A DNA stretch of 64,000 nt from the NCBI GenBank assembly GCA_001800135.1, contig MGUU01000016.1, positions 1 through 64,000 of the forward strand, in the 5' to 3' direction. Origin of the DNA: Elusimicrobia bacterium RIFCSPLOWO2_02_FULL_39_32 (lineage in GTDB: Bacteria > Elusimicrobiota > Elusimicrobia > 2-02-FULL-39-32). The position numbers and the translations under genes are program-made. This document shows positions 1 to 64,000 of the stretch, piece after piece. Below the pieces are notes generated by a model. The model worked only from the letters and a program-made list of their open reading frames with translations, ran no database searches and had not been told where the DNA came from. Position 1 is the first letter of the stretch, and each line of letters opens with the position of its first letter.

Positions 1-165
1 AAATTAACAAAAGAAAAAAAGTACCAAAAAAAGAAAATTACTACTACGACTGTCCTGTTTTAATGCTCCCATATCCTCTTTTAAAGACTACAGAACACAT
101 AACTCTTAAATGCGCAATTTTTGCCATTTTCATAATTTTCTTAAAAACCCTATTAAAAAATTCAC

Positions 166-369
166 TTATTTTTCAACTTTTACCTTTAATTCAGCTTCTA
201 TAATGCCGCAAAGCTCATCTGATGTGACCTTAAGGGGTGATTTAACCTTAAAGTAATTCCTCATGGTTTCTCCGCACTCTTGGATAACCCTTAAGGCAAG
301 TTTTCTGTCCCCTTGGCAGAACTTCTTAATCGCCTCATACTCCACTTGAATTATTTCTGATTCACTCAT
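166..369 (-). CDS. Hypothetical 67-aa protein
   Basis: A short soluble protein that I do not recognise. It is acidic at the N-terminus, ends in a Lys/Val-rich tail, and has two Cys (residues 18 and 32) that form no metal motif. There is no signal peptide or membrane segment. The ATG at 369 is preceded at short distance by an AAAGG-like ribosome site. Its upstream region shares a stretch of about 53 bp with the region upstream of the zinc-finger-like gene at 9713-10174, which supports real transcription. Codon use looks like that of the neighbours. Function unknown. Confidence 0.5.
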   Translation of the reverse strand: MSESEIIQVEYEAIKKFCQGDRKLALRVIQECGETMRNYFKVKSPLKVTSDELCGIIEAELKVKVEK

Positions 370-422
370 TTGATTTCACCTTTTTTGATTTTAGACAGTT
401 TCATCTTACAATCCAAGTGTAA

Positions 423-475
423 CAGAACCTTTATAAATTTTCTTAAACAAATTGCAACATTTTTGTAACATTTTT
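423..475. repeat. Element shared with 10246-10298, upstream of two minus-strand genes
   Basis: Read on the minus strand, this stretch contains TGTTACAAAAATGTTGCAA. It aligns with TGTCACAAATTTGTTGCAA at about 10275, and about 40 of 53 positions match by eye, including a following GTT(T/G)AAGAAAA. Both copies lie roughly 50-120 bp upstream of a short minus-strand gene. It looks like a shared promoter or operator. It resembles the sigma-54 sites of this window at the TGTTGCA end but lacks the GG. Confidence 0.4.
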
Positions 476-476
476 C

Positions 477-505
477 TTGACAAAATTTGCAGATACGGTT
501 ATACT
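477..505 (+). promoter_or_regulatory. Strong sigma-70 promoter of the 33-aa peptide gene
   Basis: A perfect -35 box TTGACA (477-482), a 17-bp spacer and a -10 box TATACT (500-505). The start codon of the downstream small ORF follows only 7 bp after the -10 box, so the transcript would be leaderless or nearly so. Confidence 0.6.
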
Positions 506-512
506 AAATTTA

Positions 513-614
513 ATGACGTGGTTTTCAATTACTTTGCTCGCAGCTTGTTTAGTCGCTGGTATTGGTTTTACCATTATTAAACTATCAGATCATCATAAAA
601 AGATGTCTCACTAA
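513..614 (+). CDS. Small membrane peptide (33 aa), possibly leaderless
   Basis: This ORF encodes MTWFSITLLAACLVAGIGFT followed by a charged tail ending DHHKKMSH. Residues 3-22 form one clear transmembrane helix, and the C-terminus is His/Lys-rich and probably cytosolic. There is no ribosome site. Instead the ATG begins 7 bp downstream of a consensus sigma-70 -10 box, as in a leaderless message. It is one of only two supported plus-strand genes in the window and converges on the ORF6N gene. Single-helix peptides of this size can be small respiratory-complex subunits, toxins or stress peptides; nothing here decides. The promoter quality is the main argument that it is real. Confidence 0.45.
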   Translation: MTWFSITLLAACLVAGIGFTIIKLSDHHKKMSH

Positions 615-630
615 ACCTTGTGTAGAAAAA

Positions 631-1158
631 TTATGTTCTAAATCCAATTTTAATTGATGGTTTTTTTGATGAAATCATTAATCTTTTTATAGCCTCAATG
701 ATTTGTTGGAATTTTCCATCCTGTGCTTTTAATTTCAATCTAACTTCTGTTTCTAAATCCTCAATTTTATTTGCAAGTTCCTTATTAATGATCGCGCTTT
801 GTCTTAGTTTAATAAAAGCGCGCATAATGAGAATGTTAACCCGAATCGCTCTCCTGCTATTCAATACCGAAGACAACATCGCCACTCCATGTTCAGAAAA
901 TACAAGAGGTAGATATTTTGAGTGTTTTCCACGACCCTCCTCTTTTAAGATCACATTTTGTGATCTTAAAAAGTTCAATTCTTTTAGTGAACATTTAAAC
1001 ATAAAGTCCTCTGGAAATCTTTCCTTATTTCTTCTTACAGCTTGATTCAGTATTCTTGTAGTAACTCCATAAAGTTCTGCAAGATCTCTATCCAACATTA
1101 CCCTCTGCCCGCGAATTAAAAAAATCTTATTTTCTACTGATTCAATAGGAAAAGACAT
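631..1158 (-). CDS. ORF6N-domain protein
   Basis: The N-terminal 125 residues match the ORF6N domain, a DNA-associated domain of phage and mobile-element proteins. The pattern includes the family's RGQRVMLDRDLAELYGV stretch, a FPEDFMF stretch and a SEHGVAMLSSVLNS stretch. The tail (about 130-175) is a short basic coiled coil. The ATG at 1158 has a GGAGA ribosome site. Such proteins occur as chromosomal singletons in many environmental bacteria, often with an unknown regulatory role. There are no phage genes nearby. Confidence 0.85.
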   Translation of the reverse strand: MSFPIESVENKIFLIRGQRVMLDRDLAELYGVTTRILNQAVRRNKERFPEDFMFKCSLKELNFLRSQNVILKEEGRGKHSKYLPLVFSEHGVAMLSSVLNSRRAIRVNILIMRAFIKLRQSAIINKELANKIEDLETEVRLKLKAQDGKFQQIIEAIKRLMISSKKPSIKIGFRT

Positions 1159-1277
1159 TTTTGATTATTCTCCTTTTATATTGAAAGCAATTGGTTTATA
1201 AAAAGTATAAATTTCATCTTTTAAAACTACAATAATAAATTATTTCCATCCAGGCAGGAAAATTTTGGGAGGAATCC

Positions 1278-3128
1278 TTAAGATAAAAATAGTTCTGGCA
1301 TCCGCTGATCTAATTTCTGATTCCAAACCACTACTTGATTGCGCCCTTTAGCTTTAGCTAGATATAAAGCTTTGTCCGCTTTATTAATCAGTTCCTCTAC
1401 GCTGGAACCATCTTGAGGAATCCCCGCAATTCCAATTGAAATTGTAAAAGTAAGAGGTTCGGGAATGCCAAGTTGGATCAAACTTTTGTGGACTTGAGAA
1501 CTAATTTTATCTGCCACAGCTAGAGCAGCGTCTAAATCTGTATTAGGTAAAACAACCAAAAATTCTTCCCCGCCAAACCTGCCGGTATGTTCTCCTACTC
1601 TTCTAGAACTACTTAAAATTCTAGAAAATTCTTTAATCACCTTATCACCAACCAAATGCCCATAGGTGTCATTGATCTTCTTAAAGTGATCAATGTCTGC
1701 CAAAAGAATGTAAAGAGAGCCATTCCTCCTTTGAGCCATTAAGAGCTCTTTATATACCTCTTCCATAATGTTCTGACGGTTCAGTAAACCAGTCATGGAA
1801 TCGTGCCTAGAAAGTCTTTCCTTTTCAGAAAAAAGCAATACATTTTCAAAGAACACCCCAACGGTTTTCATTCCCCCTTTAAGACGAAGGAGTTCATCTT
1901 GATCGAATTGTGATTCTCCTGTCATGGCCAAAAAAAGAACGCCTAAACTTTCCCTATTAGGACTAAGTATCGGGACAAGCACGGAAGAACGTATCAGAGG
2001 ATCAAACTTTTCCTTATAAATTAAAGAACTGGTATCTGGAATCATTTCCATTTCCCCTTTACGCAATACCGCCTGAATCAAATTAAGGGAAACTATCAGT
2101 TCCTTTTTGTCTCCAGTTGTACTGGGTATTTGCCTAATTGATTCTTGATTTTCTTTGTCTTTTAAAAAAATAAAAGCCTCATTGCAATAAACAATCTGTT
2201 TAGCTGTTTCAATTAACTCTCTTGCCAACCCGTCTAAATCTAAAACCCGGCTTAAACGGTTAGATAAGTCCAACACCGCTTTCATTTCGCTCTTAGTTTT
2301 TTCCAAACTTTTTGTTTTTTCCTTAATAGTCTCTTGCATGGAAAGTTCATAATGCCTATTTTTTGAAATGTAATTTTGAAGGCTGGAAGAGAGTATTTCT
2401 ACTTCCTTTGTGCCAGTAACCTGGAGTTGATCCCAATGCTCTGTTTCCTTAAAGCTAGAGATTCTCTTAGCTAACTCAAGCACAGGAGCTGTAGCAATAC
2501 GGCTTAATGTCCAGGAAAGAGCAACAGAAATTCCTAATAGAATTAAAAGCAAGGTCATGGTTGCAATCATGCTTTTTCTGAACGCGGTCTGAATTGGTTT
2601 TTTGCTAACTCCTAAAACACAATAGCCAAGGATCCTATTTTTCTCAACGATTCCAAAAAGACCTTCTATCACAGATCCTACATCTGGATAGTGAGCTTCT
2701 TGAATCAGAATATTTTGTCCCAACGCCAAACTTCCCCAAGGGCCATTTTTGATCGCGTTGCTGCGAGTAGGAATGGTATTTAAATCTAGTGGATCGTATG
2801 GCACAATCACTTTTCCATTTGGTTTTACAATCTCCACAAAGGCAAAGTTTCCTTGAGACACATTCTGATGAACAATTTGAGTGGCGTTTAATAAAGAGGA
2901 TTCTTGCGGCTGCTTTAAAAGGATATAAGCCTGCTGCACCAAAAAACTTGAAGTTTTAATAATTTCTGATTTAAGCCCTTCAATCCGAATATTTCTTTCC
3001 TTATATAGGAAATAAGTTCCTGTGCTCAAACCAAAGACAAAAATAGAAAAAATAGAGGCTAAGCTAACTTTAAACCTCAAACTTCTTTTAGAAACCCCAA
3101 CCTGATTTATGGAATGAGTCATAAACAT
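1278..3128 (-). CDS. Membrane-bound diguanylate cyclase (sensor-GAF-GGDEF)
   Basis: Makes cyclic di-GMP from two GTP at the inner membrane. Visible order: TM helix at about 20-42, a periplasmic sensor region of about 140 residues (Cache-like by position), TM2 at about 187-209, a HAMP-like linker, a coiled coil (260-285), a GAF-like domain (about 290-433) and a GGDEF domain (about 441-600). The catalytic signature is intact: DIDHFKKIND at 478-487 and GGEEF at 519-523. The inhibitory site reads R510-V-G-E513 where RxxD is usual, so product inhibition may be altered. It lies 55 bp downstream of the PorV-like gene and could be co-transcribed with the surface proteins, which would fit control of attachment. 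Confidence 0.92.
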   Translation of the reverse strand: MFMTHSINQVGVSKRSLRFKVSLASIFSIFVFGLSTGTYFLYKERNIRIEGLKSEIIKTSSFLVQQAYILLKQPQESSLLNATQIVHQNVSQGNFAFVEIVKPNGKVIVPYDPLDLNTIPTRSNAIKNGPWGSLALGQNILIQEAHYPDVGSVIEGLFGIVEKNRILGYCVLGVSKKPIQTAFRKSMIATMTLLLILLGISVALSWTLSRIATAPVLELAKRISSFKETEHWDQLQVTGTKEVEILSSSLQNYISKNRHYELSMQETIKEKTKSLEKTKSEMKAVLDLSNRLSRVLDLDGLARELIETAKQIVYCNEAFIFLKDKENQESIRQIPSTTGDKKELIVSLNLIQAVLRKGEMEMIPDTSSLIYKEKFDPLIRSSVLVPILSPNRESLGVLFLAMTGESQFDQDELLRLKGGMKTVGVFFENVLLFSEKERLSRHDSMTGLLNRQNIMEEVYKELLMAQRRNGSLYILLADIDHFKKINDTYGHLVGDKVIKEFSRILSSSRRVGEHTGRFGGEEFLVVLPNTDLDAALAVADKISSQVHKSLIQLGIPEPLTFTISIGIAGIPQDGSSVEELINKADKALYLAKAKGRNQVVVWNQKLDQRMPELFLS

Positions 3129-3183
3129 TCAGCCTGAATGAAACACTAGAAAACTTAACCTAAAACCTCCATTTCCAAAACAT

Positions 3184-4821
3184 CTATTTAGTACCTATCC
3201 CTTTGGGAGAGAACTCTGCGGTCTTTAACATCTCTTCCGTATTTCCGTAAAATGCTTTTAATCGTTCATTAAAAGGGTCTATCTTTAATCCCTCTAAAAT
3301 ATCTTTCATCGCTTCTTCATATTGCCGATTAGCATAATAGTGAACCACTCGCGCTTCTAGACAAGCAACTAATTTTTTGGAAACCTTTTCATACGTCTTG
3401 TTCTGAACATGGATATTCCTTAATAGTTTTATAGCCTCATTCAGATTTCTCTGACTCATGAACTTTAAAGCTCTATCATATTCTGCTCCTAAATCTGGAA
3501 GACCTTTAGAAAGTGAGGAGGATTTAATTTCAGTTTTATCATCTTTGATCGGTTTCTTAACTTCTTGCAGTAAAGAATCTGTGGATTCTAATTTATTAAC
3601 TGCTCTCTCCTGAAGAGTTGCAAATTCATTGCGAAGAGCAAAGTTTGCCTGAGTTGGATCAGCAGTGTCGCTTTTGAACGCATGAAAACTTAAATCACGC
3701 AGCTCTCTTTTTTGAGTTAAGGCGTATGAATTTTGCTCATCCCCATCTGCTTTTTGCAGTACGCTTTTTTCAATCTTTCTCGACAACAATGTTTTTAAAT
3801 TCCAAAGTTTGCTGCTAAAACGCAATTTTAATGAAATGAGATGTTTTGTTCCAAGACCGCCTAAAGGGGAGGCAGCATAATTTAACTGAAGATCTTGGGC
3901 GCCTATGCCAAAACCATAACGAAAACGGTTTTGAAAACCTTCTTCACCTGCATAACCCATCTGAAAATTTAATAATTTAAGTAAAGTCAGCTCAATCCCC
4001 AGCAAACTATAAGCGCTTCCATCCCTTTCCAAAACCTCATCTACAAAACTATTGAGCTTTGCGGAGAATGAAGATAATTCCCAGCCAGAAAAACCTAAAC
4101 CAAAACGAAGAGTTCTAGGAAGCGCTAGCTCTTCCCTATCATATTTTAAAGATGACCCTAAATGATTCATGGCGAATCCTAAATTTAAACCCTCAAAAGC
4201 AGTTTTGTAAATTGCTCCTAAACTTAAACTAAAAGCGTTTGCGCTCTTTATTCCTAAATCTGAATGAATTGTTTTTAGCGAAAATCCTAGATCTAATTCT
4301 TCCAAATGAAATTTCTTTCCATTCGCTGACCAGCCGAAACCAATAAAAAAATCTTTAGGGGATTGTGTCCCTATTTTTTCTCTATCTTCATTAGTTGAAT
4401 CAAATTCCCCGTATTTCAAAAAGAAAGTGTCCATATTCGCGTTCCCCCATTTTGTGGGATGGCAATAGGAAAGAAAAGAAAATTTAACATTCTCAAATAA
4501 AAACCCTTGACTAAAAAAAAGCTCTTTGGATTTTAATTGAGAACTTGTTGCTGGATTTATGGACAAATTGGAAAGTTCTTGGCCTTGGGCTGTGCCTGCT
4601 CCCGCCAAAGATTCTAACCTTGCGCTGGTTTTTAACTTTAAAAATTGAGCTCCTTCTACAGCCAAACCAACTCTCACCTGAGCGCCAATGCCAGAACAAA
4701 GCGCTCCGAAAATGAAAATGAATTTTACAACCGAAATATATATTAAAAAATGGAATATTCGTGTTAAAGAAGTGAATAAATTGACCTGTCTTATCTCCTG
4801 AATGTTTTCACAAGTTATCAT
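3184..4821 (-). CDS. PorV/UPF0164-like outer-membrane barrel with C-terminal TPR region
   Basis: After a hydrophobic N-terminus (about 23-47) comes a stretch typical of PorV/PorQ-like barrels (SLAGAGTAQG, LSINPA, then alternating beta strands such as LNLGFAMNHLG) to about residue 320. A polar linker follows, then TPR-like helices (about 445-535: EYDRALKFM, NLNEAIKLL, YEEAMKDILEGLKIDP). Barrels of this group help type IX-like secretion or anchor surface proteins. Here the gene overlaps the giant FN3 protein by 4 bp, so the two are translationally coupled and probably partners. The exact start is uncertain because the signal peptide begins some 20 residues in. Confidence 0.75.
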   Translation of the reverse strand: MITCENIQEIRQVNLFTSLTRIFHFLIYISVVKFIFIFGALCSGIGAQVRVGLAVEGAQFLKLKTSARLESLAGAGTAQGQELSNLSINPATSSQLKSKELFFSQGFLFENVKFSFLSYCHPTKWGNANMDTFFLKYGEFDSTNEDREKIGTQSPKDFFIGFGWSANGKKFHLEELDLGFSLKTIHSDLGIKSANAFSLSLGAIYKTAFEGLNLGFAMNHLGSSLKYDREELALPRTLRFGLGFSGWELSSFSAKLNSFVDEVLERDGSAYSLLGIELTLLKLLNFQMGYAGEEGFQNRFRYGFGIGAQDLQLNYAASPLGGLGTKHLISLKLRFSSKLWNLKTLLSRKIEKSVLQKADGDEQNSYALTQKRELRDLSFHAFKSDTADPTQANFALRNEFATLQERAVNKLESTDSLLQEVKKPIKDDKTEIKSSSLSKGLPDLGAEYDRALKFMSQRNLNEAIKLLRNIHVQNKTYEKVSKKLVACLEARVVHYYANRQYEEAMKDILEGLKIDPFNERLKAFYGNTEEMLKTAEFSPKGIGTK

Positions 4822-7800
4822 CGAATTAAAGTAAGAGGAATTCTCTTTTTTGATCCTTCATGTCTCATTTCTAAAAAATAGACCCCGCTGCCTAAAGGCT
4901 CGCCATCTTCATTTGCGCCATTCCACTTTAATATTCCACTACTCTCATTCGCTTTTAGAGAAGCTGCTTTTTGACCTGTAACCCTATAAACATCAATCTC
5001 GCTTCCAAGAGGAAGATAATCTAACGTAAGATAAGAATATTTAGAAACTTCCCAAGGGTTTGGACCCATTCGGACTTGACTAATTTCAGCTTGAATTGAA
5101 CTCATCACAGCAAAGATCGAGAAATGGTTGACAGCGACACTCACTGTTTTTTGTATGGGATCTATCCTTGTTCCCTCCAACCTTACAAACTCGCCTTTTG
5201 TTTCATCCAAACGGTAAAACTCTAAACTCTTAGCTTTAATTTGCGGGTTTGAGCCATCAATCACCCCATCATTGTCCTGATCCAAATAGACAATTGAAAA
5301 AAATACGTTATTCCCTAATTCCCCTTTCAATATTTTCCCAAAACTATTCTCAGCAAAAATTTCAAACATCATGGAACTTAATGGATAGTGGTGTTCTGCG
5401 CCTAACCCAGCGCCCCTTCTTTTTTCTAGCTCCATTGCTTTTAATAAAACAGTTTTCTCAGCTTGTTCTCCGTTCTGAAGAGGATCTAAATTTACAGTAA
5501 TCCCCATATCTTCAAAAAATGTTCCGGGATTTATGATTACTTTTAAATGGTCGTATGGCACAACACTATTCTGCACAGATCTGTCCAGCGCTGTTTTAAA
5601 TTCCCAAAAAATCTCTTTTCCCGCGTTGAATCCATAAGAATCTAATACGGATGTGGAAACTGTAACACGATAGGTAGCTCCTCTCTCAAAAGGCTCTTGT
5701 GGAACTAATTTACATTCTTTAGCTTCAGAGGAAAAAGAAACGCGCCCGTGTATAGAACTGTTTTTAAGTTTTCCAGCGCTGTCTTTAATCATCCTTAAAC
5801 TTAAACCAGAGGATAGGGTGTTTGTATCCATCTCTCTGTCAAAATATACGGTAATGGGCTCAATTGGATTAACTGCTCTGCCATAAGGTTTACGTCCTGC
5901 ATTAGCAGCGCTAGAATCTAAAGAAAAAGCGCCTAATAAGGAAGGAGCTGTGGCAAAAGCAGCAGTACTCTTATTTCCTTTTAAATCCTGGAGATTTAGA
6001 CCTTGAACCAAAATAGAATTAGATTTTGGCAAAGAGATGGGAAGGATTAGTTTTACCTCGGTTGAATTTTTCTCGTAATAGATGGCGCTGGGCTTAATAT
6101 CTAAAACTTTACCAACTGGGGATTCTATTCTCCAAGAACTTATGTTTAAGGCTTGGTTTTCTGGTACTCCTTCAGATAAAGTTACCTGAACCACGGTTTG
6201 ATTGGAATTTTCAAGTGTGGCAGCTTTGACTTTATTTAGTCTTGGAGCTAAACGATCTAGTGCGGTATAAATCTTTTTTTCAAGAGAAATATATTTTCCA
6301 TCGTTTCTAGGCAGACTATTCCCAATAAACTCTACTTTGGGTTCTGTGGAAGAACTAAAACTGCTTTGAGTCACAATATAAAAAATTCTGGTATCTCCAA
6401 AAATTTGAGGGCTGCTTATGAGCTTAATTGCTGGTTGGGACGGACTAGCTGTAACTATAAATTCAGAGGGGTTAATTAAAGAGGTATCTAGAGGAAGATT
6501 GCAGATGATCCTGATCGCATCCCCCCAACCATCATTATCAGAATCATAAGTTTCAACTCCTAAAATAAGTAGGGTTTCTTCATTAGGATTTAAATTTTCA
6601 TGAGGTTGTCCTTCAGAGTCTGTATAAAAAAAATAAGTTGCGGGCTTTCCAACGCGATTCTCATTTGATCTTGCCGCAATGGAATATTGATAAGTCGTGT
6701 TAGGAGAAAGATTACTATCTGTATAGGATTGCGCTGTGGTAGAGCTTAAAAAAAGATTGTTTCTAAAAATACCATAGTCGCTTATTACAGGAGTTACTTG
6801 AGATGCTCCCATAGCAATCAAGCTTTTTTCTCCAGAACGGTTAAAATTGTCAACTGCAGTCACTCGATAATACCGAGGTTCGCTTGGCAAGATTAAAGGA
6901 GTATCCCAAGATAAAAATAATTGCGTGGTAGAACCTTTAACCAACTTTATTGTAGGCAGGTCAGGAACGCTTCCATCTAGGTCATCATTATAAGTTATAG
7001 CTGAAGGGGTAATAGTGCCAATATGGAGATATTGAGAAGAAGAAGCTCTAGCCCAGGTTGCAGAATAGACCCAATACTTATCAGCTCCCGGCACAGGGTC
7101 AATGGAGACTTCTAATGAGCTGTCATCTTTTTCCTTTACCTTAAGGTTCAAAGGAGGTTCTGGCGGGGTTATAGCAGAGACTGGAGGGGAAGGGCTGCTA
7201 TTTACGATTTGATCAAAATTTTTTGCATAAACCTGATAGCGATAAATTGCTAGACCGCTTAACACTCCTTCTGCATTAGAAATTAAAGCTGATTCCCAAT
7301 CTTTTTTTGTTTTCCAAATTGGAAGAATGTCTGTAGTTCCATTGCCCTGAAGATATTGGCCTGTTTCCAGATTTTGAATAGCTAACTCTGTTTGCGGATG
7401 GTTATTGCCAAAAGATGGAAATACTCTTACAAAATAACCTAATGAATTTAATTCATCGTAGCCCGCGACTAGTTGAGGCACGGGCGGTGATTCAGTCAAA
7501 GTTACAGTTGCTTTTAAAATTAGATAATCTGTTTCTAAACCCATTTGATTTCTAGCTTTAATTCTAAACCAATAGGTCGTGTTTGGCTGCAAAAAAGCGC
7601 TCTTAACATTTGCTTCTTTTGTCCAAAGGCTAGATTGCGCAAAAAAATCAAAATTGTTTTTAGTTGAAACTTCCACTAAATATTCTGTCCCCTCAGGATT
7701 ATCATTTGTGTTCCATTGAAGGTTTAAAACATTCATGCCAACTAAATTTAAAACTGGCTGAGCTGGCAGGTTAGGCAATGTGACAAAAATAGTTGTTGTG

Positions 7801-9545
7801 GAAAAACTTTCTATTCCCATCCAATTCTTTCCCGCCACTCTTAGATAGTATGTATTATTAGGAAAAAGGCGATTAAAGAATACAGAAAATTCATTGGTAG
7901 TTGAACTCAAAGCATTGCTAAAGTCGCTGAAACTAGAAATTTGCGCAACATAGGAAGTCCCTTTTGGGTTATCGCCATTTTCCCATGATACCCTTACGGA
8001 ACTGGAAGTCAGTAAAGAGAGACCAATATTATTAGGAGGTACAGCATGGGTGACAGGTTCGTTAATCAATGAACATAGTTCAGATCCATCAGTGAGGAGA
8101 GCGCATATTTTTCCAAAATAGGTTGTATTTGGAAGAAGATTACTCACCTCAAGTTCCCCAAATTTTTTTGGAACTTCTTTAGAAAAGAGCGCATTATCAA
8201 AATTTGGTTTTGATGAAACCAATATTTTATAAGGTGTTTCCGCATCATTTTCATCTAAATTATTAAGGCCAAAAGTTAAGGTAAAACTAGAACTAGCTAC
8301 GCGTGACATGGAAACGCCGGTAGGCGTGGAAACAGATACAAACATCCTTGAATCTGACCAGTCTGAAAATGAATGTTGGTCAAAAGAGCGAACCCGCCAA
8401 TAATAATTTATTCCTTCTTTAAATGATGTTTCTGAATCCAAAATAGAATCAAAAAGGCTAGCGCCATATAGGACAGAATTAAATATTGGGTCTGTTGAAA
8501 CTTCCATTTCATAAGAAATGGGATTTGCTGTGTTATCCAAATCTGAACTAATCATCCATTGAAAGGAAGGAGACTTTTTTACAAATGATTTTGTCAATGG
8601 TTTTTGAAGGATTGGAATAGTTGGTTTTCTATTTGTATAAAAAGAGCCTGAAGATCCTTCTTGCCCGGTTCTGCAATTGGAACAATAGTAATTTTGTATT
8701 CCTCCATTTCCTCCACTAACATCGGAACGATTGATTTCTAAAAAATTGTAAAAAATCTTAATCCTTCCACCGCTTCCTCCACCGCCATTAGCATACTCGC
8801 TCCTTGCAGCATAACCTCCATTTCCGCCTTTAACAGAAATAGCTTTTATCTGTATAAAATGCGCATCTATCAGAATCGCGCCTCCTGAGCCGCCTCCTCC
8901 CGGGTAACCAAAATCATTGTAATTCAGGTTTCCGCCATCTCCACCATTGGATTCTATTGTATTGATCGTAATGGAAGATGCGGATAAAAAAATATATCCT
9001 CCCCCTCTTCCTGGGTATGAGGCTCCACCCCCTCCTTCTGATCCTGTTTCAAGGGTTTGAGAAAAATTAAAATAAGATTCATCCTCTTTGCCATAAGAGC
9101 TGCCAGCCATATCCTTCCCATAAGAATTAGAGCCTCCAAAACCCGCATGGCCAGCTCCATTGCTAGGGAATCTTCCTCCACCTTCTCCAGCTCCGCGAGG
9201 GTAACCGCCTATGCCGGATCCGCTAGAATTAGCGGAAAGTTTTCCATTAATTTTAATGGTGCTGGCATGAAGTTCAAGTTTTCCAAATCTTGCCCCATGC
9301 CAAGGACTGGCAGTAACTGTGCTTGGCCAAACCAGTACCTTAACACCTGATTGGATAATAAAATTTTTTATATTCCTATGTTCTCCTGCGATCACTGTAT
9401 CTATCTCAATGACCCAATCTGTGCCATGGTGGTCTGTATCTTCCAGATTAGAAGCAGGCTGTAAAGAAAAAGCAAAATTTGCTTTTAAGACTATAAAAAG
9501 TAAAAGGAAGCCTAATGACTGAAACAATTTAAAGAGAGCAACCAA
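4818..9545 (-). CDS. Giant secreted FN3 surface protein with FlgD-like C-terminus (1575 aa)
   Basis: Likely an exported adhesin or surface-layer protein. It begins with a signal-like hydrophobic stretch (about 8-27), then a Gly-rich region (about 100-290, many GGxGG runs) that should form a glycine-rich beta scaffold. Several fibronectin III-like repeats follow (about 305-690 and 820-1020), recognisable by repeated NTTYYFRV-type strands, then SbsA/Ig-like modules (about 1120-1370). The last 80 residues (PNPWEV, DVYRVTGQKAASL, LGSGVYFLEM) form a FlgD/type IX sorting-like domain, as in giant proteins of Elusimicrobia and relatives. The start is TTG with a weak ribosome site and an in-frame stop just upstream. 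It overlaps the PorV-like gene. Confidence 0.85.
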   Translation of the reverse strand: MVALFKLFQSLGFLLLFIVLKANFAFSLQPASNLEDTDHHGTDWVIEIDTVIAGEHRNIKNFIIQSGVKVLVWPSTVTASPWHGARFGKLELHASTIKINGKLSANSSGSGIGGYPRGAGEGGGRFPSNGAGHAGFGGSNSYGKDMAGSSYGKEDESYFNFSQTLETGSEGGGGASYPGRGGGYIFLSASSITINTIESNGGDGGNLNYNDFGYPGGGGSGGAILIDAHFIQIKAISVKGGNGGYAARSEYANGGGGSGGRIKIFYNFLEINRSDVSGGNGGIQNYYCSNCRTGQEGSSGSFYTNRKPTIPILQKPLTKSFVKKSPSFQWMISSDLDNTANPISYEMEVSTDPIFNSVLYGASLFDSILDSETSFKEGINYYWRVRSFDQHSFSDWSDSRMFVSVSTPTGVSMSRVASSSFTLTFGLNNLDENDAETPYKILVSSKPNFDNALFSKEVPKKFGELEVSNLLPNTTYFGKICALLTDGSELCSLINEPVTHAVPPNNIGLSLLTSSSVRVSWENGDNPKGTSYVAQISSFSDFSNALSSTTNEFSVFFNRLFPNNTYYLRVAGKNWMGIESFSTTTIFVTLPNLPAQPVLNLVGMNVLNLQWNTNDNPEGTEYLVEVSTKNNFDFFAQSSLWTKEANVKSAFLQPNTTYWFRIKARNQMGLETDYLILKATVTLTESPPVPQLVAGYDELNSLGYFVRVFPSFGNNHPQTELAIQNLETGQYLQGNGTTDILPIWKTKKDWESALISNAEGVLSGLAIYRYQVYAKNFDQIVNSSPSPPVSAITPPEPPLNLKVKEKDDSSLEVSIDPVPGADKYWVYSATWARASSSQYLHIGTITPSAITYNDDLDGSVPDLPTIKLVKGSTTQLFLSWDTPLILPSEPRYYRVTAVDNFNRSGEKSLIAMGASQVTPVISDYGIFRNNLFLSSTTAQSYTDSNLSPNTTYQYSIAARSNENRVGKPATYFFYTDSEGQPHENLNPNEETLLILGVETYDSDNDGWGDAIRIICNLPLDTSLINPSEFIVTASPSQPAIKLISSPQIFGDTRIFYIVTQSSFSSSTEPKVEFIGNSLPRNDGKYISLEKKIYTALDRLAPRLNKVKAATLENSNQTVVQVTLSEGVPENQALNISSWRIESPVGKVLDIKPSAIYYEKNSTEVKLILPISLPKSNSILVQGLNLQDLKGNKSTAAFATAPSLLGAFSLDSSAANAGRKPYGRAVNPIEPITVYFDREMDTNTLSSGLSLRMIKDSAGKLKNSSIHGRVSFSSEAKECKLVPQEPFERGATYRVTVSTSVLDSYGFNAGKEIFWEFKTALDRSVQNSVVPYDHLKVIINPGTFFEDMGITVNLDPLQNGEQAEKTVLLKAMELEKRRGAGLGAEHHYPLSSMMFEIFAENSFGKILKGELGNNVFFSIVYLDQDNDGVIDGSNPQIKAKSLEFYRLDETKGEFVRLEGTRIDPIQKTVSVAVNHFSIFAVMSSIQAEISQVRMGPNPWEVSKYSYLTLDYLPLGSEIDVYRVTGQKAASLKANESSGILKWNGANEDGEPLGSGVYFLEMRHEGSKKRIPLTLIR

Positions 9546-9712
9546 GCTTATTTATGGTATCCTGAATCATAACTGTAGAGAGCTTTCCTTTAGACTAAAA
9601 AATATTTTGATCTTGAACTTCAACCTTTAGTTTTAGGGTTTTATTCCAATATCATTTGCAAACAAACACTGATTCTTAATTTGATTATTATGCTTTTTAG
9701 AGATGGGTTAAA

Positions 9713-10174
9713 CTATATGCTTTTACTTTGCGGGGAACTCTTTTGAGAGAGTACATTAAATAAAGTTTCTAATCGTCTGTAAATCAGGTTCTGTTTTGCG
9801 GAAAATTCCTGTAGAACTTGCAAGGTTTTCACTTCTGGCTGGTCGGAAATTTTTATGATCCCATTTTGTTTTGCGGAGATTTTCAAATTTTGGTAACTTT
9901 GTTGGCGTCTTAAATTATCCCGCTCCACATATTCCGGATGTCTCTTCCTCCAGAATCTCCAATAATCAGGATAGTCCTTTGCCCAATTTTTAATCTTTAT
10001 TTTCCTAGATTCGTGGTAGTCTGGGTGGCGTAAAAACCACTTTAATTGAGCCCTGGACTTTCTTTTTTTTCTGCAGCTTTCCTTAAAGCAAGTTTTTTGT
10101 TGCCGCCAAGCGCGCACATCCGGGAGGAAGGTAGAGTGACAAAAATCACACTGTTTTTTGCTGATTTTTTTCAT
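9713..10174 (-). CDS. Zinc-finger-like basic protein (153 aa)
   Basis: The N-terminus carries a probable zinc-binding set: Cys9 and Cys12 (CDFC), then Cys30 and Cys35 (CFKESC). A very basic aromatic region follows with repeated W/H-P-[DE]-Y units (RHPDYHE, KDYPDYWRFW, RHPEYVER). This layout occurs in small uncharacterised proteins of many environmental bacteria, and I know no assigned function. Nucleic-acid binding is plausible from charge and the zinc knuckle. The upstream region shares a conserved element with the 67-aa gene at 166-369. Confidence 0.65.
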   Translation of the reverse strand: MKKISKKQCDFCHSTFLPDVRAWRQQKTCFKESCRKKRKSRAQLKWFLRHPDYHESRKIKIKNWAKDYPDYWRFWRKRHPEYVERDNLRRQQSYQNLKISAKQNGIIKISDQPEVKTLQVLQEFSAKQNLIYRRLETLFNVLSQKSSPQSKSI

Positions 10175-10245
10175 AAGGCCCTCATTGTCGGCGATAGAAC
10201 ATTAACCCAAGCAGTCTAACTGCTCTATCCTTCTAAAACCTTACC

Positions 10246-10298
10246 CCAAAAACTTAAAACTTTTCTTCAACTTTTTGCAACAAATTTGTGACATTTTT
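10246..10298. repeat. Second copy of the shared upstream element
   Basis: Minus-strand reading contains TGTCACAAATTTGTTGCAA and GTTGAAGAAAA, matching the element at 423-475. It lies about 75-125 bp upstream of the zinc-finger-like gene. The rest of the 289-bp gap (10175-10463) holds no gene that I can see. Confidence 0.4.
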
Positions 10299-10463
10299 TT
10301 TACGCGCTTCAAAGGTGACTCAAACGGGACTCTTCTCCGATATTATGGAAACGAAGGAAAGAGAATCCTAAATGGGTTGTTGAGGAGCGAAGTTTAAAAT
10401 TACTGGAACTTATTTGTTATTGACAGTTTAATGGCAGGAAGTATGAAAATCTGGAATAGATTC

Positions 10464-10871
10464 TTAGTTAATTTTAAGGTAATTCCTAATATAGTTTCTT
10501 ACTTTTTCAGCTATTTTTAATCCCAATTCAGCGTCATGCCTTGAAAGATCCTCTACGCCATCAATTGGATATCTACCCGCTATTGCATAAAATGAAATCT
10601 TTGACTGTTCCTCTGGCGTGAGAGGAATTTGATCTCCCTTAGGAACAAGCTCAATTAATTCTCCGATATCATGTGATTTAGGAAAATTAATTCTATGGTG
10701 CAACAAGAGCGCTTTTATATATTTTTCAACGCATTGTTGCGCATGAAAACAGACTGTATCATAGGAACAATTTTCGGAAACTGTGAATAATTTCTTTGCC
10801 GATGTAAAATCACTTTCTGCTTTCTGAACCCACTGCTGAATGATCGTTCCTTGATTAGGCCGCTCGTTCAT
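10464..10871 (-). CDS. HEPN-domain toxin-like protein (HepT family)
   Basis: A 135-aa all-helical HEPN protein. The RNase motif RX6H is visible as R60-INFPKS-H67, within the family stretch FHAQQCVEKYIKALLLHH. HEPN/MNT pairs act as toxin-antitoxins in which the nucleotidyltransferase AMPylates the HEPN protein. The start codon lies 17 bp inside the upstream MNT gene, so translation is coupled. The longer HEPN subfamily seen here can also serve substrate-binding roles, so toxicity is not certain. Confidence 0.82.
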   Translation of the reverse strand: MNERPNQGTIIQQWVQKAESDFTSAKKLFTVSENCSYDTVCFHAQQCVEKYIKALLLHHRINFPKSHDIGELIELVPKGDQIPLTPEEQSKISFYAIAGRYPIDGVEDLSRHDAELGLKIAEKVRNYIRNYLKIN

Positions 10872-11169
10872 ACAAGACCTTTCCTTCTTTTAAAGCTGAG
10901 TAAATAACAGTGCCCATGAGCTCCTTATAAATCTCTAAATCTTCCGGCGTTGCAACAAAGATATCCTTTGAAATGCCCATGCCGTTTACAGATGTTCTAA
11001 TTTTAATCGTCAAATCTTTTTTTGAACCATCTATAGGCAAAACCACCAGAAGATCTACATCGCTATCCTTTGTAGCTGTTCCTCGGGCATAGGAACCAAA
11101 AAGAATAATTTTTTGCGGGTGAAATTGCTCGACGATCCTATGGATCATTGATTCGATTTTCGAATTCAT
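10855..11169 (-). CDS. MNT-type minimal nucleotidyltransferase (antitoxin)
   Basis: A 104-aa nucleotidyltransferase with the diagnostic GSX10DXD motif: G25-S26 followed by D37-V-D39, in the context LFGSYARGTATKDSDVDLLV. The C-terminus supplies a third acidic strand (about residue 70). It is the presumed antitoxin that modifies its HEPN partner, whose gene overlaps its 3' end. Isolated two-gene unit at the edge of the nitrate operon. Confidence 0.85.
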   Translation of the reverse strand: MNSKIESMIHRIVEQFHPQKIILFGSYARGTATKDSDVDLLVVLPIDGSKKDLTIKIRTSVNGMGISKDIFVATPEDLEIYKELMGTVIYSALKEGKVLYERAA

Positions 11170-11244
11170 GGGTATAGATTACCATAGGATTTTTGGGATT
11201 TCAATACATATGTATGCTGTATTAAATCTTAGACTTTGAGTGAC

Positions 11245-12276
11245 TTAGCCGCCGACTTGGGACATGCGCAGAGATTGGCTTTGAAAATGAGTGGGACGGA
11301 TAAAATGTTCTTCAGGTTTAAACAAAAGAGCCTGTTGAATGAGGCTGGATATTTCTTGATCAGAAGCGCCTGCCTTTAGAGGAGTTCTTAAATCTATTAA
11401 ATCTGATCCGTGCAAGCAGCTCTTTAATTCCCCCCTTGCAGTCAAGCGAATGCGATTGCAAGATTCACAAAAGTGATTAGAAACTGGACTAATAAATCCA
11501 ATTTTACCTTTTCCATTTACAAGAGAAAAAACTTTTGCAACCCCTAAATATTCTTCTTCTTTATTAAGAACAACAACCTTTTTCACGCAATCTTTTATCT
11601 CAGCTATTGGAACAAAAGAATCCAAACTAACTCCTGCAGTGCCTTCAAAATTATTGGCTGTAGGCATCAGCTCTAAAAAACGAACCTCCAGAGGAGATTC
11701 TTGAGCTAACCTCACAAAATCTGGAATTTCATCCAAATTCCATTCCCTCATTACTACCACGTTAATCTTTACTGGATTTAAACCAAGCTCTAAAGAACGA
11801 TAAATTCCATTTAATACAGATTCTAATCCTTTAACTCCTGTAATTTTTAAAAAACGATCTTGCCTTAAAGTATCTAGACTGATATTAATTCTCTTTAAAC
11901 CCGCAGCAACACATTTTTCTAATTGAGAAAAAAGTAAAAGAGCATTAGTAGTTAAAGAAATATCTTCCACTCCTAATAAAACCGCTTCTCTAATAATTTC
12001 AGGCAAATCCGTTCGTAAAAGAGGTTCGCCCCCAGTGAACCGTATTTTAGTAACGCCTAGACTTTTAAATATTCTTAGCAGCCTTTTTAATTCATTTAAA
12101 GAGAGAATTTCTTCTTTTTTAAAAAATTCAATTCCATTTAAAGGCATGCAGTAACGGCAGCGCAGATTACACCGATCCGTTAAAGAAACGCGCAAATAAG
12201 AAACGCGCCTTTTAAAACCATCTAGGGTTGTTGGGGCAGGAGGTGAAAAACTCAGTGAGTTCATATTTTTATACAT
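11245..12276 (-). CDS. moaA: GTP 3',8-cyclase MoaA (first copy)
   Basis: Radical SAM enzyme for the first step of molybdenum cofactor synthesis, GTP to 3',8-cyclo-GTP. The SAM cluster ligands are C36, C40 and C43 (CNLRCRYC). The second, substrate-binding cluster is in FCESCNRIRLTARGELKSCL near the C-terminus, and the protein ends in the essential Gly-Gly (QVGG). Last gene of the nitrate-assimilation operon, behind mobA, so it supplies cofactor for the nitrate reductase encoded just upstream. A second moaA lies at 46136-47119. Confidence 0.95.
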   Translation of the reverse strand: MYKNMNSLSFSPPAPTTLDGFKRRVSYLRVSLTDRCNLRCRYCMPLNGIEFFKKEEILSLNELKRLLRIFKSLGVTKIRFTGGEPLLRTDLPEIIREAVLLGVEDISLTTNALLLFSQLEKCVAAGLKRINISLDTLRQDRFLKITGVKGLESVLNGIYRSLELGLNPVKINVVVMREWNLDEIPDFVRLAQESPLEVRFLELMPTANNFEGTAGVSLDSFVPIAEIKDCVKKVVVLNKEEEYLGVAKVFSLVNGKGKIGFISPVSNHFCESCNRIRLTARGELKSCLHGSDLIDLRTPLKAGASDQEISSLIQQALLFKPEEHFIRPTHFQSQSLRMSQVGG

Positions 12277-12317
12277 GATTTGGATTCAACCCGAAACTCG
12301 CATGCGCCAAAGTAATT

Positions 12318-12947
12318 TTATAATGGTAGTTTAGATTTCAAAGAAACTTTTTTAATTCTCTCATAATCAGAGGGAGTATCTATGTCCTCAAAGGAAAGCC
12401 CTTTAGGATCATAAAGAACCATTTCTTTTTCTTTTATAAAATGAGTGGGAATTTTTTCAAACAAAAGATTTAGTTCATAAGATTTTTTTTCAATCATCAT
12501 TTTTAAAATTTTTAAACAATCTTTAGAGTAAAATGCGCAGAGCGGCTGGAAAAAACCTCTCCAAATAGGGACAACTGCCTTATAACCTTTTCTGGACTGC
12601 CAAAGAAACCGGATTAAATCTGGCTGAATCAAAGGCATATCGCAGGCTGAAATAAACGCATAAGAAGTTTTAACCTGCATTAAACCAGAATAAATTCCTC
12701 CCATAGCATGAAATAGAGAGGTTTGATCCTCAACTAAACTAACTTCCTTATCTTCTAAAAATTTATAGATTTCTGGGGTTTTAGTTACTAAAAATATCTT
12801 TGAAAATAGAACCTTTAATTTTTTAATTGTATGGGTAATAAGAGGCTCTCCCTGCCAGTCTGCAAAAGCCTTATTTTCTTGAAAACGTTCGCTCTTCCCC
12901 CCAGAAAGGATGATCGCTGTGGATTCAAATTTTAACCTTTGACTCAT
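12318..12947 (-). CDS. mobA: Molybdenum cofactor guanylyltransferase MobA
   Basis: Adds GMP to molybdopterin, giving the bis-MGD cofactor used by DMSO-reductase-family enzymes. The nucleotide-binding signature LSGGKSERFQENKAF is near the N-terminus, followed by ISACDMPLI. The chosen ATG at 12947 has an AAAGG ribosome site 5 bp upstream; an upstream TTG would add 9 residues with no ribosome site. It sits between the nitrate reductase gene and moaA, matching its role in cofactor supply. Confidence 0.9.
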   Translation of the reverse strand: MSQRLKFESTAIILSGGKSERFQENKAFADWQGEPLITHTIKKLKVLFSKIFLVTKTPEIYKFLEDKEVSLVEDQTSLFHAMGGIYSGLMQVKTSYAFISACDMPLIQPDLIRFLWQSRKGYKAVVPIWRGFFQPLCAFYSKDCLKILKMMIEKKSYELNLLFEKIPTHFIKEKEMVLYDPKGLSFEDIDTPSDYERIKKVSLKSKLPL

Positions 12948-13005
12948 TTGCCTTTTTTCCTCAACAAAAACCAATGCGCTGCGGAGCTAGTCTGCGGCAT
13001 TTAAT

Positions 13006-15222
13006 TCACTCCTCCTCATCCCCTTCCCAATGTTCAATCCTGCGCACATTTACAGCGCATGCCTTATAAGAAGGCTGGCGGGAATATGGATCAAAAGAGG
13101 GGTTGGTCAAGCGATTGGTGGTGTGATAGTGCATGGGGATAAAGAGCTGTCCTAGTTGTATGGTAGGGGTCAAATAAGCCTTAGCTTTAATTTTGCCCCT
13201 GCGCGACTCTACATAAACCCAAGAATTAGGTTTAATCCCTCGGGCTTCGCCATCTTCTGGATTCATCTCCATGTAAATTTGTTGCGGGTAGAGTTTTTTT
13301 AACACTTCTGATTTCTTAGTTCTGGTTTGTGTATGCCATTGGGATGAGCTGCCCCGACCCGTTAAAAGTAAAAATGGATATTCTTGGGAAGGTATCTCGC
13401 TCATGGGCTGTGGATCTGAAAAAATAAATTGAGCTTTAGAGTCTTTTGTATAGTAACGTCCGTCTTCAAATAAACGCCTCTCTTTTTCTTTTGTTTCTAA
13501 CCCTTCAGGATATGGCCACTGAATCCCGCCAGCCTCGTCTATCATGGCGTAATCTCTAATTCCAGAAATATCAGCAGGAGTTCCTTTAGAGATTCTTTTT
13601 AATATTTGAAAAACATGTTCTGGAGAGCTCCATTCCTTAAAAAGCTCTCCACATCCCCAATGCTCTGCAATTAATCTAAAAATATTAAAATCAGACAAAG
13701 CCTGTCCCGGAGCTTTAGCCACTTTTTTTACCCTGCCAATTCTCCTCTCAGAATTAATAAAACATCCCTCTTTTTCTCCCCAGCCAGTTGCAGGCAATAA
13801 GAGATCCGCAACTTGCGCTGTCTCAGTTGTGTAATACATATCTTGAACCACTAAAAAATCCAATTCCTTTAATAATTCATTCACAAAAGATTGATGAATC
13901 CAAGAATGAGATGTATTGGTAGCAATCACCCACAACCCTTTAATTTTACCTGCTCCAATCCCTTCAATAATCTGGTCGTAAGCCCAACTATTTACTTGAG
14001 GTATCCTAGAAACATCTAATCCCAAAATTTGAGCCACTTTTTCACGATCTAAAGCATTCAAAAAATCATGGCATCCTAAAAGATTCGTGGTGTTACTATA
14101 AAGCCTAGAGCCCATTGCATTGCATTGCCCTGTAATAGAATTAGCTCCTGTGCCTGGTTTTCCAATGTTCCCTGTCATTAAAGCTAGATTAATTAAAGAT
14201 TGCGCTAAGCGCACTCCTTCATGGCTTTGGTTTACGCCCATGGTCCACCAGAAAGAGACTCTTTGACCTTTGTGAATGGTTTCAGCCATTTGATAAAGTT
14301 TGTCTTTAGAAATTCCAGTTTCTTTGCTCACTCGATCAGGCGTAAAAGATTCAAGATGTTTTGAAAATTCATTAAAGCCATTGGTATGGTTTTCAATATA
14401 GGAATGATCCACCCACCCTTTTTCAATTAAAATACGCGCGATTCCATAAAAAAAAGAAAGGTCTGATTTTGGCAGAAGTGGATAGCGCTGTGTGGCTGCC
14501 ATTGCAGTTTCTGTCAGACGAGGATCCACAACAATAATTTCCGGATGATTAAGATTTTTGCAAATCCGTTCCCAAAGAATAGGATGAGCAATGCAAAGGT
14601 TAGATCCCACTAAAATAATTACATCTGATTGTTCAAAATCTTTATATGTGTAAGGAGGCGCATCAAAACCAAAAGATTGTTTATAGGCCACAACCGCTGT
14701 AGCCATACATTGACGAGTATTCCCATCCCCATGAACCATTCCTAAGCCAAATTTAGCTAAAGCTCCTAAAAACGCCATCTCTTCCATTACAATCTGGCCT
14801 GTGCTTAAAAAAGCAACTGATTCTGCTCCATATTTTTCCTGAATCGCTTTAAAACGTTGAGTAAAAATATTAAGAGCAGTATTCCAATCAATGGGTTTTA
14901 ATTTATTGTCAGGAGAACGCAAATAAGGTGTTGTGGCTCGGTCTGCTGCTTTTAAAGGAGAGAGAGCTTCCCACCCCTTTGGACAAGCCATTCCAAGGTT
15001 TACTGGATAATCTGTATCAGGTGAAAGATTTACAGCCTCATTATTTTTAAGATGAATGCGCAAACCGCAGCCCACAGAACAATAGCCGCAAACCATCGTT
15101 GTGGTTGCATCAGGAGAAGAGTTAGCTGGAACCATGCCTAAGCCAAATTTTCCAGGATCTAAAAGCAGTTCCCTGGTTAAAGGGCCAGACTCCTGATAAA
15201 AAAACTGCTTTAAAATTCCCAT
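13006..15222 (-). CDS. Assimilatory-type nitrate reductase catalytic subunit (NasA/NasC family)
   Basis: A 738-aa bis-MGD molybdoenzyme that should reduce nitrate to nitrite in the cytoplasm. One [4Fe-4S] cluster is bound by C45, C48, C52 and C80 (CGYCSVGC ... MACPKG). The probable Mo ligand is C172 in [11 protein letters not shown], as in Nap/Nas enzymes. There is no Tat signal, which supports a cytoplasmic location. The upstream neighbour is a fused iron-sulfur/membrane-anchor protein, so electrons probably come from the quinone pool and not from ferredoxin or NADH. mobA and moaA follow. The NirA gene in the same operon makes assimilation the likely role. Confidence 0.9.
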
Positions 15223-15269
15223 ATTATTTTTAACCCAAATATTGGCACTAGAAAATTGAATGTTCGGAT

Positions 15270-16946
15270 TTAAGAAAACCCTCCTGGCATTTTGTCAGAG
15301 CCCTCAGAAGTAAAGAATAAATAACGCTCTAAAAGTTCTCCTACAAGGATAAGAATAAAAGAAGCTGATCCAAGCAAAAGAGTAAAAATTTGAATAGAAT
15401 CCTCCATTAAAAAAAGAATTCCAGGAATCCCAATTCCTCCAACTAAAGCGCAGCAGATCCTTGTTTTAAAAACGTTTTTCAATTCGCCAATAAGTAAAAG
15501 CGCGCTTCTTTTTAAAGGATTTAAGTGACGATTCTTAAGATGACTTAAAATTAAAGATTCTATGCTTAATTTTAACAAGATTCCCCCTAAGATAGCGAGC
15601 AATAAAAATTTTCTAGTTTGCCCAAGATTAAAAAATATTTCACTATTATAAAAACTAAAAAAATCTAAAAGTAAAAGAAAAAAAGAGCTGCCAGTGACAA
15701 AGGCTGTGAGATAAAATTTCCAGGCGGTAAAGCTCGTATCCCAAGAGTCTCGTTTGGTAGCTCTATAAACCATGACTGAAGTTCCAAGCGCAGCTAAACC
15801 GCAAAGTACCGTCAATGTTTCTAAATGATTAAAAGCTGATTTAAGAATGACAAAACTTGTCCATTGATTTAAACAAAAACAAAGAGCATAGGAAAAAGTT
15901 AAAAAACTAAAAATTGTCATAGCCACAATCTCCCTGCTTAGCCAAGAAGTTTTTAATCCAATCACAGCTCTAAAAGCGTATAAAGGACGCCCAAGGTGAA
16001 ACAAACTTGCAGCCATAGCAAGCTGTCCTAAGAAAAAAGTAAGAGCCGTAAATAAAAAAGAATATTTCTCTGATAACGAGTTTTGCAAAAGAAAATTAGA
16101 AATCCATTTCATGGTAAAAACGCCAATGGAGAGTTGAGTTAATACTAACATGAAAACTAAAGGCAAATGAGAATGAGATTTTTTAATGGAATAATAATCT
16201 TGAGGCAGCAAATTCTTTGGGAAAGGAGAGCTGGTTTTATAATTCGTAGTGGGATAAGTTTTTTGCGGATCTGGAGCTAAAGGCAAAAAGGATTTACTTT
16301 CAGCGTTTTCCATGACCTCTTTTTGTTTAACAATCTTAATCTCTATCGCCTGATTTGGACAGGCTTGCACGCAGGCTGGAGCTTCCCCTGAAGTTAGACG
16401 ATCTTGGCACATGTCACATTTTCGCACAATACCTAAACGGGGATTGTATTGCGGAACTTCATATGGGCAGGTTAAAGTGCAGTATTTGCAGCCAAAGCAT
16501 TGATCATCCAAATGTTTGACAATGCCTGTTTTTGGATCCTTAAAATAAGCTTGGGTTGGGCAGCCAGTTAAACAAGCTGGATCCAAACAATGATGGCAAG
16601 CGGTTGTAACTGTAAAAAGCGCGGGATTTTTATCACTTCCACCGGTTAAATGACCAACACTTCTCCAAGTTTCTTTTTCATCTAAACCATTCAGGTTATG
16701 ACATGCTGACACACATGCCTTGCAGCCTGTGCAAGCATCTAAGTCAACTTCAAAACCATATTGTTCTCCTTTGTCTGGAGTTGAAAGCGGAATGAGCTCT
16801 TGATAATATTTTGCCTGGTCAGGCAGAGATCCTGCTTCTTTGCTTTTAGAAAAACGCTCAACCGCAGTTAAATCATTTTGTTCTTTAAGCAAATCCTGCA
16901 ATAAAGAGGATGTTTCTAAACTCTGTTTTTGTTTCTGTGGGGTCAT
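15270..16946 (-). CDS. Fused DmsB-DmsC-like electron-transfer and membrane-anchor subunit
   Basis: A 558-aa fusion. Residues about 62-205 form a four-cluster ferredoxin of the DmsB/NrfC type: [11 protein letters not shown] at 72-82, [24 protein letters not shown] and CDMCQ ... CVQAC. From about 260 to the end there are eight or so hydrophobic helices matching the DmsC quinol-oxidising anchor ([22 protein letters not shown]). No signal peptide is present, so the ferredoxin part faces the cytoplasm. It should pass quinol electrons to the nitrate reductase encoded 47 bp downstream. Fusion of B and C subunits is uncommon compared with the separate genes of DMSO reductase. Confidence 0.88.
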
Positions 16947-16990
16947 GATTCTCTATCTGCCTCAACCAGTTCATTCTATTCAGGGATTTA

Positions 16991-17308
16991 TTAAATCCCA
17001 AGTTTTCCTGTGCGAATAGTAACCACAGACTCAACCGGTGAAACAAAAATCTTGCCATCGCCAAAATTCCCTGTTTTACATGTTTCTCTAATGCTAGCGC
17101 TCGCTTTTTCTACCATGGAATCCTCTACCACAACCATGATCATTGTTTTGGCAAGTTCATCATAAACAGCATTGCCCACTTGAATTCCTTTTTGTTTACC
17201 TCGTCCAAACACATCCATTTTTGTTAAGGATGGACAGCCTGCTAGCTCTAATCCTTTGATCACATCCTCCTCTTTTTCTGGCCGAATAATGGCTCTTATC
17301 ATTTTCAT
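16991..17308 (-). CDS. NifI1-like PII signal protein
   Basis: A 105-aa PII-family trimer subunit that would sense 2-oxoglutarate and ATP/ADP. The sequence follows the NifI1 branch: MKMIRAIIRPEKEEDV at the start, GRGKQKGI before the T-loop, VYDELAK in the T-loop and GDGKIFVSPVE before IRTG. A Tyr is present in the T-loop. NifI1 and NifI2 normally lie in nif operons of archaea and some anaerobes. Here the gene lies between nitrite and nitrate reductase genes, with its NifI2-like partner at the head of the same operon. A strong AAGGAGGA ribosome site precedes the ATG. Confidence 0.85.
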   Translation of the reverse strand: MKMIRAIIRPEKEEDVIKGLELAGCPSLTKMDVFGRGKQKGIQVGNAVYDELAKTMIMVVVEDSMVEKASASIRETCKTGNFGDGKIFVSPVESVVTIRTGKLGI

Positions 17309-17429
17309 AACTTATCCTCCTTTTCTAATATGTGATGACCACCTTGCTTGCATAGCTCCAAATAAAAAATTGGTTTACAACTCTCTCTAATTTCTCAACA
17401 AATTGGGCAACTACACCTGTAACAAAGGT

Positions 17430-19010
17430 TCATTCACCACTAGCTGGAACCATCACCACTCTTGCTTCAGCTGCGATATCCCGCCTCACATTCTTTAGCA
17501 AATTCAAATTTTTAATGATCAGCTCTAAAACATCCGGCAAAAGATCACAAGGAACCAGCTCCATAATTTTTTCCGCCGCGCGGGCATCCTTTCCTGTTTT
17601 TCCTCCTACAAAAATATGAACCGCATCCACAATTTTTCCATTAATATTAGCTTTAATTCCTTGAAATCCAATGTCCGCGGTATGATGGTTTCCGCAGCCA
17701 GCTGCGCAGCCAGACCACCTCATCTTGATCTGGTTCAAAGCATCTTTTCCCATCCGTTTTTCAAGCTCTTTTGTTACTTTAAGAGATATTCCTTTAGTTT
17801 CTATCAGAGCTAAATTGCAATAGTCAATTCCTACGCACGACACTAAACCTTTCATGCCAGGGGTTGGATTTGGTGAAAGTTGAGCCAACAATGGCTCTTC
17901 CAATAAAGCATTTAATTTATTTTTAGGCACATTCACCAAAATCATATTTTGCTGAGGCGTTATTCTAATTTCAGAAGTTCCATAAACTTCAGAAATTCTG
18001 GCCAACTCTTTTAACTGCTTTGAGAAAATCCTGCCAACAGGCACGCACAACCCTACAGAATAAAGTTCCATCCCCTTTTGTTCAATAATCCCTAAATGGT
18101 CTGTTTCTATCTCTCTCCTTAAGTCTTTTCCTTTTGTTAAAAGTTTTTTTCCATATTTTTCAAAAAAAGTTTTTTCTAATTCAGCTCTAAATTTTTCAAC
18201 TCCCCAAAGCTCTAAAAGAAATGCTAACCTGCATTTTGTTCTTTCTCCTCTTAAACCATGATCTCTAAAAACTAAAACGATTTCAGCGCATAAATTCGCC
18301 ACATCTTCCGGCAAAACAAAAAGATCAAGATCTTGAGCATTGTAAAAACCTCCAGAACCCATCTTCCCCCCAACAAGCACATTAAATCCTTTATGATAAA
18401 ATCCATTCACATTTTTTAAAGAAGGAACTAAGCCAATATCTTGGGATTCTGGGTGAGTGCAGTTTTCTAAACAACCAGTGATCGTTACATTCATTTTTCT
18501 AGGAAGGTTAGTAAATTCCTTATTCTTTAAAAAAAGATTTGTAAATTCAACCGTATAAGGATATGCGTCTAAATGTTCATTGGGAATTAACCCGGAAAGA
18601 GGGCAAGTATTCACATTGCGAATATTGTCCATGCCAGTCTGCAAACTATTTAAATCCACACTCTCTAAAGCTTTCAAAATTTGAGGAACAGACTCAATTT
18701 TAATAGCTCTTAACTCAATCTGCTGGCGCGTGGTCATATCTAATACTCCATTCCCCAATCTCTCTGCAATTTCTGCTAAAGCGGTCAATTGTTTAGCAGA
18801 TGATCTTCCACCGGTAATCCGAACCCGCATCATAAAAAAGCCTGGGGTCCTTTTTCTTAAAAAAGTACCTATCCATTTTAAGCGTTCCGCATCTCCAGGA
18901 GAAATTTTTTCATAACCTTTTGAAGCGATTGTTTCAATCTCATTTAAGATATCAAAACCATCTTTTTCCGCTTTAACCTTCTCTATAGGATTTGTGCCAA
19001 CGCTAAACAT
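17430..19010 (-). CDS. Siroheme nitrite reductase (NirA-like)
   Basis: Reduces nitrite to ammonium by six electrons, probably from ferredoxin. A 526-aa two-repeat sulfite/nitrite reductase. The siroheme/[4Fe-4S] ligands are C392, C398 (C-x5-C) and C435, C439 (C-x3-C). The siroheme-binding TTRQQIELR segment is at about 93-101. No flavin or NADH domain is present, which separates it from NirB. The start overlaps the transporter stop by one base (TGATG), so translation is coupled. Sulfite reductase activity cannot be excluded from sequence alone, but the nitrate context argues for nitrite. Confidence 0.9.
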   Translation of the reverse strand: MFSVGTNPIEKVKAEKDGFDILNEIETIASKGYEKISPGDAERLKWIGTFLRKRTPGFFMMRVRITGGRSSAKQLTALAEIAERLGNGVLDMTTRQQIELRAIKIESVPQILKALESVDLNSLQTGMDNIRNVNTCPLSGLIPNEHLDAYPYTVEFTNLFLKNKEFTNLPRKMNVTITGCLENCTHPESQDIGLVPSLKNVNGFYHKGFNVLVGGKMGSGGFYNAQDLDLFVLPEDVANLCAEIVLVFRDHGLRGERTKCRLAFLLELWGVEKFRAELEKTFFEKYGKKLLTKGKDLRREIETDHLGIIEQKGMELYSVGLCVPVGRIFSKQLKELARISEVYGTSEIRITPQQNMILVNVPKNKLNALLEEPLLAQLSPNPTPGMKGLVSCVGIDYCNLALIETKGISLKVTKELEKRMGKDALNQIKMRWSGCAAGCGNHHTADIGFQGIKANINGKIVDAVHIFVGGKTGKDARAAEKIMELVPCDLLPDVLELIIKNLNLLKNVRRDIAAEARVVMVPASGE

Positions 19011-20260
19011 CAGTATATCTCCATGGCCGGCGCCATTTGCACGCGAGTTACGGTTTGTAAGGACAAAAATTTTCCTGTGCTATCTATCCATTCCCCAACC
19101 CATTCTTTCTCCATTTTTCTTAAAAGAAAATGGGCAATTACAATCACCCCTGCAAACGTAATAAATCCAAAGGCAAAGTTACCTGTAAGCTGTTTAGAGA
19201 TTCCCATTGCATTGGGAATAATCGCACCTCCTAAAGCTCCAATTTCACCCACCATGCTAGATGCCACTGCTGTCACTGTAGGAAAACGAAGCGGCACCAA
19301 TTGGAATACCGAACCATTGCCTGTGCCTAAAGCTGCAAAAATCAAAAGTAAAATGGCTGTGGCAAAATAAATAGAGGGCAATAAGCTACTTAAAAGCACC
19401 CCTATAAAAAGAACTAAAAAAATAACTTTAAGAACTCTGATCCCTCCCCAAAGGTCAGAGAGAACTCCACCCACTACCCTTGCAACACTGCCCATAATCA
19501 CTACCAGTGTGGTAAATTGTCCAGCCTTAATCTTTGTAATTGCGAACTGATCATGAAAAAAAGTAGGCATAAAATTAGCCAGCCCAATAAAACCGCCAAA
19601 AGTGACCACATAAACCATGTTTAAAATCCAGGAATCTTTTTCAACTAATACTTTCAAATAATCTTTTAATTTTTTTTGCTCTCTATCCGGCGGCTCTTTT
19701 GCAAAAATTAAGAGAATCACCATGGCTAATACCATTGGTATCAGAGAAAAACCATAAACTGCCTTCCAGCCAAAACTTTGCGCTAAAGGAGGCCCAAATA
19801 AAGTAGCTAAGATAGTTCCACTATTGCCTGCTCCGGCAATGCCCATGGCCAAACCTTTATATTCCGCTGGATACCAGCCAGAGCCTAAAGATAAAGCCAC
19901 TCCAAAACTCGCTCCAGCTATTCCTAAAAGAACGCCCATAAAAAGAACTTCGCTGTAGCTATTCACAAAAAACCAGCCATAAAAAAGCGCGACGGTAATC
20001 ATTCCCATTTCCACCATGGCTGCAGATTTTCTGCCAATATACTGAGACAATACCCCTAAAGGAAAGCGCAGGAGAGCGCCGGAAATAATTGGCACTGAAA
20101 TCATCCAGCCTTTTTGAGAGGGAGACAATCCAAATTGTTCGCTGATATAAGGAGCCATTGCTCCATTTAACACCCAAATGGCAAAACAAAAATCAAAATA
20201 TAAAAATGAACTGAATAAAGTCGGGCTATGGCCAGCTTTAAGAAATTCTCTAATTTTCAT
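19010..20260 (-). CDS. NarK/NasA-type nitrate/nitrite MFS transporter
   Basis: A 416-aa major facilitator with 12 predicted helices that should import nitrate, and perhaps exchange nitrite, across the inner membrane. Two family nitrate-signature-like Gly-rich helices are visible (GIAGAGNSGTI at about 140 and ALGTGNGSVFQLVPLRFP at about 315). An Arg in the second helix (LLRFPLG) is in the usual substrate-binding position. The GGAGG ribosome site upstream of the ATG is strong. It lies between the NifI2-like gene and nirA, so uptake and reduction are co-expressed. Confidence 0.92.
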   Translation of the reverse strand: MKIREFLKAGHSPTLFSSFLYFDFCFAIWVLNGAMAPYISEQFGLSPSQKGWMISVPIISGALLRFPLGVLSQYIGRKSAAMVEMGMITVALFYGWFFVNSYSEVLFMGVLLGIAGASFGVALSLGSGWYPAEYKGLAMGIAGAGNSGTILATLFGPPLAQSFGWKAVYGFSLIPMVLAMVILLIFAKEPPDREQKKLKDYLKVLVEKDSWILNMVYVVTFGGFIGLANFMPTFFHDQFAITKIKAGQFTTLVVIMGSVARVVGGVLSDLWGGIRVLKVIFLVLFIGVLLSSLLPSIYFATAILLLIFAALGTGNGSVFQLVPLRFPTVTAVASSMVGEIGALGGAIIPNAMGISKQLTGNFAFGFITFAGVIVIAHFLLRKMEKEWVGEWIDSTGKFLSLQTVTRVQMAPAMEIY

Positions 20261-20293
20261 TACATCCTCCCAAATTTTTTCTATGATTCTGAT

Positions 20294-20641
20294 TCAAATA
20301 AGAGCATTGCTTCCTTTCTCCCCAGTGCGGATCCGTTCCACATCTCCCAAGGACAAGACAAAAATCTTTCCATCCCCAATCGCTCCGGTTTTATTAATTT
20401 TGGTTATGATTTGGATACAGGAATCCACAGCTGGTTCTTCTAAGAAAATCGTAACCATTCTCTTTGGCAGAAAAAAGATTCCCTCTTCTAAAGAACCAGT
20501 CTTGGATAGATAGCGCAGCCCTTTTTGTTTGCCCCGTCCATAGACACGGTGAACTGTAAAGGAAGGAAAACCCCCTTCTAACAAAGCCTGTTTTGTTTTC
20601 TGCCAACTAGCTGGCCTTAAAATCGCAATGATCTCCTTCAT
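20294..20641 (-). CDS. NifI2-like PII signal protein
   Basis: A 115-aa PII-family protein of the NifI2 type: starts MKEIIAILRP, carries VYGRGKQKGL before a lengthened T-loop, FLPKRMVTIFL after it, and ends GDGKIFVLSLGDVERIRTGEKG. In methanogens NifI1 and NifI2 form a complex that inhibits nitrogenase when 2-oxoglutarate is low. There is no nif gene here; it is the first gene of the nitrate-assimilation operon, so a target among transporter, nitrite reductase or nitrate reductase is likely (inference). Divergent from lysR. Confidence 0.85.
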   Translation of the reverse strand: MKEIIAILRPASWQKTKQALLEGGFPSFTVHRVYGRGKQKGLRYLSKTGSLEEGIFFLPKRMVTIFLEEPAVDSCIQIITKINKTGAIGDGKIFVLSLGDVERIRTGEKGSNALI

Positions 20642-20713
20642 TTTAATCTCCTATATTCTAAAGTATTGAAGCTCATCCTTGAACTAGCTTAAAAACTATG
20701 CGCAACAACGATT

Positions 20714-20741
20714 TGCATTATAACAGGGAATTTACTATAAG
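20714..20741 (+). promoter_or_regulatory. Promoter of the lysR gene
   Basis: Plus-strand -35-like TTGCAT (20714-20719), 16-bp spacer and TATAAG (20736-20741). It overlaps the divergent operon promoter. The LysR dyad lies downstream of it, which would allow autorepression. Confidence 0.4.
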
Positions 20742-20746
20742 TATAA
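20717..20746 (-). promoter_or_regulatory. Promoter of the nitrate-assimilation operon
   Basis: Minus-strand -35 TTATAC (20741-20746), 18-bp spacer and -10 TATAAT (20717-20722). It drives nifI2-like and the genes behind it. The LysR-type dyad lies just upstream of the -35 box, as expected for activation. Confidence 0.5.
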
Positions 20747-20753
20747 TGAAATC

Positions 20754-20782
20754 TTCTAATAGTGATTATTAGAATTTCTAAT
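20754..20782. promoter_or_regulatory. LysR-type operator: three TTCTAAT half-sites
   Basis: TTCTAAT (20754-20760), 7 bp, then its inverse ATTAGAA (20768-20774), then a third TTCTAAT (20776-20782). This gives two overlapping dyads immediately before the lysR ATG at 20785. The position between the two divergent genes is typical of a LysR regulator site. Confidence 0.65.
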
Positions 20783-20784
20783 AT

Positions 20785-21669
20785 ATGCACATTGAATCCT
20801 TAAAAATATTCTGCGACATTTTTGATTTAAAGAGCTTCTCTAAAGCCGCTGAATCCAATTTTATCACCCAGTCTGCTGTCAGCCAGCAAATAAGACAATT
20901 AGAGAGACTTTGGAAAACCAAACTGCTTATAAGAAACAAAAATGATCTAGCCTTAACTCAAGAAGGCGAACTCCTATATAAGGAAGGGAAAATGATCCTG
21001 GAACGTTTTGAAGCTTTGTCTCAAAATCTCAACAAAACAAAACAACTGATTCAAGGCAATGTGCGGGTGGCATCCATCCATGGAGTTGGGCTGCATGAGC
21101 TGCCCCCCTATATTAAAAAATTTATAAAACAGTATCCTAAGGTAAACGTAAAATTAGAATATATGCGGGACAGTCAAGTCTATAATGAGGTAATTCAAAG
21201 GCGGGCAGATTTAGGAATCGTGGCTTTTCCAAAGATTTTGCCTCAAATTGATGTGATCGCGTTCCGCAGGGATAAGCTGGTCATTGTTTGTCACCCTAAG
21301 CACCGATTAGCTAAATTTAAAAGAGTAGCTATTAAAAAAATAAATGGAACCAATTTTGTCTCTTTTGAAAAAGGGATACCAACAAGAAGAATTGTGGATC
21401 AGTTTCTGCATGAGAATAGGGTTGGGATTAAGCTCACCATGGAATTTGACAATATTGAAACATTAAAAAAAGCTGTGGAAGTGGATGCGGGAATTTCCAT
21501 ATTGCCATTAGTCACCATAAAAAATGAGTTGACCCATAAAACTTTACATGCCATTGAAATTTCTGGAAGACCTTTGACCAGACCCTTAGGAATTATCACT
21601 TCCAAAGGTAGAGCCCTTCCCCCTCAAGTCAACAAATTTATTAACGTTCTATTACAAAGTCAGAAATAA
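20785..21669 (+). CDS. LysR-family regulator, probably of nitrate assimilation
   Basis: A 294-aa LysR-type protein. The N-terminal winged helix-turn-helix is canonical (LKIFCDIFDLKSFSKAAESN ... TQSAVSQQIRQLE), followed by a linker helix and a periplasmic-binding-like effector domain from about residue 90. It is divergent from the nitrate-assimilation operon with an inverted-repeat operator in the 143-bp gap, so it should activate that operon and regulate itself. CysB- or NtcB-like roles would fit; the ligand is unknown. Confidence 0.9.
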   Translation: MHIESLKIFCDIFDLKSFSKAAESNFITQSAVSQQIRQLERLWKTKLLIRNKNDLALTQEGELLYKEGKMILERFEALSQNLNKTKQLIQGNVRVASIHGVGLHELPPYIKKFIKQYPKVNVKLEYMRDSQVYNEVIQRRADLGIVAFPKILPQIDVIAFRRDKLVIVCHPKHRLAKFKRVAIKKINGTNFVSFEKGIPTRRIVDQFLHENRVGIKLTMEFDNIETLKKAVEVDAGISILPLVTIKNELTHKTLHAIEISGRPLTRPLGIITSKGRALPPQVNKFINVLLQSQK

Positions 21670-21678
21670 TTTAACCCA

Positions 21679-21697
21679 GACATAAAATTTTTATGTC
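21679..21697. terminator. Possible bidirectional terminator hairpin between lysR and ackA
   Basis: The stretch GACATAAAATTTTTATGTC is a near-perfect inverted repeat between two convergent genes. A short AT-rich stem and no long T-run make it weak. Confidence 0.35.
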
Positions 21698-21723
21698 AAA
21701 GTTAAAATTAGCTAGGATGGAAT

Positions 21724-22896
21724 TTATGTTTTTAAAAGTTGATAAGATTCTCTGGCGATTTGCAGCTCTTCATTGGAAGGGATCACTAAGGTTGTTACCT
21801 CTGAATCAGGAGTGGAGATAATGGTTTCGTTGGCTTTATTTTTTCGAGAATCTAGTTTTAAAGACAAATAGCCAAATGGCTCACAAACCCTTTTTCTTAA
21901 ATAATAGGCTTTTTCCCCAACTCCTCCGGTAAAGATCAAAATTTCCAAACCGCCTAAAACCGCGCTGTAAGAACCAATAAATCGTTGAATTCTATAAACA
22001 AACATCTCAAAAGCGAGCTCGCTTTTAAGGTTACCAGAAAGTTCATCTTCTCTTAATTCTCTGACGTCATTGGAAGTTTGAGAAATCCCCTTTAAACCCC
22101 CTTTTTTCTGAATCATCTCCTCTACCTCTTCTAATTTATAACCTTTGCGCAATAAGTAGATAATGATCTCAGGGTCAAAAGATCCAGCGCGGGTTCCCAT
22201 CATCAACCCTTCTAATGGGGTAAAACCCATGGAAATTTCCACGCTTTTGCCCTTCAGAATAGCGCATATGCTTGCTCCTGCGCCAAGATGGCAGGAAAGA
22301 ATTTTAAAATCTTTAATGTTTTCCTTTAAAACTTTCATCGCCTCCTGACTCACATATTGGTGAGAAATTCCATGAAACCCATATTTTCTAATACGAAATT
22401 TCTCATATAATTCATAGGGAAGACCATAGAGATAGGCTTTAGCAGGAAGGGTTTGATGAAAAGCTGTGTCAAAAACTGCGATATTGGGAATGTTGGGAAA
22501 AAACTTTTTGCAGCCATAAATTCCGGAAAGATTTGCCGGATTATGTAGAGGAGCAAGATCAGATAATTCCTGAATATCTGCTAGAACTTTATCTGAAACT
22601 AAGGTGGCTGCTCTGTATTTCTCCCCTCCATGAACAACCCTATGGCCTATGGCATTAATTTTATCTAGTACCTGAGCATTTTTAAGCTGCGCCAGAACAA
22701 GCGCTAAAGCCTCTTCATGATTTGGAACTTTTTGTTCTAAAACTTGAGTTTTACCATCTTTATCCTCAGTCTTTAGAAAACATTCGTCTTGACCAATTCC
22801 ATCCACTATCCCTTTAAAAAGCGCTTCCTCTTTAGCCATTTCAATCACCTGAAACTTTAAAGAACTTGAACCAGAATTCAAAATTAAAAAAAACAT
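21724..22896 (-). CDS. ackA: Acetate kinase
   Basis: Interconverts acetyl phosphate plus ADP with acetate plus ATP. At 390 aa it has the family length. The N-terminal phosphate-binding segment LILNSGSSSLKF is complete, followed by GHRVVHGG (about 85-92), AVFDTAFHQTLP (about 139-150), HLGAGASI (about 199-206) and TGGVGE near 325. No phosphotransacetylase gene is adjacent. It is the last gene of a leftward run behind the histidine kinase (79-bp gap); acetyl phosphate could feed the regulatory genes, but that is speculation. Confidence 0.95.
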   Translation of the reverse strand: MFFLILNSGSSSLKFQVIEMAKEEALFKGIVDGIGQDECFLKTEDKDGKTQVLEQKVPNHEEALALVLAQLKNAQVLDKINAIGHRVVHGGEKYRAATLVSDKVLADIQELSDLAPLHNPANLSGIYGCKKFFPNIPNIAVFDTAFHQTLPAKAYLYGLPYELYEKFRIRKYGFHGISHQYVSQEAMKVLKENIKDFKILSCHLGAGASICAILKGKSVEISMGFTPLEGLMMGTRAGSFDPEIIIYLLRKGYKLEEVEEMIQKKGGLKGISQTSNDVRELREDELSGNLKSELAFEMFVYRIQRFIGSYSAVLGGLEILIFTGGVGEKAYYLRKRVCEPFGYLSLKLDSRKNKANETIISTPDSEVTTLVIPSNEELQIARESYQLLKT

Positions 22897-22975
22897 ATTT
22901 TTATTTAACCTAAATAATCAGCTAAAAAATGAGAGTCAAGAAAAAAAATAAAAATTAATTCCATTTTCAAACGCA

Positions 22976-23908
22976 TTATTCAGGTTTAACCAAAGGTAAA
23001 TGAATGAAAAAAGTCGTGCCTTCCCCAATCTTGCTTTTAACGTGAATGGTTCCTCCATGGTCTTCAACAATTCCATAAGAAACAGAAAGTCCTAGCCCTG
23101 TTCCGCTCTGTTTAGTAGTATAAAAAGGATCAAAAATCTTATCTAAGGAGTGCGGGTGAATCCCTACCCCTGTATCTTTTAAAGTTATCAACGCTTTCTG
23201 TTTAACATTTGAAGATAGAGCGGTATGAATTTCTATTTTACCGCCATGAGGCATCGCATCCCGAGCATTAGTTAAAAGATTTAGAACTACCTGTACCAGC
23301 TGATTATGTTGACCAAAAATAGTTAAAGCCTGTGGAAAAAGAATTTTAACTATTGCGATCTTCAGCTTACTAAATTGCTGCTCAATTAAGGAAACTGCCT
23401 CATTCACCACTTCATTCAAGTTAACTTTTGTTTTGTCCACTGGATTCCTCTTAGAAAAAAGAAGAAGGCTCCTTGTGATTTGCGTAATTCGATCCGCTTG
23501 TTTTTTAATCACATCCAAATCTTTCTTATCCTGTTCTCTAAAATGCGATGGATCTAAAAACATGGTTTCCACTCTTCCAGAAATAATGGAAGCCGGGGTA
23601 TTCACTTCATGAGCCACCCCGCCAGCTAATTGTCCCACAGTGGCTAATTTTTCAGCTTGAATGATTTGCCTTTCCATCTCTGCTCCGCAATTTGAGCAGC
23701 GCACCCTGCTTTGAATCATGAAATAAATTGTAATGCCTGCAAAAATAATGGAAATCAAAATACCGCCCAACAAGGTATAAAATTTTGTGCTGTCTGAAAC
23801 TAATTGAGTAAGCGCTTCTACATCCACCACCCACCAAACCCAAAGCAGCATGCTTAAAGGGGTGCAAGTACCCATTAAACCTAAATACAGCAGATATTTA
23901 TTTTTCAT
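22976..23908 (-). CDS. Membrane sensor histidine kinase (NtrB/ZraS-like)
   Basis: A 310-aa kinase. Two membrane helices (about 5-27 and 45-67) flank a very short periplasmic loop. A Cys pair follows immediately on the cytoplasmic side (CSNC, about 73-76). The phosphorylated His is in LAGGVAHEVNTP, and the ATPase domain has N, G1 and G2 boxes (NLLTNARDAM, DTGVGI, GTGLGLS). Kinases of this type usually pair with sigma-54 activators. The start overlaps the rpoN-like stop (ATGA). No response regulator gene is present in the window. The CSNC pair could bind metal or heme or sense redox (inference). Confidence 0.9.
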   Translation of the reverse strand: MKNKYLLYLGLMGTCTPLSMLLWVWWVVDVEALTQLVSDSTKFYTLLGGILISIIFAGITIYFMIQSRVRCSNCGAEMERQIIQAEKLATVGQLAGGVAHEVNTPASIISGRVETMFLDPSHFREQDKKDLDVIKKQADRITQITRSLLLFSKRNPVDKTKVNLNEVVNEAVSLIEQQFSKLKIAIVKILFPQALTIFGQHNQLVQVVLNLLTNARDAMPHGGKIEIHTALSSNVKQKALITLKDTGVGIHPHSLDKIFDPFYTTKQSGTGLGLSVSYGIVEDHGGTIHVKSKIGEGTTFFIHLPLVKPE

Positions 23909-24984
23909 TTTAGTTCGTGTCTATAAAGATTGACGGTGCGCCTGGAAATTTTAAGCCGGTAGCGCTTATTTAAAGTTTCTTTTAAAAAATTATCACTTAT
24001 TTTCTTTTTTGGTTCAACTAAAAACTCATCAATTAGTTTTTGTAAAAACAAAAGAGCCTTTTTTTTTCTATTTAAAAAAAATTCAGTTAATGGTTTTTCT
24101 TCCCCCCAAGGGAGGAAAAGTGTCTTATTGCTTACTGCCCTAGAAACCGTAGAGGGAGCAACCCCAATCCTCATGGCCGCCTCTCTTTGGGTTAAAGAAA
24201 GGAGTTTTGAAGAATCCTGAGTAGTAAAATACAAAGACTGCCTTTCAAGGATCTCTTTAAAAATTTTTTGAAGCGTATCCTGTCTTAAATTGATCCATTC
24301 CAATTTTTTTAAAATCTCTAGCACGGATTTTCTTTCTTTTAAGTCCATCTTCTTCCTTAATTCAGACAACCTTTCTCGATTAATCACATATCTTCCCGCG
24401 GCAAGGTGAGGTGAAAGATAAGAAACAAAAAATTCCCCATTCTTTTCAATTTCAATTTTAGCGACTGGGGTATAGTGATGGGACTCTTGAGGCAGGGTCG
24501 TTGGACAAAAAAACTCCGAATGAATGGAAAATTCTAAAAGAAAATTTTGAATTCGATCCACTTCTTCCAAATTAAGGTTTAAAATTTTAGAAATCTCTTG
24601 AGGCGTGTAAGCGCTCTCTCTATAAAGAAAATAATTTTCAAAAGAATTTTTGCCAATCCTTTGGATCAATTCTTGAACGCCTTTATGGTTTCCTAGCAGG
24701 CGCTCCACATCCACTGCTTTATCCCCGCTTTTTATTTCCTCATTAATTTCATAAAAATTCTGATGGATCCTAGTATGTGGAAAACGTTTTTTAAATATTG
24801 CTCTTGGGCCAGAATCTTTTGGAAAGGTAAGTTGTAAAAAAACAGGATCTTTCTCAATTTCAGCGATGAGCTTGGCAAAATCAGGTTCAGGTAAATGAAG
24901 AATCTCGCTGAATTTAAGCCTTGCAATCAGCTTATTTTGTAATTTTGGCTTAGATCGAAGAGAAGTTTTAATATTAGATTCCAT
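23905..24984 (-). CDS. rpoN: Divergent, short sigma-54 factor (RpoN family)
   Basis: A 359-aa protein, against about 450-500 aa for typical RpoN. The DNA-binding half is recognisable: a core-proximal segment (LEWINLRQDTLQKIFKEILERQ split around 229-249), the helix-turn-helix LTQREAAMRIGVAPSTVSRAV (264-284) and an RpoN box RRTVNLYRHEL (348-358) against the consensus ARRTVAKYRE. The activator-interacting N-terminus is reduced: it lacks the Gln-rich start, though residues 31-47 still resemble region I. It overlaps the kinase gene by 4 bp. Five sigma-54 promoter motifs occur in this window, one at the head of this operon, so it may serve a local regulon. Confidence 0.85.
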   Translation of the reverse strand: MESNIKTSLRSKPKLQNKLIARLKFSEILHLPEPDFAKLIAEIEKDPVFLQLTFPKDSGPRAIFKKRFPHTRIHQNFYEINEEIKSGDKAVDVERLLGNHKGVQELIQRIGKNSFENYFLYRESAYTPQEISKILNLNLEEVDRIQNFLLEFSIHSEFFCPTTLPQESHHYTPVAKIEIEKNGEFFVSYLSPHLAAGRYVINRERLSELRKKMDLKERKSVLEILKKLEWINLRQDTLQKIFKEILERQSLYFTTQDSSKLLSLTQREAAMRIGVAPSTVSRAVSNKTLFLPWGEEKPLTEFFLNRKKKALLFLQKLIDEFLVEPKKKISDNFLKETLNKRYRLKISRRTVNLYRHELK

Positions 24985-25036
24985 TTAAATCTATTGTATC
25001 AAAATTTCCTTACAGCCAAGAGTTTGAATAGAGCGT

Positions 25037-26077
25037 TTAGTGTGGTGAGGGGGTAGGTTCATAGTGGCAATATGGCTCTTCAGCCATTTCATTGCCATGC
25101 GTATAAAAGGCTCTGGCTCTGCAACCGCCACATGCTTCCTTAAAAAGACATTGTCCGCATTTGCCGGTCAACTGATCAAAATCGCGAAGCCTTTGAAAAA
25201 GAACAGAATCATTCCAAATTTTAGAAAGCGGCGCATCCTTTATATTCCCAGCTGTTATGGGCAAATATCCGCAAGGAAAAACCTCGCCTGTATGGGAGAT
25301 AAAACAAATATTGATTCCCGCTAAACACCCCATCCTTCTATTATTTTTGCGTGGATCTTCATTTAAAACCTGAGCTTTTACCCTATAAAATTGAGGCGCG
25401 CAAATAGCTCTAACTTCAAGCTTTGATGCTTTTTCTTTTTTACAAACCCACTTCAAATGTTCCTCTACTTCTTCTTTATTGAGCATGTCGCTCTCCGCTA
25501 TTTTTACGCCGCAACCCACTGGCACTAAAAGAAAAAGATATAGAGCGTTCGCGTTAAGCGCAAGAGCTAAATCATAAATTTTTTCTAACTCCCACACGTT
25601 TTTTTTAGTCACTGTAAAATTAATCTGCAATTTTATGCCGGCATCTCTTAAATGAGTGATGCCATTTAGCGCCCGCTCAAAATTCCCCTTTCCTCGAAAA
25701 TAGTCATGCGTTTCAGCCACGGCCCCGTCTAAAGAAACAGAACTATAATAAACCCCGGAACCCTTAATTTTTTCAGCTATTGTTTTGGTAACTAATGTTC
25801 CATTTGTGGACAAAGCAACCGGCAAACCCTTTTTTGAGGCATAGGAGGCGATCTCAAAAATATCTCTTCTAAAAAGAGGTTCGCCGCCAGAAAGGATCAA
25901 AACCGGCTTTCCATTTGCCGCGCAATCATCAATCAAAGCAAAAGATTGGGATGTGGATATTTCATTGGAAGAAACATGGTCTAGGATATCTATGCGCCTG
26001 CAATGCAGGCATCTTAAATTACACCCTGCAGTGGTTTCCCAATAAACGCGCCTTAATGACAACTCTGAGTTAAACAT
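25037..26077 (-). CDS. AhbD/NirJ-like radical SAM-SPASM heme synthase
   Basis: A 346-aa radical SAM enzyme with SAM-cluster ligands C19, C23 and C26 (CNLRCLHC) and a SPASM-type C-terminus (CGQCLFKEACGGCRARAF, then a last Cys near EEPYC). This C-terminal pattern is that of AhbD, which decarboxylates Fe-coproporphyrin III to heme b in the siroheme-dependent route, and of the related heme d1 enzyme NirJ. The cytochrome-rich window fits heme supply. Neighbours are a TusA-like gene, an Rrf2 regulator and a sigma-54 gene. No other heme genes are visible, so AhbD and NirJ cannot be separated here. Confidence 0.78.
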   Translation of the reverse strand: MFNSELSLRRVYWETTAGCNLRCLHCRRIDILDHVSSNEISTSQSFALIDDCAANGKPVLILSGGEPLFRRDIFEIASYASKKGLPVALSTNGTLVTKTIAEKIKGSGVYYSSVSLDGAVAETHDYFRGKGNFERALNGITHLRDAGIKLQINFTVTKKNVWELEKIYDLALALNANALYLFLLVPVGCGVKIAESDMLNKEEVEEHLKWVCKKEKASKLEVRAICAPQFYRVKAQVLNEDPRKNNRRMGCLAGINICFISHTGEVFPCGYLPITAGNIKDAPLSKIWNDSVLFQRLRDFDQLTGKCGQCLFKEACGGCRARAFYTHGNEMAEEPYCHYEPTPSPH

Positions 26078-26094
26078 GTTATTTTCTCCAACAA

Positions 26095-26361
26095 TTATTT
26101 TTTTCTAATCCAAATCAAAATATTTTCAGGCATCTCTTCCGTCTTACTCGTCTCTTTAATTTTTTCAGTTCGTAAAAGATGAGCCCCTAATTTTTTAACT
26201 TCTAGACTGATACATCCTAAGGGCTCTCCCCCTTCAAGCATGACCTCTAAAATTTCACCAGAGTTTATCTCATCTAAAGCGTGCAACACTTTTAATTGGT
26301 GAAAAGGGCAAATCAACCATCTTACATCCAACGATTTAACAGGCTTTAAAGAGTGTTCCAT
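26095..26361 (-). CDS. TusA/SirA-like sulfurtransferase
   Basis: An 88-aa TusA-fold protein. The conserved active-site Cys is in LICPFHQLKVLHALDEINSG; the usual CPxP is CPFH here. A C-terminal strand-rich part follows (LEVMLEGGEPL). Such proteins carry persulfide sulfur for tRNA, molybdenum cofactor or sulfur metabolism. It lies between the AhbD-like and Rrf2 genes. The partner is unknown. Confidence 0.75.
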   Translation of the reverse strand: MEHSLKPVKSLDVRWLICPFHQLKVLHALDEINSGEILEVMLEGGEPLGCISLEVKKLGAHLLRTEKIKETSKTEEMPENILIWIRKK

Positions 26362-26367
26362 TATTTT

Positions 26368-26847
26368 TTAAACCTGGGAAAACTTTGTTTTAAGCGAAAA
26401 AAGAAAATCTTTTTTTTGAGAATCTCCGCTTAAACAAACAGCCAATGAATGCAGCGTATATTTATTAAAAATATTTTCTAAACAGTTTTGAGCTTCTATC
26501 CACATGGAGTAAAAAGGACAGGCGTTAGAAACAGAGCAAGAGCCTTCGTACTCTAAACAATGATTTAGCTTTACCTGCCCTTTCATGGCTTCCATTATAT
26601 TCAATGCGGTAATTTGAGAAGAGGATTTAGCAAGAAAATAACCTCCTCTTCTTCCCCTAGAAGAACAAACAAGCTTAGCCTTAGATAGATCATTCATAAT
26701 TTTTGACAAAAAGTTTAAAGGAATTCCAGTGTTTTTAGCTATTTCCTCTACCGCCAATATCTTCCTTGAATTTTTAGGATTCTCATTCATAGCTAAATAG
26801 ATCATTGCTAAAAGCGCGTACTCGTTCATCATGGAATTGATCAGCAT
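26368..26847 (-). CDS. Rrf2-family iron-sulfur regulator (NsrR-like)
   Basis: A 159-aa winged-helix regulator. The N-terminal HTH is clear (ILAVEEIAKNTGIPLNFLSKIM), with an RGRRGGYFLAK wing. Three Cys that would bind an iron-sulfur cluster are in HCLEYEGSCSVSNACPF. This arrangement matches NsrR/IscR types that sense NO, iron-sulfur status or redox. Its start overlaps the upstream ScdA-like gene by 7 bp, so it belongs to a nitrosative-stress unit. Confidence 0.87.
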   Translation of the reverse strand: MLINSMMNEYALLAMIYLAMNENPKNSRKILAVEEIAKNTGIPLNFLSKIMNDLSKAKLVCSSRGRRGGYFLAKSSSQITALNIMEAMKGQVKLNHCLEYEGSCSVSNACPFYSMWIEAQNCLENIFNKYTLHSLAVCLSGDSQKKDFLFSLKTKFSQV

Positions 26848-27554
26848 CTTATCTCTCCCCTGCGAATCTCAAGCAAAAGTTCTCTAACCAACTCCTCGTA
26901 ATTAATTCCATGCTTTTTTGCAGCTTCATCAATCCGATGGTTTCCTCCACAACAAGAATCAATTCCGAATTTTTTAAACACGCTAAGAACACAAGGATGG
27001 AGCGCAATAATTTGATTAATCGTTTGGCTCGCCTGTATGTAAAGAAGCTCTGAACTTGAATGAATCTTAGATTCTTGAATCTTTTTCAAACATTCCTGAG
27101 CAAAAAGAATCGGATCGCTATTATGCATGGAACAGGCAAAAGCAAGATCTTCCATGCCAAAACCTGGGCAGGAAAAACAGCCATCTCCAAAAAACTTCAC
27201 AAATACTGATTTTAGCTGAGGCCAGCGTTCAATTAAAGAGCGGATATTAGTATTTAAAATATTATTTACTTGCATGAGCTCTTCTGGGGAAAGGCGCGGC
27301 GAAGAAGGGTCAGCTGACTTACTTTCCAGAGTTTCTACAGTTTCTGTCAAAGCGTTATTTAAAGAGAATAAGAATTCTTCTAACTTTACTTTATGCAGAA
27401 AACAGGCTCTCTCAATGGTTGTAACTTTTCCAAATGTTTTTCTTAAGATAGGATTCATCAATGCTCCAAATCCAAACTTTTTAAAAATCATTTGCGTTTG
27501 AGGAAAAGTTTCAAAAACTTCTGATACTTTCATCTCTTTACTGATCTGCTTCAT
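26841..27554 (-). CDS. ScdA/RIC-type protein with DUF1858 repeats
   Basis: A 237-aa protein with three related modules. An N-terminal DUF1858-like unit (KVSEVFETFPQTQMIFKKFGF), a middle one with a Cys pair (SVFVKFFGDGCFSCPGFGMED, DUF1858 type), and a C-terminal ScdA_N module with FGIDSCCGGNHRIDEAAKK. ScdA/YtfE proteins repair iron-sulfur clusters after NO or oxidative damage, but the catalytic hemerythrin part is absent here. A separate hemerythrin gene occurs at 41311. It is co-transcribed with an Rrf2 regulator and a short oxidase-like membrane protein. Confidence 0.82.
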   Translation of the reverse strand: MKQISKEMKVSEVFETFPQTQMIFKKFGFGALMNPILRKTFGKVTTIERACFLHKVKLEEFLFSLNNALTETVETLESKSADPSSPRLSPEELMQVNNILNTNIRSLIERWPQLKSVFVKFFGDGCFSCPGFGMEDLAFACSMHNSDPILFAQECLKKIQESKIHSSSELLYIQASQTINQIIALHPCVLSVFKKFGIDSCCGGNHRIDEAAKKHGINYEELVRELLLEIRRGEIRC

Positions 27555-27557
27555 CTT

Positions 27558-27977
27558 TTAAGCCCCCTTCTTTACAAAAAGTGTTTTTAACATGTTAAAA
27601 ATAAAAAGAAGTATGGAAAGCCATTGAATGCTTCCGAAAAAAAATAAAGCCTCTTTCCATCTACCAGGTTCTAAACGATTTAAAAAGAAAAACAGAGCTA
27701 ACCCCAATAAACTGATTTGCGCAAGATAAAAATGAAGCCAAGCGAGTTTTTTAGAATAAAGCTCTTTCCCTGAAAAACGCGGGAGAATATGGTATAAAAC
27801 ACCATAAATCATCATTGAAATCCATCCTAATAAATTTAGGTGAACATGGGTTGGAATCATCTTATAGATTAATGCGCCTGAATCAGCAAAGGGAAGAGTC
27901 ATGATCCATCCTAAAGAAGTTCCTACTCCTAAGTATATCAATGCCATTACTACAAAATATCTTGCAAAAGCATCCAT
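27558..27977 (-). CDS. Short heme-copper-oxidase-like membrane protein
   Basis: A 139-aa protein with four hydrophobic helices. The motif HVHLNLLGW (about 44-52) and YHILPRF (about 62-68) resemble the first heme-binding part of cbb3/NorB-type subunit I, yet the protein stops after a quarter of that family's length. Similar short proteins occur beside NO-responsive hemerythrin and ScdA genes in other bacteria. A role in NO sensing or heme binding is likely but unproven. First gene behind a sigma-54 promoter. Confidence 0.7.
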   Translation of the reverse strand: MDAFARYFVVMALIYLGVGTSLGWIMTLPFADSGALIYKMIPTHVHLNLLGWISMMIYGVLYHILPRFSGKELYSKKLAWLHFYLAQISLLGLALFFFLNRLEPGRWKEALFFFGSIQWLSILLFIFNMLKTLFVKKGA

Positions 27978-28039
27978 AAAATTCCCCTTTTAGCTAAAAA
28001 TTGATTTAAAATGAACACTCCCTGTCATTTCTAATATAT

Positions 28040-28054
28040 GCAACAAATTTGCCA
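28040..28054 (-). promoter_or_regulatory. Sigma-54 promoter of the NO-stress/ahbD/rpoN operon
   Basis: Minus-strand TGGCAAATTTGTTGC has the invariant GG (-24) and GC (-12) separated by exactly 10 bp. It lies about 50 bp upstream of the probable 5' end of the coding region at 27977. It is one of five near-identical sites in this window. Confidence 0.78.
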
Positions 28055-28112
28055 TAAAATCAGACTAAAATGATGATATTTATATGATATTGGGATTTTT
28101 AAAAATTTTGAA

Positions 28113-28128
28113 GGGATTAGATTATCCC
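28113..28128. promoter_or_regulatory. Putative activator dyad upstream of the sigma-54 promoter
   Basis: GGGATTAGATTATCCC, a GGG-N10-CCC dyad whose centre is 68 bp upstream of the -24 GG at 28052-28053. The same spacing occurs before nxr and the multiheme operon. Confidence 0.6.
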
Positions 28129-28202
28129 AGATTTAACCAGAAATTCGTATTGGAAAATGAGAAAAAGCCAAACCATCTAGCTTCTTTCTAATGATATTTA
28201 GC

Positions 28203-29909
28203 TTAGCACTCGCTTGGTTTAACTTTTAGTTGAAAATCAGTATCCTCACCCCAATCCTGGTATTCTTCAGGAGCAAGAGGCGAATGTTCTATATCTATCA
28301 GGGATTCAAGAATATCCTTAAATGAATAAACCCCTTTACGGCAAATAAAATTTTCCAGAGTTTCATCCTCTTGTTTTTCTCTCCTATACCAATGAAGAAT
28401 GCGAGAAATCGCAGAAACCACTCTTTTTGACGGTATTTTACAAGCTGATTCAGCAAACTTTAAAAAACCATCCTTGATTTGTCCCCCTAAAACCAGCTCA
28501 TAGGAAGGCACCTGTTTATCTTTAAAAAGCTGCATTCTTCCAGAAAGTCCAAGTGTGGCGGTATGATGCTGCCCACAAGAATTTGGACAACCGCATATTT
28601 TTATGGATGCTTGGATCTCTTGAAAAGATTTACCTCCATTTTGAAAAAAACGTATCAGTTCAGCGGTAAGAGCTTTAGAATTTGTAATTGCAGATGGGCA
28701 GGTGCTAGCTCCAGGGCAGCTTGTGACATCGCACAAACGGCTGCTACAAGGCATGGCAAGACCAGCTTTTAAAAGCAGATCATAAACTGATTTTAAATCA
28801 AATGGCTTTATGCCAAAAATAACAAGATTTTGATTATTGGTAGTACGAATCTTGCCTAAAGAATAGTGATCCGCTATCTTCGCTATTTTACGCAGAGTTT
28901 CTGAACTGATCTCTCCTAAAGGCACTGGTATATTAATTGCAAAAGTTCCATTCTTTTTTTCTAAAACGCAATTACTAAAAAACCAACGGTTAAATTCAGG
29001 AGATTCCTCTTTAATAGAATAGGAAACATCATTGAGTGAAGGCGAAGGAGCTTCTTCCTCATAGTCTAAAACAGGAAGGGTTTCTGTTTTTATTAGATGA
29101 TCTCTCACCCGAAATACAGATTTTTTAAATTCTTCAATCCCTATTTCTTCAACTAAAAATTTAAGGCGCGCTCTTAAGCGATTGTTTCTTATCCCTCTTT
29201 TGTTAAAAACAGATAGGATCGCTAGAACTGTTGGGATTAAAAGTTCAAGACCGATAAATTCTTCTAAAACCTGAGCTGTCTTTGGCGCAGCGCCCAAGCC
29301 CCCTCCTACAACCACTTTAAAGCCTCTAACACCCTTTTGAACCACTGCAATGAACCCTAGATCTTGTATCGCTGTTAACCCACAATCCATTTGGCAGGCT
29401 GAAAAAGAAATTTTAAATTTTCTAGGCAAATTTTGAAACTCAGAGCGTCGAATTAAAAACCTAGTTAAGAAATCAGCATAAGGAGTTACATCAAAACATT
29501 CCTTTTGACACACACCAGACAAATGGCAAGAGACAATATTTCTAACCACGTTTCCAGAAGCTTCTCTGGAAGTGATGCCTACTTCTGAAAGATAAGTGAT
29601 CATTTCACAAACCTGTTTTAAATTCATATTATAAAATTGAAGATTTTGGCGGGTGGTAATATGACATGAACTATCAGAATAAATATCTGTAAGGTCTGCA
29701 ATCCGTTCCAACTGTTGAGAGTTTATCCCGCCCCATGGTATTCTAACTCTCAACATGTAGCGATTGGTTTCTCTTTGGACATAAACCCCTTGAATGAGCC
29801 GAATTTTTTTAAAAGTATCCTGATCCATCTCCCCTTTTAAAAATAGCTCCGCTGATTCACGAAAAGAAAATATCTCATTTTTATCCACTAATGAAGTTGC
29901 CATGTTCAT
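28203..29909 (-). CDS. Second siroheme nitrite/sulfite reductase
   Basis: A 568-aa siroheme reductase, clearly different from the NirA-like protein at 17430. From the chosen start, cluster ligands are C398 and C404 (CPGASTC) plus C441 and C445 (CPNSC). A long acidic insertion (about 285-310) separates the two half-repeats, and an extra C-terminal tail of about 70 residues follows the last reductase motif. The ATG at 29909 is preferred: the longer reading frame starts inside the previous gene. It ends the operon that begins with Rrf2 and nxrA, so it may handle nitrite from the NXR, or sulfite. Confidence 0.83.
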   Translation of the reverse strand: MNMATSLVDKNEIFSFRESAELFLKGEMDQDTFKKIRLIQGVYVQRETNRYMLRVRIPWGGINSQQLERIADLTDIYSDSSCHITTRQNLQFYNMNLKQVCEMITYLSEVGITSREASGNVVRNIVSCHLSGVCQKECFDVTPYADFLTRFLIRRSEFQNLPRKFKISFSACQMDCGLTAIQDLGFIAVVQKGVRGFKVVVGGGLGAAPKTAQVLEEFIGLELLIPTVLAILSVFNKRGIRNNRLRARLKFLVEEIGIEEFKKSVFRVRDHLIKTETLPVLDYEEEAPSPSLNDVSYSIKEESPEFNRWFFSNCVLEKKNGTFAINIPVPLGEISSETLRKIAKIADHYSLGKIRTTNNQNLVIFGIKPFDLKSVYDLLLKAGLAMPCSSRLCDVTSCPGASTCPSAITNSKALTAELIRFFQNGGKSFQEIQASIKICGCPNSCGQHHTATLGLSGRMQLFKDKQVPSYELVLGGQIKDGFLKFAESACKIPSKRVVSAISRILHWYRREKQEDETLENFICRKGVYSFKDILESLIDIEHSPLAPEEYQDWGEDTDFQLKVKPSEC

Positions 29910-29916
29910 AACTTTT

Positions 29917-30195
29917 TTACCCCACATCTTTTTTAAATAAAATCCAACAGCCAATAGCTATAAAAAGTATCCCTCCAATCATTCGTAAAGTTTTTGGATG
30001 AATGAACTTTGAAAACAAAGTGCCAAATAAAACTCCTATAAAACTTGCTAAGGTTAGAGCAAAGGACGCGGCTAAAAATATTGTAATAGGAGAACGAGAG
30101 GTCGCAGAAAAAGATAGCACCCCTAATTGAGTTTTATCCCCTAATTCAGATAAAAAAATAGTTACAAAAGTCAGCCAGAACAATTTCCAGTCCAT
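29917..30195 (-). CDS. GDT1/UPF0016-type half transporter
   Basis: A 92-aa membrane protein with three helices carrying the family signature SELGDKTQLG (about 16-25). GDT1 proteins transport Mn2+ or Ca2+; the single-domain bacterial form works as a dimer or with a second copy, none of which is visible here. It sits between tatA and the second siroheme reductase with almost no spacing. Confidence 0.85.
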   Translation of the reverse strand: MDWKLFWLTFVTIFLSELGDKTQLGVLSFSATSRSPITIFLAASFALTLASFIGVLFGTLFSKFIHPKTLRMIGGILFIAIGCWILFKKDVG

Positions 30196-30196
30196 C

Positions 30197-30376
30197 TTAA
30201 GAATTTTTGTTTTCCGGATCTTTTTTTATTTCGTTCTCCACATCTTTTAATCCTTCTTTAAATGCGCTCAAGCTTCTGCCAACACTTCTGCCAAGTTCCG
30301 GCAGTCTTTTGGCTCCAAAAAGTAGAAGCACAATTCCCACAATAATAATCCAATCCCACACTCCAATATTAGGCAT
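30197..30376 (-). CDS. tatA: TatA-type twin-arginine translocase subunit (59 aa)
   Basis: A small gene encoding MPNIGVWDWIIIVGIVLLLF, then GAKRLPELGRSVGRS and a charged amphipathic tail. This is the full TatA/E plan: N-terminal helix, FGAKRLPELGR hinge, amphipathic helix and acidic/basic C-terminus. A GGAGGTG ribosome site precedes the ATG. It is encoded directly after the nxr genes, whose catalytic subunit and a Rieske protein elsewhere carry twin-arginine signals, so it is probably dedicated to exporting NXR. Confidence 0.93.
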   Translation of the reverse strand: MPNIGVWDWIIIVGIVLLLFGAKRLPELGRSVGRSLSAFKEGLKDVENEIKKDPENKNS

Positions 30377-30410
30377 TTAAACCACCTCCTGTATTAAAGA
30401 TTTATTTCTC

Positions 30411-31556
30411 CTATTTCCATTCTTCCACACTAGTCTGAAGGCTAAAAAGATATTCCATTAAATTATGAACTTCCTCCTGACTCATAACACTTCCCCAGCC
30501 ATTCATTTTAAATGGAGGAGGTCCTGCCCTAGGATCGGCTTTTTCCGGCTCTCTGCCATTAAAAATTACTTTTTGCAGCTCCTCTTGAGTAAAAGTCTCT
30601 TTCACCTTATTTAATGAGGGTATTGGATCTAGTTGAGAGTTAGGATTATGAATTCCGCCTAAAGCTCCTTTCCCATGACAAGTTCCGCATCCATAGCGGA
30701 GATAAACCATCTCTCCTTTTGAAACTTGTGAACTCTTATTCTTAGGGTTCTTCCCATCTAAAACAAGCCGATACCAAATGGAAAAAGATTTTATTCCATC
30801 TCTTTCTTGGTTTTGTCCGTCCCAGACAGCAACTGCAAAAGGAATTTCAGATTCCAGCCAATGTTTAATAGGTTCATCCAATTTTTTTTCTAAAACAACA
30901 TGCCAACGCGCATTCCGCCAAACGCCTTTACCCTTTACAGAAAAATCATCCAGAATCGTCAAAGTTCCAAATCCTTTCGCAGCTAAAGTCTCAATAGGAG
31001 TTTCCCTCTTACGTTTTGAGATAATATTCCCTGCTTTCTCACCTGACCTAAAGGTAATTTCTCCATCAAAAGGGTAGATGTCCGCTGTTTTATTTGGATG
31101 AGTGATTTCTCCAGACTGAAACCCTTGATCTAAATCTTTTTGCGCGCTTGCAGACCATCTCCAAATCAGAATTGGATTTTCTAAATCCCCCATAAATGGA
31201 GAAGGCCAGGACCCGGAAATCTCTGGAAACTCCAAGGCAACCGCATCTGTAAAAGATTCAGCAGCGGTTGGATCCTCATTAAGAGTTGGATCCTCCCATT
31301 CCAAACGGAAAAAAATCTCATTTTTATTCTGCAGAGCCTTGATCCAAATCTTTGCAACGCTCCCGCCTCCTCCGGGAGGCGCGATGTGTTGCGGCATCAA
31401 AGGAATTTCTACGCTTTTAACTTTATTCCAAACAGAATCAAATGGATCCAAAGAAACTTTTTTTCCTATTTTTTTAGTTTTTAGTTCTAAATCAGCAGAA
31501 TCCGCTGCGCTAACAAAAATAAAAATTAAACAAAAAAACCATTTCAATTTTATCAT
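30411..31556 (-). CDS. nxrC: NxrC-like subunit: heme b domain fused to cytochrome c
   Basis: A 381-aa periplasmic protein. After a signal peptide (about 1-20) comes an ethylbenzene-dehydrogenase gamma-like domain (about 30-265) that would hold heme b. A class I cytochrome c module follows with C290-G-T-C293-H294 and a probable Met ligand in PPPFKMNGWG. NXR and related periplasmic type II molybdoenzymes pass electrons from the beta subunit to a gamma subunit of this kind. The fused cytochrome gives a direct exit to soluble carriers or the terminal oxidase. It is encoded 3 bp downstream of the chaperone gene. Confidence 0.85.
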   Translation of the reverse strand: MIKLKWFFCLIFIFVSAADSADLELKTKKIGKKVSLDPFDSVWNKVKSVEIPLMPQHIAPPGGGGSVAKIWIKALQNKNEIFFRLEWEDPTLNEDPTAAESFTDAVALEFPEISGSWPSPFMGDLENPILIWRWSASAQKDLDQGFQSGEITHPNKTADIYPFDGEITFRSGEKAGNIISKRKRETPIETLAAKGFGTLTILDDFSVKGKGVWRNARWHVVLEKKLDEPIKHWLESEIPFAVAVWDGQNQERDGIKSFSIWYRLVLDGKNPKNKSSQVSKGEMVYLRYGCGTCHGKGALGGIHNPNSQLDPIPSLNKVKETFTQEELQKVIFNGREPEKADPRAGPPPFKMNGWGSVMSQEEVHNLMEYLFSLQTSVEEWK

Positions 31557-31559
31557 CCC

Positions 31560-32252
31560 TTAAATTCCTCCAAGGCAAGATGTACAATAATCTTGAGGAT
31601 CCTCTTTTCTAACTGTCTCTGATTCATCGCGCTTAAGTTCAACTCCCAAAGATTTTGCGTCCCATAAAATAAATGCCAATAAACTTTTTGATAGACCGGC
31701 ATAATAACTTCCAGACGCTTTTTGACATAAAGACTCTGTAAAAAAAGGAATCCACTGACAAAGATGTTCAGACAAAAATTTTGAGCGAGCGTTTCTAGAA
31801 ATTTCCGCATATTCCAGTTCTTCTCGTTCTAACGCAAGAGCTTCTTTTAAACAAAGAAAAGAGATAAATTCTAATTCTATTGGCAGATGGTCAGGCCTTC
31901 TATCTCCTGCCTGTGGCTCTAAACCAAATGCTCTATAAAATCCAGAGAGGTTCGCTAATTTTTGTGTGGAACGGAATACGTCTAATTTGCCGTAGTGGGT
32001 TTCATAGGGAGGGACGTCCGGTGAAAGATTGTGTCCAAACACTGAATGGATTTCAGCGCTTGGGTCAGACACAGGGATTGGAGGCAAAGGGATCTCTCCA
32101 ATATTAGAAAGCTCAGCTAAAAGCATTTCTAATTCATGATGCATTATAAAAATAGGAACCGGCTCTTTAAAAGATTCAGCGAACAAACGATAGATAACGC
32201 CTCTGAGTTTGATCTCTTTTAATTTAACCTTCTCTTTATTTTCTCCAATCAT
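31560..32252 (-). CDS. TorD/NarJ-family molybdoenzyme chaperone
   Basis: A 230-aa all-helical protein without signal or membrane segments. The central EPQAGDRRPDHLPIELEFISFL is the chaperone signature (H-x3-E-L-E-F region), and SLCQ near 170 ends the core. A chaperone of this type holds the apo-alpha subunit until cofactor insertion and Tat export. Placement between nxrB and nxrC supports a role specific to this NXR. Confidence 0.87.
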   Translation of the reverse strand: MIGENKEKVKLKEIKLRGVIYRLFAESFKEPVPIFIMHHELEMLLAELSNIGEIPLPPIPVSDPSAEIHSVFGHNLSPDVPPYETHYGKLDVFRSTQKLANLSGFYRAFGLEPQAGDRRPDHLPIELEFISFLCLKEALALEREELEYAEISRNARSKFLSEHLCQWIPFFTESLCQKASGSYYAGLSKSLLAFILWDAKSLGVELKRDESETVRKEDPQDYCTSCLGGI

Positions 32253-32260
32253 ACTCCCTC

Positions 32261-33514
32261 CTAAACCGCATTGGTCCTTTCTTTTCCTCTGATATAAAAA
32301 GGTTCTTCCACCTTAACTTTAAACAGTTCCTGATTTTCTTTTCCATAAGCTGTGATCGTATCGTCATAGATGGTTCTTTTTTTGCCTCTCAATAGGATTT
32401 CATGCGCTTTTTCTCCCTGCTCTATGTCATAATGAAAAATAATCCTTCGATCTTTACGGAAAAGCTGCAAAACAGCAAGCAATTCACGACTTGGATTTTG
32501 ATAGGTTTCAATCGCCTGATCCACTCCAGGTCCAAACATCTGATGCAAATAGTCCCTTGGCACCCAACGCGGTGGAATATAATAGATATTGGGTTCTGTT
32601 CCAAACTGAGGATAAAGAGGCAAAGCCACTTTTGCGATTCGCACTAAATAATATAAAGGATTCTTAGGATCAGACTTCCAATCTTTTGTTTTAGGATCAA
32701 CTGGAACTAATCCTTGTAAACGAATCTGGCCAACACAGGAAGCCATGCAGCGAGTTTCAGTGGGAACGCCTCCTGTAAGGGGCTCCTGTCCTTGAACTCT
32801 GGGATAGCAGCCAATACATTTTTCAGTAATTCTGGTTTCAATATTGTGCATGGTCTTTTTATAAGGACAGGCTTCCATGCACTTGCGATATCCCCGGCAA
32901 CGGCTTTGATCCACCAATACAATTCCATCTTCTTTACGTTTATAGATCGCTTTACGCGGACATGCGGCTAAACAAGCAGGATAGGTGCAATGATTGCAGA
33001 TTCTTTGCAGATAAAAAAACCAAGCCTTATGCTCTGGCAGAGAAACACCTGTTTTTGAAATTCCAAGACTATCACCCACATATTTTGTTGAGGTATCTTC
33101 ATGAATATTAGGAAAACGCCAATCCTGATCTTTAGGAAGATAACCTAAGACAGAATTTCTACCCGGAGCTGCTTCAAAAATTGTTTTTCCCTCATATTCT
33201 CCGTAAGGAGCTTTTTCTCCTTTTTCATGAGCTTCCCAAATCTGTTTTCCCGGATTAGCTTCTTCCAATAGTTTTAAAGTTTTAACATCCCAGCCTTGCG
33301 GGTATCCGCCATAGGGTTTTGTCTCAACATTGTTCCACCACATATGTTCCTGTCCTCGGGAGAATGTCCAAGTTGACTTGCACGCCATGGTGCAGGTTTG
33401 GCAGGCGATGCAGCGGTTGATATTAAAAACTGCGGCGAACTGCCACTCAGGATGAGCCTCTTCATAAGGATAATGCATATCCCTGCCCAACTGCCAATTA
33501 TAGACTTTAGACAT
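32261..33514 (-). CDS. nxrB: Nitrite oxidoreductase beta subunit (NxrB-like)
   Basis: A 417-aa four-cluster iron-sulfur protein very close in pattern to Nitrospira NxrB: YNWQLGRDMHYPYEEAHP at the start, NRCIACQTCTMACK, CNHCTYPACLAACPRK, then CRGYRKCMEACPYKK and a last set in CIGCYPRVQGQ ... CMASC. The Tyr replacing a Cys in CRGYRKC indicates one [3Fe-4S] cluster. No signal peptide is visible; it should cross the membrane with NxrA by Tat. The start overlaps the preceding small gene by one base. Confidence 0.92.
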   Translation of the reverse strand: MSKVYNWQLGRDMHYPYEEAHPEWQFAAVFNINRCIACQTCTMACKSTWTFSRGQEHMWWNNVETKPYGGYPQGWDVKTLKLLEEANPGKQIWEAHEKGEKAPYGEYEGKTIFEAAPGRNSVLGYLPKDQDWRFPNIHEDTSTKYVGDSLGISKTGVSLPEHKAWFFYLQRICNHCTYPACLAACPRKAIYKRKEDGIVLVDQSRCRGYRKCMEACPYKKTMHNIETRITEKCIGCYPRVQGQEPLTGGVPTETRCMASCVGQIRLQGLVPVDPKTKDWKSDPKNPLYYLVRIAKVALPLYPQFGTEPNIYYIPPRWVPRDYLHQMFGPGVDQAIETYQNPSRELLAVLQLFRKDRRIIFHYDIEQGEKAHEILLRGKKRTIYDDTITAYGKENQELFKVKVEEPFYIRGKERTNAV

Positions 33515-33783
33515 TACACTCCTCCTTCGTCATTCAAAACTTTATAAATCATATTTTGCACATAAGGTTCACCCCGAGTCTGAAAAATCTCGTAAGGCGC
33601 TTGATAAAATGGATCTTTAAAAATCTTTAAAATTTCTTTTTCGCTGAACCCCATGCCAAGATATTCTTCAATAAAACATAAAACCATGGCTTCCTCAGCC
33701 TTAATCCCCTCTTCCTTAGAAAGAGGTAAGACCATTCCCGTAAGAGACATGGGATCATCTTGTTCAAATTCTTTTTTTTCCAT
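33514..33783 (-). CDS. Small acidic protein in the NXR operon
   Basis: An 89-aa soluble protein between nxrA and nxrB, 1 bp from each. It has one Cys (residue 36), a helical N-terminus (EEGIKAEEAMVLCFIEEYLG) and the stretch EILKIFKDPFYQAPYEIF. No known domain is recognised. Tight coupling argues for a role in NXR assembly or as a small partner; it may be conserved in related NXR clusters. Confidence 0.7.
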   Translation of the reverse strand: MEKKEFEQDDPMSLTGMVLPLSKEEGIKAEEAMVLCFIEEYLGMGFSEKEILKIFKDPFYQAPYEIFQTRGEPYVQNMIYKVLNDEGGV

Positions 33784-33784
33784 T

Positions 33785-36700
33785 TTAAGATTTGACCACT
33801 CGAACTAAATTTCCAAGAAGATATTGATTCATAAAAGCATCTTCATTTCCCGGCGACCTATTCGATTCAGACGGATTCCACACCCCCTCTTTATTGATTC
33901 CTCCAGCTTCTGCTTTAACAATACGAACCAATGTTTCTTTAGGCACTGTGTTAATCATGTGGTTATCTGCTTCGCCGCCAGATATAAATTTCATCGCGAT
34001 CTTTGATTTATGAAATAAATGGTCGGTTTGATGCATGGGCATTTGCCATTCTCTGGTAATGGATTGCTGAGAACCATAACGAAAATTCGCCTGATAACCT
34101 GTATTGGAAATAGCCTGGCCATCTTTCCTAGTTTCATGACCTTTCACTGTTTTTTCCGTAGCGATCCATGTTCCGTGCTTCATCATCACAACATGGTAAG
34201 GATAAGCTGGATTGTATTTAACTCTTAACATAAGACGCGCCACTTTAAAAAAAGGATCTTTTGGATCTGCTCCTATATAAGGACGATCTTGAGGGTTAGA
34301 ATCCACATAAACATAATCTCCCTCATGAATTCCTAAATCCTTAGCTGCTTGAGGGTTCATGTGAACTTGATGATCCCCTAATCCTGGGTTTCTTTTATCG
34401 CTTCTCCAAGGATCCCCAAAATTAGAAGACCATAAGAGATGCCAATCCACACTAGACCACTGAGAATGAACTGTATGACGACTCTTGGGCGTTAAACAAT
34501 AAAAATGAAATCCATTTTCCCAAAGAAAATTCTTTGTGTTTTTAACCTCTGCCCAAGACATCCGCACATTTCTTACGGTGCGCGCATCCGCATCCTCTTC
34601 ATGCAAGGAAATTCCATAATCTTCAGGCCGCACATAGGGATTCGTGCTCACAATCACATTTGGCAAATAAGGAGTTGCTTCCGGCCCTTCTCTATGCACA
34701 ATAAAGTTCTCCCCATACTCAATCGCTTCCGGAATATCACAATACGCATTTAATCTTCCGGTATCTGTAAAAAATGGGATATTCTCATGGATCTGTTCAT
34801 AAAAAGGGATTCTTGGATAAGTTCTAAAAAGAACTAAGGCTGCGCCCGGTTCTCCAAATTTCCCATTTAAAATATCCTCAGTTTTGTATCCGCGCAAAGT
34901 TACAGAAGCGTCTAAAAGACGCTGAATATAAACTTTAGACTGTTTGTTATAAATAAATTTCCAGTAATCTTCAAAACGAGAATCTTTAAGATGTTCACCT
35001 AACTTCTTGGCCATTTCAGCTAAAATTACAGCATCGTCTTTTGTATCATAAATTGGAGGAATGCCCCCTTTCCAGACTTGCAGAAAAGGGTTAGAACAAG
35101 AAGCTGTAATCTCATAATCTTCAAACTCTAGCCAAGAATTAGCTGGCAGAGCGATATCCGCATACTCCACTGAACCAGTCAACTCAATATCCGTTGTAAT
35201 AATTAATTCTGTTTTAGGAAGGGAATGTTTAATCACATTGTAAGCCCATTTTGCGTTGTTCACATGATTCACATTCGTGTACCAAAGCACCTTTGACGGG
35301 GTTGGCATGTGAGATTTTCCTGTAAAAACTTTGCGTCCAACTTTAGGAGTTTTTACAACTAAAGGACGATCCTGATGAGCCCAATAAGCAGCGGACTCGT
35401 CAGTTGCATAATTTTTTACAGGGATTTGAGCTCCGTCATTTTTTTCATCCAGAGATGGATGAAAAGGATCTTCCGCAACCCAGCAGCCAAGCCCTTTCCC
35501 AGCTTCCTTCCCCGCCTGAAAAATAGCTGACTTATAATTTCCAGCCCAGGTAAAGGATCCAGCTCCTTTTTTTCCAATATTCCCTGTTAAGATCAATGGC
35601 AAATAAGTAGCGCGATTCACCTGGGTCGCATGAAACCAATGATTGATCCCTTCTCCAATATGAATCGCAACTGGTTTAATCGTAGCGATATCTTCCGCTA
35701 AATTTTTTAGTAAATCTTTGGGAGCATGAGTGATTTCGCATACAGACTCTAAATCATAATCTTTGAGGTGCAGCTTATACATTTCAAAAAGAGTCATTAC
35801 TTCTATTTTTTTACCATCCGTTAATGTAACTGTCCATTTTCCTTCTAAGGCAGGATCTAAATTGGCTAATTCCAATGTTTCCCCAACCTGATCTCTGGTT
35901 AAAGCTTTAAAAGAATTGCTCTTTAAATCATAAATAACAAAATCTCCAATCTCTTGACGTTGTTCTTGAGTCATGTTTTGCAGTTTCATGCTTGCCCCAC
36001 TGCTAATATCAGGCAAAACATAATCTTTAAAAGTTTCTTTAGCTTTTAGTCTTTGCAATGTGTCGCTTCTAACCAGCAAAGGCATGTCTGTAAATCTTTT
36101 TAAAAAAACCTCATCATATTTTTTCTGGTCAATGATTATTTTTGATATGGCTAAAAAAATAGCGGCATCGCTTCCCGGACGAACTCCAATCCAATAGTCC
36201 GCCTTAGTAGCAGGAGGGCTGTATTCTGGAGTAATGGCCACAATTTTTCCGCCCCTTTCCATTGACTCAATAAACCAATGAGAATCCGGCATCTTATTTT
36301 CAATCAAATTCTTGCCAACCTGAATATGCAGTTTGGTGCTGCGCAAATCGCAAAAATCAGTGTCTGAAGTCTGCAGACCATGAACAAAGGGATGCCCCGG
36401 AGCTTGATCTCCATGCTCGGTATAATTATCCCAGCTGCGTCCCCCTTGCGCATCCTTTTCGCTCACGCCTCTTACATGGCTGTCTAAAAGAGCCATCATG
36501 TTGCTAAAACGATACATCCCAAATTTCCCAACCACTCCCAAAAGACCCATTCCTCCTCTAAATTTCATGGTTCTAGTGCCAGCTCCTTGCACATGCCCCA
36601 CAACTTCTGGTTCATAGCCCTGTTCCAACAAACGTTTTTTACCCTCTTCTCCAGAATAAATTTTAGCGATCGCAATCATCCCTCTAGCCGCGTAATCATA

Positions 36701-37252
36701 AACCTCATCCCATGAAGCAGCTATAAGATCATCGGTTCCACGGCTGTCGAACTTATATTTTTTTATATTTTCTGGGTTTAAATAAGGAAAACCCGCATCA
36801 GCCCACTCTTTCCAGCCTTTACGAATTAAAGGATAGCGCAGACGATGCGGACCATAAATACGCCGATGAATCGTATATCCCTTTGAGCACATGCGCGGAT
36901 TCCAGTTATTGGTAGCTTTGTTCCCATAAAGATCAGCATAACGTCCCACATCATAATTCTGCTCAGTGCGAATCACAATCCCATTGCGTAAAAATCCCCT
37001 TACACGGCAAGCATGCGTATCGTTTGGAGAACAGACATAAGTAAAGGAACTATCGTATTTGTATTGATCTAAATAAATTTCCTCCCAATCTCTATTAGGA
37101 TAAAAATCTAAAGGATTATTTACCTCCAGGATAGGTTTAAGAAGGCCAAATCCCATTTCTTTAAGCAAGAGAAGGCTGGCGGTTGTTCCAGAAGCCTTTA
37201 AAAAATCTCTGCGGCTTAAATTGTTATTCAATAAATCCTTAAAATGACCCAT
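33785..37252 (-). CDS. nxrA: Nitrite oxidoreductase alpha subunit, periplasmic type (NxrA-like)
   Basis: A 1155-aa type II DMSO-reductase-family enzyme for nitrite to nitrate, or the reverse. It starts with a twin-arginine signal (SRRDFLKASGT at 13-23), so it functions in the periplasm, as in Nitrospira and anammox NXR and unlike NarG or Nitrobacter NXR. Iron-sulfur cluster ligands include C74, C82 and C122 (CSPNDTHAC; RMCSKGY), and H80 is nearby. The stretch SWDNYTEHGDQAPG holds the probable Mo-coordinating Asp. Order nxrA, small gene, nxrB, chaperone, nxrC gives a complete enzyme. Direction of catalysis cannot be read from sequence; nitrate reduction is possible. Confidence 0.9.
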   Translation of the reverse strand: MGHFKDLLNNNLSRRDFLKASGTTASLLLLKEMGFGLLKPILEVNNPLDFYPNRDWEEIYLDQYKYDSSFTYVCSPNDTHACRVRGFLRNGIVIRTEQNYDVGRYADLYGNKATNNWNPRMCSKGYTIHRRIYGPHRLRYPLIRKGWKEWADAGFPYLNPENIKKYKFDSRGTDDLIAASWDEVYDYAARGMIAIAKIYSGEEGKKRLLEQGYEPEVVGHVQGAGTRTMKFRGGMGLLGVVGKFGMYRFSNMMALLDSHVRGVSEKDAQGGRSWDNYTEHGDQAPGHPFVHGLQTSDTDFCDLRSTKLHIQVGKNLIENKMPDSHWFIESMERGGKIVAITPEYSPPATKADYWIGVRPGSDAAIFLAISKIIIDQKKYDEVFLKRFTDMPLLVRSDTLQRLKAKETFKDYVLPDISSGASMKLQNMTQEQRQEIGDFVIYDLKSNSFKALTRDQVGETLELANLDPALEGKWTVTLTDGKKIEVMTLFEMYKLHLKDYDLESVCEITHAPKDLLKNLAEDIATIKPVAIHIGEGINHWFHATQVNRATYLPLILTGNIGKKGAGSFTWAGNYKSAIFQAGKEAGKGLGCWVAEDPFHPSLDEKNDGAQIPVKNYATDESAAYWAHQDRPLVVKTPKVGRKVFTGKSHMPTPSKVLWYTNVNHVNNAKWAYNVIKHSLPKTELIITTDIELTGSVEYADIALPANSWLEFEDYEITASCSNPFLQVWKGGIPPIYDTKDDAVILAEMAKKLGEHLKDSRFEDYWKFIYNKQSKVYIQRLLDASVTLRGYKTEDILNGKFGEPGAALVLFRTYPRIPFYEQIHENIPFFTDTGRLNAYCDIPEAIEYGENFIVHREGPEATPYLPNVIVSTNPYVRPEDYGISLHEEDADARTVRNVRMSWAEVKNTKNFLWENGFHFYCLTPKSRHTVHSQWSSVDWHLLWSSNFGDPWRSDKRNPGLGDHQVHMNPQAAKDLGIHEGDYVYVDSNPQDRPYIGADPKDPFFKVARLMLRVKYNPAYPYHVVMMKHGTWIATEKTVKGHETRKDGQAISNTGYQANFRYGSQQSITREWQMPMHQTDHLFHKSKIAMKFISGGEADNHMINTVPKETLVRIVKAEAGGINKEGVWNPSESNRSPGNEDAFMNQYLLGNLVRVVKS

Positions 37253-37284
37253 ATCTATTCTTCCTCCCCTTCAACCCAAAATTT

Positions 37285-37710
37285 CTATTGTTTGCCATTA
37301 ACTAAATCTAAAAGAGTCCAGTCTTCAAGTAATTTTTCAATCTCTTTTTCTGTAGTCTTTACCACCCCATGTATGGGACAGTGCTCAACCTCTCCACAAG
37401 CTCCCAAACCAAAAAGACACTCTCTTTTTTCACCATCATAACTCATTAAACTATTTGCCACTTCTAAAAGGTGAACCTGCTCCGGCCTTTTTAAAAGAAT
37501 ATAGCCTCCGCCGGGACCTCTTTTAGAATCTAAAATATTAGAAAGCACTAGACGCTGAAAAATTTTTCCCAAAAAATGAGACGGCAAATTTTCTATTTCA
37601 GCTATTTCCTGAACATTAATGGTTTTTCCAGCAGGATTTTTAGCAATAAAAACCAAGCCTTTAAAGGCGTATTGGAGGGTCAATGGAAAAGAGATCATGC
37701 TATGATTCAT
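37285..37710 (-). CDS. Rrf2-family regulator of the NXR operon
   Basis: A 141-aa winged-helix regulator with HTH (INVQEIAEIENLPSHFLGKIFQ), a KRGPGGGYIL wing and three Cys in ECLFGLGACGEVEHCPIHG for an iron-sulfur cluster. The start is set at the ATG at 37710; a longer frame would begin with TTG inside the sigma-54 promoter. It is first in the transcription unit, 32 bp before nxrA, so it probably responds to NO, redox or iron-sulfur state and adjusts NXR expression. Confidence 0.87.
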   Translation of the reverse strand: MNHSMISFPLTLQYAFKGLVFIAKNPAGKTINVQEIAEIENLPSHFLGKIFQRLVLSNILDSKRGPGGGYILLKRPEQVHLLEVANSLMSYDGEKRECLFGLGACGEVEHCPIHGVVKTTEKEIEKLLEDWTLLDLVNGKQ

Positions 37711-37760
37711 AAATATAGTTTCAGAGTTAAAATTCCGAAATTTAATTAATTTACAAATAT

Positions 37761-37775
37761 GCAATAGATTTGCCA
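37761..37775 (-). promoter_or_regulatory. Sigma-54 promoter of the rrf2-nxr operon
   Basis: Minus-strand TGGCAAATCTATTGC with GG-N10-GC. It lies about 50 bp upstream of the Rrf2 start codon and matches the other four sites of the window in both half-boxes. Confidence 0.78.
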
Positions 37776-37833
37776 AAAATAGATTTTTAAATCAGACTTT
37801 TAAGAAAGGAATGAGACAAAGAGAACTAAAAGT

Positions 37834-37849
37834 GGGTCAAATTTGTCCA
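37834..37849. promoter_or_regulatory. Putative activator dyad upstream of nxr
   Basis: GGGTCAAATTTGTCCA: extended inverted repeat (TGGGTCAAATTTGTCCA with an internal CAAATTTG). Its centre is 68 bp upstream of the -24 GG at 37773-37774. Confidence 0.62.
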
Positions 37850-37918
37850 GAAAGCAGGATCAATCAGGTAAGAACAATTTATTGGGGTCAATCGCTCCCT
37901 TTTATCAGAAACTTCGGG

Positions 37919-38665
37919 TTAAAAAGAGATATAAAATAATTTAAAAGCAGCGATCAGGAGCACAAATCCTAATAAGCGTCTTAAAGTTACTTGAGACCAT
38001 TGAGTTGCGCCAAATCTAGATCCTACAAGACCGCCCAAAAAAGCAGAAATAATCAATGGCAAAAGGCTGCCATAAACAATAGGAGTAGCATGAGAGTACC
38101 TGCCAAGAATCCCAGCTGTTGAGTTCACCCAAATAAAAAGCGCGGAGATGCTGGCTGCTTCTTTTACTTCTGCCCAACCAGACAAAATTAGAATGGGGCT
38201 TAAAAATATGCCCCCGCCAATACCAATCAGTCCGGAAATAAAGCCAATGGTTCCTCCTAAAACAAGAGCTAAAAAAACAGAAAATTCCTTTTTCTTTTCA
38301 AGCTGATTTATTTTTCCATTGAACTGTATTAAGCGATAAGCCGCAAAAATAAGAATGGAAGAAAGCAGGATATTATAAACTTTGGCAGAAATAGGCAGTA
38401 AACCGCCTAGGAATGAGAATGGTATGGAACTAAGAGCAAAAGGCCAAAAAAGTTTAAATTTAAAATTACCGGTAGATCTAAATGCGATAAAGGAAACAGC
38501 AGAAACTAATAGATTTAAAATCAATGCGCTCAATGCCATTTCTGAAGGAATAAAACCAAAAATAGAGAGCACTGCCAAATATCCAGATGCTCCCCCATGC
38601 CCAACAGAAGAATAAAGCAAGGCTACAAAAAAAATAGCCAAATAAATTAAACACTGTTCAAACAT
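37919..38665 (-). CDS. TauE/SafE-type anion exporter
   Basis: A 248-aa membrane protein with about eight helices and the family pair of Gly-rich motifs (SSVGHGGASGYLAVLS near 19-34; GFISGLIGIGGGIFLSP near 140-156). Such proteins export sulfite, sulfonates or organic anions. It follows moeA. Possible cargo here is sulfite or nitrite-related anions, but that is only context. Confidence 0.85.
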   Translation of the reverse strand: MFEQCLIYLAIFFVALLYSSVGHGGASGYLAVLSIFGFIPSEMALSALILNLLVSAVSFIAFRSTGNFKFKLFWPFALSSIPFSFLGGLLPISAKVYNILLSSILIFAAYRLIQFNGKINQLEKKKEFSVFLALVLGGTIGFISGLIGIGGGIFLSPILILSGWAEVKEAASISALFIWVNSTAGILGRYSHATPIVYGSLLPLIISAFLGGLVGSRFGATQWSQVTLRRLLGFVLLIAAFKLFYISF

Positions 38666-38753
38666 AAATCTTTATTGTCTTATAGAAAAAATGATCTCGA
38701 AGCGCTTTAGTCTCTCATGCAATTTTAGATTACATTTAGACGAATCTAAGGGT

Positions 38754-39986
38754 TTATTTAAGCCAGCGAAAAAAAAGAGTTTCTCCAACTTTAATCTTGT
38801 CTAATCCTACTGGGCCAAGGGCTAAAGCATTGGCGCTGGAAGCCATGCCCATCATGGCTGAACCTTGGGGTTGAATAATTTCTAATTCATAAGAGCCAAC
38901 CTTTTCCCTAGCCTTACAAAAAATATATTGCTGCCTATCCTTAGGCTTAAAATAAGAGTTCACTGTTTTTCCCTGTAAATGGTAACTTGGATGTTTAGGC
39001 GAGAACCCAGACATTTTTTCAACAGCTGGGCGGACAAACTCTTCTAAACAAACTAAAGCGGAAATAGGGTTCCCGGGTAAACCAAAAACAGCTTTCTCAG
39101 ATTTATTTTCCCCAGAAGCAAGCATGCCAAAAAAAAGAGGTTTTCCAGGTTTAATCGCCACTTTCCAAAAAATAGTTCTTATTCCCAATTTTTCTAGAAC
39201 TATTTTTGTGAAATCAAAATCCCCCACTGAGACTCCACCGGAAACAATAATAAGATCACTCTCCAAAACAGATTCTTTTAAAATCTTCTCGATTTTTTTA
39301 GGATCATCTTTTACAATGCCGCGATCCTTTACCAAAACATTCCAGCGGGAAAGCGCGGCAGCAATGCTTGGCCCATTGCTGTTTCTAATTTTTCCAAAAG
39401 TTAGGGGAGATGAAACTTTAACCAGTTCATCCCCTGTAGAAAAAACAGTTGCTCTTACTTGACGGATTACGGGAACCCGGGTTACTCCTTGGGATGCAAG
39501 CAGAGCAATTTCATAGGGACGAATCAAAGTTCCTTTTTTTAAAAAAAGGTCTCCTTTATGCACATCTTCCCCTTTAGAACGAATATGGTCTCCTGCCTTT
39601 GGAGCAAAATAAATCTTAACCTGATCTTTATTACAGGGTTCTGTGAATTCTTTCATAACCACAGCATCGCAGCCAAAAGGGATGGGAGAACCAGTCATTA
39701 TTTTTATGGCTTGACCCTTTTTGATTTTCTTTTTTAATGAACTCCCTGCTTTTTGCACCCCAACAACTTGCATGATTAGAGGTTTTGCGCGACTAGCCTC
39801 TTGCAGCTCCTGGGCTTGAACCGCATAACCATCCATGGCAGAATTTTCATAAGGAGGAAGTTCCCAATCCGCAAAAAGATCATTGGCGCTAACCCTTCCC
39901 AAAGACTTTTCCAAAAGGACTTTTTCCGAGGGCAATGTAAAAATATTTAAAAATATTTTTTCTAAAGCTGTTTTTGAATCATCCAT
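38754..39986 (-). CDS. moeA: Molybdopterin molybdenumtransferase MoeA
   Basis: Inserts molybdate into adenylylated molybdopterin. At 410 aa it has family length, with NSAMDGYAV (about 46-54), IMTGSPIPFGCDAVV (about 99-113), FSTGDEL and SGGVSVGDFDF (about 240-250), and GLPGNPISALVCLEEFVRP. It overlaps moaE by 8 bp in a Moco cluster with moaD and moaE. MoaC is not found in this window. Confidence 0.95.
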   Translation of the reverse strand: MDDSKTALEKIFLNIFTLPSEKVLLEKSLGRVSANDLFADWELPPYENSAMDGYAVQAQELQEASRAKPLIMQVVGVQKAGSSLKKKIKKGQAIKIMTGSPIPFGCDAVVMKEFTEPCNKDQVKIYFAPKAGDHIRSKGEDVHKGDLFLKKGTLIRPYEIALLASQGVTRVPVIRQVRATVFSTGDELVKVSSPLTFGKIRNSNGPSIAAALSRWNVLVKDRGIVKDDPKKIEKILKESVLESDLIIVSGGVSVGDFDFTKIVLEKLGIRTIFWKVAIKPGKPLFFGMLASGENKSEKAVFGLPGNPISALVCLEEFVRPAVEKMSGFSPKHPSYHLQGKTVNSYFKPKDRQQYIFCKAREKVGSYELEIIQPQGSAMMGMASSANALALGPVGLDKIKVGETLFFRWLK

Positions 39987-40404
39987 TTTTTTTATGGAAT
40001 TTTACTTTCCAAATTGGAACTTTAGACTTAATTTGATGAAGTACGAATTGCGATGCTTTAAAAGTTTCCTGGCGGTGTTTTCCAGAACATACCACAATTA
40101 AGCTGTTTTCTCCCACAAGGATTTTTCCTATGCGGTGGAACACCTTTATTGTGACATCCCATTTTTTCTTGGCAATCTCAACAATCTTAAATATCTCTTT
40201 TTCCGCCATCTTAAGATAAGCTTCATAAGTAATGGCGCTAAGCGCCGCTCCATTCTCCCTATTGCGCACAACTCCGCAAAAAAGAACGATTGCGCCATGT
40301 TTTGGATTGGAAAAATATCCCATGGCTTTTTGCGCGGAAAGAGGATTGCGGGTAATAAAGACGGATTTAACCGCCGCTAACCGGCGGGAGGAAAGCGATT
40401 TCAT
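39979..40404 (-). CDS. moaE: Molybdopterin synthase large subunit MoaE
   Basis: Forms molybdopterin synthase with MoaD and transfers sulfur to cyclic pyranopterin monophosphate. Visible signatures: GAIVLFCGVVRNRENG, then AYLKMAEKE, HRIGKILVGE, CSGKHRQETF and the C-terminal VPIWKVKFHKKNG. The gene overlaps moaD by 38 bp and moeA by 8 bp. Confidence 0.94.
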   Translation of the reverse strand: MKSLSSRRLAAVKSVFITRNPLSAQKAMGYFSNPKHGAIVLFCGVVRNRENGAALSAITYEAYLKMAEKEIFKIVEIAKKKWDVTIKVFHRIGKILVGENSLIVVCSGKHRQETFKASQFVLHQIKSKVPIWKVKFHKKNG

Positions 40405-40603
40405 CTGAGTCCTGAATCTCCGTTTGAAAATTTATAAATTCCTGATTTTTTGAAACTTTAATGATTTTTTTGTGTTTAAGAATGGGAGCGAGCTCAGGAA
40501 CTTTTTTAATAAATTCTTCCAAACTTAAAGGGTTTTCAAGATGAATTTCCAGCTTTTTGGTTCCAACCCAATCCGCAGCCTGCGCAAAAAATAAAAGTTT
40601 CAT
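40367..40603 (-). CDS. moaD: Molybdopterin synthase sulfur carrier MoaD
   Basis: A 78-aa ubiquitin-fold sulfur carrier ending in the essential Gly-Gly (AFLPPVSGG). The C-terminal Gly is adenylylated and thiocarboxylated before sulfur transfer in MoaE. The 38-bp overlap with moaE suggests stoichiometric expression. Confidence 0.93.
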   Translation of the reverse strand: MKLLFFAQAADWVGTKKLEIHLENPLSLEEFIKKVPELAPILKHKKIIKVSKNQEFINFQTEIQDSDEIAFLPPVSGG

Positions 40604-40627
40604 TGCTAAAAATTATACTACTTTCTT

Positions 40628-41269
40628 CTATAAATTATTCTGTTTAGCTTTTACTGCCGCTTCAAAAAGCATTTCAAAAAAATCAGCGTACCCTTTTGCC
40701 TCCACCCAATCCTTTCCCCAAAAATAGGCTCCGTGTCCTTCCACTAAAAGCGCATGAATATCCTTATTCTTTTTGAAAGATTCTTGGATATTCTCAATCA
40801 CTTTTTCCTCATTGGAACTATTTTCAACAATGGGAACTCTGCAAGCATCTATTTCCGTTAAACCCGGAAAATAAAGCGACATGAGTTCATTGGAAAGCAT
40901 AAAATCCTTCTTATAGAGCCAGGTGACCAGCATGGCATTCATGGAATGAGTATGGATAACTGATCCCGCATTAAATAAATTATAGAATAAGATCATTAAA
41001 GATTTTTGTTCTAGAAATTCAAAATCCTTAATTTTTGTTTCTAAAAATTTCCCTTTATCCTCAAAAAGAAAAAACTCCAATGGGCAGGACTGCTCTACTT
41101 TAGTGCCAATGGGTCCCATGTATATCTTATTCCCATCACGAATGGAGATGCTCCCTCCAATGGCATTCAACCAGCCCTCTAAATATAAAACCCTGCAAAG
41201 ATCGCATAAAGTTTTTTGCGTCTCATTCTGTTTTTCTGATAAATTTTTATTTAAAGGACAATCATACAT
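40628..41269 (-). CDS. Class II aldolase/adducin protein (MtnB-like)
   Basis: A 213-aa member of the class II aldolase/adducin family. The probable metal ligands are the HTH in SVIHTHSMNAML (about 100-111) and the His of VEGHGAYFWGKDWVEAKGYAD. The GHGAYxWGKDWxEA stretch favours methylthioribulose-1-phosphate dehydratase (MtnB, methionine salvage). The usual GGNIS substrate motif reads GGSIS. It is placed in a molybdenum cofactor operon, an odd context. Confidence 0.75.
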   Translation of the reverse strand: MYDCPLNKNLSEKQNETQKTLCDLCRVLYLEGWLNAIGGSISIRDGNKIYMGPIGTKVEQSCPLEFFLFEDKGKFLETKIKDFEFLEQKSLMILFYNLFNAGSVIHTHSMNAMLVTWLYKKDFMLSNELMSLYFPGLTEIDACRVPIVENSSNEEKVIENIQESFKKNKDIHALLVEGHGAYFWGKDWVEAKGYADFFEMLFEAAVKAKQNNL

Positions 41270-41310
41270 GTGAATAAAATAAAAACTTCTTTATAGAACT
41301 TTCTTAAACT

Positions 41311-41775
41311 TTAAGCTACAAAGTGCATCTTTTTCTGAAGAGCTTGGCTGCCAAGCTCTTCTAGGACATCATTATCAAGCAGATCCCTCATTAAAGGAAA
41401 AATTACTCTTTCCTCATAACTAAGATGAGATTCTGTGTAACCGCAAAAATTAAAAAAAGCTTCTTGCAAGTCTCTATAACGGGAGGTGTCCATATACTGC
41501 ATAATAGAGGAAAGATAATCCCAAATTTTTTTATGCATTTCCTTATAGACAAAAATTGATTGTTTATTAACTCTAAAACTCTGAAGTGATGGTTCAAAAA
41601 GTAACTCTAAATGAGGAAAAAGAATTTCTTCTTCAATATTTTCATGCAGTTCATATTTTACGATAAAGCTCTTGATAGTATCTCTTAGGTTGGGTTGAGG
41701 TAGATTCTGCCTAATTTTGGTTAGCCCTTGCCTTAAACTTTCATGATCTTCTTCTAGCAGCTCTATAATATCCAT
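41311..41775 (-). CDS. Hemerythrin-like protein
   Basis: A 154-aa four-helix protein with the HHE pattern for a diiron site: H10 near the start (EEDHESL), H44-E-x2-E-E (KYELHENIEEEILFPH), H82 (EMHKKIWDYL) and H116 with E120 (TESHLSYEERVIFP). Such proteins bind O2 or NO or repair iron-sulfur clusters. Its own sigma-54 promoter parallels the ScdA operon, so it may complete the missing ScdA catalytic part. Confidence 0.85.
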   Translation of the reverse strand: MDIIELLEEDHESLRQGLTKIRQNLPQPNLRDTIKSFIVKYELHENIEEEILFPHLELLFEPSLQSFRVNKQSIFVYKEMHKKIWDYLSSIMQYMDTSRYRDLQEAFFNFCGYTESHLSYEERVIFPLMRDLLDNDVLEELGSQALQKKMHFVA

Positions 41776-41841
41776 GGAAAGTACCCCCTTCCTACCCCTT
41801 TTTCCATATGATGGTTAAGCCGAATGAATACTTTTTATTCT

Positions 41842-41856
41842 GCACTAAGATTGCCA
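41842..41856 (-). promoter_or_regulatory. Sigma-54 promoter of the hemerythrin-Moco operon
   Basis: Minus-strand TGGCAATCTTAGTGC with GG-N10-GC. The -12 half (GTGC) is weaker than in the other sites. It lies about 67 bp upstream of the hemerythrin ATG. Confidence 0.65.
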
Positions 41857-41883
41857 ACTTATTTGAATAGGGTAGAATAAAGT

Positions 41884-41899
41884 GGGACAAATTGTAATA
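41884..41899. promoter_or_regulatory. Half-site GGGACAAATT upstream of the hemerythrin promoter
   Basis: GGGACAAATTGTAATA resembles one side of the activator dyad before nxr. Its centre is only 37 bp upstream of the -24 GG, not 68, and no full dyad is present at 68. A weaker match. Confidence 0.3.
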
Positions 41900-41969
41900 A
41901 ACGGGACTTCTTTTCCGCTTTAGGAGCTAAGCTTCCAGTTAGTCATTCTAATTTTCTAAAAAGCAGGAG

Positions 41970-43733
41970 TTAAGTAGAAATCTTACCATACTCATAAGGT
42001 AGGGTTTTAACTTCAGGCAATTGCTCAAAATTCTCTTTGGGCGGTGGGGAAGGAATCTGCCATTCTAAAGAATGAGCTTGCCAAGGATTAGAGTCTGCCA
42101 TAGTTCCTTTAATTGAGGATTGAACCATGTTATATAAAAAAATGATAACCCCGATAATTATAAGTATTGCGGCAAGACTAACCCATAATTGAACATTCCC
42201 AAATTCTAAAGGATAGTCTGCAACGCGTCGTCTCATGCCTCTTGCTCCCAGCCAAAACATGGGTAAAAAAGTAGAATTAAATCCAATAAAGATCAGCCAA
42301 AAATGAATTTTTCCTAGAGTCTGGTTAAACATTCTTCCTGTTATTTTTGGAAACCAGTGATAAATACCGGCAAAAAGCCCAAAAATAACCCCTCCAAAAA
42401 GGGTATAGTGAAAATGAGCCACAACAAAATAGGTATCGTGCAAATGCAGATCGCTGGGAACATCCGCATTAAAGATTCCAGTAAGCCCTCCTATCAAAAA
42501 ATTAAAAATAAAGCCAAGAGCGAATAACATAGGCACTTTTAGTCTGATCTGTCCCATCCATAAAGTGCCTAAAGCGCTTAAAAAAACAACGCCTGTAGGC
42601 ACAGAAATAAGCTCAGTTGTAATCATAAAAGGAATGGTCAACAAATCCCACATGCCGCTTGTGAAAATATGATGAGCCCAAACCACAAAACTTAAAATCA
42701 CAATTCCAATAAAAGAAAAAGCTGTAATTTTATAAGCAAATAAAGGTTTTCTGGCATAGACCGGCAATATTTCAAGGATAATGCCAAACGCCGGAAGAAT
42801 CATGATATAAACAGCGGGATGGGAATAAAACCAAAAAAGATGTTGGTAAAGCAAAGCGTTCCCTCCCCTGGAAGGATCAAAAAATGAAGTTCCCATGGCC
42901 CTGTCAAAAACCACAAGGATCAGAGAACTCGCTACAACAGATGTGGCTAAAAGCACAATAATGCCAGCGGAAAAAACAGACCAAACAAAAATTGGCAATT
43001 TAAAAAAATCCATTCCCTTAGCTCTTAAACGTAAAATAGTAGTCATGAAGTTTACCCCGCCAAAAATTGAAGAAAATCCAACGGTAATAAATGCTAAAAG
43101 AAAGGAGAGTTTGCCTAAAGGACCCTGTACGCTTAAAGGAGGATAGGCAGTCCAGCCAAAGTCAAAACCTCCAAAAAACAGACTTGAAACTAAAAGAATC
43201 ACAGCTGGAGGAAGCATCCAATAACTTAAAGCATTTAGCCGTGGAAAAGCCATATCCTTTGTGCCGATCATAATTGGGACAAAATAATTGCCTAAACCTC
43301 CTAGAATAGCGATTAAAGCCACTACAATCATGCTGATTCCATGCATGCCCATAATAGTGTGATACTGTTCAAAACTTAAAAATTGCATTTCCGGACGGGC
43401 AAGCTCTAACCTCATGATTGAAGCCATAGTTACAGCTATGGTAAAAATCACAAAACTGGTAACTAGATATTGAACTCCAATGACCTTGTGGTCCAAAGTA
43501 AATTGAAAATATCGTTTCCAGCCTGTTTCTTCCTTGTGAGCCTCTGCATCCTTTTCTCCATATAGCCATTGTTTAAAACAACGAACTGCTCCAATCCCAA
43601 CCAAAAACGCTAAGTTCCCAGAAAAATATGCCAAAACCATTGCAGCTTGCAAAGATATTTTGTAGCTCAAAGAAAAAAGTATCCCACTAAAAGTTACTAA
43701 TCCAAAAATAAGAGCTCTTAAAAAATAAAACAT
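41970..43733 (-). CDS. coxA: Cytochrome c oxidase subunit I, A2-type (aa3)
   Basis: A 587-aa heme-copper oxidase subunit I. Two extra helices precede the 12-helix core. Heme a ligand H131 is in IMGMHGISM, the Cu_B set is H305 plus H354/H355, and Y309 is the cross-linked Tyr in YSHPAVY (303-309). The usual Glu of HPEVY is replaced and the YSHPxV motif marks the A2 subtype of Thermus/Rhodothermus caa3. The conserved VAHFHYTLFGG binds the second heme. Last gene of the oxidase operon. Confidence 0.94.
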   Translation of the reverse strand: MFYFLRALIFGLVTFSGILFSLSYKISLQAAMVLAYFSGNLAFLVGIGAVRCFKQWLYGEKDAEAHKEETGWKRYFQFTLDHKVIGVQYLVTSFVIFTIAVTMASIMRLELARPEMQFLSFEQYHTIMGMHGISMIVVALIAILGGLGNYFVPIMIGTKDMAFPRLNALSYWMLPPAVILLVSSLFFGGFDFGWTAYPPLSVQGPLGKLSFLLAFITVGFSSIFGGVNFMTTILRLRAKGMDFFKLPIFVWSVFSAGIIVLLATSVVASSLILVVFDRAMGTSFFDPSRGGNALLYQHLFWFYSHPAVYIMILPAFGIILEILPVYARKPLFAYKITAFSFIGIVILSFVVWAHHIFTSGMWDLLTIPFMITTELISVPTGVVFLSALGTLWMGQIRLKVPMLFALGFIFNFLIGGLTGIFNADVPSDLHLHDTYFVVAHFHYTLFGGVIFGLFAGIYHWFPKITGRMFNQTLGKIHFWLIFIGFNSTFLPMFWLGARGMRRRVADYPLEFGNVQLWVSLAAILIIIGVIIFLYNMVQSSIKGTMADSNPWQAHSLEWQIPSPPPKENFEQLPEVKTLPYEYGKIST

Positions 43734-43826
43734 CTTTAAAGTCCCTCCGTTGTTTCTATTTAAATCTTAAGCTCAATCCTAATATTGGGGAATGAACATT
43801 GAGACGAATATCCTGATTTTAAAGTT

Positions 43827-44534
43827 CTACCAAGATTGTTCTTTAATGCTTGCTGCAAATTGTTCTTTTTCAACTACTCTCACAGGCGCTGTCATGGTGG
43901 TATGGCCAGACCCGCATAACTCTGAACAGAAAAGCGTATATTGACCCAGCTTGCTTGGGGTAAAAAGGAGTTTAACCACCTTGCCCGGCAACAAATCCTG
44001 TTTTAATCTGAATTCAGGAACCCAAAAAGAATGGACCACATCTTCAGAGCTTAAAAGCAGCCGCACTCTTTTGCCTTCAGGAAGAATAAGTTCAGGAGAA
44101 AAGATATTTTGTTCTGGATAATAAAATTCCCAAGAAAACTGCGAGGCTTTAACTTGAATATTTAAATCCGCTTGGTCATTTCCCCTGATCGCAAACAATT
44201 CTTTAGTGCCTAAAGCTGCTAACCCTAAGGTAAGCGCTAAACTCAAAAAAATCCATGCTGCCTCCACAATTCCATTTCCTGAACCATAAAATTTAATTCC
44301 TTCAGATTGATCCTTCCCAGCAGAATATCGAAATAGAGTATAGACCACAAATGTGATCACCAAGGCAAAAATAGGAACTGTAACCGCTAACATGGCATTA
44401 AAAGCTCCATCCACATGCTTTGCCTCATAAGAGGCAGCTTGCGGCATGATCTTTGTATAAGTTATAAGAAACCAAAGGATTAACGTTAGACCCATTGAAA
44501 AAAAAGTAAGGGTTAAAAAATCTTTAACTTTCAT
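43827..44534 (-). CDS. coxB: Cytochrome c oxidase subunit II
   Basis: A 235-aa subunit with two N-terminal helices (about 8-27 and 48-70) and a periplasmic CuA domain. CuA ligands are all present: H168, C203, E205, C207, H211 and M214 (FCSELCGSGHTTM). There is no fused cytochrome c, so an external cytochrome must deliver electrons; NxrC or the cytochromes of the multiheme cluster are candidates. The start overlaps the SCO gene by 4 bp. Confidence 0.93.
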   Translation of the reverse strand: MKVKDFLTLTFFSMGLTLILWFLITYTKIMPQAASYEAKHVDGAFNAMLAVTVPIFALVITFVVYTLFRYSAGKDQSEGIKFYGSGNGIVEAAWIFLSLALTLGLAALGTKELFAIRGNDQADLNIQVKASQFSWEFYYPEQNIFSPELILPEGKRVRLLLSSEDVVHSFWVPEFRLKQDLLPGKVVKLLFTPSKLGQYTLFCSELCGSGHTTMTAPVRVVEKEQFAASIKEQSW

Positions 44535-45178
44535 AAACGTTTTTCCTCCAGAATTATTAAAACGTCTTTTTTCACTTTTTTTAAAGAACCCGGATCAGTG
44601 CCATCATAAAATCCACGAATCATCCCCTCTTGATCCACTAGCGCTAACTTGGTTGTGTGAGTGATACGAAACTCTGGTTTATTTTTAGGTTCCTCTAAAA
44701 TCGGCAATTTAAATCCTTCATATAAAAGATCATAAATTTCCTTTTTAGCGCCTGTAAGAAAAAACCATTGATTTGAATCAGCCTGAAAATTTTTTGAGTA
44801 TTGCGCTAATACTTCAGGCGTGTCCCAATCCGGATCAACTGTAAAAGTAACCAAAAAAATTCCAGGAGGCAATTGTTTTTGCAATCGAGACATGTTTAAG
44901 CTAATGAGAGGGCAAGGACCAGAACAACGGGTAAAAATGAAACCAGCGATCCACACCTTTCCCAATAAATCCGCTTTACCCAACGGCTTTCCAGTATGCG
45001 CATTAATCATTGAAAAAGAGGGAAGTGAGCTGATCCTCTCTAAATCATTTGGTTTATGAACAATTCTTATAAACCAAAACCAATAGGCAAAAAACAAAAT
45101 TAGAGCAGAAAACAAAAGCAAGACATCTCTATTTATTTTCATGAACCGCGCGCTACAAAAATAATTCTCACTTTTCAT
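44531..45178 (-). CDS. SCO1/SenC copper chaperone
   Basis: A 215-aa membrane-anchored thioredoxin-fold protein. One N-terminal helix (about 18-38) and the copper-binding pair C85 and C89 in RCSGPC, with a His in RITHTTKLALVD near 168. It delivers copper to the CuA site of CoxB, whose gene follows with overlap. A later ATG (45142) is also possible. Confidence 0.9.
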   Translation of the reverse strand: MKSENYFCSARFMKINRDVLLLFSALILFFAYWFWFIRIVHKPNDLERISSLPSFSMINAHTGKPLGKADLLGKVWIAGFIFTRCSGPCPLISLNMSRLQKQLPPGIFLVTFTVDPDWDTPEVLAQYSKNFQADSNQWFFLTGAKKEIYDLLYEGFKLPILEEPKNKPEFRITHTTKLALVDQEGMIRGFYDGTDPGSLKKVKKDVLIILEEKRL

Positions 45179-45194
45179 TCATCTAAAATTTTAT

Positions 45195-45470
45195 TTATAA
45201 TCCTATTGCAATATCTGGAAAAATCCCAATCGCAAGGATGGATACAGTCACGATCCCAATTAAAACAATAAGATAAATAAGCGGCTTCTCAGTGCGCAAA
45301 CGCATGTAATAAAGCGCGATCAGACTGGATTTAACCAATGCGATTGAGAGCGCGAAGAGTATGGTTAAACTTCTCACAAAATCCATTTGAGCAAAGAGAA
45401 CTGTTAAAACAGTAAGGGCTATTAAAACTAAATAAATAATTCCATAAAACTGTTCACAATTTTTTTCCAT
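45195..45470 (-). CDS. coxD: Cytochrome c oxidase subunit IV (CoxD)
   Basis: A 91-aa, three-helix protein matching the prokaryotic subunit IV family (LVLIALTVLTVLFAQ, LALVKSSLIALYYMRLRTEKPL-like region). It stabilises the oxidase core. GGAGG precedes the ATG. Encoded between CoxC and SCO. Confidence 0.8.
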   Translation of the reverse strand: MEKNCEQFYGIIYLVLIALTVLTVLFAQMDFVRSLTILFALSIALVKSSLIALYYMRLRTEKPLIYLIVLIGIVTVSILAIGIFPDIAIGL

Positions 45471-45491
45471 AAAGCCTCCTGTTTTTGGTGA

Positions 45492-46118
45492 TTAAATTAA
45501 ATAAAACAGAGGAAAAAGAAAGACCCAAATAATATCCACAAAGTGCCAGTAGATCCCAGCATATTCCAATTTAGAAGTTAACTGGTCGCTAAAACCAGAA
45601 ACTTTAAAGGATCGAAATAAAAAAGAGTTCCAACATACTCCGATGATCACATGCAGAGCATGCAATCCAGTTAACATAAAATAAAAAGAAAAAAAGATGG
45701 TAAGTCCCGGATTTGTTTCAAGAAATGAGCTTCCCGGGAAATAGCCATGATGAATTTTTAACGCATATTCAAAAAATTTAATGACTAGAAAAAGAATGCC
45801 TAAAAGAATAGTTACTAAAAGGGACTTCTTAAAAAAACTTTCGTCTCTATGACAACTTGCCTCATAGGATCTGACCATTGTAAAAGAACTTGTGATAAGG
45901 ATCACTGTATTGGTTAAAGCCAGAATTAAACCTTGTTTAAAACCTGTTTGAGGCCAGGCTGTTCTTCCCAAAGCGCAAACAGAGCTTCCCCAGCGAATCA
46001 TCACATAACTTGAGAAAAAAGCTCCAAAAAGCATGATTTCCGTAAGAATAAAAAGCCAAATTCCAATCTTCCCAATTTCTACTTTATCCCAGGAATCACT
46101 AATATTAACTTCTTCCAT
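45492..46118 (-). CDS. coxC: Cytochrome c oxidase subunit III
   Basis: A 208-aa subunit III with seven-helix pattern (IGIWLFILTEIMLFGAFFSS; YFMLTGLHALHVIIGV; EYAGIYWHFVDIIWVFLFP). The ATG at 46118 has an AGGAAGG ribosome site; the longer frame to 46196 lies inside moaA and is rejected. It starts 17 bp after the second moaA. Confidence 0.9.
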   Translation of the reverse strand: MEEVNISDSWDKVEIGKIGIWLFILTEIMLFGAFFSSYVMIRWGSSVCALGRTAWPQTGFKQGLILALTNTVILITSSFTMVRSYEASCHRDESFFKKSLLVTILLGILFLVIKFFEYALKIHHGYFPGSSFLETNPGLTIFFSFYFMLTGLHALHVIIGVCWNSFLFRSFKVSGFSDQLTSKLEYAGIYWHFVDIIWVFLFPLFYLI

Positions 46119-46135
46119 AAATTTAGTTTCCCTTC

Positions 46136-47119
46136 CTACCCGCCTAAAGAGCACATAAAAATTTCGCGCGCATTTGCATTTTTCGATTCCATGCAATGGC
46201 GTTCTGGTTTAATTAAAACCGCCTGGCGAATCAAATCACAAAGATCTTGATCGCTGCCCCCAGACCTAATTAAATTTTTAAGATCCACTCCCTTTTCAGA
46301 AGCTAGACAAGGAACTAAAACCCCTTTTGCAGTTAAGCGCAACCGGTTGCATCGCCTGCAAAAATTAGAAGACAATGCGCTAATAAAACCTATGGTTCCC
46401 AAAGCCCCAGGGGACTTAAAGTAAGTTGCAGGCCCAAACCCACGTGGAGACTCATCTTGAGATAAAGAAACAAGCTCTCCGCAAGCTTTCATAATATCTG
46501 AAAGACCCATCCAATGTTCTCTGCTAAAATAACCGGTTTCACCAATAGGCATCAGTTCCACAAAACGAACATGAATTGGAAATTTATGGGTAAGAGTTAC
46601 AAAATCTTTAATCTCATTAGAATTAATCCCCTTAATAACAACCATGTTAATTTTAAGAGGATCAAAACCAACCGCCAGACCAGCGCGAATGCCTTCCAAA
46701 ACTTTTTCTAAACTTCCAAACCGAGCAATGGTTTGAAAATGTTCCGGCCGCAGTGTATCTAAACTAACATTTACTCTTTTTAAACCAGCTTGGAATAAAT
46801 CTTTTGCCATTTGAGATAAAAGAAGGCCATTAGTGGATAAAGAAATATCTCCAATCCCAGCTAGGCTAGAAATTCTTTTTATCAATGAACAAATCCCTGG
46901 GCGGACCAAAGGTTCTCCCCCAGTAATCCGAATCTTATTAATTCCTAAACTAATGGCTAGGGCTACAATGCGCTCAATTTCATCATCTGAAAGAATTTCT
47001 TCGGGTTTGGAAAATGAGAAACCTTGAATTGGCAAACAGTAAAGACATCGCAAGTTGCAATGATCTGTTACTGATAGGCGCAAATAATCTATTCTTCTGC
47101 CAAATGAATCGCTAATCAT
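46136..47119 (-). CDS. moaA: GTP 3',8-cyclase MoaA (second copy)
   Basis: A 327-aa second MoaA with SAM-cluster ligands C21, C25 and C28 (CNLRCLYC), second cluster in FCRRCNRLRLTAKG ... CLAS and terminal Gly-Gly (CSLGG). It differs strongly from the copy at 11245, so the two are not recent duplicates. It heads the aa3 oxidase operon behind a sigma-54 promoter. Possibly it supplies Moco for NXR under respiratory conditions while the first copy serves nitrate assimilation (inference). Confidence 0.93.
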   Translation of the reverse strand: MISDSFGRRIDYLRLSVTDHCNLRCLYCLPIQGFSFSKPEEILSDDEIERIVALAISLGINKIRITGGEPLVRPGICSLIKRISSLAGIGDISLSTNGLLLSQMAKDLFQAGLKRVNVSLDTLRPEHFQTIARFGSLEKVLEGIRAGLAVGFDPLKINMVVIKGINSNEIKDFVTLTHKFPIHVRFVELMPIGETGYFSREHWMGLSDIMKACGELVSLSQDESPRGFGPATYFKSPGALGTIGFISALSSNFCRRCNRLRLTAKGVLVPCLASEKGVDLKNLIRSGGSDQDLCDLIRQAVLIKPERHCMESKNANAREIFMCSLGG

Positions 47120-47220
47120 AAAATGATAGTGCTCCTGAATTTTTTAAATAAATCATACGTTTCCATATGAATAGGGTAATCCCCAATTACAAAATTTAGG
47201 TTCTATTTTTTATTTTGATT

Positions 47221-47235
47221 GCAACAAACTTGCCA
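47221..47235 (-). promoter_or_regulatory. Sigma-54 promoter of the moaA2-oxidase operon
   Basis: Minus-strand TGGCAAGTTTGTTGC with GG-N10-GC, about 102 bp upstream of the moaA ATG. Sequence is nearly that of the ahbD/rpoN operon site. At 67 bp upstream lies only a degenerate TGAG-N10-CTCA. Confidence 0.75.
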
Positions 47236-47306
47236 AGATTACTCTAGTTTAGTTATTTTATGACTACAGGTGAGACTATTAAGCGCCTAAATGAGATATT
47301 CCTGCC

Positions 47307-48632
47307 TCAATAACTCTTTTTTAAACCCTTATCCCAATGGTCCCAAAGGTAAGATTTTTCTTTTCCATCTGCGATCACTCTAAATGCGTAATGTACCTGC
47401 TCCTTATAAAATTCGCAAAAAGCGCCTTTTTTACGCATGCTCCCACTCATTTCATAAACCTCTGCTGGACAGGGTGAACCGCAAAAATTACGAATAACGC
47501 AACTTTGGCATGATTCAACATCCTCTACTTTTCGCTTGGTCACTAGATTGAAAGGCTGACTTATCAGAATATTAGAAAGCTTATCCTTAAAAATGTTCCC
47601 ACCTTTAAACATAGGAAGACCAATGAATTCACTGCAAGGGAAACTATCCCCATTTGGCGCTAATGCAAAAAAACATCTGCCCCCGCCGCAAGGCGAAATA
47701 TCGCACATCAATCGTCTGGCTGTAGGAGCAATGATTGCAAGAAGGATATTAGCGAAATTAGCTACAATCAGCTTTCTCCCTGTTTCTTTATAAAGTTCAT
47801 AAGTACGATCTAAAGCAGCCAAAAAATATTTTGACGCGATATGATCTCCAGGCTTTAATTTCCAAGAATAAGACATGGTGCAGCGCAAAACATTTAAAAG
47901 ACAATTCGGGACCTCGTGACTATGAAAAAACTCAACTAGCTCTACAAGATAACGCATATTTTTACTTGTAATAGTTGAAATCACACTCCAGTTCGGATAG
48001 CCTCTTAAACGTTCCATGGCATCTACAATTTTCTTATAAACTCCCTGGCCACTCCAATTTTTACGAGTAAGATCAGCAATTCCTTCCATCGGAGCATCCA
48101 GAGAAATCCCAATACTCATATGATGATTGGTTAGGAATTCCACTGCTCTCTTATCCAATAACGTGGCATTAGTTTGAATTCCAAAACGAAAATCATTCTT
48201 ATATTTTTCAATCGCTGCAAAGACCGCTTTTTGATTAAGCATTGGTTCTGCGCCATGAAAAACAATTTCCCCTAACATTCCTTTAGGCAAGGTTTGCTTA
48301 AAGTATTTCTTCAAAATTTCTAATGCTTCCAGGATGCGTTCCTCACTCATAGAATCACCATTTTTTCGCATCTTTTCAGGAAGGTAACAATAGGAACAGT
48401 TTAAATTACATTTTTCAGTAGGATTAAAATAAACAGCAGAAAGTTTTTGGGTAAACCGTAATGCGTCCATTTCCTTTTTAAACTTCCAAGATTTCTTGGC
48501 AAAGGATTGAAAAATTCCTCTTTGAGATAAAGTTTTCTCAATCTGATCCTGTTGAACCAAAGCCCAAAAAGCAGTATCAGGCTCTATGAAACAGTTATAT
48601 TTGGAATGTCCTATATCTAAATACTGAAACAT
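47307..48632 (-). CDS. Radical SAM/SPASM peptide-modifying enzyme (CbpB-like)
   Basis: A 441-aa radical SAM protein. SAM-cluster ligands are C75, C79 and C82 (CNLNCSYC); the C-terminal SPASM region has CDISPCGGGRCFF, FPCSEF, CQSCVIRNFCGSPCP and CEFY. It starts 22 bp after a 38-aa peptide gene. Maturases with this layout modify ribosomal peptides (RiPPs). I recall a TIGRFAM pair named CbpA/CbpB, associated with cobalamin riboswitches, which fits; I could not check this. No transporter or protease gene adjoins. Confidence 0.8.
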   Translation of the reverse strand: MFQYLDIGHSKYNCFIEPDTAFWALVQQDQIEKTLSQRGIFQSFAKKSWKFKKEMDALRFTQKLSAVYFNPTEKCNLNCSYCYLPEKMRKNGDSMSEERILEALEILKKYFKQTLPKGMLGEIVFHGAEPMLNQKAVFAAIEKYKNDFRFGIQTNATLLDKRAVEFLTNHHMSIGISLDAPMEGIADLTRKNWSGQGVYKKIVDAMERLRGYPNWSVISTITSKNMRYLVELVEFFHSHEVPNCLLNVLRCTMSYSWKLKPGDHIASKYFLAALDRTYELYKETGRKLIVANFANILLAIIAPTARRLMCDISPCGGGRCFFALAPNGDSFPCSEFIGLPMFKGGNIFKDKLSNILISQPFNLVTKRKVEDVESCQSCVIRNFCGSPCPAEVYEMSGSMRKKGAFCEFYKEQVHYAFRVIADGKEKSYLWDHWDKGLKKSY

Positions 48633-48654
48633 TGAACCGTAGCAGAGTTTTAGA

Positions 48655-48771
48655 TCACTTAATTTTATTATTTAATGATAGGTAATGAGTTAGACCTGTA
48701 CCTTGAATATCAGATGTTTTTCTAACTGCAATAATTTTTTTTTGAATTTTTACTTTTTTTGATTTTTTCAT
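48655..48771 (-). CDS. 38-aa peptide, probable radical SAM substrate (CbpA-like)
   Basis: Encodes a Lys-rich leader (MKKSKKVKIQKKIIAVRK) followed by TSDIQGTGLTHYLSLNNKIK, which would be the core. An AAGGAG ribosome site lies 6 bp before the ATG. It follows the cobalamin riboswitch and its terminator, and precedes the radical SAM gene by 22 bp. It has no Cys, so a Cys-based thioether is unlikely; the conserved-looking GTGLTHY (residues 24-30) is the likely modified site. Too short for routine gene calling. Confidence 0.75.
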   Translation of the reverse strand: MKKSKKVKIQKKIIAVRKTSDIQGTGLTHYLSLNNKIK

Positions 48772-48787
48772 TGATTTCTCCTTTTGG

Positions 48788-48806
48788 CCCGGATTTTACA
48801 TCCAGG
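48788..48806 (-). other. Small hairpin just before the peptide ribosome site
   Basis: Minus-strand CCTGGATGTAAAATCCGGG folds with a 7-bp stem (one G-U pair). It lies between the terminator and the ribosome site of the 38-aa gene and may influence translation. Confidence 0.4.
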
Positions 48807-48826
48807 GCTTACCCTTTTTTATAAAT

Positions 48827-48864
48827 AAAAAAAGGTTCTAACAAAGTTTATTTTTGTTAGAACC
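48827..48864 (-). terminator. Intrinsic terminator in the riboswitch expression platform
   Basis: A perfect 12-bp stem (GGTTCTAACAAA and its complement, loop 48846-48852) followed on the minus strand by seven T (48827-48833). It sits between the cobalamin aptamer and the peptide ORF, so the riboswitch probably acts by transcription attenuation. Confidence 0.85.
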
Positions 48865-48914
48865 CTTTTCCATCAGATTCCATTGCACACTAATTTCTAC
48901 AGTAAAAAAACTAA

Positions 48915-49095
48915 AACAAATCTTTCAGCAGGTCTTCTGACTTTCCTTCTTTTTTAAACCTTCCCACCCAGTTTTAAACTGGACAGTGGCATTCCTTAAA
49001 AAAGTTTTCTTTTCATTCTTAAAGAAGAAAAGAACATGGATTACAGCGGCGGGACCGCCACGGACTCTAACCGTGTTCCTTATTGCTGAAAACTT
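48915..49095 (-). ncRNA. Cobalamin riboswitch controlling cbpA/cbpB-like genes
   Basis: Minus-strand aptamer with the hallmark cobalamin-riboswitch blocks in order: AAGGAACACGG, AGAGTCCGTGGCGGTCCCGC, CGCTGTAAT, GGAATGCCACTGTCC, GGTGGGAAGG and AGTCAGAAGACCTGC. The GCCACTG and AGACCTGC boxes are decisive. The intrinsic terminator follows directly. The regulated genes are not vitamin B12 synthesis or uptake genes but a 38-aa peptide and a radical SAM enzyme. Confidence 0.93.
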
Positions 49096-49101
49096 ATGAA
49101 C

Positions 49102-49130
49102 ATATTATATTTCTATTGTACAACAGTCAA
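49102..49130 (-). promoter_or_regulatory. Sigma-70 promoter of the riboswitch transcript
   Basis: Minus-strand -35 TTGACT (49125-49130), 17-bp spacer, -10 TAATAT (49102-49107; TATAAT also fits with a 15-bp spacer). It places the 5' end close to the start of the aptamer. Confidence 0.6.
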
Positions 49131-49200
49131 ATTTTAAATTTCTTAACTTTTTTAGCAACTCTTATACGAATCTTGTAAAACTTTTTAAGCCTGTTCTTAA

Positions 49201-49554
49201 TTATTTTGGAAGAATAGTTTCAATCTTTTGAATGCGTTTTTCATGATCTACAAAATGATTCTCAAGATAGAGCAGGCGTTTATCCTGAACAACTGTTTTT
49301 CCATCATAAGTCTCTACGCGTCTGGCAAACTCATCAATGTGCTCAATAATTTTTTGTCCATCCTCTTTAGTTAACATTGTTTCTTTAATGAACTTTAATT
49401 CTTCTTTAAGATTAACAATTTCTATAAAAAGTTTTTCAAACTTTTTATTAGACTCATCATAAACAGAATCAATTCTTCCAGACAATTCCTTATAAGGAGT
49501 GGTCGGCTTTTGATTCAATTTTTGTGCTTGGGATTCTTTTTTAGGCTTCTTCAT
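49201..49554 (-). CDS. Coiled-coil hypothetical protein
   Basis: A 117-aa soluble protein, Lys/Gln-rich at the N-terminus and coiled coil from about 30 to the end (FEKLFIEIVNLKEELKFIKE; RLLYLENHFVDHEKRIQKIE). No known domain. A GGAAC ribosome site precedes the ATG. The 203-bp gap above it (49555-49757) holds no gene. Confidence 0.65.
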   Translation of the reverse strand: MKKPKKESQAQKLNQKPTTPYKELSGRIDSVYDESNKKFEKLFIEIVNLKEELKFIKETMLTKEDGQKIIEHIDEFARRVETYDGKTVVQDKRLLYLENHFVDHEKRIQKIETILPK

Positions 49555-49757
49555 TTTAGTTCCTTTGATATTAGCAGATTTATTAAAAAAATAAAAATTT
49601 ATTTTTTTATATTATAGCTGCAAAATAAAAACAAGGAATTATTTAATTCTGTCAATCTAGGCAGGAATTTTATTGACTAGAAAGAAGCTACTTTAATTTG
49701 AACAATTCATTTGGATTGTTAATTTTTCTCCCAATGCCATGATCTTTAAGGATTAAA

Positions 49758-50717
49758 TTAATCTCCTTTTTGCGCGGATAAGTAACGCGCCAAATCTTCT
49801 ATTTGAACATCAGTTAATTGTCCTTTATAACCAGGCATGCTAGAAGATGGGTTCAATTTGGAAGGGTCTTCAATATATTTTCTCATATAATTTTTATCCC
49901 GAGCTGTTCCAATTAAACTTAAATCTGGGCCGACTTCTGCTCCTTCCTTTCCAATCTTATGGCACATGGCGCAATTTTCCGCAAAAACTTTTGGGGCTTC
50001 CTCTGTAAAACCTTCTCCACCTCCTAAAGATTTTATAAAAGCAACTAACACTTTAATTTCATCATCCAAAAGATTCAATTTAGGCATGGTAGAGCCAGGG
50101 GAAACGGATTGGGGTTCACGAAAATGTTTTTCTAGCCATTCTTCGGTTTCACCGCTTGCAACCTTATCTAATTCAGGCCCCACGCTTCCACCTTTACCTC
50201 CAATCTTGTGACAATAAGAACAATTTAAACTCACATAGAGTCTTTGACCCGCAAACACCAAAGGATCTTTTTCTATAATTGGATTAGTTAAAGGGCTTAC
50301 AGTTCCCTGATAGGTTAGATAGCCAATCCCTGCTAAAGTTCCAACTCCTAATAAAGTAAAAAAAGGACGTTTAAGGAAATTCCGTTCTGGACCCGTGTCA
50401 AGAAATGGCAAAAGAAAAAGAAATGTAACTCCTAAACCAGGCAAAAGAACCGCTGCCACTGATTCTAAATTTCCCGGGAATAGCTTAAGAGCCTGAAATA
50501 AAAAAAGAAAGTACCATTCTGGTCTTGGATTGTAATTAGAATCTGTTGGGTCAGCTGGCTCTTCAAGCGCGGCGCCAAAATGATAAGCGAACCAACAAAG
50601 CAAAGCTAGGATAAAAAATGCCATGATCGTATCTTTTAAAACAGCGTAAGGGAAAAAAGATTTTCCTTGCTCTTTTAATTTTTTATATCGCTCTATATAA
50701 TCTTGATGCCAATTCAT
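49758..50717 (-). CDS. PetD-like subunit fused to two c-type cytochrome modules
   Basis: A 319-aa component of a b6/Rieske quinol-cytochrome c complex. The N-terminal part (about 1-135) has three helices and the Qo-site PEWYF (66-70) of cytochrome b subunit IV. Two class I cytochrome c modules follow, with C166-x2-C169-H170 and C249-x2-C252-H253. The fusion replaces a separate cytochrome f or c1. It may feed aa3 oxidase directly or work in reverse to reduce quinone. Last gene of the long multiheme operon. Confidence 0.92.
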   Translation of the reverse strand: MNWHQDYIERYKKLKEQGKSFFPYAVLKDTIMAFFILALLCWFAYHFGAALEEPADPTDSNYNPRPEWYFLFLFQALKLFPGNLESVAAVLLPGLGVTFLFLLPFLDTGPERNFLKRPFFTLLGVGTLAGIGYLTYQGTVSPLTNPIIEKDPLVFAGQRLYVSLNCSYCHKIGGKGGSVGPELDKVASGETEEWLEKHFREPQSVSPGSTMPKLNLLDDEIKVLVAFIKSLGGGEGFTEEAPKVFAENCAMCHKIGKEGAEVGPDLSLIGTARDKNYMRKYIEDPSKLNPSSSMPGYKGQLTDVQIEDLARYLSAQKGD

Positions 50718-50719
50718 AT

Positions 50720-51412
50720 TTAAGCGCCTGCCTTTTTATCTGATCCTTTATTTTTCTGGGGAGGTTCAGAAATTCCATGCCAAACCACTAAAAATAAATG
50801 AATAAGAATCGCAACTAATATTAATCCGGGAAGGACCAGAGTATGGATCGCATAAAACCTGGTGAGAGTGACAGCTCCCATCTCATCCCCGCCTTTAAGG
50901 ATTTTTGCAATATAACTGCCTATTGCCGGCGTTTGCGAAGCTATATTTGCGCCAACCATTGTGGCCCAGTAAGATTTTTGGTCCCAGGGCAAAAGGTACC
51001 CTGTAAAACTAAACCCCATCACTAATAAAAATAAAATCACACCCACGATCCATGTGGCTTCACGCGGATATTTATAAGAGCCCATAAAATAAACCCGCAG
51101 CATGTGAAGAGAAACCACAACCACCATAAAAGTTGCTCCCCAATGGTGCAATGCTCTAATCCATTTTCCAAAGATCACCTGTTCATTAATAAACCGTATG
51201 GAGTCGTAAGCATGATCTGGAGAAGGAACATAATTCATTGCCAAAAGCGAGCCTGTAATCACCTGAATAAAAAAAACAAATAAAGAGGCGCTGCCCAAAG
51301 TATAAAGCCACCCCACTAGCCCTTCTGCTTCTGGCACATGACGACTAAAAAGCGCATTCCAAATCTCTGCAAGAGCAAGCCTTGATTTCATCCACTCCCA
51401 TAATAATTTCAT
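50720..51412 (-). CDS. petB: Cytochrome b6 of the quinol-cytochrome c complex
   Basis: A 230-aa four-helix cytochrome b6. Heme-ligand His pairs are in ALHHWGATFM (H89/H90), VSLHMLRVY (H103), RFYAIHTLVLP and LIHLFLVVWHG. FTGYLLPWDQ is the family signature. Split b6/subunit IV genes resemble cytochrome b6f-like and Nitrospira-type complexes. Confidence 0.93.
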   Translation of the reverse strand: MKLLWEWMKSRLALAEIWNALFSRHVPEAEGLVGWLYTLGSASLFVFFIQVITGSLLAMNYVPSPDHAYDSIRFINEQVIFGKWIRALHHWGATFMVVVVSLHMLRVYFMGSYKYPREATWIVGVILFLLVMGFSFTGYLLPWDQKSYWATMVGANIASQTPAIGSYIAKILKGGDEMGAVTLTRFYAIHTLVLPGLILVAILIHLFLVVWHGISEPPQKNKGSDKKAGA

Positions 51413-51415
51413 TTT

Positions 51416-51931
51416 TTATACCTCTTTACCTTTCCCAACTACTTGCGGGAGAATCAACAGATGTCCGCCTACCACCTTGGTTGGATAACGATCTAAGGCT
51501 CTAGGCGGAGGGCCTGAAACTACTTCCCCATCAACAGAAAATGTTGCTGTGTGGCAAGGGCATAAGAACTGCCTTTTCTCCACACTCCAACGATAAGGGC
51601 ATCCTAAATGAGTGCATTTAGGGTCAAACGCTATAAAATCTTTTTGATTCGCGGTAATAATCCAAGCTGAAGATTTACTTTCAATGGTTGACCATGCATC
51701 TCTCTTTCTTACGGTAAAATTTATCTTGAGTGGTTCACCCTCTGTAAAGTCTTTAACTAAGCCCAAATCAATCCAAGAATCTTCCTTTTTTCTCCAAATC
51801 GGAGAGAGAAAATAACCGCCTCCTAAGCCTGTGAGAATCGCTCCCATAAGACCCCCTAAGGAAACAATGACATAAGTTAAAAAAGAACGTCTTGAAATTT
51901 TATTGTTTAAATCTTTTTCTTCCATTTTCAA
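51416..51931 (-). CDS. Rieske iron-sulfur protein
   Basis: A 171-aa protein with an N-terminal Tat-like RRSFLTY (14-20) and one anchoring helix (about 20-44). The [2Fe-2S] ligands are C106, H108, C124 and H127; C111 and C126 make the structural disulfide (CTHLGC, CPCH). It is the third core subunit of the b6-type complex encoded just downstream. Confidence 0.93.
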   Translation of the reverse strand: MKMEEKDLNNKISRRSFLTYVIVSLGGLMGAILTGLGGGYFLSPIWRKKEDSWIDLGLVKDFTEGEPLKINFTVRKRDAWSTIESKSSAWIITANQKDFIAFDPKCTHLGCPYRWSVEKRQFLCPCHTATFSVDGEVVSGPPPRALDRYPTKVVGGHLLILPQVVGKGKEV

Positions 51932-51945
51932 ACTCCTTTAAAATA

Positions 51946-52776
51946 TTATTTTCTCTGCGGATTTTCTTCTCTAATCCCCTGACCTTTTAAATCAAGTTCA
52001 TGCATTGCGTTCCGAACTCGATGATTCAATTCTTGCGCAACTTCCAATACTTTTTCCATGTTAAAAGTATGCCAAATTTTTAGCGCTTCTTGATAATTTT
52101 TTTCAGACTGGATAAGAGTAGTGGATTGCGCTTCTGTTTCTACTTTCTTAATCTTAGCCTCCTGAATGTGATTTCGCAACTGGTCAATGGCTTTACGCGA
52201 GCTCTGCAAACTTAACAAAGCAGCATAAGCTTTTGTAGGACGGCGATGGCACAAAGTGCAGACAGATTCTAGTTCTCGCGGAGTCATCACATGCGAAGCC
52301 ATGGAGCTGTGACAAGTTACACAATTTGGCCCCTTGCCTGAACGGTTTAATTCTTTATAGTGATCTGAACTTTTAAACCCTTCTAATTCCTGAACATGAC
52401 AGCTGCCGCAAGAATCTGGAATTTTATCAAAATAGATGCTGCTGCCAGGATCCATGGAGCGAGAAATATTTTTGTGCGCTAAAGTCACGTCTTTTGAGGA
52501 TGGATTTCCCCCATGGCAAGCATCGCAATTAATCCCTTTTTTAGCATGGATTGAATTTTGCCATTCTATAAAACTATGCGCGGGATGGGAAGGATCAGAC
52601 TTCCCAATCTTAGCGTGGCATTCAACGCAGCTATTGGATTCTGCTAAAACTAAACATCTGCTCAAACCCAAAAATAAAAATGTTAAAAGAGCCCAATGCA
52701 AAAGTTTAAACCTGCCGCTAATCTTAATTGCCATTGGAACTTTTATGGCGCCTAACCCAAAATTAGTTCTAATCAT
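51946..52776 (-). CDS. Pentaheme c-type cytochrome
   Basis: A 276-aa periplasmic protein with a hydrophobic N-terminal helix (about 26-45) and five CxxCH sites, all in residues about 50-185 (CVECH, CDACH, CGSCH, CVTCH, CTLCH). A helical heme-free tail of about 90 residues, resembling the tail of the upstream 15-heme protein, ends it. Located between Rieske and the 15-heme gene, it probably links the multiheme chain to the quinone complex. A later start (52734) is possible. Confidence 0.87.
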   Translation of the reverse strand: MIRTNFGLGAIKVPMAIKISGRFKLLHWALLTFLFLGLSRCLVLAESNSCVECHAKIGKSDPSHPAHSFIEWQNSIHAKKGINCDACHGGNPSSKDVTLAHKNISRSMDPGSSIYFDKIPDSCGSCHVQELEGFKSSDHYKELNRSGKGPNCVTCHSSMASHVMTPRELESVCTLCHRRPTKAYAALLSLQSSRKAIDQLRNHIQEAKIKKVETEAQSTTLIQSEKNYQEALKIWHTFNMEKVLEVAQELNHRVRNAMHELDLKGQGIREENPQRK

Positions 52777-52793
52777 TTTTGCTTACCCCCCTC

Positions 52794-54464
52794 TTATAAT
52801 TCATGGCACGCCTGACAATCTTCAGTTTTAAACTTCATCTTTATCTCTTTATGAGATCCAAATTCATGACATTTAACGCAAGGCATCATTTCTGTATGAG
52901 CGCTATGCGGCATTTTTTTCCCTTTATAATTCACAAATTCCGGAGGCACCTTAACCCCTACTTTTTGATGACACATGGTTGCGCAAAAACCACCGCTCAT
53001 CAAAGGATGCTCTGAAAGGTCAGGAAGAGGAACTCCAACATTTTCTCCTAACCTTGAGAGCACGCTATCCATCTTTCTTAAAATTTGGGCTGCATAATAA
53101 ATATTGTGCGCCGCGTGGCTATTCTCAATGAAGGCAAGGTTATACTCCACATCGTTTAATTCTTTTTGAACCTTTCTTTTTTCTTCTGGGTTTAAGGATG
53201 AGGCTGCAAGCAAAGATTTTACTTTTAGCCATTTATTTTTAACATCACTTAATTCTTCAGCAATCACTTTTTTAGCTTGCGCTGTTATTCCGCGAAACTT
53301 CTCCCCATGACATTTCACGCAACTTGCCTCATGAGATCCTTTAAAAGTTTTTCCCTTAAAATGAGATTCCATGCTCTCTACAGGTTTAGAAATATGGCAG
53401 CCCACACAGTCAACATTCGCTAAATACATTGGGCTAGGAGATTGGGGAACGTCTTTAGCTCCAATTCCTCTATAAAAATCTTTCTGGCCAGTATGCTGGT
53501 CTAAATGACAAACAGAACAATCATAGGAAAGTTCCTTTTTCCCAGGCATGGAGACCTTATGCTGCATTTCAGTATGGCAATGGAAACAAGCCACATTATG
53601 TTTTGTAATATGGTTCTCATGGATAAAAGCTAAATCGCCGATCTTATCTAATTTTTCAGGCTGGTTATGGCAAGTGAAACACCTTTCTTTCGGAGCATTT
53701 CCCTTGCCTTGAATAACATCCTGATGGCAGTCTGCGCAGGCAACACCGCGCTTTCCAGAAAAATCTTTATGGTTATAATTCATATTCCCAATTTTAAAAT
53801 CTTTTTCAGGAAGTTTGTGGCAGGCTGTGCACCCGCCTACAGGATGCAGTTCTCGTCCTTCCACCATTCCCTTAAAGTGACAAAGATAACAAGTGTTCCA
53901 AGTAACCTCCATATGGTTGCCCACCACCATTTGAGCATGACAAGAGGTGCAAACTAATTTCCGATCTCTGCGCGTAGTTGTGAGGTGAGCCTTATGATCG
54001 AACTGAACTCCTTTTTCCGTTACTAATCTCCCTTCCAGCAAACGAGTTGAATGGCACTGCAAGCAGGATGAATCCTCCACTTCCGCAAATGGTTTTGAGG
54101 AATAAGTTCTTGTAACATACTTAGCCACTTGAGACAAAGCCTGAAATTTCTTCCAAAGAATTGTTTTTGGGGAACCCGGCGGATAATGGCATTCAACACA
54201 GGCAACATGGCTATGTTTAGAACTTTTCCATGCTTTATAATAAGGCTCCATAATATGGCAAGAATGGCAAAACCTAGGGCTTTCAGAATATTTTGCAAGT
54301 CCGATTAAAGATATAAATATAAATAATGCAACGCCTCCAGCGATATAAAAAAATCTTTTCCTAAAATAAATGAGAAACTTTCTTGGGGCGCCGGGAACAA
54401 TATCAATCCCGACTTTATACAGAATTTTCCACCACCATTTCCGCTGAACATCTAAATTGTCCAT
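52794..54464 (-). CDS. 15-heme c-type cytochrome with NapC/NirT-like start
   Basis: A 556-aa membrane-anchored multiheme protein. One N-terminal helix (about 38-58) precedes a NapC/NirT-like segment (FCHSCHIMEPYY), then more CxxCH motifs: I count 14 CxxCH plus one CxxxCH (CATMCH near residue 505). NapC-type proteins take electrons from quinol. A heme-poor helical part (about 400-480) interrupts the motifs. The gene overlaps the neighbouring seven-heme gene by 13 bp. Confidence 0.88.
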   Translation of the reverse strand: MDNLDVQRKWWWKILYKVGIDIVPGAPRKFLIYFRKRFFYIAGGVALFIFISLIGLAKYSESPRFCHSCHIMEPYYKAWKSSKHSHVACVECHYPPGSPKTILWKKFQALSQVAKYVTRTYSSKPFAEVEDSSCLQCHSTRLLEGRLVTEKGVQFDHKAHLTTTRRDRKLVCTSCHAQMVVGNHMEVTWNTCYLCHFKGMVEGRELHPVGGCTACHKLPEKDFKIGNMNYNHKDFSGKRGVACADCHQDVIQGKGNAPKERCFTCHNQPEKLDKIGDLAFIHENHITKHNVACFHCHTEMQHKVSMPGKKELSYDCSVCHLDQHTGQKDFYRGIGAKDVPQSPSPMYLANVDCVGCHISKPVESMESHFKGKTFKGSHEASCVKCHGEKFRGITAQAKKVIAEELSDVKNKWLKVKSLLAASSLNPEEKRKVQKELNDVEYNLAFIENSHAAHNIYYAAQILRKMDSVLSRLGENVGVPLPDLSEHPLMSGGFCATMCHQKVGVKVPPEFVNYKGKKMPHSAHTEMMPCVKCHEFGSHKEIKMKFKTEDCQACHEL

Positions 54465-55915
54465 TTTTTTGACCGTACCCTTCCGATGAGCCAGGACAAA
54501 TTCATCGGGTAAATATCCGGATCAAAAATCGTCCAATAAAAATGCCAAATTAAAATTGACAAACAAGCAAGAACAGCTTCATAAAAATGAATTAAAGTTG
54601 CAAGCTCGATAATCCACAACGGCAAATAACGCAGAGTAAAATCATTGAATACAAGCAAAGCTCCTGTTAGAATCATGATTAACGAACCCCAGATCAAAGA
54701 CCAATATTCCACCTTCTCTATATAAGAAGGGTATGCCAAATGTTTTATTTGTTTACGAACTCCAAAATTGTAAAGCATTAGTTCTGACAAATCCTTTAAA
54801 TCTTTTATTTTTGGAATCAGACTTATTTTTAAAAGGAATCGTCCTCTCCTAGTAAAAACCATGTAGATCAGGTGATAGGCTGAAACAAAACAGAATAAAA
54901 GAGCAGCCCAACGATGAATTGCTTTGCGTAAAACTTCTCCGCCAATCCATTGAAATGGGTAAGCCCACCACATTTCTGGAAACTTCAAGGCAAAGCCGCT
55001 ATAAGCAAGCAAAATAAAAACAAAAAGAAGAAACCCATGTTGAAACCGTTCATTCAAGTTAAGTCTCTCTGCTAAATTTGTCCCTTGATTCACTTCATGT
55101 TTAACTCCAGAAGATGAAATATAAGAGAGCGTCTTACGGAGGTAATCAGAAAAATTATGAACAAACATAAATCCAACCACGAAGGGAATAAGAACCAAAT
55201 AAAAAACTTTTACCCAGCGAACCAGAAAAAAAACCTCTGTCTTTTTTTTGCCATGGACCTTACCCGTAAACAATTTAGACGGGGCTCCCGGATGACATTT
55301 TCCGCAAGTTTGATACAAATTTTTAGGATGGACGGACGATAACGGATCAGACGATGGAAGAATTCCGTGCCATCCATGGCAAGATGCGCAGTTGGCCACT
55401 TTAAAATCTCCGCCTCGGCTTGCAAGCCCGTGATATGAATTTTGGAATGTTTCTAAACGGTCTTTTGGCAAACCAAATTTAGTAACGATTTTTTCTGAAT
55501 CGTGGCAGCTGGCGCAAGTTTTTGTGATTCTTCCTTTCCAAACAGTGGATGCAGGATCATTGACGGACAAAATCGTATGTTCACCGTGGCAATCGTTGCA
55601 AAAAGGAGCTTCCTTAATGCCTCTAGCTCTTGCCTTGCCATGAACACTGTTTTCATAAACCTTTAAAACATCCTCATGACAAGATGCGCATGAGCTGGCT
55701 TGAGGCTTTGAAGGATGAGGAATTACTTCCGCATCCACATGGCAAGAAATGCATGGGTTCTTGCCATGAATGGAACCTTCAAACTGTTTTAGATTTACGA
55801 ATGGAATATCAGACGATTCTTGCCCATGACAAGAGTTGCAAACCTCATTATCCTGGGCATAAAGAGGAGCATGGATCAAACTTAAAAAAAACAGTAAAGA
55901 TATGAAGGTTCTCAT
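54452..55915 (-). CDS. Seven-heme cytochrome c fused to a cytochrome b561-like membrane domain
   Basis: A 487-aa protein. A signal peptide is followed by seven CxxCH motifs (CNSCH, CISCH, CASCH, CNDCH, CASCH, CASCH, CGKCH) and then a four- to five-helix cytochrome b561/PhsC-type domain with helical His (FQHGFLLFVF; AIHRWAALLF; SAYHLIYMVF; HFYEAVLACL). This design moves electrons between quinone and periplasm. The start is taken at the ATG at 55915 because the longer frame begins with TTG. Confidence 0.88.
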   Translation of the reverse strand: MRTFISLLFFLSLIHAPLYAQDNEVCNSCHGQESSDIPFVNLKQFEGSIHGKNPCISCHVDAEVIPHPSKPQASSCASCHEDVLKVYENSVHGKARARGIKEAPFCNDCHGEHTILSVNDPASTVWKGRITKTCASCHDSEKIVTKFGLPKDRLETFQNSYHGLASRGGDFKVANCASCHGWHGILPSSDPLSSVHPKNLYQTCGKCHPGAPSKLFTGKVHGKKKTEVFFLVRWVKVFYLVLIPFVVGFMFVHNFSDYLRKTLSYISSSGVKHEVNQGTNLAERLNLNERFQHGFLLFVFILLAYSGFALKFPEMWWAYPFQWIGGEVLRKAIHRWAALLFCFVSAYHLIYMVFTRRGRFLLKISLIPKIKDLKDLSELMLYNFGVRKQIKHLAYPSYIEKVEYWSLIWGSLIMILTGALLVFNDFTLRYLPLWIIELATLIHFYEAVLACLSILIWHFYWTIFDPDIYPMNLSWLIGRVRSKKWTI

Positions 55916-55976
55916 ACATATTTTCAATACCTTAATTCAAAAAAATGCTTAAAAAATCCAAATTCCAGTAAGTCAG

Positions 55977-56327
55977 CTATTTTTTTGGAGCAAGTCCCCT
56001 AAAATATTGAAGAACTGATTTTTGTTGTTCAGCTTTTAACTGTTTGCCATAAGCAGGCATCTTATTTTTTCCTTCCGTAATAATTTTAAGAAGCTCCTCA
56101 TCTTTTTTTACGGAAGTTTCTTCATCCACAATGTTCAGCGCAGCAGGCTCCACCTTAAACACCTTAGACATAGCCGCATTCCCTTTTCCATCTTTCCCAT
56201 GGCAGGAACCACACTTAGACTGAAACAGCTTCTGTGTGGGGTCAGCCACAGGCGGTGCCGCACACAAGTAAGAACTTAGCGCTACAACACCTACAATTCC
56301 AAGAGAATATACTTTTATTTTTTTCAT
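55977..56327 (-). CDS. Small monoheme c-type cytochrome
   Basis: A 116-aa periplasmic cytochrome with signal peptide (about 1-23), C-G-S-C-H-G-K-D-G-K-G and a Met ligand probably in KNKMPAYGK. A likely soluble carrier between the large cytochromes, b6 complex and oxidase. GGAGG precedes its ATG. Confidence 0.92.
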   Translation of the reverse strand: MKKIKVYSLGIVGVVALSSYLCAAPPVADPTQKLFQSKCGSCHGKDGKGNAAMSKVFKVEPAALNIVDEETSVKKDEELLKIITEGKNKMPAYGKQLKAEQQKSVLQYFRGLAPKK

Positions 56328-56347
56328 TGATGTGATACCTCCATTCG

Positions 56348-57697
56348 TTAAAACATCGCCCGTATGTGAGCTAAAATTTCATGAATTTGGGAAGGATGCG
56401 TTGTGTTCACAGTGGTCCCATCCATGTCCAACCGACCCACTAAACCAATCCGTATGTTCTCTCTTGGGAAGAACCAGATCGTAGGGCTAATCTTATTGAA
56501 ATTCTCTGCAGGACGGTCTCCAGAATCCACCCAGTCATATTGAACGCCGGTCCACCAAGCAGGATTAATGGTATACCCAATTTGCCCCGCAATACCGTTG
56601 GACTTCAACTTCATAGGCGCAGAGGTGTTGTTCAAGTTTCCGTTGGAATCTTCGCTGTAGTAATAAGCGGCAATCAGATCCAACCCCTTATATCGAAGAT
56701 TGACGCCAGGTGAAACTGTAAACCAACGATTGGACACATAGGATGTCGTGCTTGTATCTCCGGAGTAATTCCCAAAAACGGAGATTTGACTTCCATCAAA
56801 ATCCCCACCATTTTTCCTGATCCCTAGAGTCGAAGAATAATTTTGCAACTCGTTCTTATCGTCCGCCTGCTTCTTTCCTTGAGAAAGTACGCCAGAATAA
56901 ACGAATTCAAAAGCATTCCAAAGTTTGGGCAAACCAAAGATTTCAATTCCCGGCACAGCATCTGAAAGCGCGATCTGGTCGTTCGATTTACCTGTAGGAG
57001 CAGATTCCGAATTGGACCTTCCACTCATGGCTTGAACATTAATATTTGGGATCATGCGTAAACGACCGCTCATAACGTGCCAATCTGCTTGAGGAATATT
57101 TCCCAATCTTGCGCTCATGGCGCCATTTTCTCCCACAATATTGTGCCAGCCTAACATAAACCAATTGTTTTTAACCGTATTATTAGCATTCCCAGCGATC
57201 TCTGTTTCAATGAATATGGAAACGTTCTTGAATATGGAACCTGCAGTAAAGAGCTGAAGCCAATCAGCTGTCCCCACATTAACAAGGGTCGATTCTTTCG
57301 TTCCATTACTATCTCTATCTAAAGATTTCGTTTTAACTTGGATAGGGTTCAAAGCAATTCTTAAACCAATAAGATTTCCTATCTCGCTAATGAACAAACG
57401 GTCCGTCACACGATTTTTTCCAGTTTCATCCCCATCTTGGGAATCCAACATTTGAAATCCATTCGCTTTGAAACGTTCTCCAAACGCGGTTAAGCGCGGA
57501 AACGCAGTATGGCAGGCATTGCAGCTCATACTGTACTTTCGAGCAAATTGAGACACCGCCTGAGCCTCGTTTACACCATTAGAACGCACTGGACAAAGAT
57601 GTCTTATCTTTTGAACCACCGGCGGAGCGATCCAGCTTAAAAATAATGTAAGCAAAATAATTCCAACGGCGCTGCCGTACTTCTTTAACTTTTTCAT
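56348..57697 (-). CDS. Cyc2-like outer-membrane cytochrome-porin fusion
   Basis: A 449-aa protein. After a signal anchor, residues about 50-85 carry the Cyc2-type motif QFARKYSMSCNACHTAFPRLTAFGERFKANG in pattern (one CxxCH); the rest is a beta barrel of about 14-16 strands ending in an aromatic Phe. Cyc2 proteins oxidise Fe(II) at the cell surface and pass electrons inward. The first half matches in the key FAR, CxxCH, FP.L..FG, FK..G positions, but the barrel is different enough that iron oxidation is not proved. The start is ATG at 57697. Confidence 0.78.
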   Translation of the reverse strand: MKKLKKYGSAVGIILLTLFLSWIAPPVVQKIRHLCPVRSNGVNEAQAVSQFARKYSMSCNACHTAFPRLTAFGERFKANGFQMLDSQDGDETGKNRVTDRLFISEIGNLIGLRIALNPIQVKTKSLDRDSNGTKESTLVNVGTADWLQLFTAGSIFKNVSIFIETEIAGNANNTVKNNWFMLGWHNIVGENGAMSARLGNIPQADWHVMSGRLRMIPNINVQAMSGRSNSESAPTGKSNDQIALSDAVPGIEIFGLPKLWNAFEFVYSGVLSQGKKQADDKNELQNYSSTLGIRKNGGDFDGSQISVFGNYSGDTSTTSYVSNRWFTVSPGVNLRYKGLDLIAAYYYSEDSNGNLNNTSAPMKLKSNGIAGQIGYTINPAWWTGVQYDWVDSGDRPAENFNKISPTIWFFPRENIRIGLVGRLDMDGTTVNTTHPSQIHEILAHIRAMF

Positions 57698-57744
57698 TAT
57701 AAACAACCCCCTCTTAGAATGTAACCAGTCTTTATTTCTTCTAA

Positions 57745-59997
57745 CTAAAATTTATAACTGAGAGATAAACCTGCAATGTGCGCATCAACATCTCCTTGAG
57801 TCGCATCCAGGAACACGGATTGCGGCCATGCAGTTTGCCACGGCTGAATAGTCTCAAAAGCAAAATCTTCCACTAAATATTTTTCATACTGATAACTTAA
57901 TTTTGCGGTTAGGTTTTCCATAAACCGCCATTTTAAAGAAGTGTTAACTTTATGAAGTTCTGTTTTAGTCTGTGGAAAATCCACTGCAAGAGCAGATGCT
58001 GTTCTAACAGTAGAAGGATTATTAGCTCTTAACTCCCCTTTAGATCGGCTAAAGTTGTAGTCCGCATCTAAAAACAATTTGTCTTTAGAAATTACTCCAT
58101 TGCCGCCAATGCCAAAAGTGTCTGTGATATCTTTTGAAACAGCCAGCCAATCATCCGCTTCAAAATCAGTAGGCGCTGTTGTTGCGTTGCCAGACGCGCG
58201 ATATCTTGATTTCATTTCCAATGTGTTCTCTTCGCGGCCAAAATTGCCAAACAAGGTCAAAAATTCCGCAAGGTCATATGTTACATCAAAGCTAACAGAA
58301 TGATTTTTATCTTTTTTCACTCCGTAAGAAGTTCCATTATAATCATCCACGCGATAACTATATTCTGCGGCTAAGGTTAAAACATCAAAAGGAAAAATCA
58401 TAGTTTTAATCCCGGTTATATCTCTCAAACGATTCGCTTCGTCAAACTTTCTTAATAAGGGCAAATTTCCAAGAGCATTGATCCCCTCCCCAATCGGGTA
58501 GGTTTCTTCAGCAACTTCTTCGGCATTGTAGTGATGATGGTAGCGATTGGCATGGAGGTAATTTGGCCGGAGCTGGATCCAATTCTGGAGAACAAAATTT
58601 AAAGAACTTTTGAATGTATGTTCGTAGGAATTTTCAACTTCGCGGTGTGTGCGCGTTATTTTTTCCCATTCATAGCCTAGGTTTAAATCAAACGATTTCA
58701 AAATTTGATAAGAAGCATCCGTGCCTGCGCTCAATTTGGTATAACCAATCGCTAAACTTTTTCTTTGGCGGGCTGGATTAAAATTGCCTTTAGGCGTGGA
58801 GGTTGATGAGGTTGAATCATATGGAATATACTGTTCCATGGTCATCTCTTCTGTTTTATTCTCAAGTTTGTAATATCTCATTTTCCCAGACACTAAAAGC
58901 GGCTGTAAAGGCCGCATGGATAAGGACGAGTTAGCTGACAATACATTCATCTTTCCATCCAGACTAGATCGGGGCGGATTGATATTGACGCCCAATGTTT
59001 GAGCTCTTGCTAAGATCGCCTGATTAATTGTTGGCGGCAAAAACGTGTCATTTTGACGCCATATTCCATAGGAAAGAGAAGCATTTAAACGGCTTTGCCA
59101 AATAGGGATATTGACGCCGCCACCAAAATTAAATTGATGAGCATGGTTATCCGGAGGAAGGGAGAATCTTGCCCTATCAGGCGTGGAAGCGCCTGAAGCC
59201 GAGACCGCGCCATCAGTTCTTCGCCAAGGATTATCCGCCACAATTGCGTCAATGTCGTTCTTAAATAACGACGCCTCATAGCTAAATATGGTGTTGAAAT
59301 TTCCCTGATTCATTTGCGCGATAAATCCCGCTTTTTGTGTTTTGTAGCTGATAGGTTCCGGAACTTCAACCAAAGATCCATATCCAAAAGCAATTCCGAT
59401 TGGCCGGCTTCCATTTCGGTCTTCATTAGAGCCTGTGAATTTCAAGGTTAAATTCTCCATTGGGCTCAAACGAATATCCGCGCTAATCAGATCCCTTCTC
59501 AATTGAAGTGGAATTGCCGGCACATCAGAAAAAACAGAAGGGGCGTTATTAGTGCTTGTTTGCAGATCAGTTTGAAGTTGATTGGAAAAGCCAAAATATC
59601 CTCCACCATCATGCACATATAGAGATTTACCTGTATTAGAAAATTTGTGGAGAGATTGGTCGTACTTAAATCCAAGTTCCATCACCCCATATTTTCCCCC
59701 TTTTAAGAGAATGTTCTGATCCTCCAATCCTGGTTTAATGCTTTGGATGTTGAGGTAACAATTGGACGCATCCTCTGGTTGGCTTTTAAACCTGAAACTT
59801 TCCACATAGGCGCCTTCAGGAACCGTTCTATATTCATCGAACTTAGATGAGTCTTTTTCTTTTCTTGCGCCTTGCACAGTAAATTCAAAATCTCCTTCCA
59901 TGGCAGGAAAAAGAGGGTGAACAAAGATCAAAAGAAAAAATAAACCGCTGCCTAATTTAATTGTTTTATTCATCACTAACTTAAAATTAAAATTCAT
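57745..59997 (-). CDS. MtrB/PioB-family outer-membrane porin
   Basis: A 750-aa outer-membrane barrel that should enclose MtrA. A signal peptide, then a family-typical N-terminal region (about 33-150) and a long alternating strand pattern to the C-terminal F. The stretch NPWRRTDG ... LPPDNHAHQFNFG near 260-295 is a MtrB/PioB hallmark. GGAGG precedes the ATG. It is located directly after the MtrA-like gene in the same operon. Confidence 0.9.
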   Translation of the reverse strand: MNFNFKLVMNKTIKLGSGLFFLLIFVHPLFPAMEGDFEFTVQGARKEKDSSKFDEYRTVPEGAYVESFRFKSQPEDASNCYLNIQSIKPGLEDQNILLKGGKYGVMELGFKYDQSLHKFSNTGKSLYVHDGGGYFGFSNQLQTDLQTSTNNAPSVFSDVPAIPLQLRRDLISADIRLSPMENLTLKFTGSNEDRNGSRPIGIAFGYGSLVEVPEPISYKTQKAGFIAQMNQGNFNTIFSYEASLFKNDIDAIVADNPWRRTDGAVSASGASTPDRARFSLPPDNHAHQFNFGGGVNIPIWQSRLNASLSYGIWRQNDTFLPPTINQAILARAQTLGVNINPPRSSLDGKMNVLSANSSLSMRPLQPLLVSGKMRYYKLENKTEEMTMEQYIPYDSTSSTSTPKGNFNPARQRKSLAIGYTKLSAGTDASYQILKSFDLNLGYEWEKITRTHREVENSYEHTFKSSLNFVLQNWIQLRPNYLHANRYHHHYNAEEVAEETYPIGEGINALGNLPLLRKFDEANRLRDITGIKTMIFPFDVLTLAAEYSYRVDDYNGTSYGVKKDKNHSVSFDVTYDLAEFLTLFGNFGREENTLEMKSRYRASGNATTAPTDFEADDWLAVSKDITDTFGIGGNGVISKDKLFLDADYNFSRSKGELRANNPSTVRTASALAVDFPQTKTELHKVNTSLKWRFMENLTAKLSYQYEKYLVEDFAFETIQPWQTAWPQSVFLDATQGDVDAHIAGLSLSYKF

Positions 59998-60012
59998 AAG
60001 TTTTACCTCCTA

Positions 60013-60924
60013 TTACCTTTGAAGACGCGCGCCTGCAGGATGATTTGAACCATGGATTTGCGCATGGCATTGAGTGCATGCCCTGGAACCGCCGATATTG
60101 GTTAAACCAGCCTCAAAAGCATCTGGATCTGCGCCTGCTGTGGTGGGGTGCCGGGATTCAATATGACACTGTTGGCAGAGTCTTGGGCGCTTCACTTTTA
60201 AAAGTTTATCGTGCTGAGATCCATGAGCTTCATGGCAATTCAAGCAATTTTCCCGCACTGGAGCATGTTCCCAAAGGAATGGACCGCGCTTTTCTGCATG
60301 GCATGCGTAACAATTTTCATTAGTTGAATTCTGCGCTAAAAGTTTTGGTCCCGCGCTTCCATGCGGATTATGGCAGCTTGAACATTGCATTTTCCCATCC
60401 CGGAGAGGCATATGGGAAGAACGCAAGCTTTGCGCTTTTCGGATCTGATGGCATTGATAGCAGGTTTCAGCTTCATTATTTTTAACCATCAGTGGATCTG
60501 TTTTAGAATGATGCATGCTATGGCAATTTAAACAAGAGACATCCCTTGATTCATGCTGGCTTCCTTTCCAAAACGCTCGATTCCCATTTTCATGACATTT
60601 TAAACATGTTTCTGAAGATTCAGACACACTCAATTTTTTTGGATTTTTTATGGATGCGAAACCGGGGTTCGTTTTATCCCCAGCAGCTTCCGCATGAAGA
60701 GAGCCGGGACCGTGGCATGTTTCGCATGATTCTTCAAATGAGATTTTCTTTACCGCGGGCAAAGTTTTAGCATGCGTATTTTTCTTAAACGCTTCAACTT
60801 GATCTGAATGGCAGCCCATACATGTAGAGGCGCCCACTTTTTCCGGGTCGCTTGAATAAGCTGCCTGACTTGCGCAGTATAATAACACCCCTGCTAGACT
60901 AAAGATGAACGTCACTTTTTTCAT
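60013..60924 (-). CDS. Decaheme cytochrome of the MtrA/DmsE type
   Basis: A 303-aa periplasmic protein with ten CxxCH motifs in the family spacing and a signal peptide ending near residue 24. MtrA sits inside the MtrB barrel and carries electrons across the outer membrane. The ATG at 60924 has GGAGG 5 bp upstream; an ATG 12 bp earlier lies inside the ribosome site. With the barrel and Cyc2-like gene it forms a transmembrane conduit. Confidence 0.93.
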   Translation of the reverse strand: MKKVTFIFSLAGVLLYCASQAAYSSDPEKVGASTCMGCHSDQVEAFKKNTHAKTLPAVKKISFEESCETCHGPGSLHAEAAGDKTNPGFASIKNPKKLSVSESSETCLKCHENGNRAFWKGSQHESRDVSCLNCHSMHHSKTDPLMVKNNEAETCYQCHQIRKAQSLRSSHMPLRDGKMQCSSCHNPHGSAGPKLLAQNSTNENCYACHAEKRGPFLWEHAPVRENCLNCHEAHGSQHDKLLKVKRPRLCQQCHIESRHPTTAGADPDAFEAGLTNIGGSRACTQCHAQIHGSNHPAGARLQR

Positions 60925-60983
60925 TAGTTCCTCCATTCAACCTCTTCTTTAATTGTTAATTTTAATTCAATCAAATTCTGTTT

Positions 60984-61793
60984 TTATGCATAACTATGCA
61001 GCCCGCTCAAAAGATAGTTCACTCCAAAATAAGTAAAAAGCACGATTATAAAACCAGCCAGCGACAGCCATGCAAACTTTTCATTTTTCCAGTTACGGCT
61101 CTTCCTTAAATGAAGAGCTGTTGCATAAAAAAACCAGGTAATGAGAGACCATGTTTCTTTGGGATCCCACGACCAGTAAGAACCCCAGGCAGAGTTTGCC
61201 CAAACAGATCCCAAAATAATGCCAATGGTTAGAAATAAAAATCCTAAGACAACAGTTCTTTCCATTAATCCGTCAAAAGCATAAGATTTTTCTTCTTCTA
61301 CTTTTTTTCTGAAACAAACAAGATAGATTCCTGCTCCTAAAAAAGAGAGCGCAAAAGAAGCGTAGCCAATCATGATGGTTGTAACATGCAATAAAAGCCA
61401 ATTAGATTGCAAAGCAGGCATTAAGGATTGGATAGACCGGTCATTAAGGCTTGCGATCCCAAGCAAGACTAAAGAAAAAAGAGATACCCAAAACCCAAGC
61501 CCAAGCAAAGGAAATCTTTTTGTTTCAGAACTTATTTTGTAAAGAAATGAAAAATATAGTAAAGAAACTAACCAAACTAATAGGGTAAGGGATTCATACA
61601 TATTGGACATGGGCGCATAATTGCCCCCAGACCAACGCCAAATGATATAAAGCATCTCAACTATAAATGCCCAAATTATAAAAGTTAAACCAATCCATTC
61701 TAAAAATTTCTTTTTAGTAATATAGCTGATTCCATAACTTAAAATGGAAAGCAAATAAACCGCAAAAGAAAAATTAAACGCAAAGCTATGCAT
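60984..61793 (-). CDS. Cytochrome c maturation protein CcsA/CcsB (ResC)
   Basis: A 269-aa membrane protein with eight helices and the heme-handling WxWD motif (WGSYWSWDPKETWSL near 210). Together with Ccs1/ResB it exports heme and attaches it to CxxCH proteins (system II). Its start overlaps ccs1 by 8 bp. It is placed upstream of all the multiheme genes in the operon. Confidence 0.93.
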   Translation of the reverse strand: MHSFAFNFSFAVYLLSILSYGISYITKKKFLEWIGLTFIIWAFIVEMLYIIWRWSGGNYAPMSNMYESLTLLVWLVSLLYFSFLYKISSETKRFPLLGLGFWVSLFSLVLLGIASLNDRSIQSLMPALQSNWLLLHVTTIMIGYASFALSFLGAGIYLVCFRKKVEEEKSYAFDGLMERTVVLGFLFLTIGIILGSVWANSAWGSYWSWDPKETWSLITWFFYATALHLRKSRNWKNEKFAWLSLAGFIIVLFTYFGVNYLLSGLHSYA

Positions 61794-62961
61794 TATCTTC
61801 TCCTTTCTTAAAATCTTTCGGAAAACTACTGTTGCTCATTGGTATTTTTGAAGAAAAAATTTTAGTAAGAATATTTCTTATTTTACCTGAATAGACTGGG
61901 TGAGATTTCTTTCCATAAAAAGAGATTGTTAACCCCAAAGGAAGAAGAATAAATCCAGCATAGATTAAAGGCACGCCAGGATCCTTTACAACTTGAAATG
62001 AAGAATAAGTTGGATCCTCTGGATTATAGCCAGACTGATAAAATGTGTAACCCCCAAACTTAAAAGGATGATTCACTGATGTTTCAGCAGCAACTAAAAG
62101 CTGCGATTCTTTTAAAATCTCAATCTTGCTTTTGAACTGTTTAATTTTCCCTGGAACATATTGGTAAAGCAAATCCAAATGTTTTTCCACACTATTGGCT
62201 CCATTGGAAAGATGTGAAAGTTCAGGAAACTTTGCAAAAAGCCATACTCGTTTAGTTGGAGAAGCGGTCACTTCCACTTGTAAAGCTGGATTATTAGGGA
62301 AAGAGGAAGCAGAGTAAGCTCTCCACTCTCCACTTGCGCTATCTTTTTCAACTCGCAAATCAGGTTCATAGCGCAAAACATTTAGTTTAACGCTTTTCTT
62401 CAAAAAATAATCTTTCCCTGGTTCAACTTCTAAACTTTCACTCCAACCTTCTTTTAAATTCTTAACCTGAATAAAATGTTGTCCGGAGCTATAAGTATCA
62501 ATATTAAAATCCGCTAACCGAACTTGAAACGGAAGATGAATCGTTGGTCCATTGCTGGCGCTAGATGGGACACAACAGTTAGCTTCCTTAACTCTTAGTT
62601 CTAAAACCCCTTTTTCAGCTAATAAAGCGCTGGTAACTCCGCCAGCTAAAATAACTAATATGGCTGTGTGGCTAATGAGAGCGCCCCAAGGCAAACTTTT
62701 ATATTTTTTTTCTTGAATGCGCATCAGTATGCAGGCGGAAGTGTTTAACCCCAGCAAAACTAAAAGCCCAATAAACCATGCTGAATGAAAAAGATTAAAA
62801 AGACCAAGATTAGACAAAATTTTAACCATACTAGGTGAAAAAATTTGTTGAACTTTTTCTGCAGGTAAATTTTGAGGGATTAGGGTTCCACTTATCATGG
62901 AAACAATTAATATTAAGGAAAGGATAAAAAAAAGTTGAAGAGAAGCAAGTTTTTTAATCAT
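61786..62961 (-). CDS. Cytochrome c maturation protein Ccs1/ResB
   Basis: A 391-aa protein with membrane helices at about 8-28, 60-80, 94-115 and near 335-355 and a large periplasmic loop. It ends with the family pattern GFILLPLGLTISFYGKKSHP. Partner of CcsA in heme ligation to apocytochromes. An AAAAGG ribosome site lies just after the tRNA 3' end. Confidence 0.9.
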   Translation of the reverse strand: MIKKLASLQLFFILSLILIVSMISGTLIPQNLPAEKVQQIFSPSMVKILSNLGLFNLFHSAWFIGLLVLLGLNTSACILMRIQEKKYKSLPWGALISHTAILVILAGGVTSALLAEKGVLELRVKEANCCVPSSASNGPTIHLPFQVRLADFNIDTYSSGQHFIQVKNLKEGWSESLEVEPGKDYFLKKSVKLNVLRYEPDLRVEKDSASGEWRAYSASSFPNNPALQVEVTASPTKRVWLFAKFPELSHLSNGANSVEKHLDLLYQYVPGKIKQFKSKIEILKESQLLVAAETSVNHPFKFGGYTFYQSGYNPEDPTYSSFQVVKDPGVPLIYAGFILLPLGLTISFYGKKSHPVYSGKIRNILTKIFSSKIPMSNSSFPKDFKKGEDNA

Positions 62962-62982
62962 ATTTTTATGACCTTTTTATAT

Positions 62983-63108
62983 TGGCAACGCTATCAGGAT
63001 TTGAACCTGAATTTCCGTTCTTTAGATGAATACGAAATTGTTTTCTCCCCATTTCAATATTTTTTTCGCATTCTTAAAACAGCGTCCTTACCGTTAGACG
63101 ATAGCGTC
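62983..63108 (-). tRNA. tRNA gene with structured 51-nt insertion in the anticodon loop
   Basis: All arms except the anticodon loop are normal: acceptor GACGCTA/TAGCGTT, D-arm GTCT-AACGGTAA-GGAC, anticodon stem CTGTT/AACGG, T-arm TCAGG-TTCAAAT-CCTGA, discriminator G and encoded CCA (62983-62985). The anticodon loop (63020-63077) has 58 nt, where 7 is usual. Inside, GAATGCGAAA pairs with TTTCGTATTC. The body resembles tRNA-Gln or tRNA-Glu. The anticodon cannot be assigned: removing 51 nt gives several solutions. It lies between two genes of a long operon, 10 bp after one and 21 bp before the next. Confidence 0.72.
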
Positions 63109-63118
63109 AAAAAATTTA

Positions 63119-63667
63119 TTATTTTACCCCCACATAAGGCGTTTCTTTTTTTGGCAATCCTAAAGTCTCTTCCTCTTGTAAACTCTCTCGCTCTTTTGAA
63201 ACTTCTTTAAACAGTTTGTTTAGATCTTGAGCCTTAGCATCAAACTCATCTTTCTTATCTATTTTTCTGATTTTAGAATCATAGACCAAAAATTCCACAA
63301 TTCTTTTTTCATCCTTAGACTCTAAAACATACCCCCTTGTGCCCATTTTGATATGCATTCTTTTTACAAAACGTTTCCAATCATAGGCTTTAATATAAGG
63401 AGAATTTAAAGGACGGCTAGAACTGTGGCAAGAAGAACAAACTGCTAAAAATAGCTTATAACTTTCTTGAATATTTAATGGATAACTGGAAACATCCACT
63501 GTGGCAGGTCCCAAATCATAAGGGAAATGCGCGGTGAGTTGTGTTGAACTGAATTTTGATTTTAAAGCAGCGGATTCCTTTTCCTTTTTTTCACAAGAGG
63601 TTAAAGATAATATAATGGATACCCCAAAAATAAGATAAACTAGCCCAAATCTTTCATTTGAATTCAT
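63119..63667 (-). CDS. Lipoprotein monoheme c-type cytochrome
   Basis: A 182-aa protein with a lipoprotein signal (ILSLTSC, lipid-modified Cys near 25) and one CSSCH at about 77-81, then a probable Met ligand in IKMGTRGYV. The tail after 110 is charged and helical (KKDEFDAKAQDLNKLFKEVS). It is first in the multiheme operon behind the sigma-54 promoter. Likely held at the inner or outer membrane facing the periplasm. Confidence 0.85.
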   Translation of the reverse strand: MNSNERFGLVYLIFGVSIILSLTSCEKKEKESAALKSKFSSTQLTAHFPYDLGPATVDVSSYPLNIQESYKLFLAVCSSCHSSSRPLNSPYIKAYDWKRFVKRMHIKMGTRGYVLESKDEKRIVEFLVYDSKIRKIDKKDEFDAKAQDLNKLFKEVSKERESLQEEETLGLPKKETPYVGVK

Positions 63668-63690
63668 AGGGTTCTCCTACCCATTCAAAT

Positions 63691-63705
63691 GCAACAAAAT
63701 TACCA
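63691..63705 (-). promoter_or_regulatory. Sigma-54 promoter of the multiheme/EET operon
   Basis: Minus-strand TGGTAATTTTGTTGC with GG-N10-GC. It lies about 24 bp upstream of the cytochrome ATG at 63667. The -12 half (TTGTTGC) is identical to the ahbD/rpoN and moaA2 sites. Confidence 0.7.
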
Positions 63706-63764
63706 AAAATGAAAAAATGAGGAAGTTAAAAACGAACTTATTGAGGTATTATAAGACTAAAGGT

Positions 63765-63780
63765 GGGTTTAAAATGTCCC
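63765..63780. promoter_or_regulatory. Putative activator dyad upstream of the multiheme operon
   Basis: GGGTTTAAAATGTCCC, GGG-N10-CCC, centre 69 bp upstream of the -24 GG at 63703-63704, as in two other sigma-54 promoters. Confidence 0.58.
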
Positions 63781-63805
63781 TAGTTTCCAGCTTTTAATAA
63801 CAGTT

Positions 63806-64000
63806 TTAATCTCCGAAGGAAACTCCGGTAGCTTTAGCGGTTTGAACTTCTTCGCTATCAGGTAAGACTAAATGCAATGAACCAATCGCTTCTTTAATAG
63901 GAACACTGCTAATTTTTGTTCCGCGCAAAGAAACCATGGTTCCGGTCTCTCCTTTATTAAGGAGTTCAGTAGCTTTTACTCCATAGCGGGTTGCAAGCCA
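63806..64000 (-). CDS. 6-phosphofructokinase, C-terminal end (partial)
   Basis: Only the last 64 codons are inside the window; the gene continues beyond 64000. The readable part contains LATRYGVKATELLNKGE, TMVSLRGTKISSVPIKEAIG and ends GVSFGD. This matches the C-terminus of ATP- or PPi-dependent phosphofructokinases (ATRxGxxAxELxxxG; MVALRGxxIxxVP). It supports glycolysis or gluconeogenesis. The ATP or PPi preference cannot be read from this fragment. Confidence 0.78.
   Translation of the reverse strand, partial: WLATRYGVKATELLNKGETGTMVSLRGTKISSVPIKEAIGSLHLVLPDSEEVQTAKATGVSFGD

Follow-up and report, generated by a model that had tools for sequence, protein, structure and literature searches.

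A peptide and radical SAM enzyme behind a cobalamin riboswitch as a candidate accessory module of cobamide metabolism

The window analysed here is a stretch of 64,000 nucleotides (contig MGUU01000016.1, positions 1 to 64,000) from Elusimicrobia bacterium RIFCSPLOWO2_02_FULL_39_32, a bacterium from groundwater. Its minus strand carries, in this order, a cobalamin riboswitch aptamer, a terminator, an RBS, the gene of a 38-aa peptide and, after an intergenic gap of 22 nt, the gene of a 441-aa radical SAM/SPASM enzyme, with the following features:

48910..49112, minus strand: cobalamin riboswitch aptamer RF00174 (cmscan 62.0 bits against a gathering score of 31.5; all model positions, 1-189).
48834..48864, minus strand: expression-platform terminator hairpin, an inverted repeat GGTTCTAACAAA...TTTGTTAGAACC.
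48833-48827, minus strand: U7 tract after the terminator hairpin.
48778..48783, minus strand: RBS AAGGAG, 6 nt 5' of the peptide ATG (read from the sequence).
48655..48771, minus strand: cbpA-like precursor peptide of 38 aa, MKKSKKVKIQKKIIAVRKTSDIQGTGLTHYLSLNNKIK (ORF; TIGR04164 22.9 bits, below the cut-off of 35).
48712..48714, minus strand: peptide Ser20, a site occupied by Cys in 92 of 95 relatives.
48682..48702, minus strand: GTGLTHY core, residues 24-30, where the maturase probably acts (G, L and H invariant in 95/95 peptides).
47307..48632, minus strand: cbpB, radical SAM/SPASM maturase of 441 aa (TIGR04163 678.6 bits, cut-off 375; PF04055; PF13186).

All parts of the locus described in the original prediction are present, whereas its interpretation as a whole is partly supported. 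The cobalamin riboswitch is full length, the intrinsic terminator is recognizable as a hairpin with its U7 tract in a leader RNA folding at -98.8 kcal/mol (z = -5.6), and the peptide is indeed followed by a SPASM-type enzyme. As had also been stated, no dedicated protease or exporter lies at the locus. Control of the pair by the riboswitch is well supported, and the riboswitch-terminator layout implies that the pair would be expressed when B12 is scarce. Promoter-like sites are no more frequent than in shuffled sequences.

Other features of the window concern different systems. Two moaA genes, 44% identical, are located at 46136-47119 and 11245-12276; the former adjoins cbpB, and the latter stands beside MobA-like and nitrate-reductase/formate-dehydrogenase-like molybdoenzyme genes. 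The moaA gene downstream of cbpB was rejected as a part of the unit because it is not recurrent among relatives. The radical SAM/SPASM protein encoded at 25037-26077 most resembles AhbD (390 bits, under the cut-off of 500) and NirJ2; its gene neighbours specify an Rrf2-type regulator and a protein with a hybrid-cluster-protein-associated domain. A tRNA-family match of 41.9 bits over 123 bases (62986-63108), for which ARAGORN makes no call, is possibly a tRNA with an insert.

The window CbpB displays the radical SAM motif CX3CX2C (C75/C79/C82) and seven SPASM cysteines (C315, C333, C375, C378, C384, C388 and C406), all of them invariant across 60 sequences. It thus matches TIGR04163 at full length and with every expected cysteine, but, like the enzyme of its sister species JACPBF01 (locus L017, 95% identical), it does not possess the N-terminal extension of the APSRGRF-NTG type that most relatives carry. 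Between both species, dN is about 0.023 and dS about 0.14, and the resulting dN/dS of about 0.15-0.18 indicates that the window enzyme is under purifying selection. A decayed pair was rejected in view of this ratio and of the retention of all enzyme cysteines. In the AlphaFold2 model (mean pLDDT 90), the nearest solved folds are CteB (5wgg), anSME (4k36), ChlB and TigE, all SPASM maturases. CbpB shares the radical SAM-SPASM fold of CteB, the SCIFF maturase, and of the anaerobic sulfatase maturase (TM about 0.7), with two auxiliary clusters expected, whereas identity is only about 20% and the substrates differ. The N-terminal 60 residues, modelled as three strands and two helices, could constitute a peptide-recognition domain, and the adjacent peptide is the presumed substrate. 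No relative of CbpB was detected in viral contigs by the sequence patterns used.

The pair had been compared with the families named CbpA and CbpB. This holds for the enzyme, which exceeds the curated cut-off; the window peptide scores below that of TIGR04164, as does its sister-species counterpart at 25.5 bits (a typical member, at locus L038, reaches 56.9), and is therefore called CbpA-like rather than filed as CbpA. Like CbpA, it stands before cbpB and has a Lys-rich N-terminus, a conserved Arg and the GTGL[ST]HY core, so that the pattern GxGL[ST]H[YF] is found directly upstream of the enzyme gene; unlike CbpA, it carries Ser instead of Cys at position -4 and LSLNNKIK instead of ILMDKKxK. 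The Lys-rich leader of the original prediction is thus present as a stretch, but the N-terminus is poorly conserved and the conserved block extends instead from I13 through the core. The core motif by itself would accordingly understate the conservation. Among 95 precursor peptides, a set drawn from enzyme-found loci only and including the type-2 peptides described below, the common pattern is R-x2-C-x5-G-L-[STA]-H-[YF], in which R, G, L and H are invariant and the other two core positions are [STA] and [YF]. Codon changes between related peptide genes are mostly synonymous (2003 versus 551 non-synonymous; omega-like 0.08). The Cys is missing in three of the 95 peptides, being replaced by Ser in the window and its sister species and by Gly in one type-2 peptide. 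The window peptide contains no Cys at all, the thioether donor by which ranthipeptide and sactipeptide precursors are recognized. These substitutions argue that the modification would not be strictly Cys-dependent, or that these lineages would make a variant product. In genome G238, the cbpA frame is broken and its core lost (L010:1331-1412) beside a still intact cbpB, and no other clear cbpA was found in that genome.

In the genome collection, 226 relatives were confirmed, from which 80 loci were retained by enzyme sequence alone. In all 78 of these enzyme-gathered loci with sufficient upstream sequence, the peptide motif lies upstream of cbpB, and the pairing is far beyond chance; the peptide is conserved beside the enzyme in other genomes, as the original prediction required. 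A cobalamin riboswitch match occurs in each of the 50 CbpB-positive genomes searched (47 over the gathering score). In 35 of these 50, a riboswitch on the same strand lies about 220-750 nt upstream of cbpB, a count that may include a few coincidences as positions were matched within the genome without contig identity. For the other 15 genomes, at least four pairs (L061, L069, L076 and L083) are situated inside riboswitch-led B12 operons. An independent B12-box scan places the element in 49 of the 80 loci. The CbpB tree mixes phyla, which suggests that the enzyme has spread laterally. Nearly all genomes are incomplete MAGs, and gene calling around the loci is mechanical.

In Omnitrophota, CbpB is present in 33 of 384 genomes, and a second subfamily has been identified there, located as follows:

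L117-L133 and L134-L150, Omnitrophota genomes: loci of the second (type-2) CbpB subfamily.

The enzymes of 17 examined Omnitrophota loci form a separate and fully supported CbpB clade (about 478-524 bits). Their precursor peptide reads YRLKCAKTxNGLSHFVMYGD and stays under the CbpA cut-off in all three examples that were scored, so that it represents an unnamed precursor family. In 16 of the 17 loci, the pair is nested inside a cobamide operon of the type CobC-U-T-S-D-Q-CbiB-[pair]-CbiA-X-CobH-CbiM-Q-O-D, its slot varying by genome (after CbiB, CobQ, CobS or CobU; between CobU and CobT in L145, L149 and L150). A riboswitch precedes the first gene of these operons in eight of nine loci scanned.

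The original prediction had noted no B12 gene. This is correct for the window locus, but neither for the genome, which holds a B12 cluster on another contig, nor for relatives, in which the pair occurs within cobamide clusters. Indeed, the other two cobalamin riboswitches of the window genome (G000) head B12 biosynthesis genes on that contig, organized in the runs CobC-CobU-CobT-CobS-CobD-CobQ-CbiB-CbiA and CbiX, CobH, BluB, CbiD, CbiET (names read from translations and backed by a CobS profile match). Given these riboswitch-headed genes, de novo synthesis of cobalamin by the organism is very likely. On contig 8, the third cobalamin riboswitch of the genome (L012:10610-10791) directly precedes a porin-like outer-membrane protein (10833-12200) and a beta-propeller protein, both encoded before CbiX; the porin-like protein is possibly encoded by a cobamide or cobalt uptake gene.

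Cobamide genes lie within 8 kb of cbpAB in at least 25 of the 80 loci, in many phyla and despite short contigs, cluster names having been checked by NCBIfam for representative loci only. For the window pair, as for over half of the remaining pairs of the genome collection, no adjoining B12 genes are seen. The arrangements are diverse. In the complete Omnitrophota chromosome CP070837 (L076), the order is CobU-T-S-CbiB-CobD-AsnB-like-cbpAB-DUF71-BtuFCD-BtuB, whereas L061 shows BtuB-CobQ-CobA-CbiA-CobH-cbpAB-CbiX-CbiM-CbiQ-CbiO-CbiD and L057 simply cbpAB-CobT. CbiB, CobD and BtuFCD stand beside the pair in L053 (genome G338), and BluB is its immediate neighbour in G194. Among these loci of relatives, no transporter or exporter, immunity gene, leader peptidase or partner dehydrogenase recurs beside the pair.

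Several Omnitrophota operons carry a DUF71 gene directly downstream of cbpB. DUF71-B12 proteins are predicted to act in cobamide salvage, having been placed there by clustering with btuFCD and cbiB (PMC3541065). Like CbpA/CbpB, they are a family of unproven function assigned to a pathway by gene clustering; unlike the peptide CbpA, DUF71 is an ATP-pyrophosphatase-type enzyme. Two further proteins recur in such operons. An AsnB-like ATP-pyrophosphatase without the glutaminase domain is encoded beside cbpA in the salvage operons of six loci (L076:8815-9738, L083:8789-9727, L053:2055-2978 and L092:324-1274 among them). A small PflA-like radical SAM protein, matching no specific family above cut-off, is found beside DUF71 in these salvage operons (L083:12027-12752, L059:5644-6372 and L149:8318-9040).

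Co-occurrence points in the same direction as gene order. CobT is encoded in 75 of 79 CbpB-positive genomes overall; within Omnitrophota, it is present in 33/33 CbpB-positive versus 90/351 CbpB-negative genomes (Fisher 1.8e-18, kinship ignored). In Elusimicrobiota, CobS accompanies CbpB in four of five positive genomes, the fifth being G338, versus 27 of 336 negative ones (kinship again ignored). CbiD is a marker of corrin-ring synthesis. Among 50 CbpB-positive genomes, CobS is found in 45 and CbiD in 35, and BluB exceeds its cut-off in nine; salvagers devoid of CbiD also carry the pair, one being the complete chromosome CP070837. The common denominator of CbpB-positive genomes is therefore the nucleotide-loop genes and not corrin-ring synthesis, and BluB is neither required for nor excluded by the pair. 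Both genomic linkage and co-occurrence with cobamide genes being found in relatives, membership of the pair in the cobamide pathway is well supported. Conversely, 27 CobS-positive Elusimicrobiota and 90 CobT-positive Omnitrophota do without it, so that cbpAB is dispensable for the pathway and accessory. Genomes with the pair show no visible gap among the pathway steps.

Thus, in our moderately confident reading of the sequences, CbpA/CbpB probably serves cobamide (vitamin B12) metabolism as an accessory module, yielding an intracellular modified peptide that would help a late or shared step of assembly or salvage. We infer reaction, product and pathway step from family, conservation and operon context. 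When cobamide falls, the aptamer would be left empty and transcription would read past the terminator, as the layout implies, so that precursor and maturase are made. CbpB would then bind the peptide and alter its GLSH[YF] core by radical SAM chemistry, as its family and the conservation of the core suggest. The modified peptide would remain in the cell, as no recurrent exporter or peptidase was found. There, it may assist a step common to de novo makers and salvagers, either corrinoid handling or assembly of the lower ligand and nucleotide loop, to judge from operon membership and co-occurrence. In the form that we prefer, the modified core would serve a corrinoid intermediate as a small carrier or as an axial ligand. 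More specifically, and only tentatively, the mature core might be a ribosomal peptide cofactor or carrier holding the corrinoid through an axial His, usually with Cys, while it is salvaged or its lower ligand is assembled. We favour a role as corrinoid carrier or ligand in view of the invariant His and the nearly invariant Cys; as Cys has been lost in at least two lineages, including that of the window, a carrier relying on Cys could not be universal.

Other roles can be weighed against the same data. Under B12 scarcity, the modified peptide might substitute for an activity that depends on B12, for instance as a redox cofactor resembling PQQ or mycofactocin. B12 substitutes have a precedent in riboswitch-controlled B12-free isozymes, and in PqqA/PqqE (PQQ) and MftA/MftC (mycofactocin), a short conserved peptide and a SPASM enzyme give a conserved product and not a variable antibiotic. 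Riboswitch control and a short, highly conserved core with an aromatic end, of the cofactor type rather than the variable antibiotic type, agree with such a function. Unlike those systems, CbpA/CbpB has neither a recurrent peptidase nor downstream redox genes, is riboswitch-controlled and shows no Glu-Tyr or Val-Tyr core. The lack of a recurrent dehydrogenase partner or peptidase beside the pair, and its varying slots in operons for synthesis, salvage and uptake across phyla, which suit a pathway component better, make this substitution unlikely. An ordinary secreted antimicrobial or signal of the ranthipeptide or sactipeptide type, captured by a cobalamin riboswitch, would be in keeping with the closest maturases by sequence and fold, as these include the Cys thioether formers CteB and PapB, and with the Cys present in most precursors. 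It is rendered quite improbable by a core that is near-constant across phyla under its low omega-like value, by the Cys-less peptides of the window lineage and of one type-2 locus, by the lack of a recurrent transporter, immunity gene or leader peptidase and by the strong link to cobamide operons.

Two further readings keep the pair within the pathway while giving it a narrower task. From a core residue, either His or Tyr/Phe, CbpB could make a free base or phenol for attachment by CobT. The frequency of CobT in CbpB-positive genomes, the pairs adjoining CobT (L022, L023 and L057) or inserted between CobU and CobT, and the lack of BluB above cut-off in most CbpB-positive genomes speak for such a source of lower ligand. 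We nevertheless judge it very unlikely, as BluB is present in the window genome and lies directly beside cbpAB in G194, the interchange of Tyr and Phe opposes a Tyr-derived phenol, and destroying one peptide per ligand would be costly. The peptide could also act in cobalt handling or corrin-ring synthesis only, as a cobalt chaperone for CbiX/CbiK or CbiM, and CbiX or CbiM does adjoin cbpB in L061, L068, L069 and L090. This is the least credible reading, as CbiD-less salvagers, including the complete L076 chromosome, carry the pair; on the same ground, any role confined to corrin-ring synthesis or cobalt insertion was rejected.

The enzymes of cobamide synthesis and salvage are considered well mapped, and modified ribosomal peptides are mainly seen as antibiotics or redox cofactors. 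The open-access literature searched contains no paper on TIGR04163, TIGR04164 or the association of a CbpA/CbpB pair with cobalamin riboswitches; the motif of 95 peptides, the placement of the pair in cobamide clusters, its association with CobT and its presence in CbiD-less salvagers are new here. The placement in the B12 clusters of relatives suggests that manufacture or salvage of B12 includes an unrecognized modified-peptide component. If the accessory-module reading is true, a conserved modified peptide under riboswitch control, embedded in cobamide operons across many phyla, would add a new kind of part to the pathway. In the tentative cofactor or carrier form, it would be a RiPP acting within vitamin B12 metabolism and having two precursor subfamilies, the second without a name. 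Two named but unstudied families, together with an unnamed second precursor family, would thereby become a testable question.
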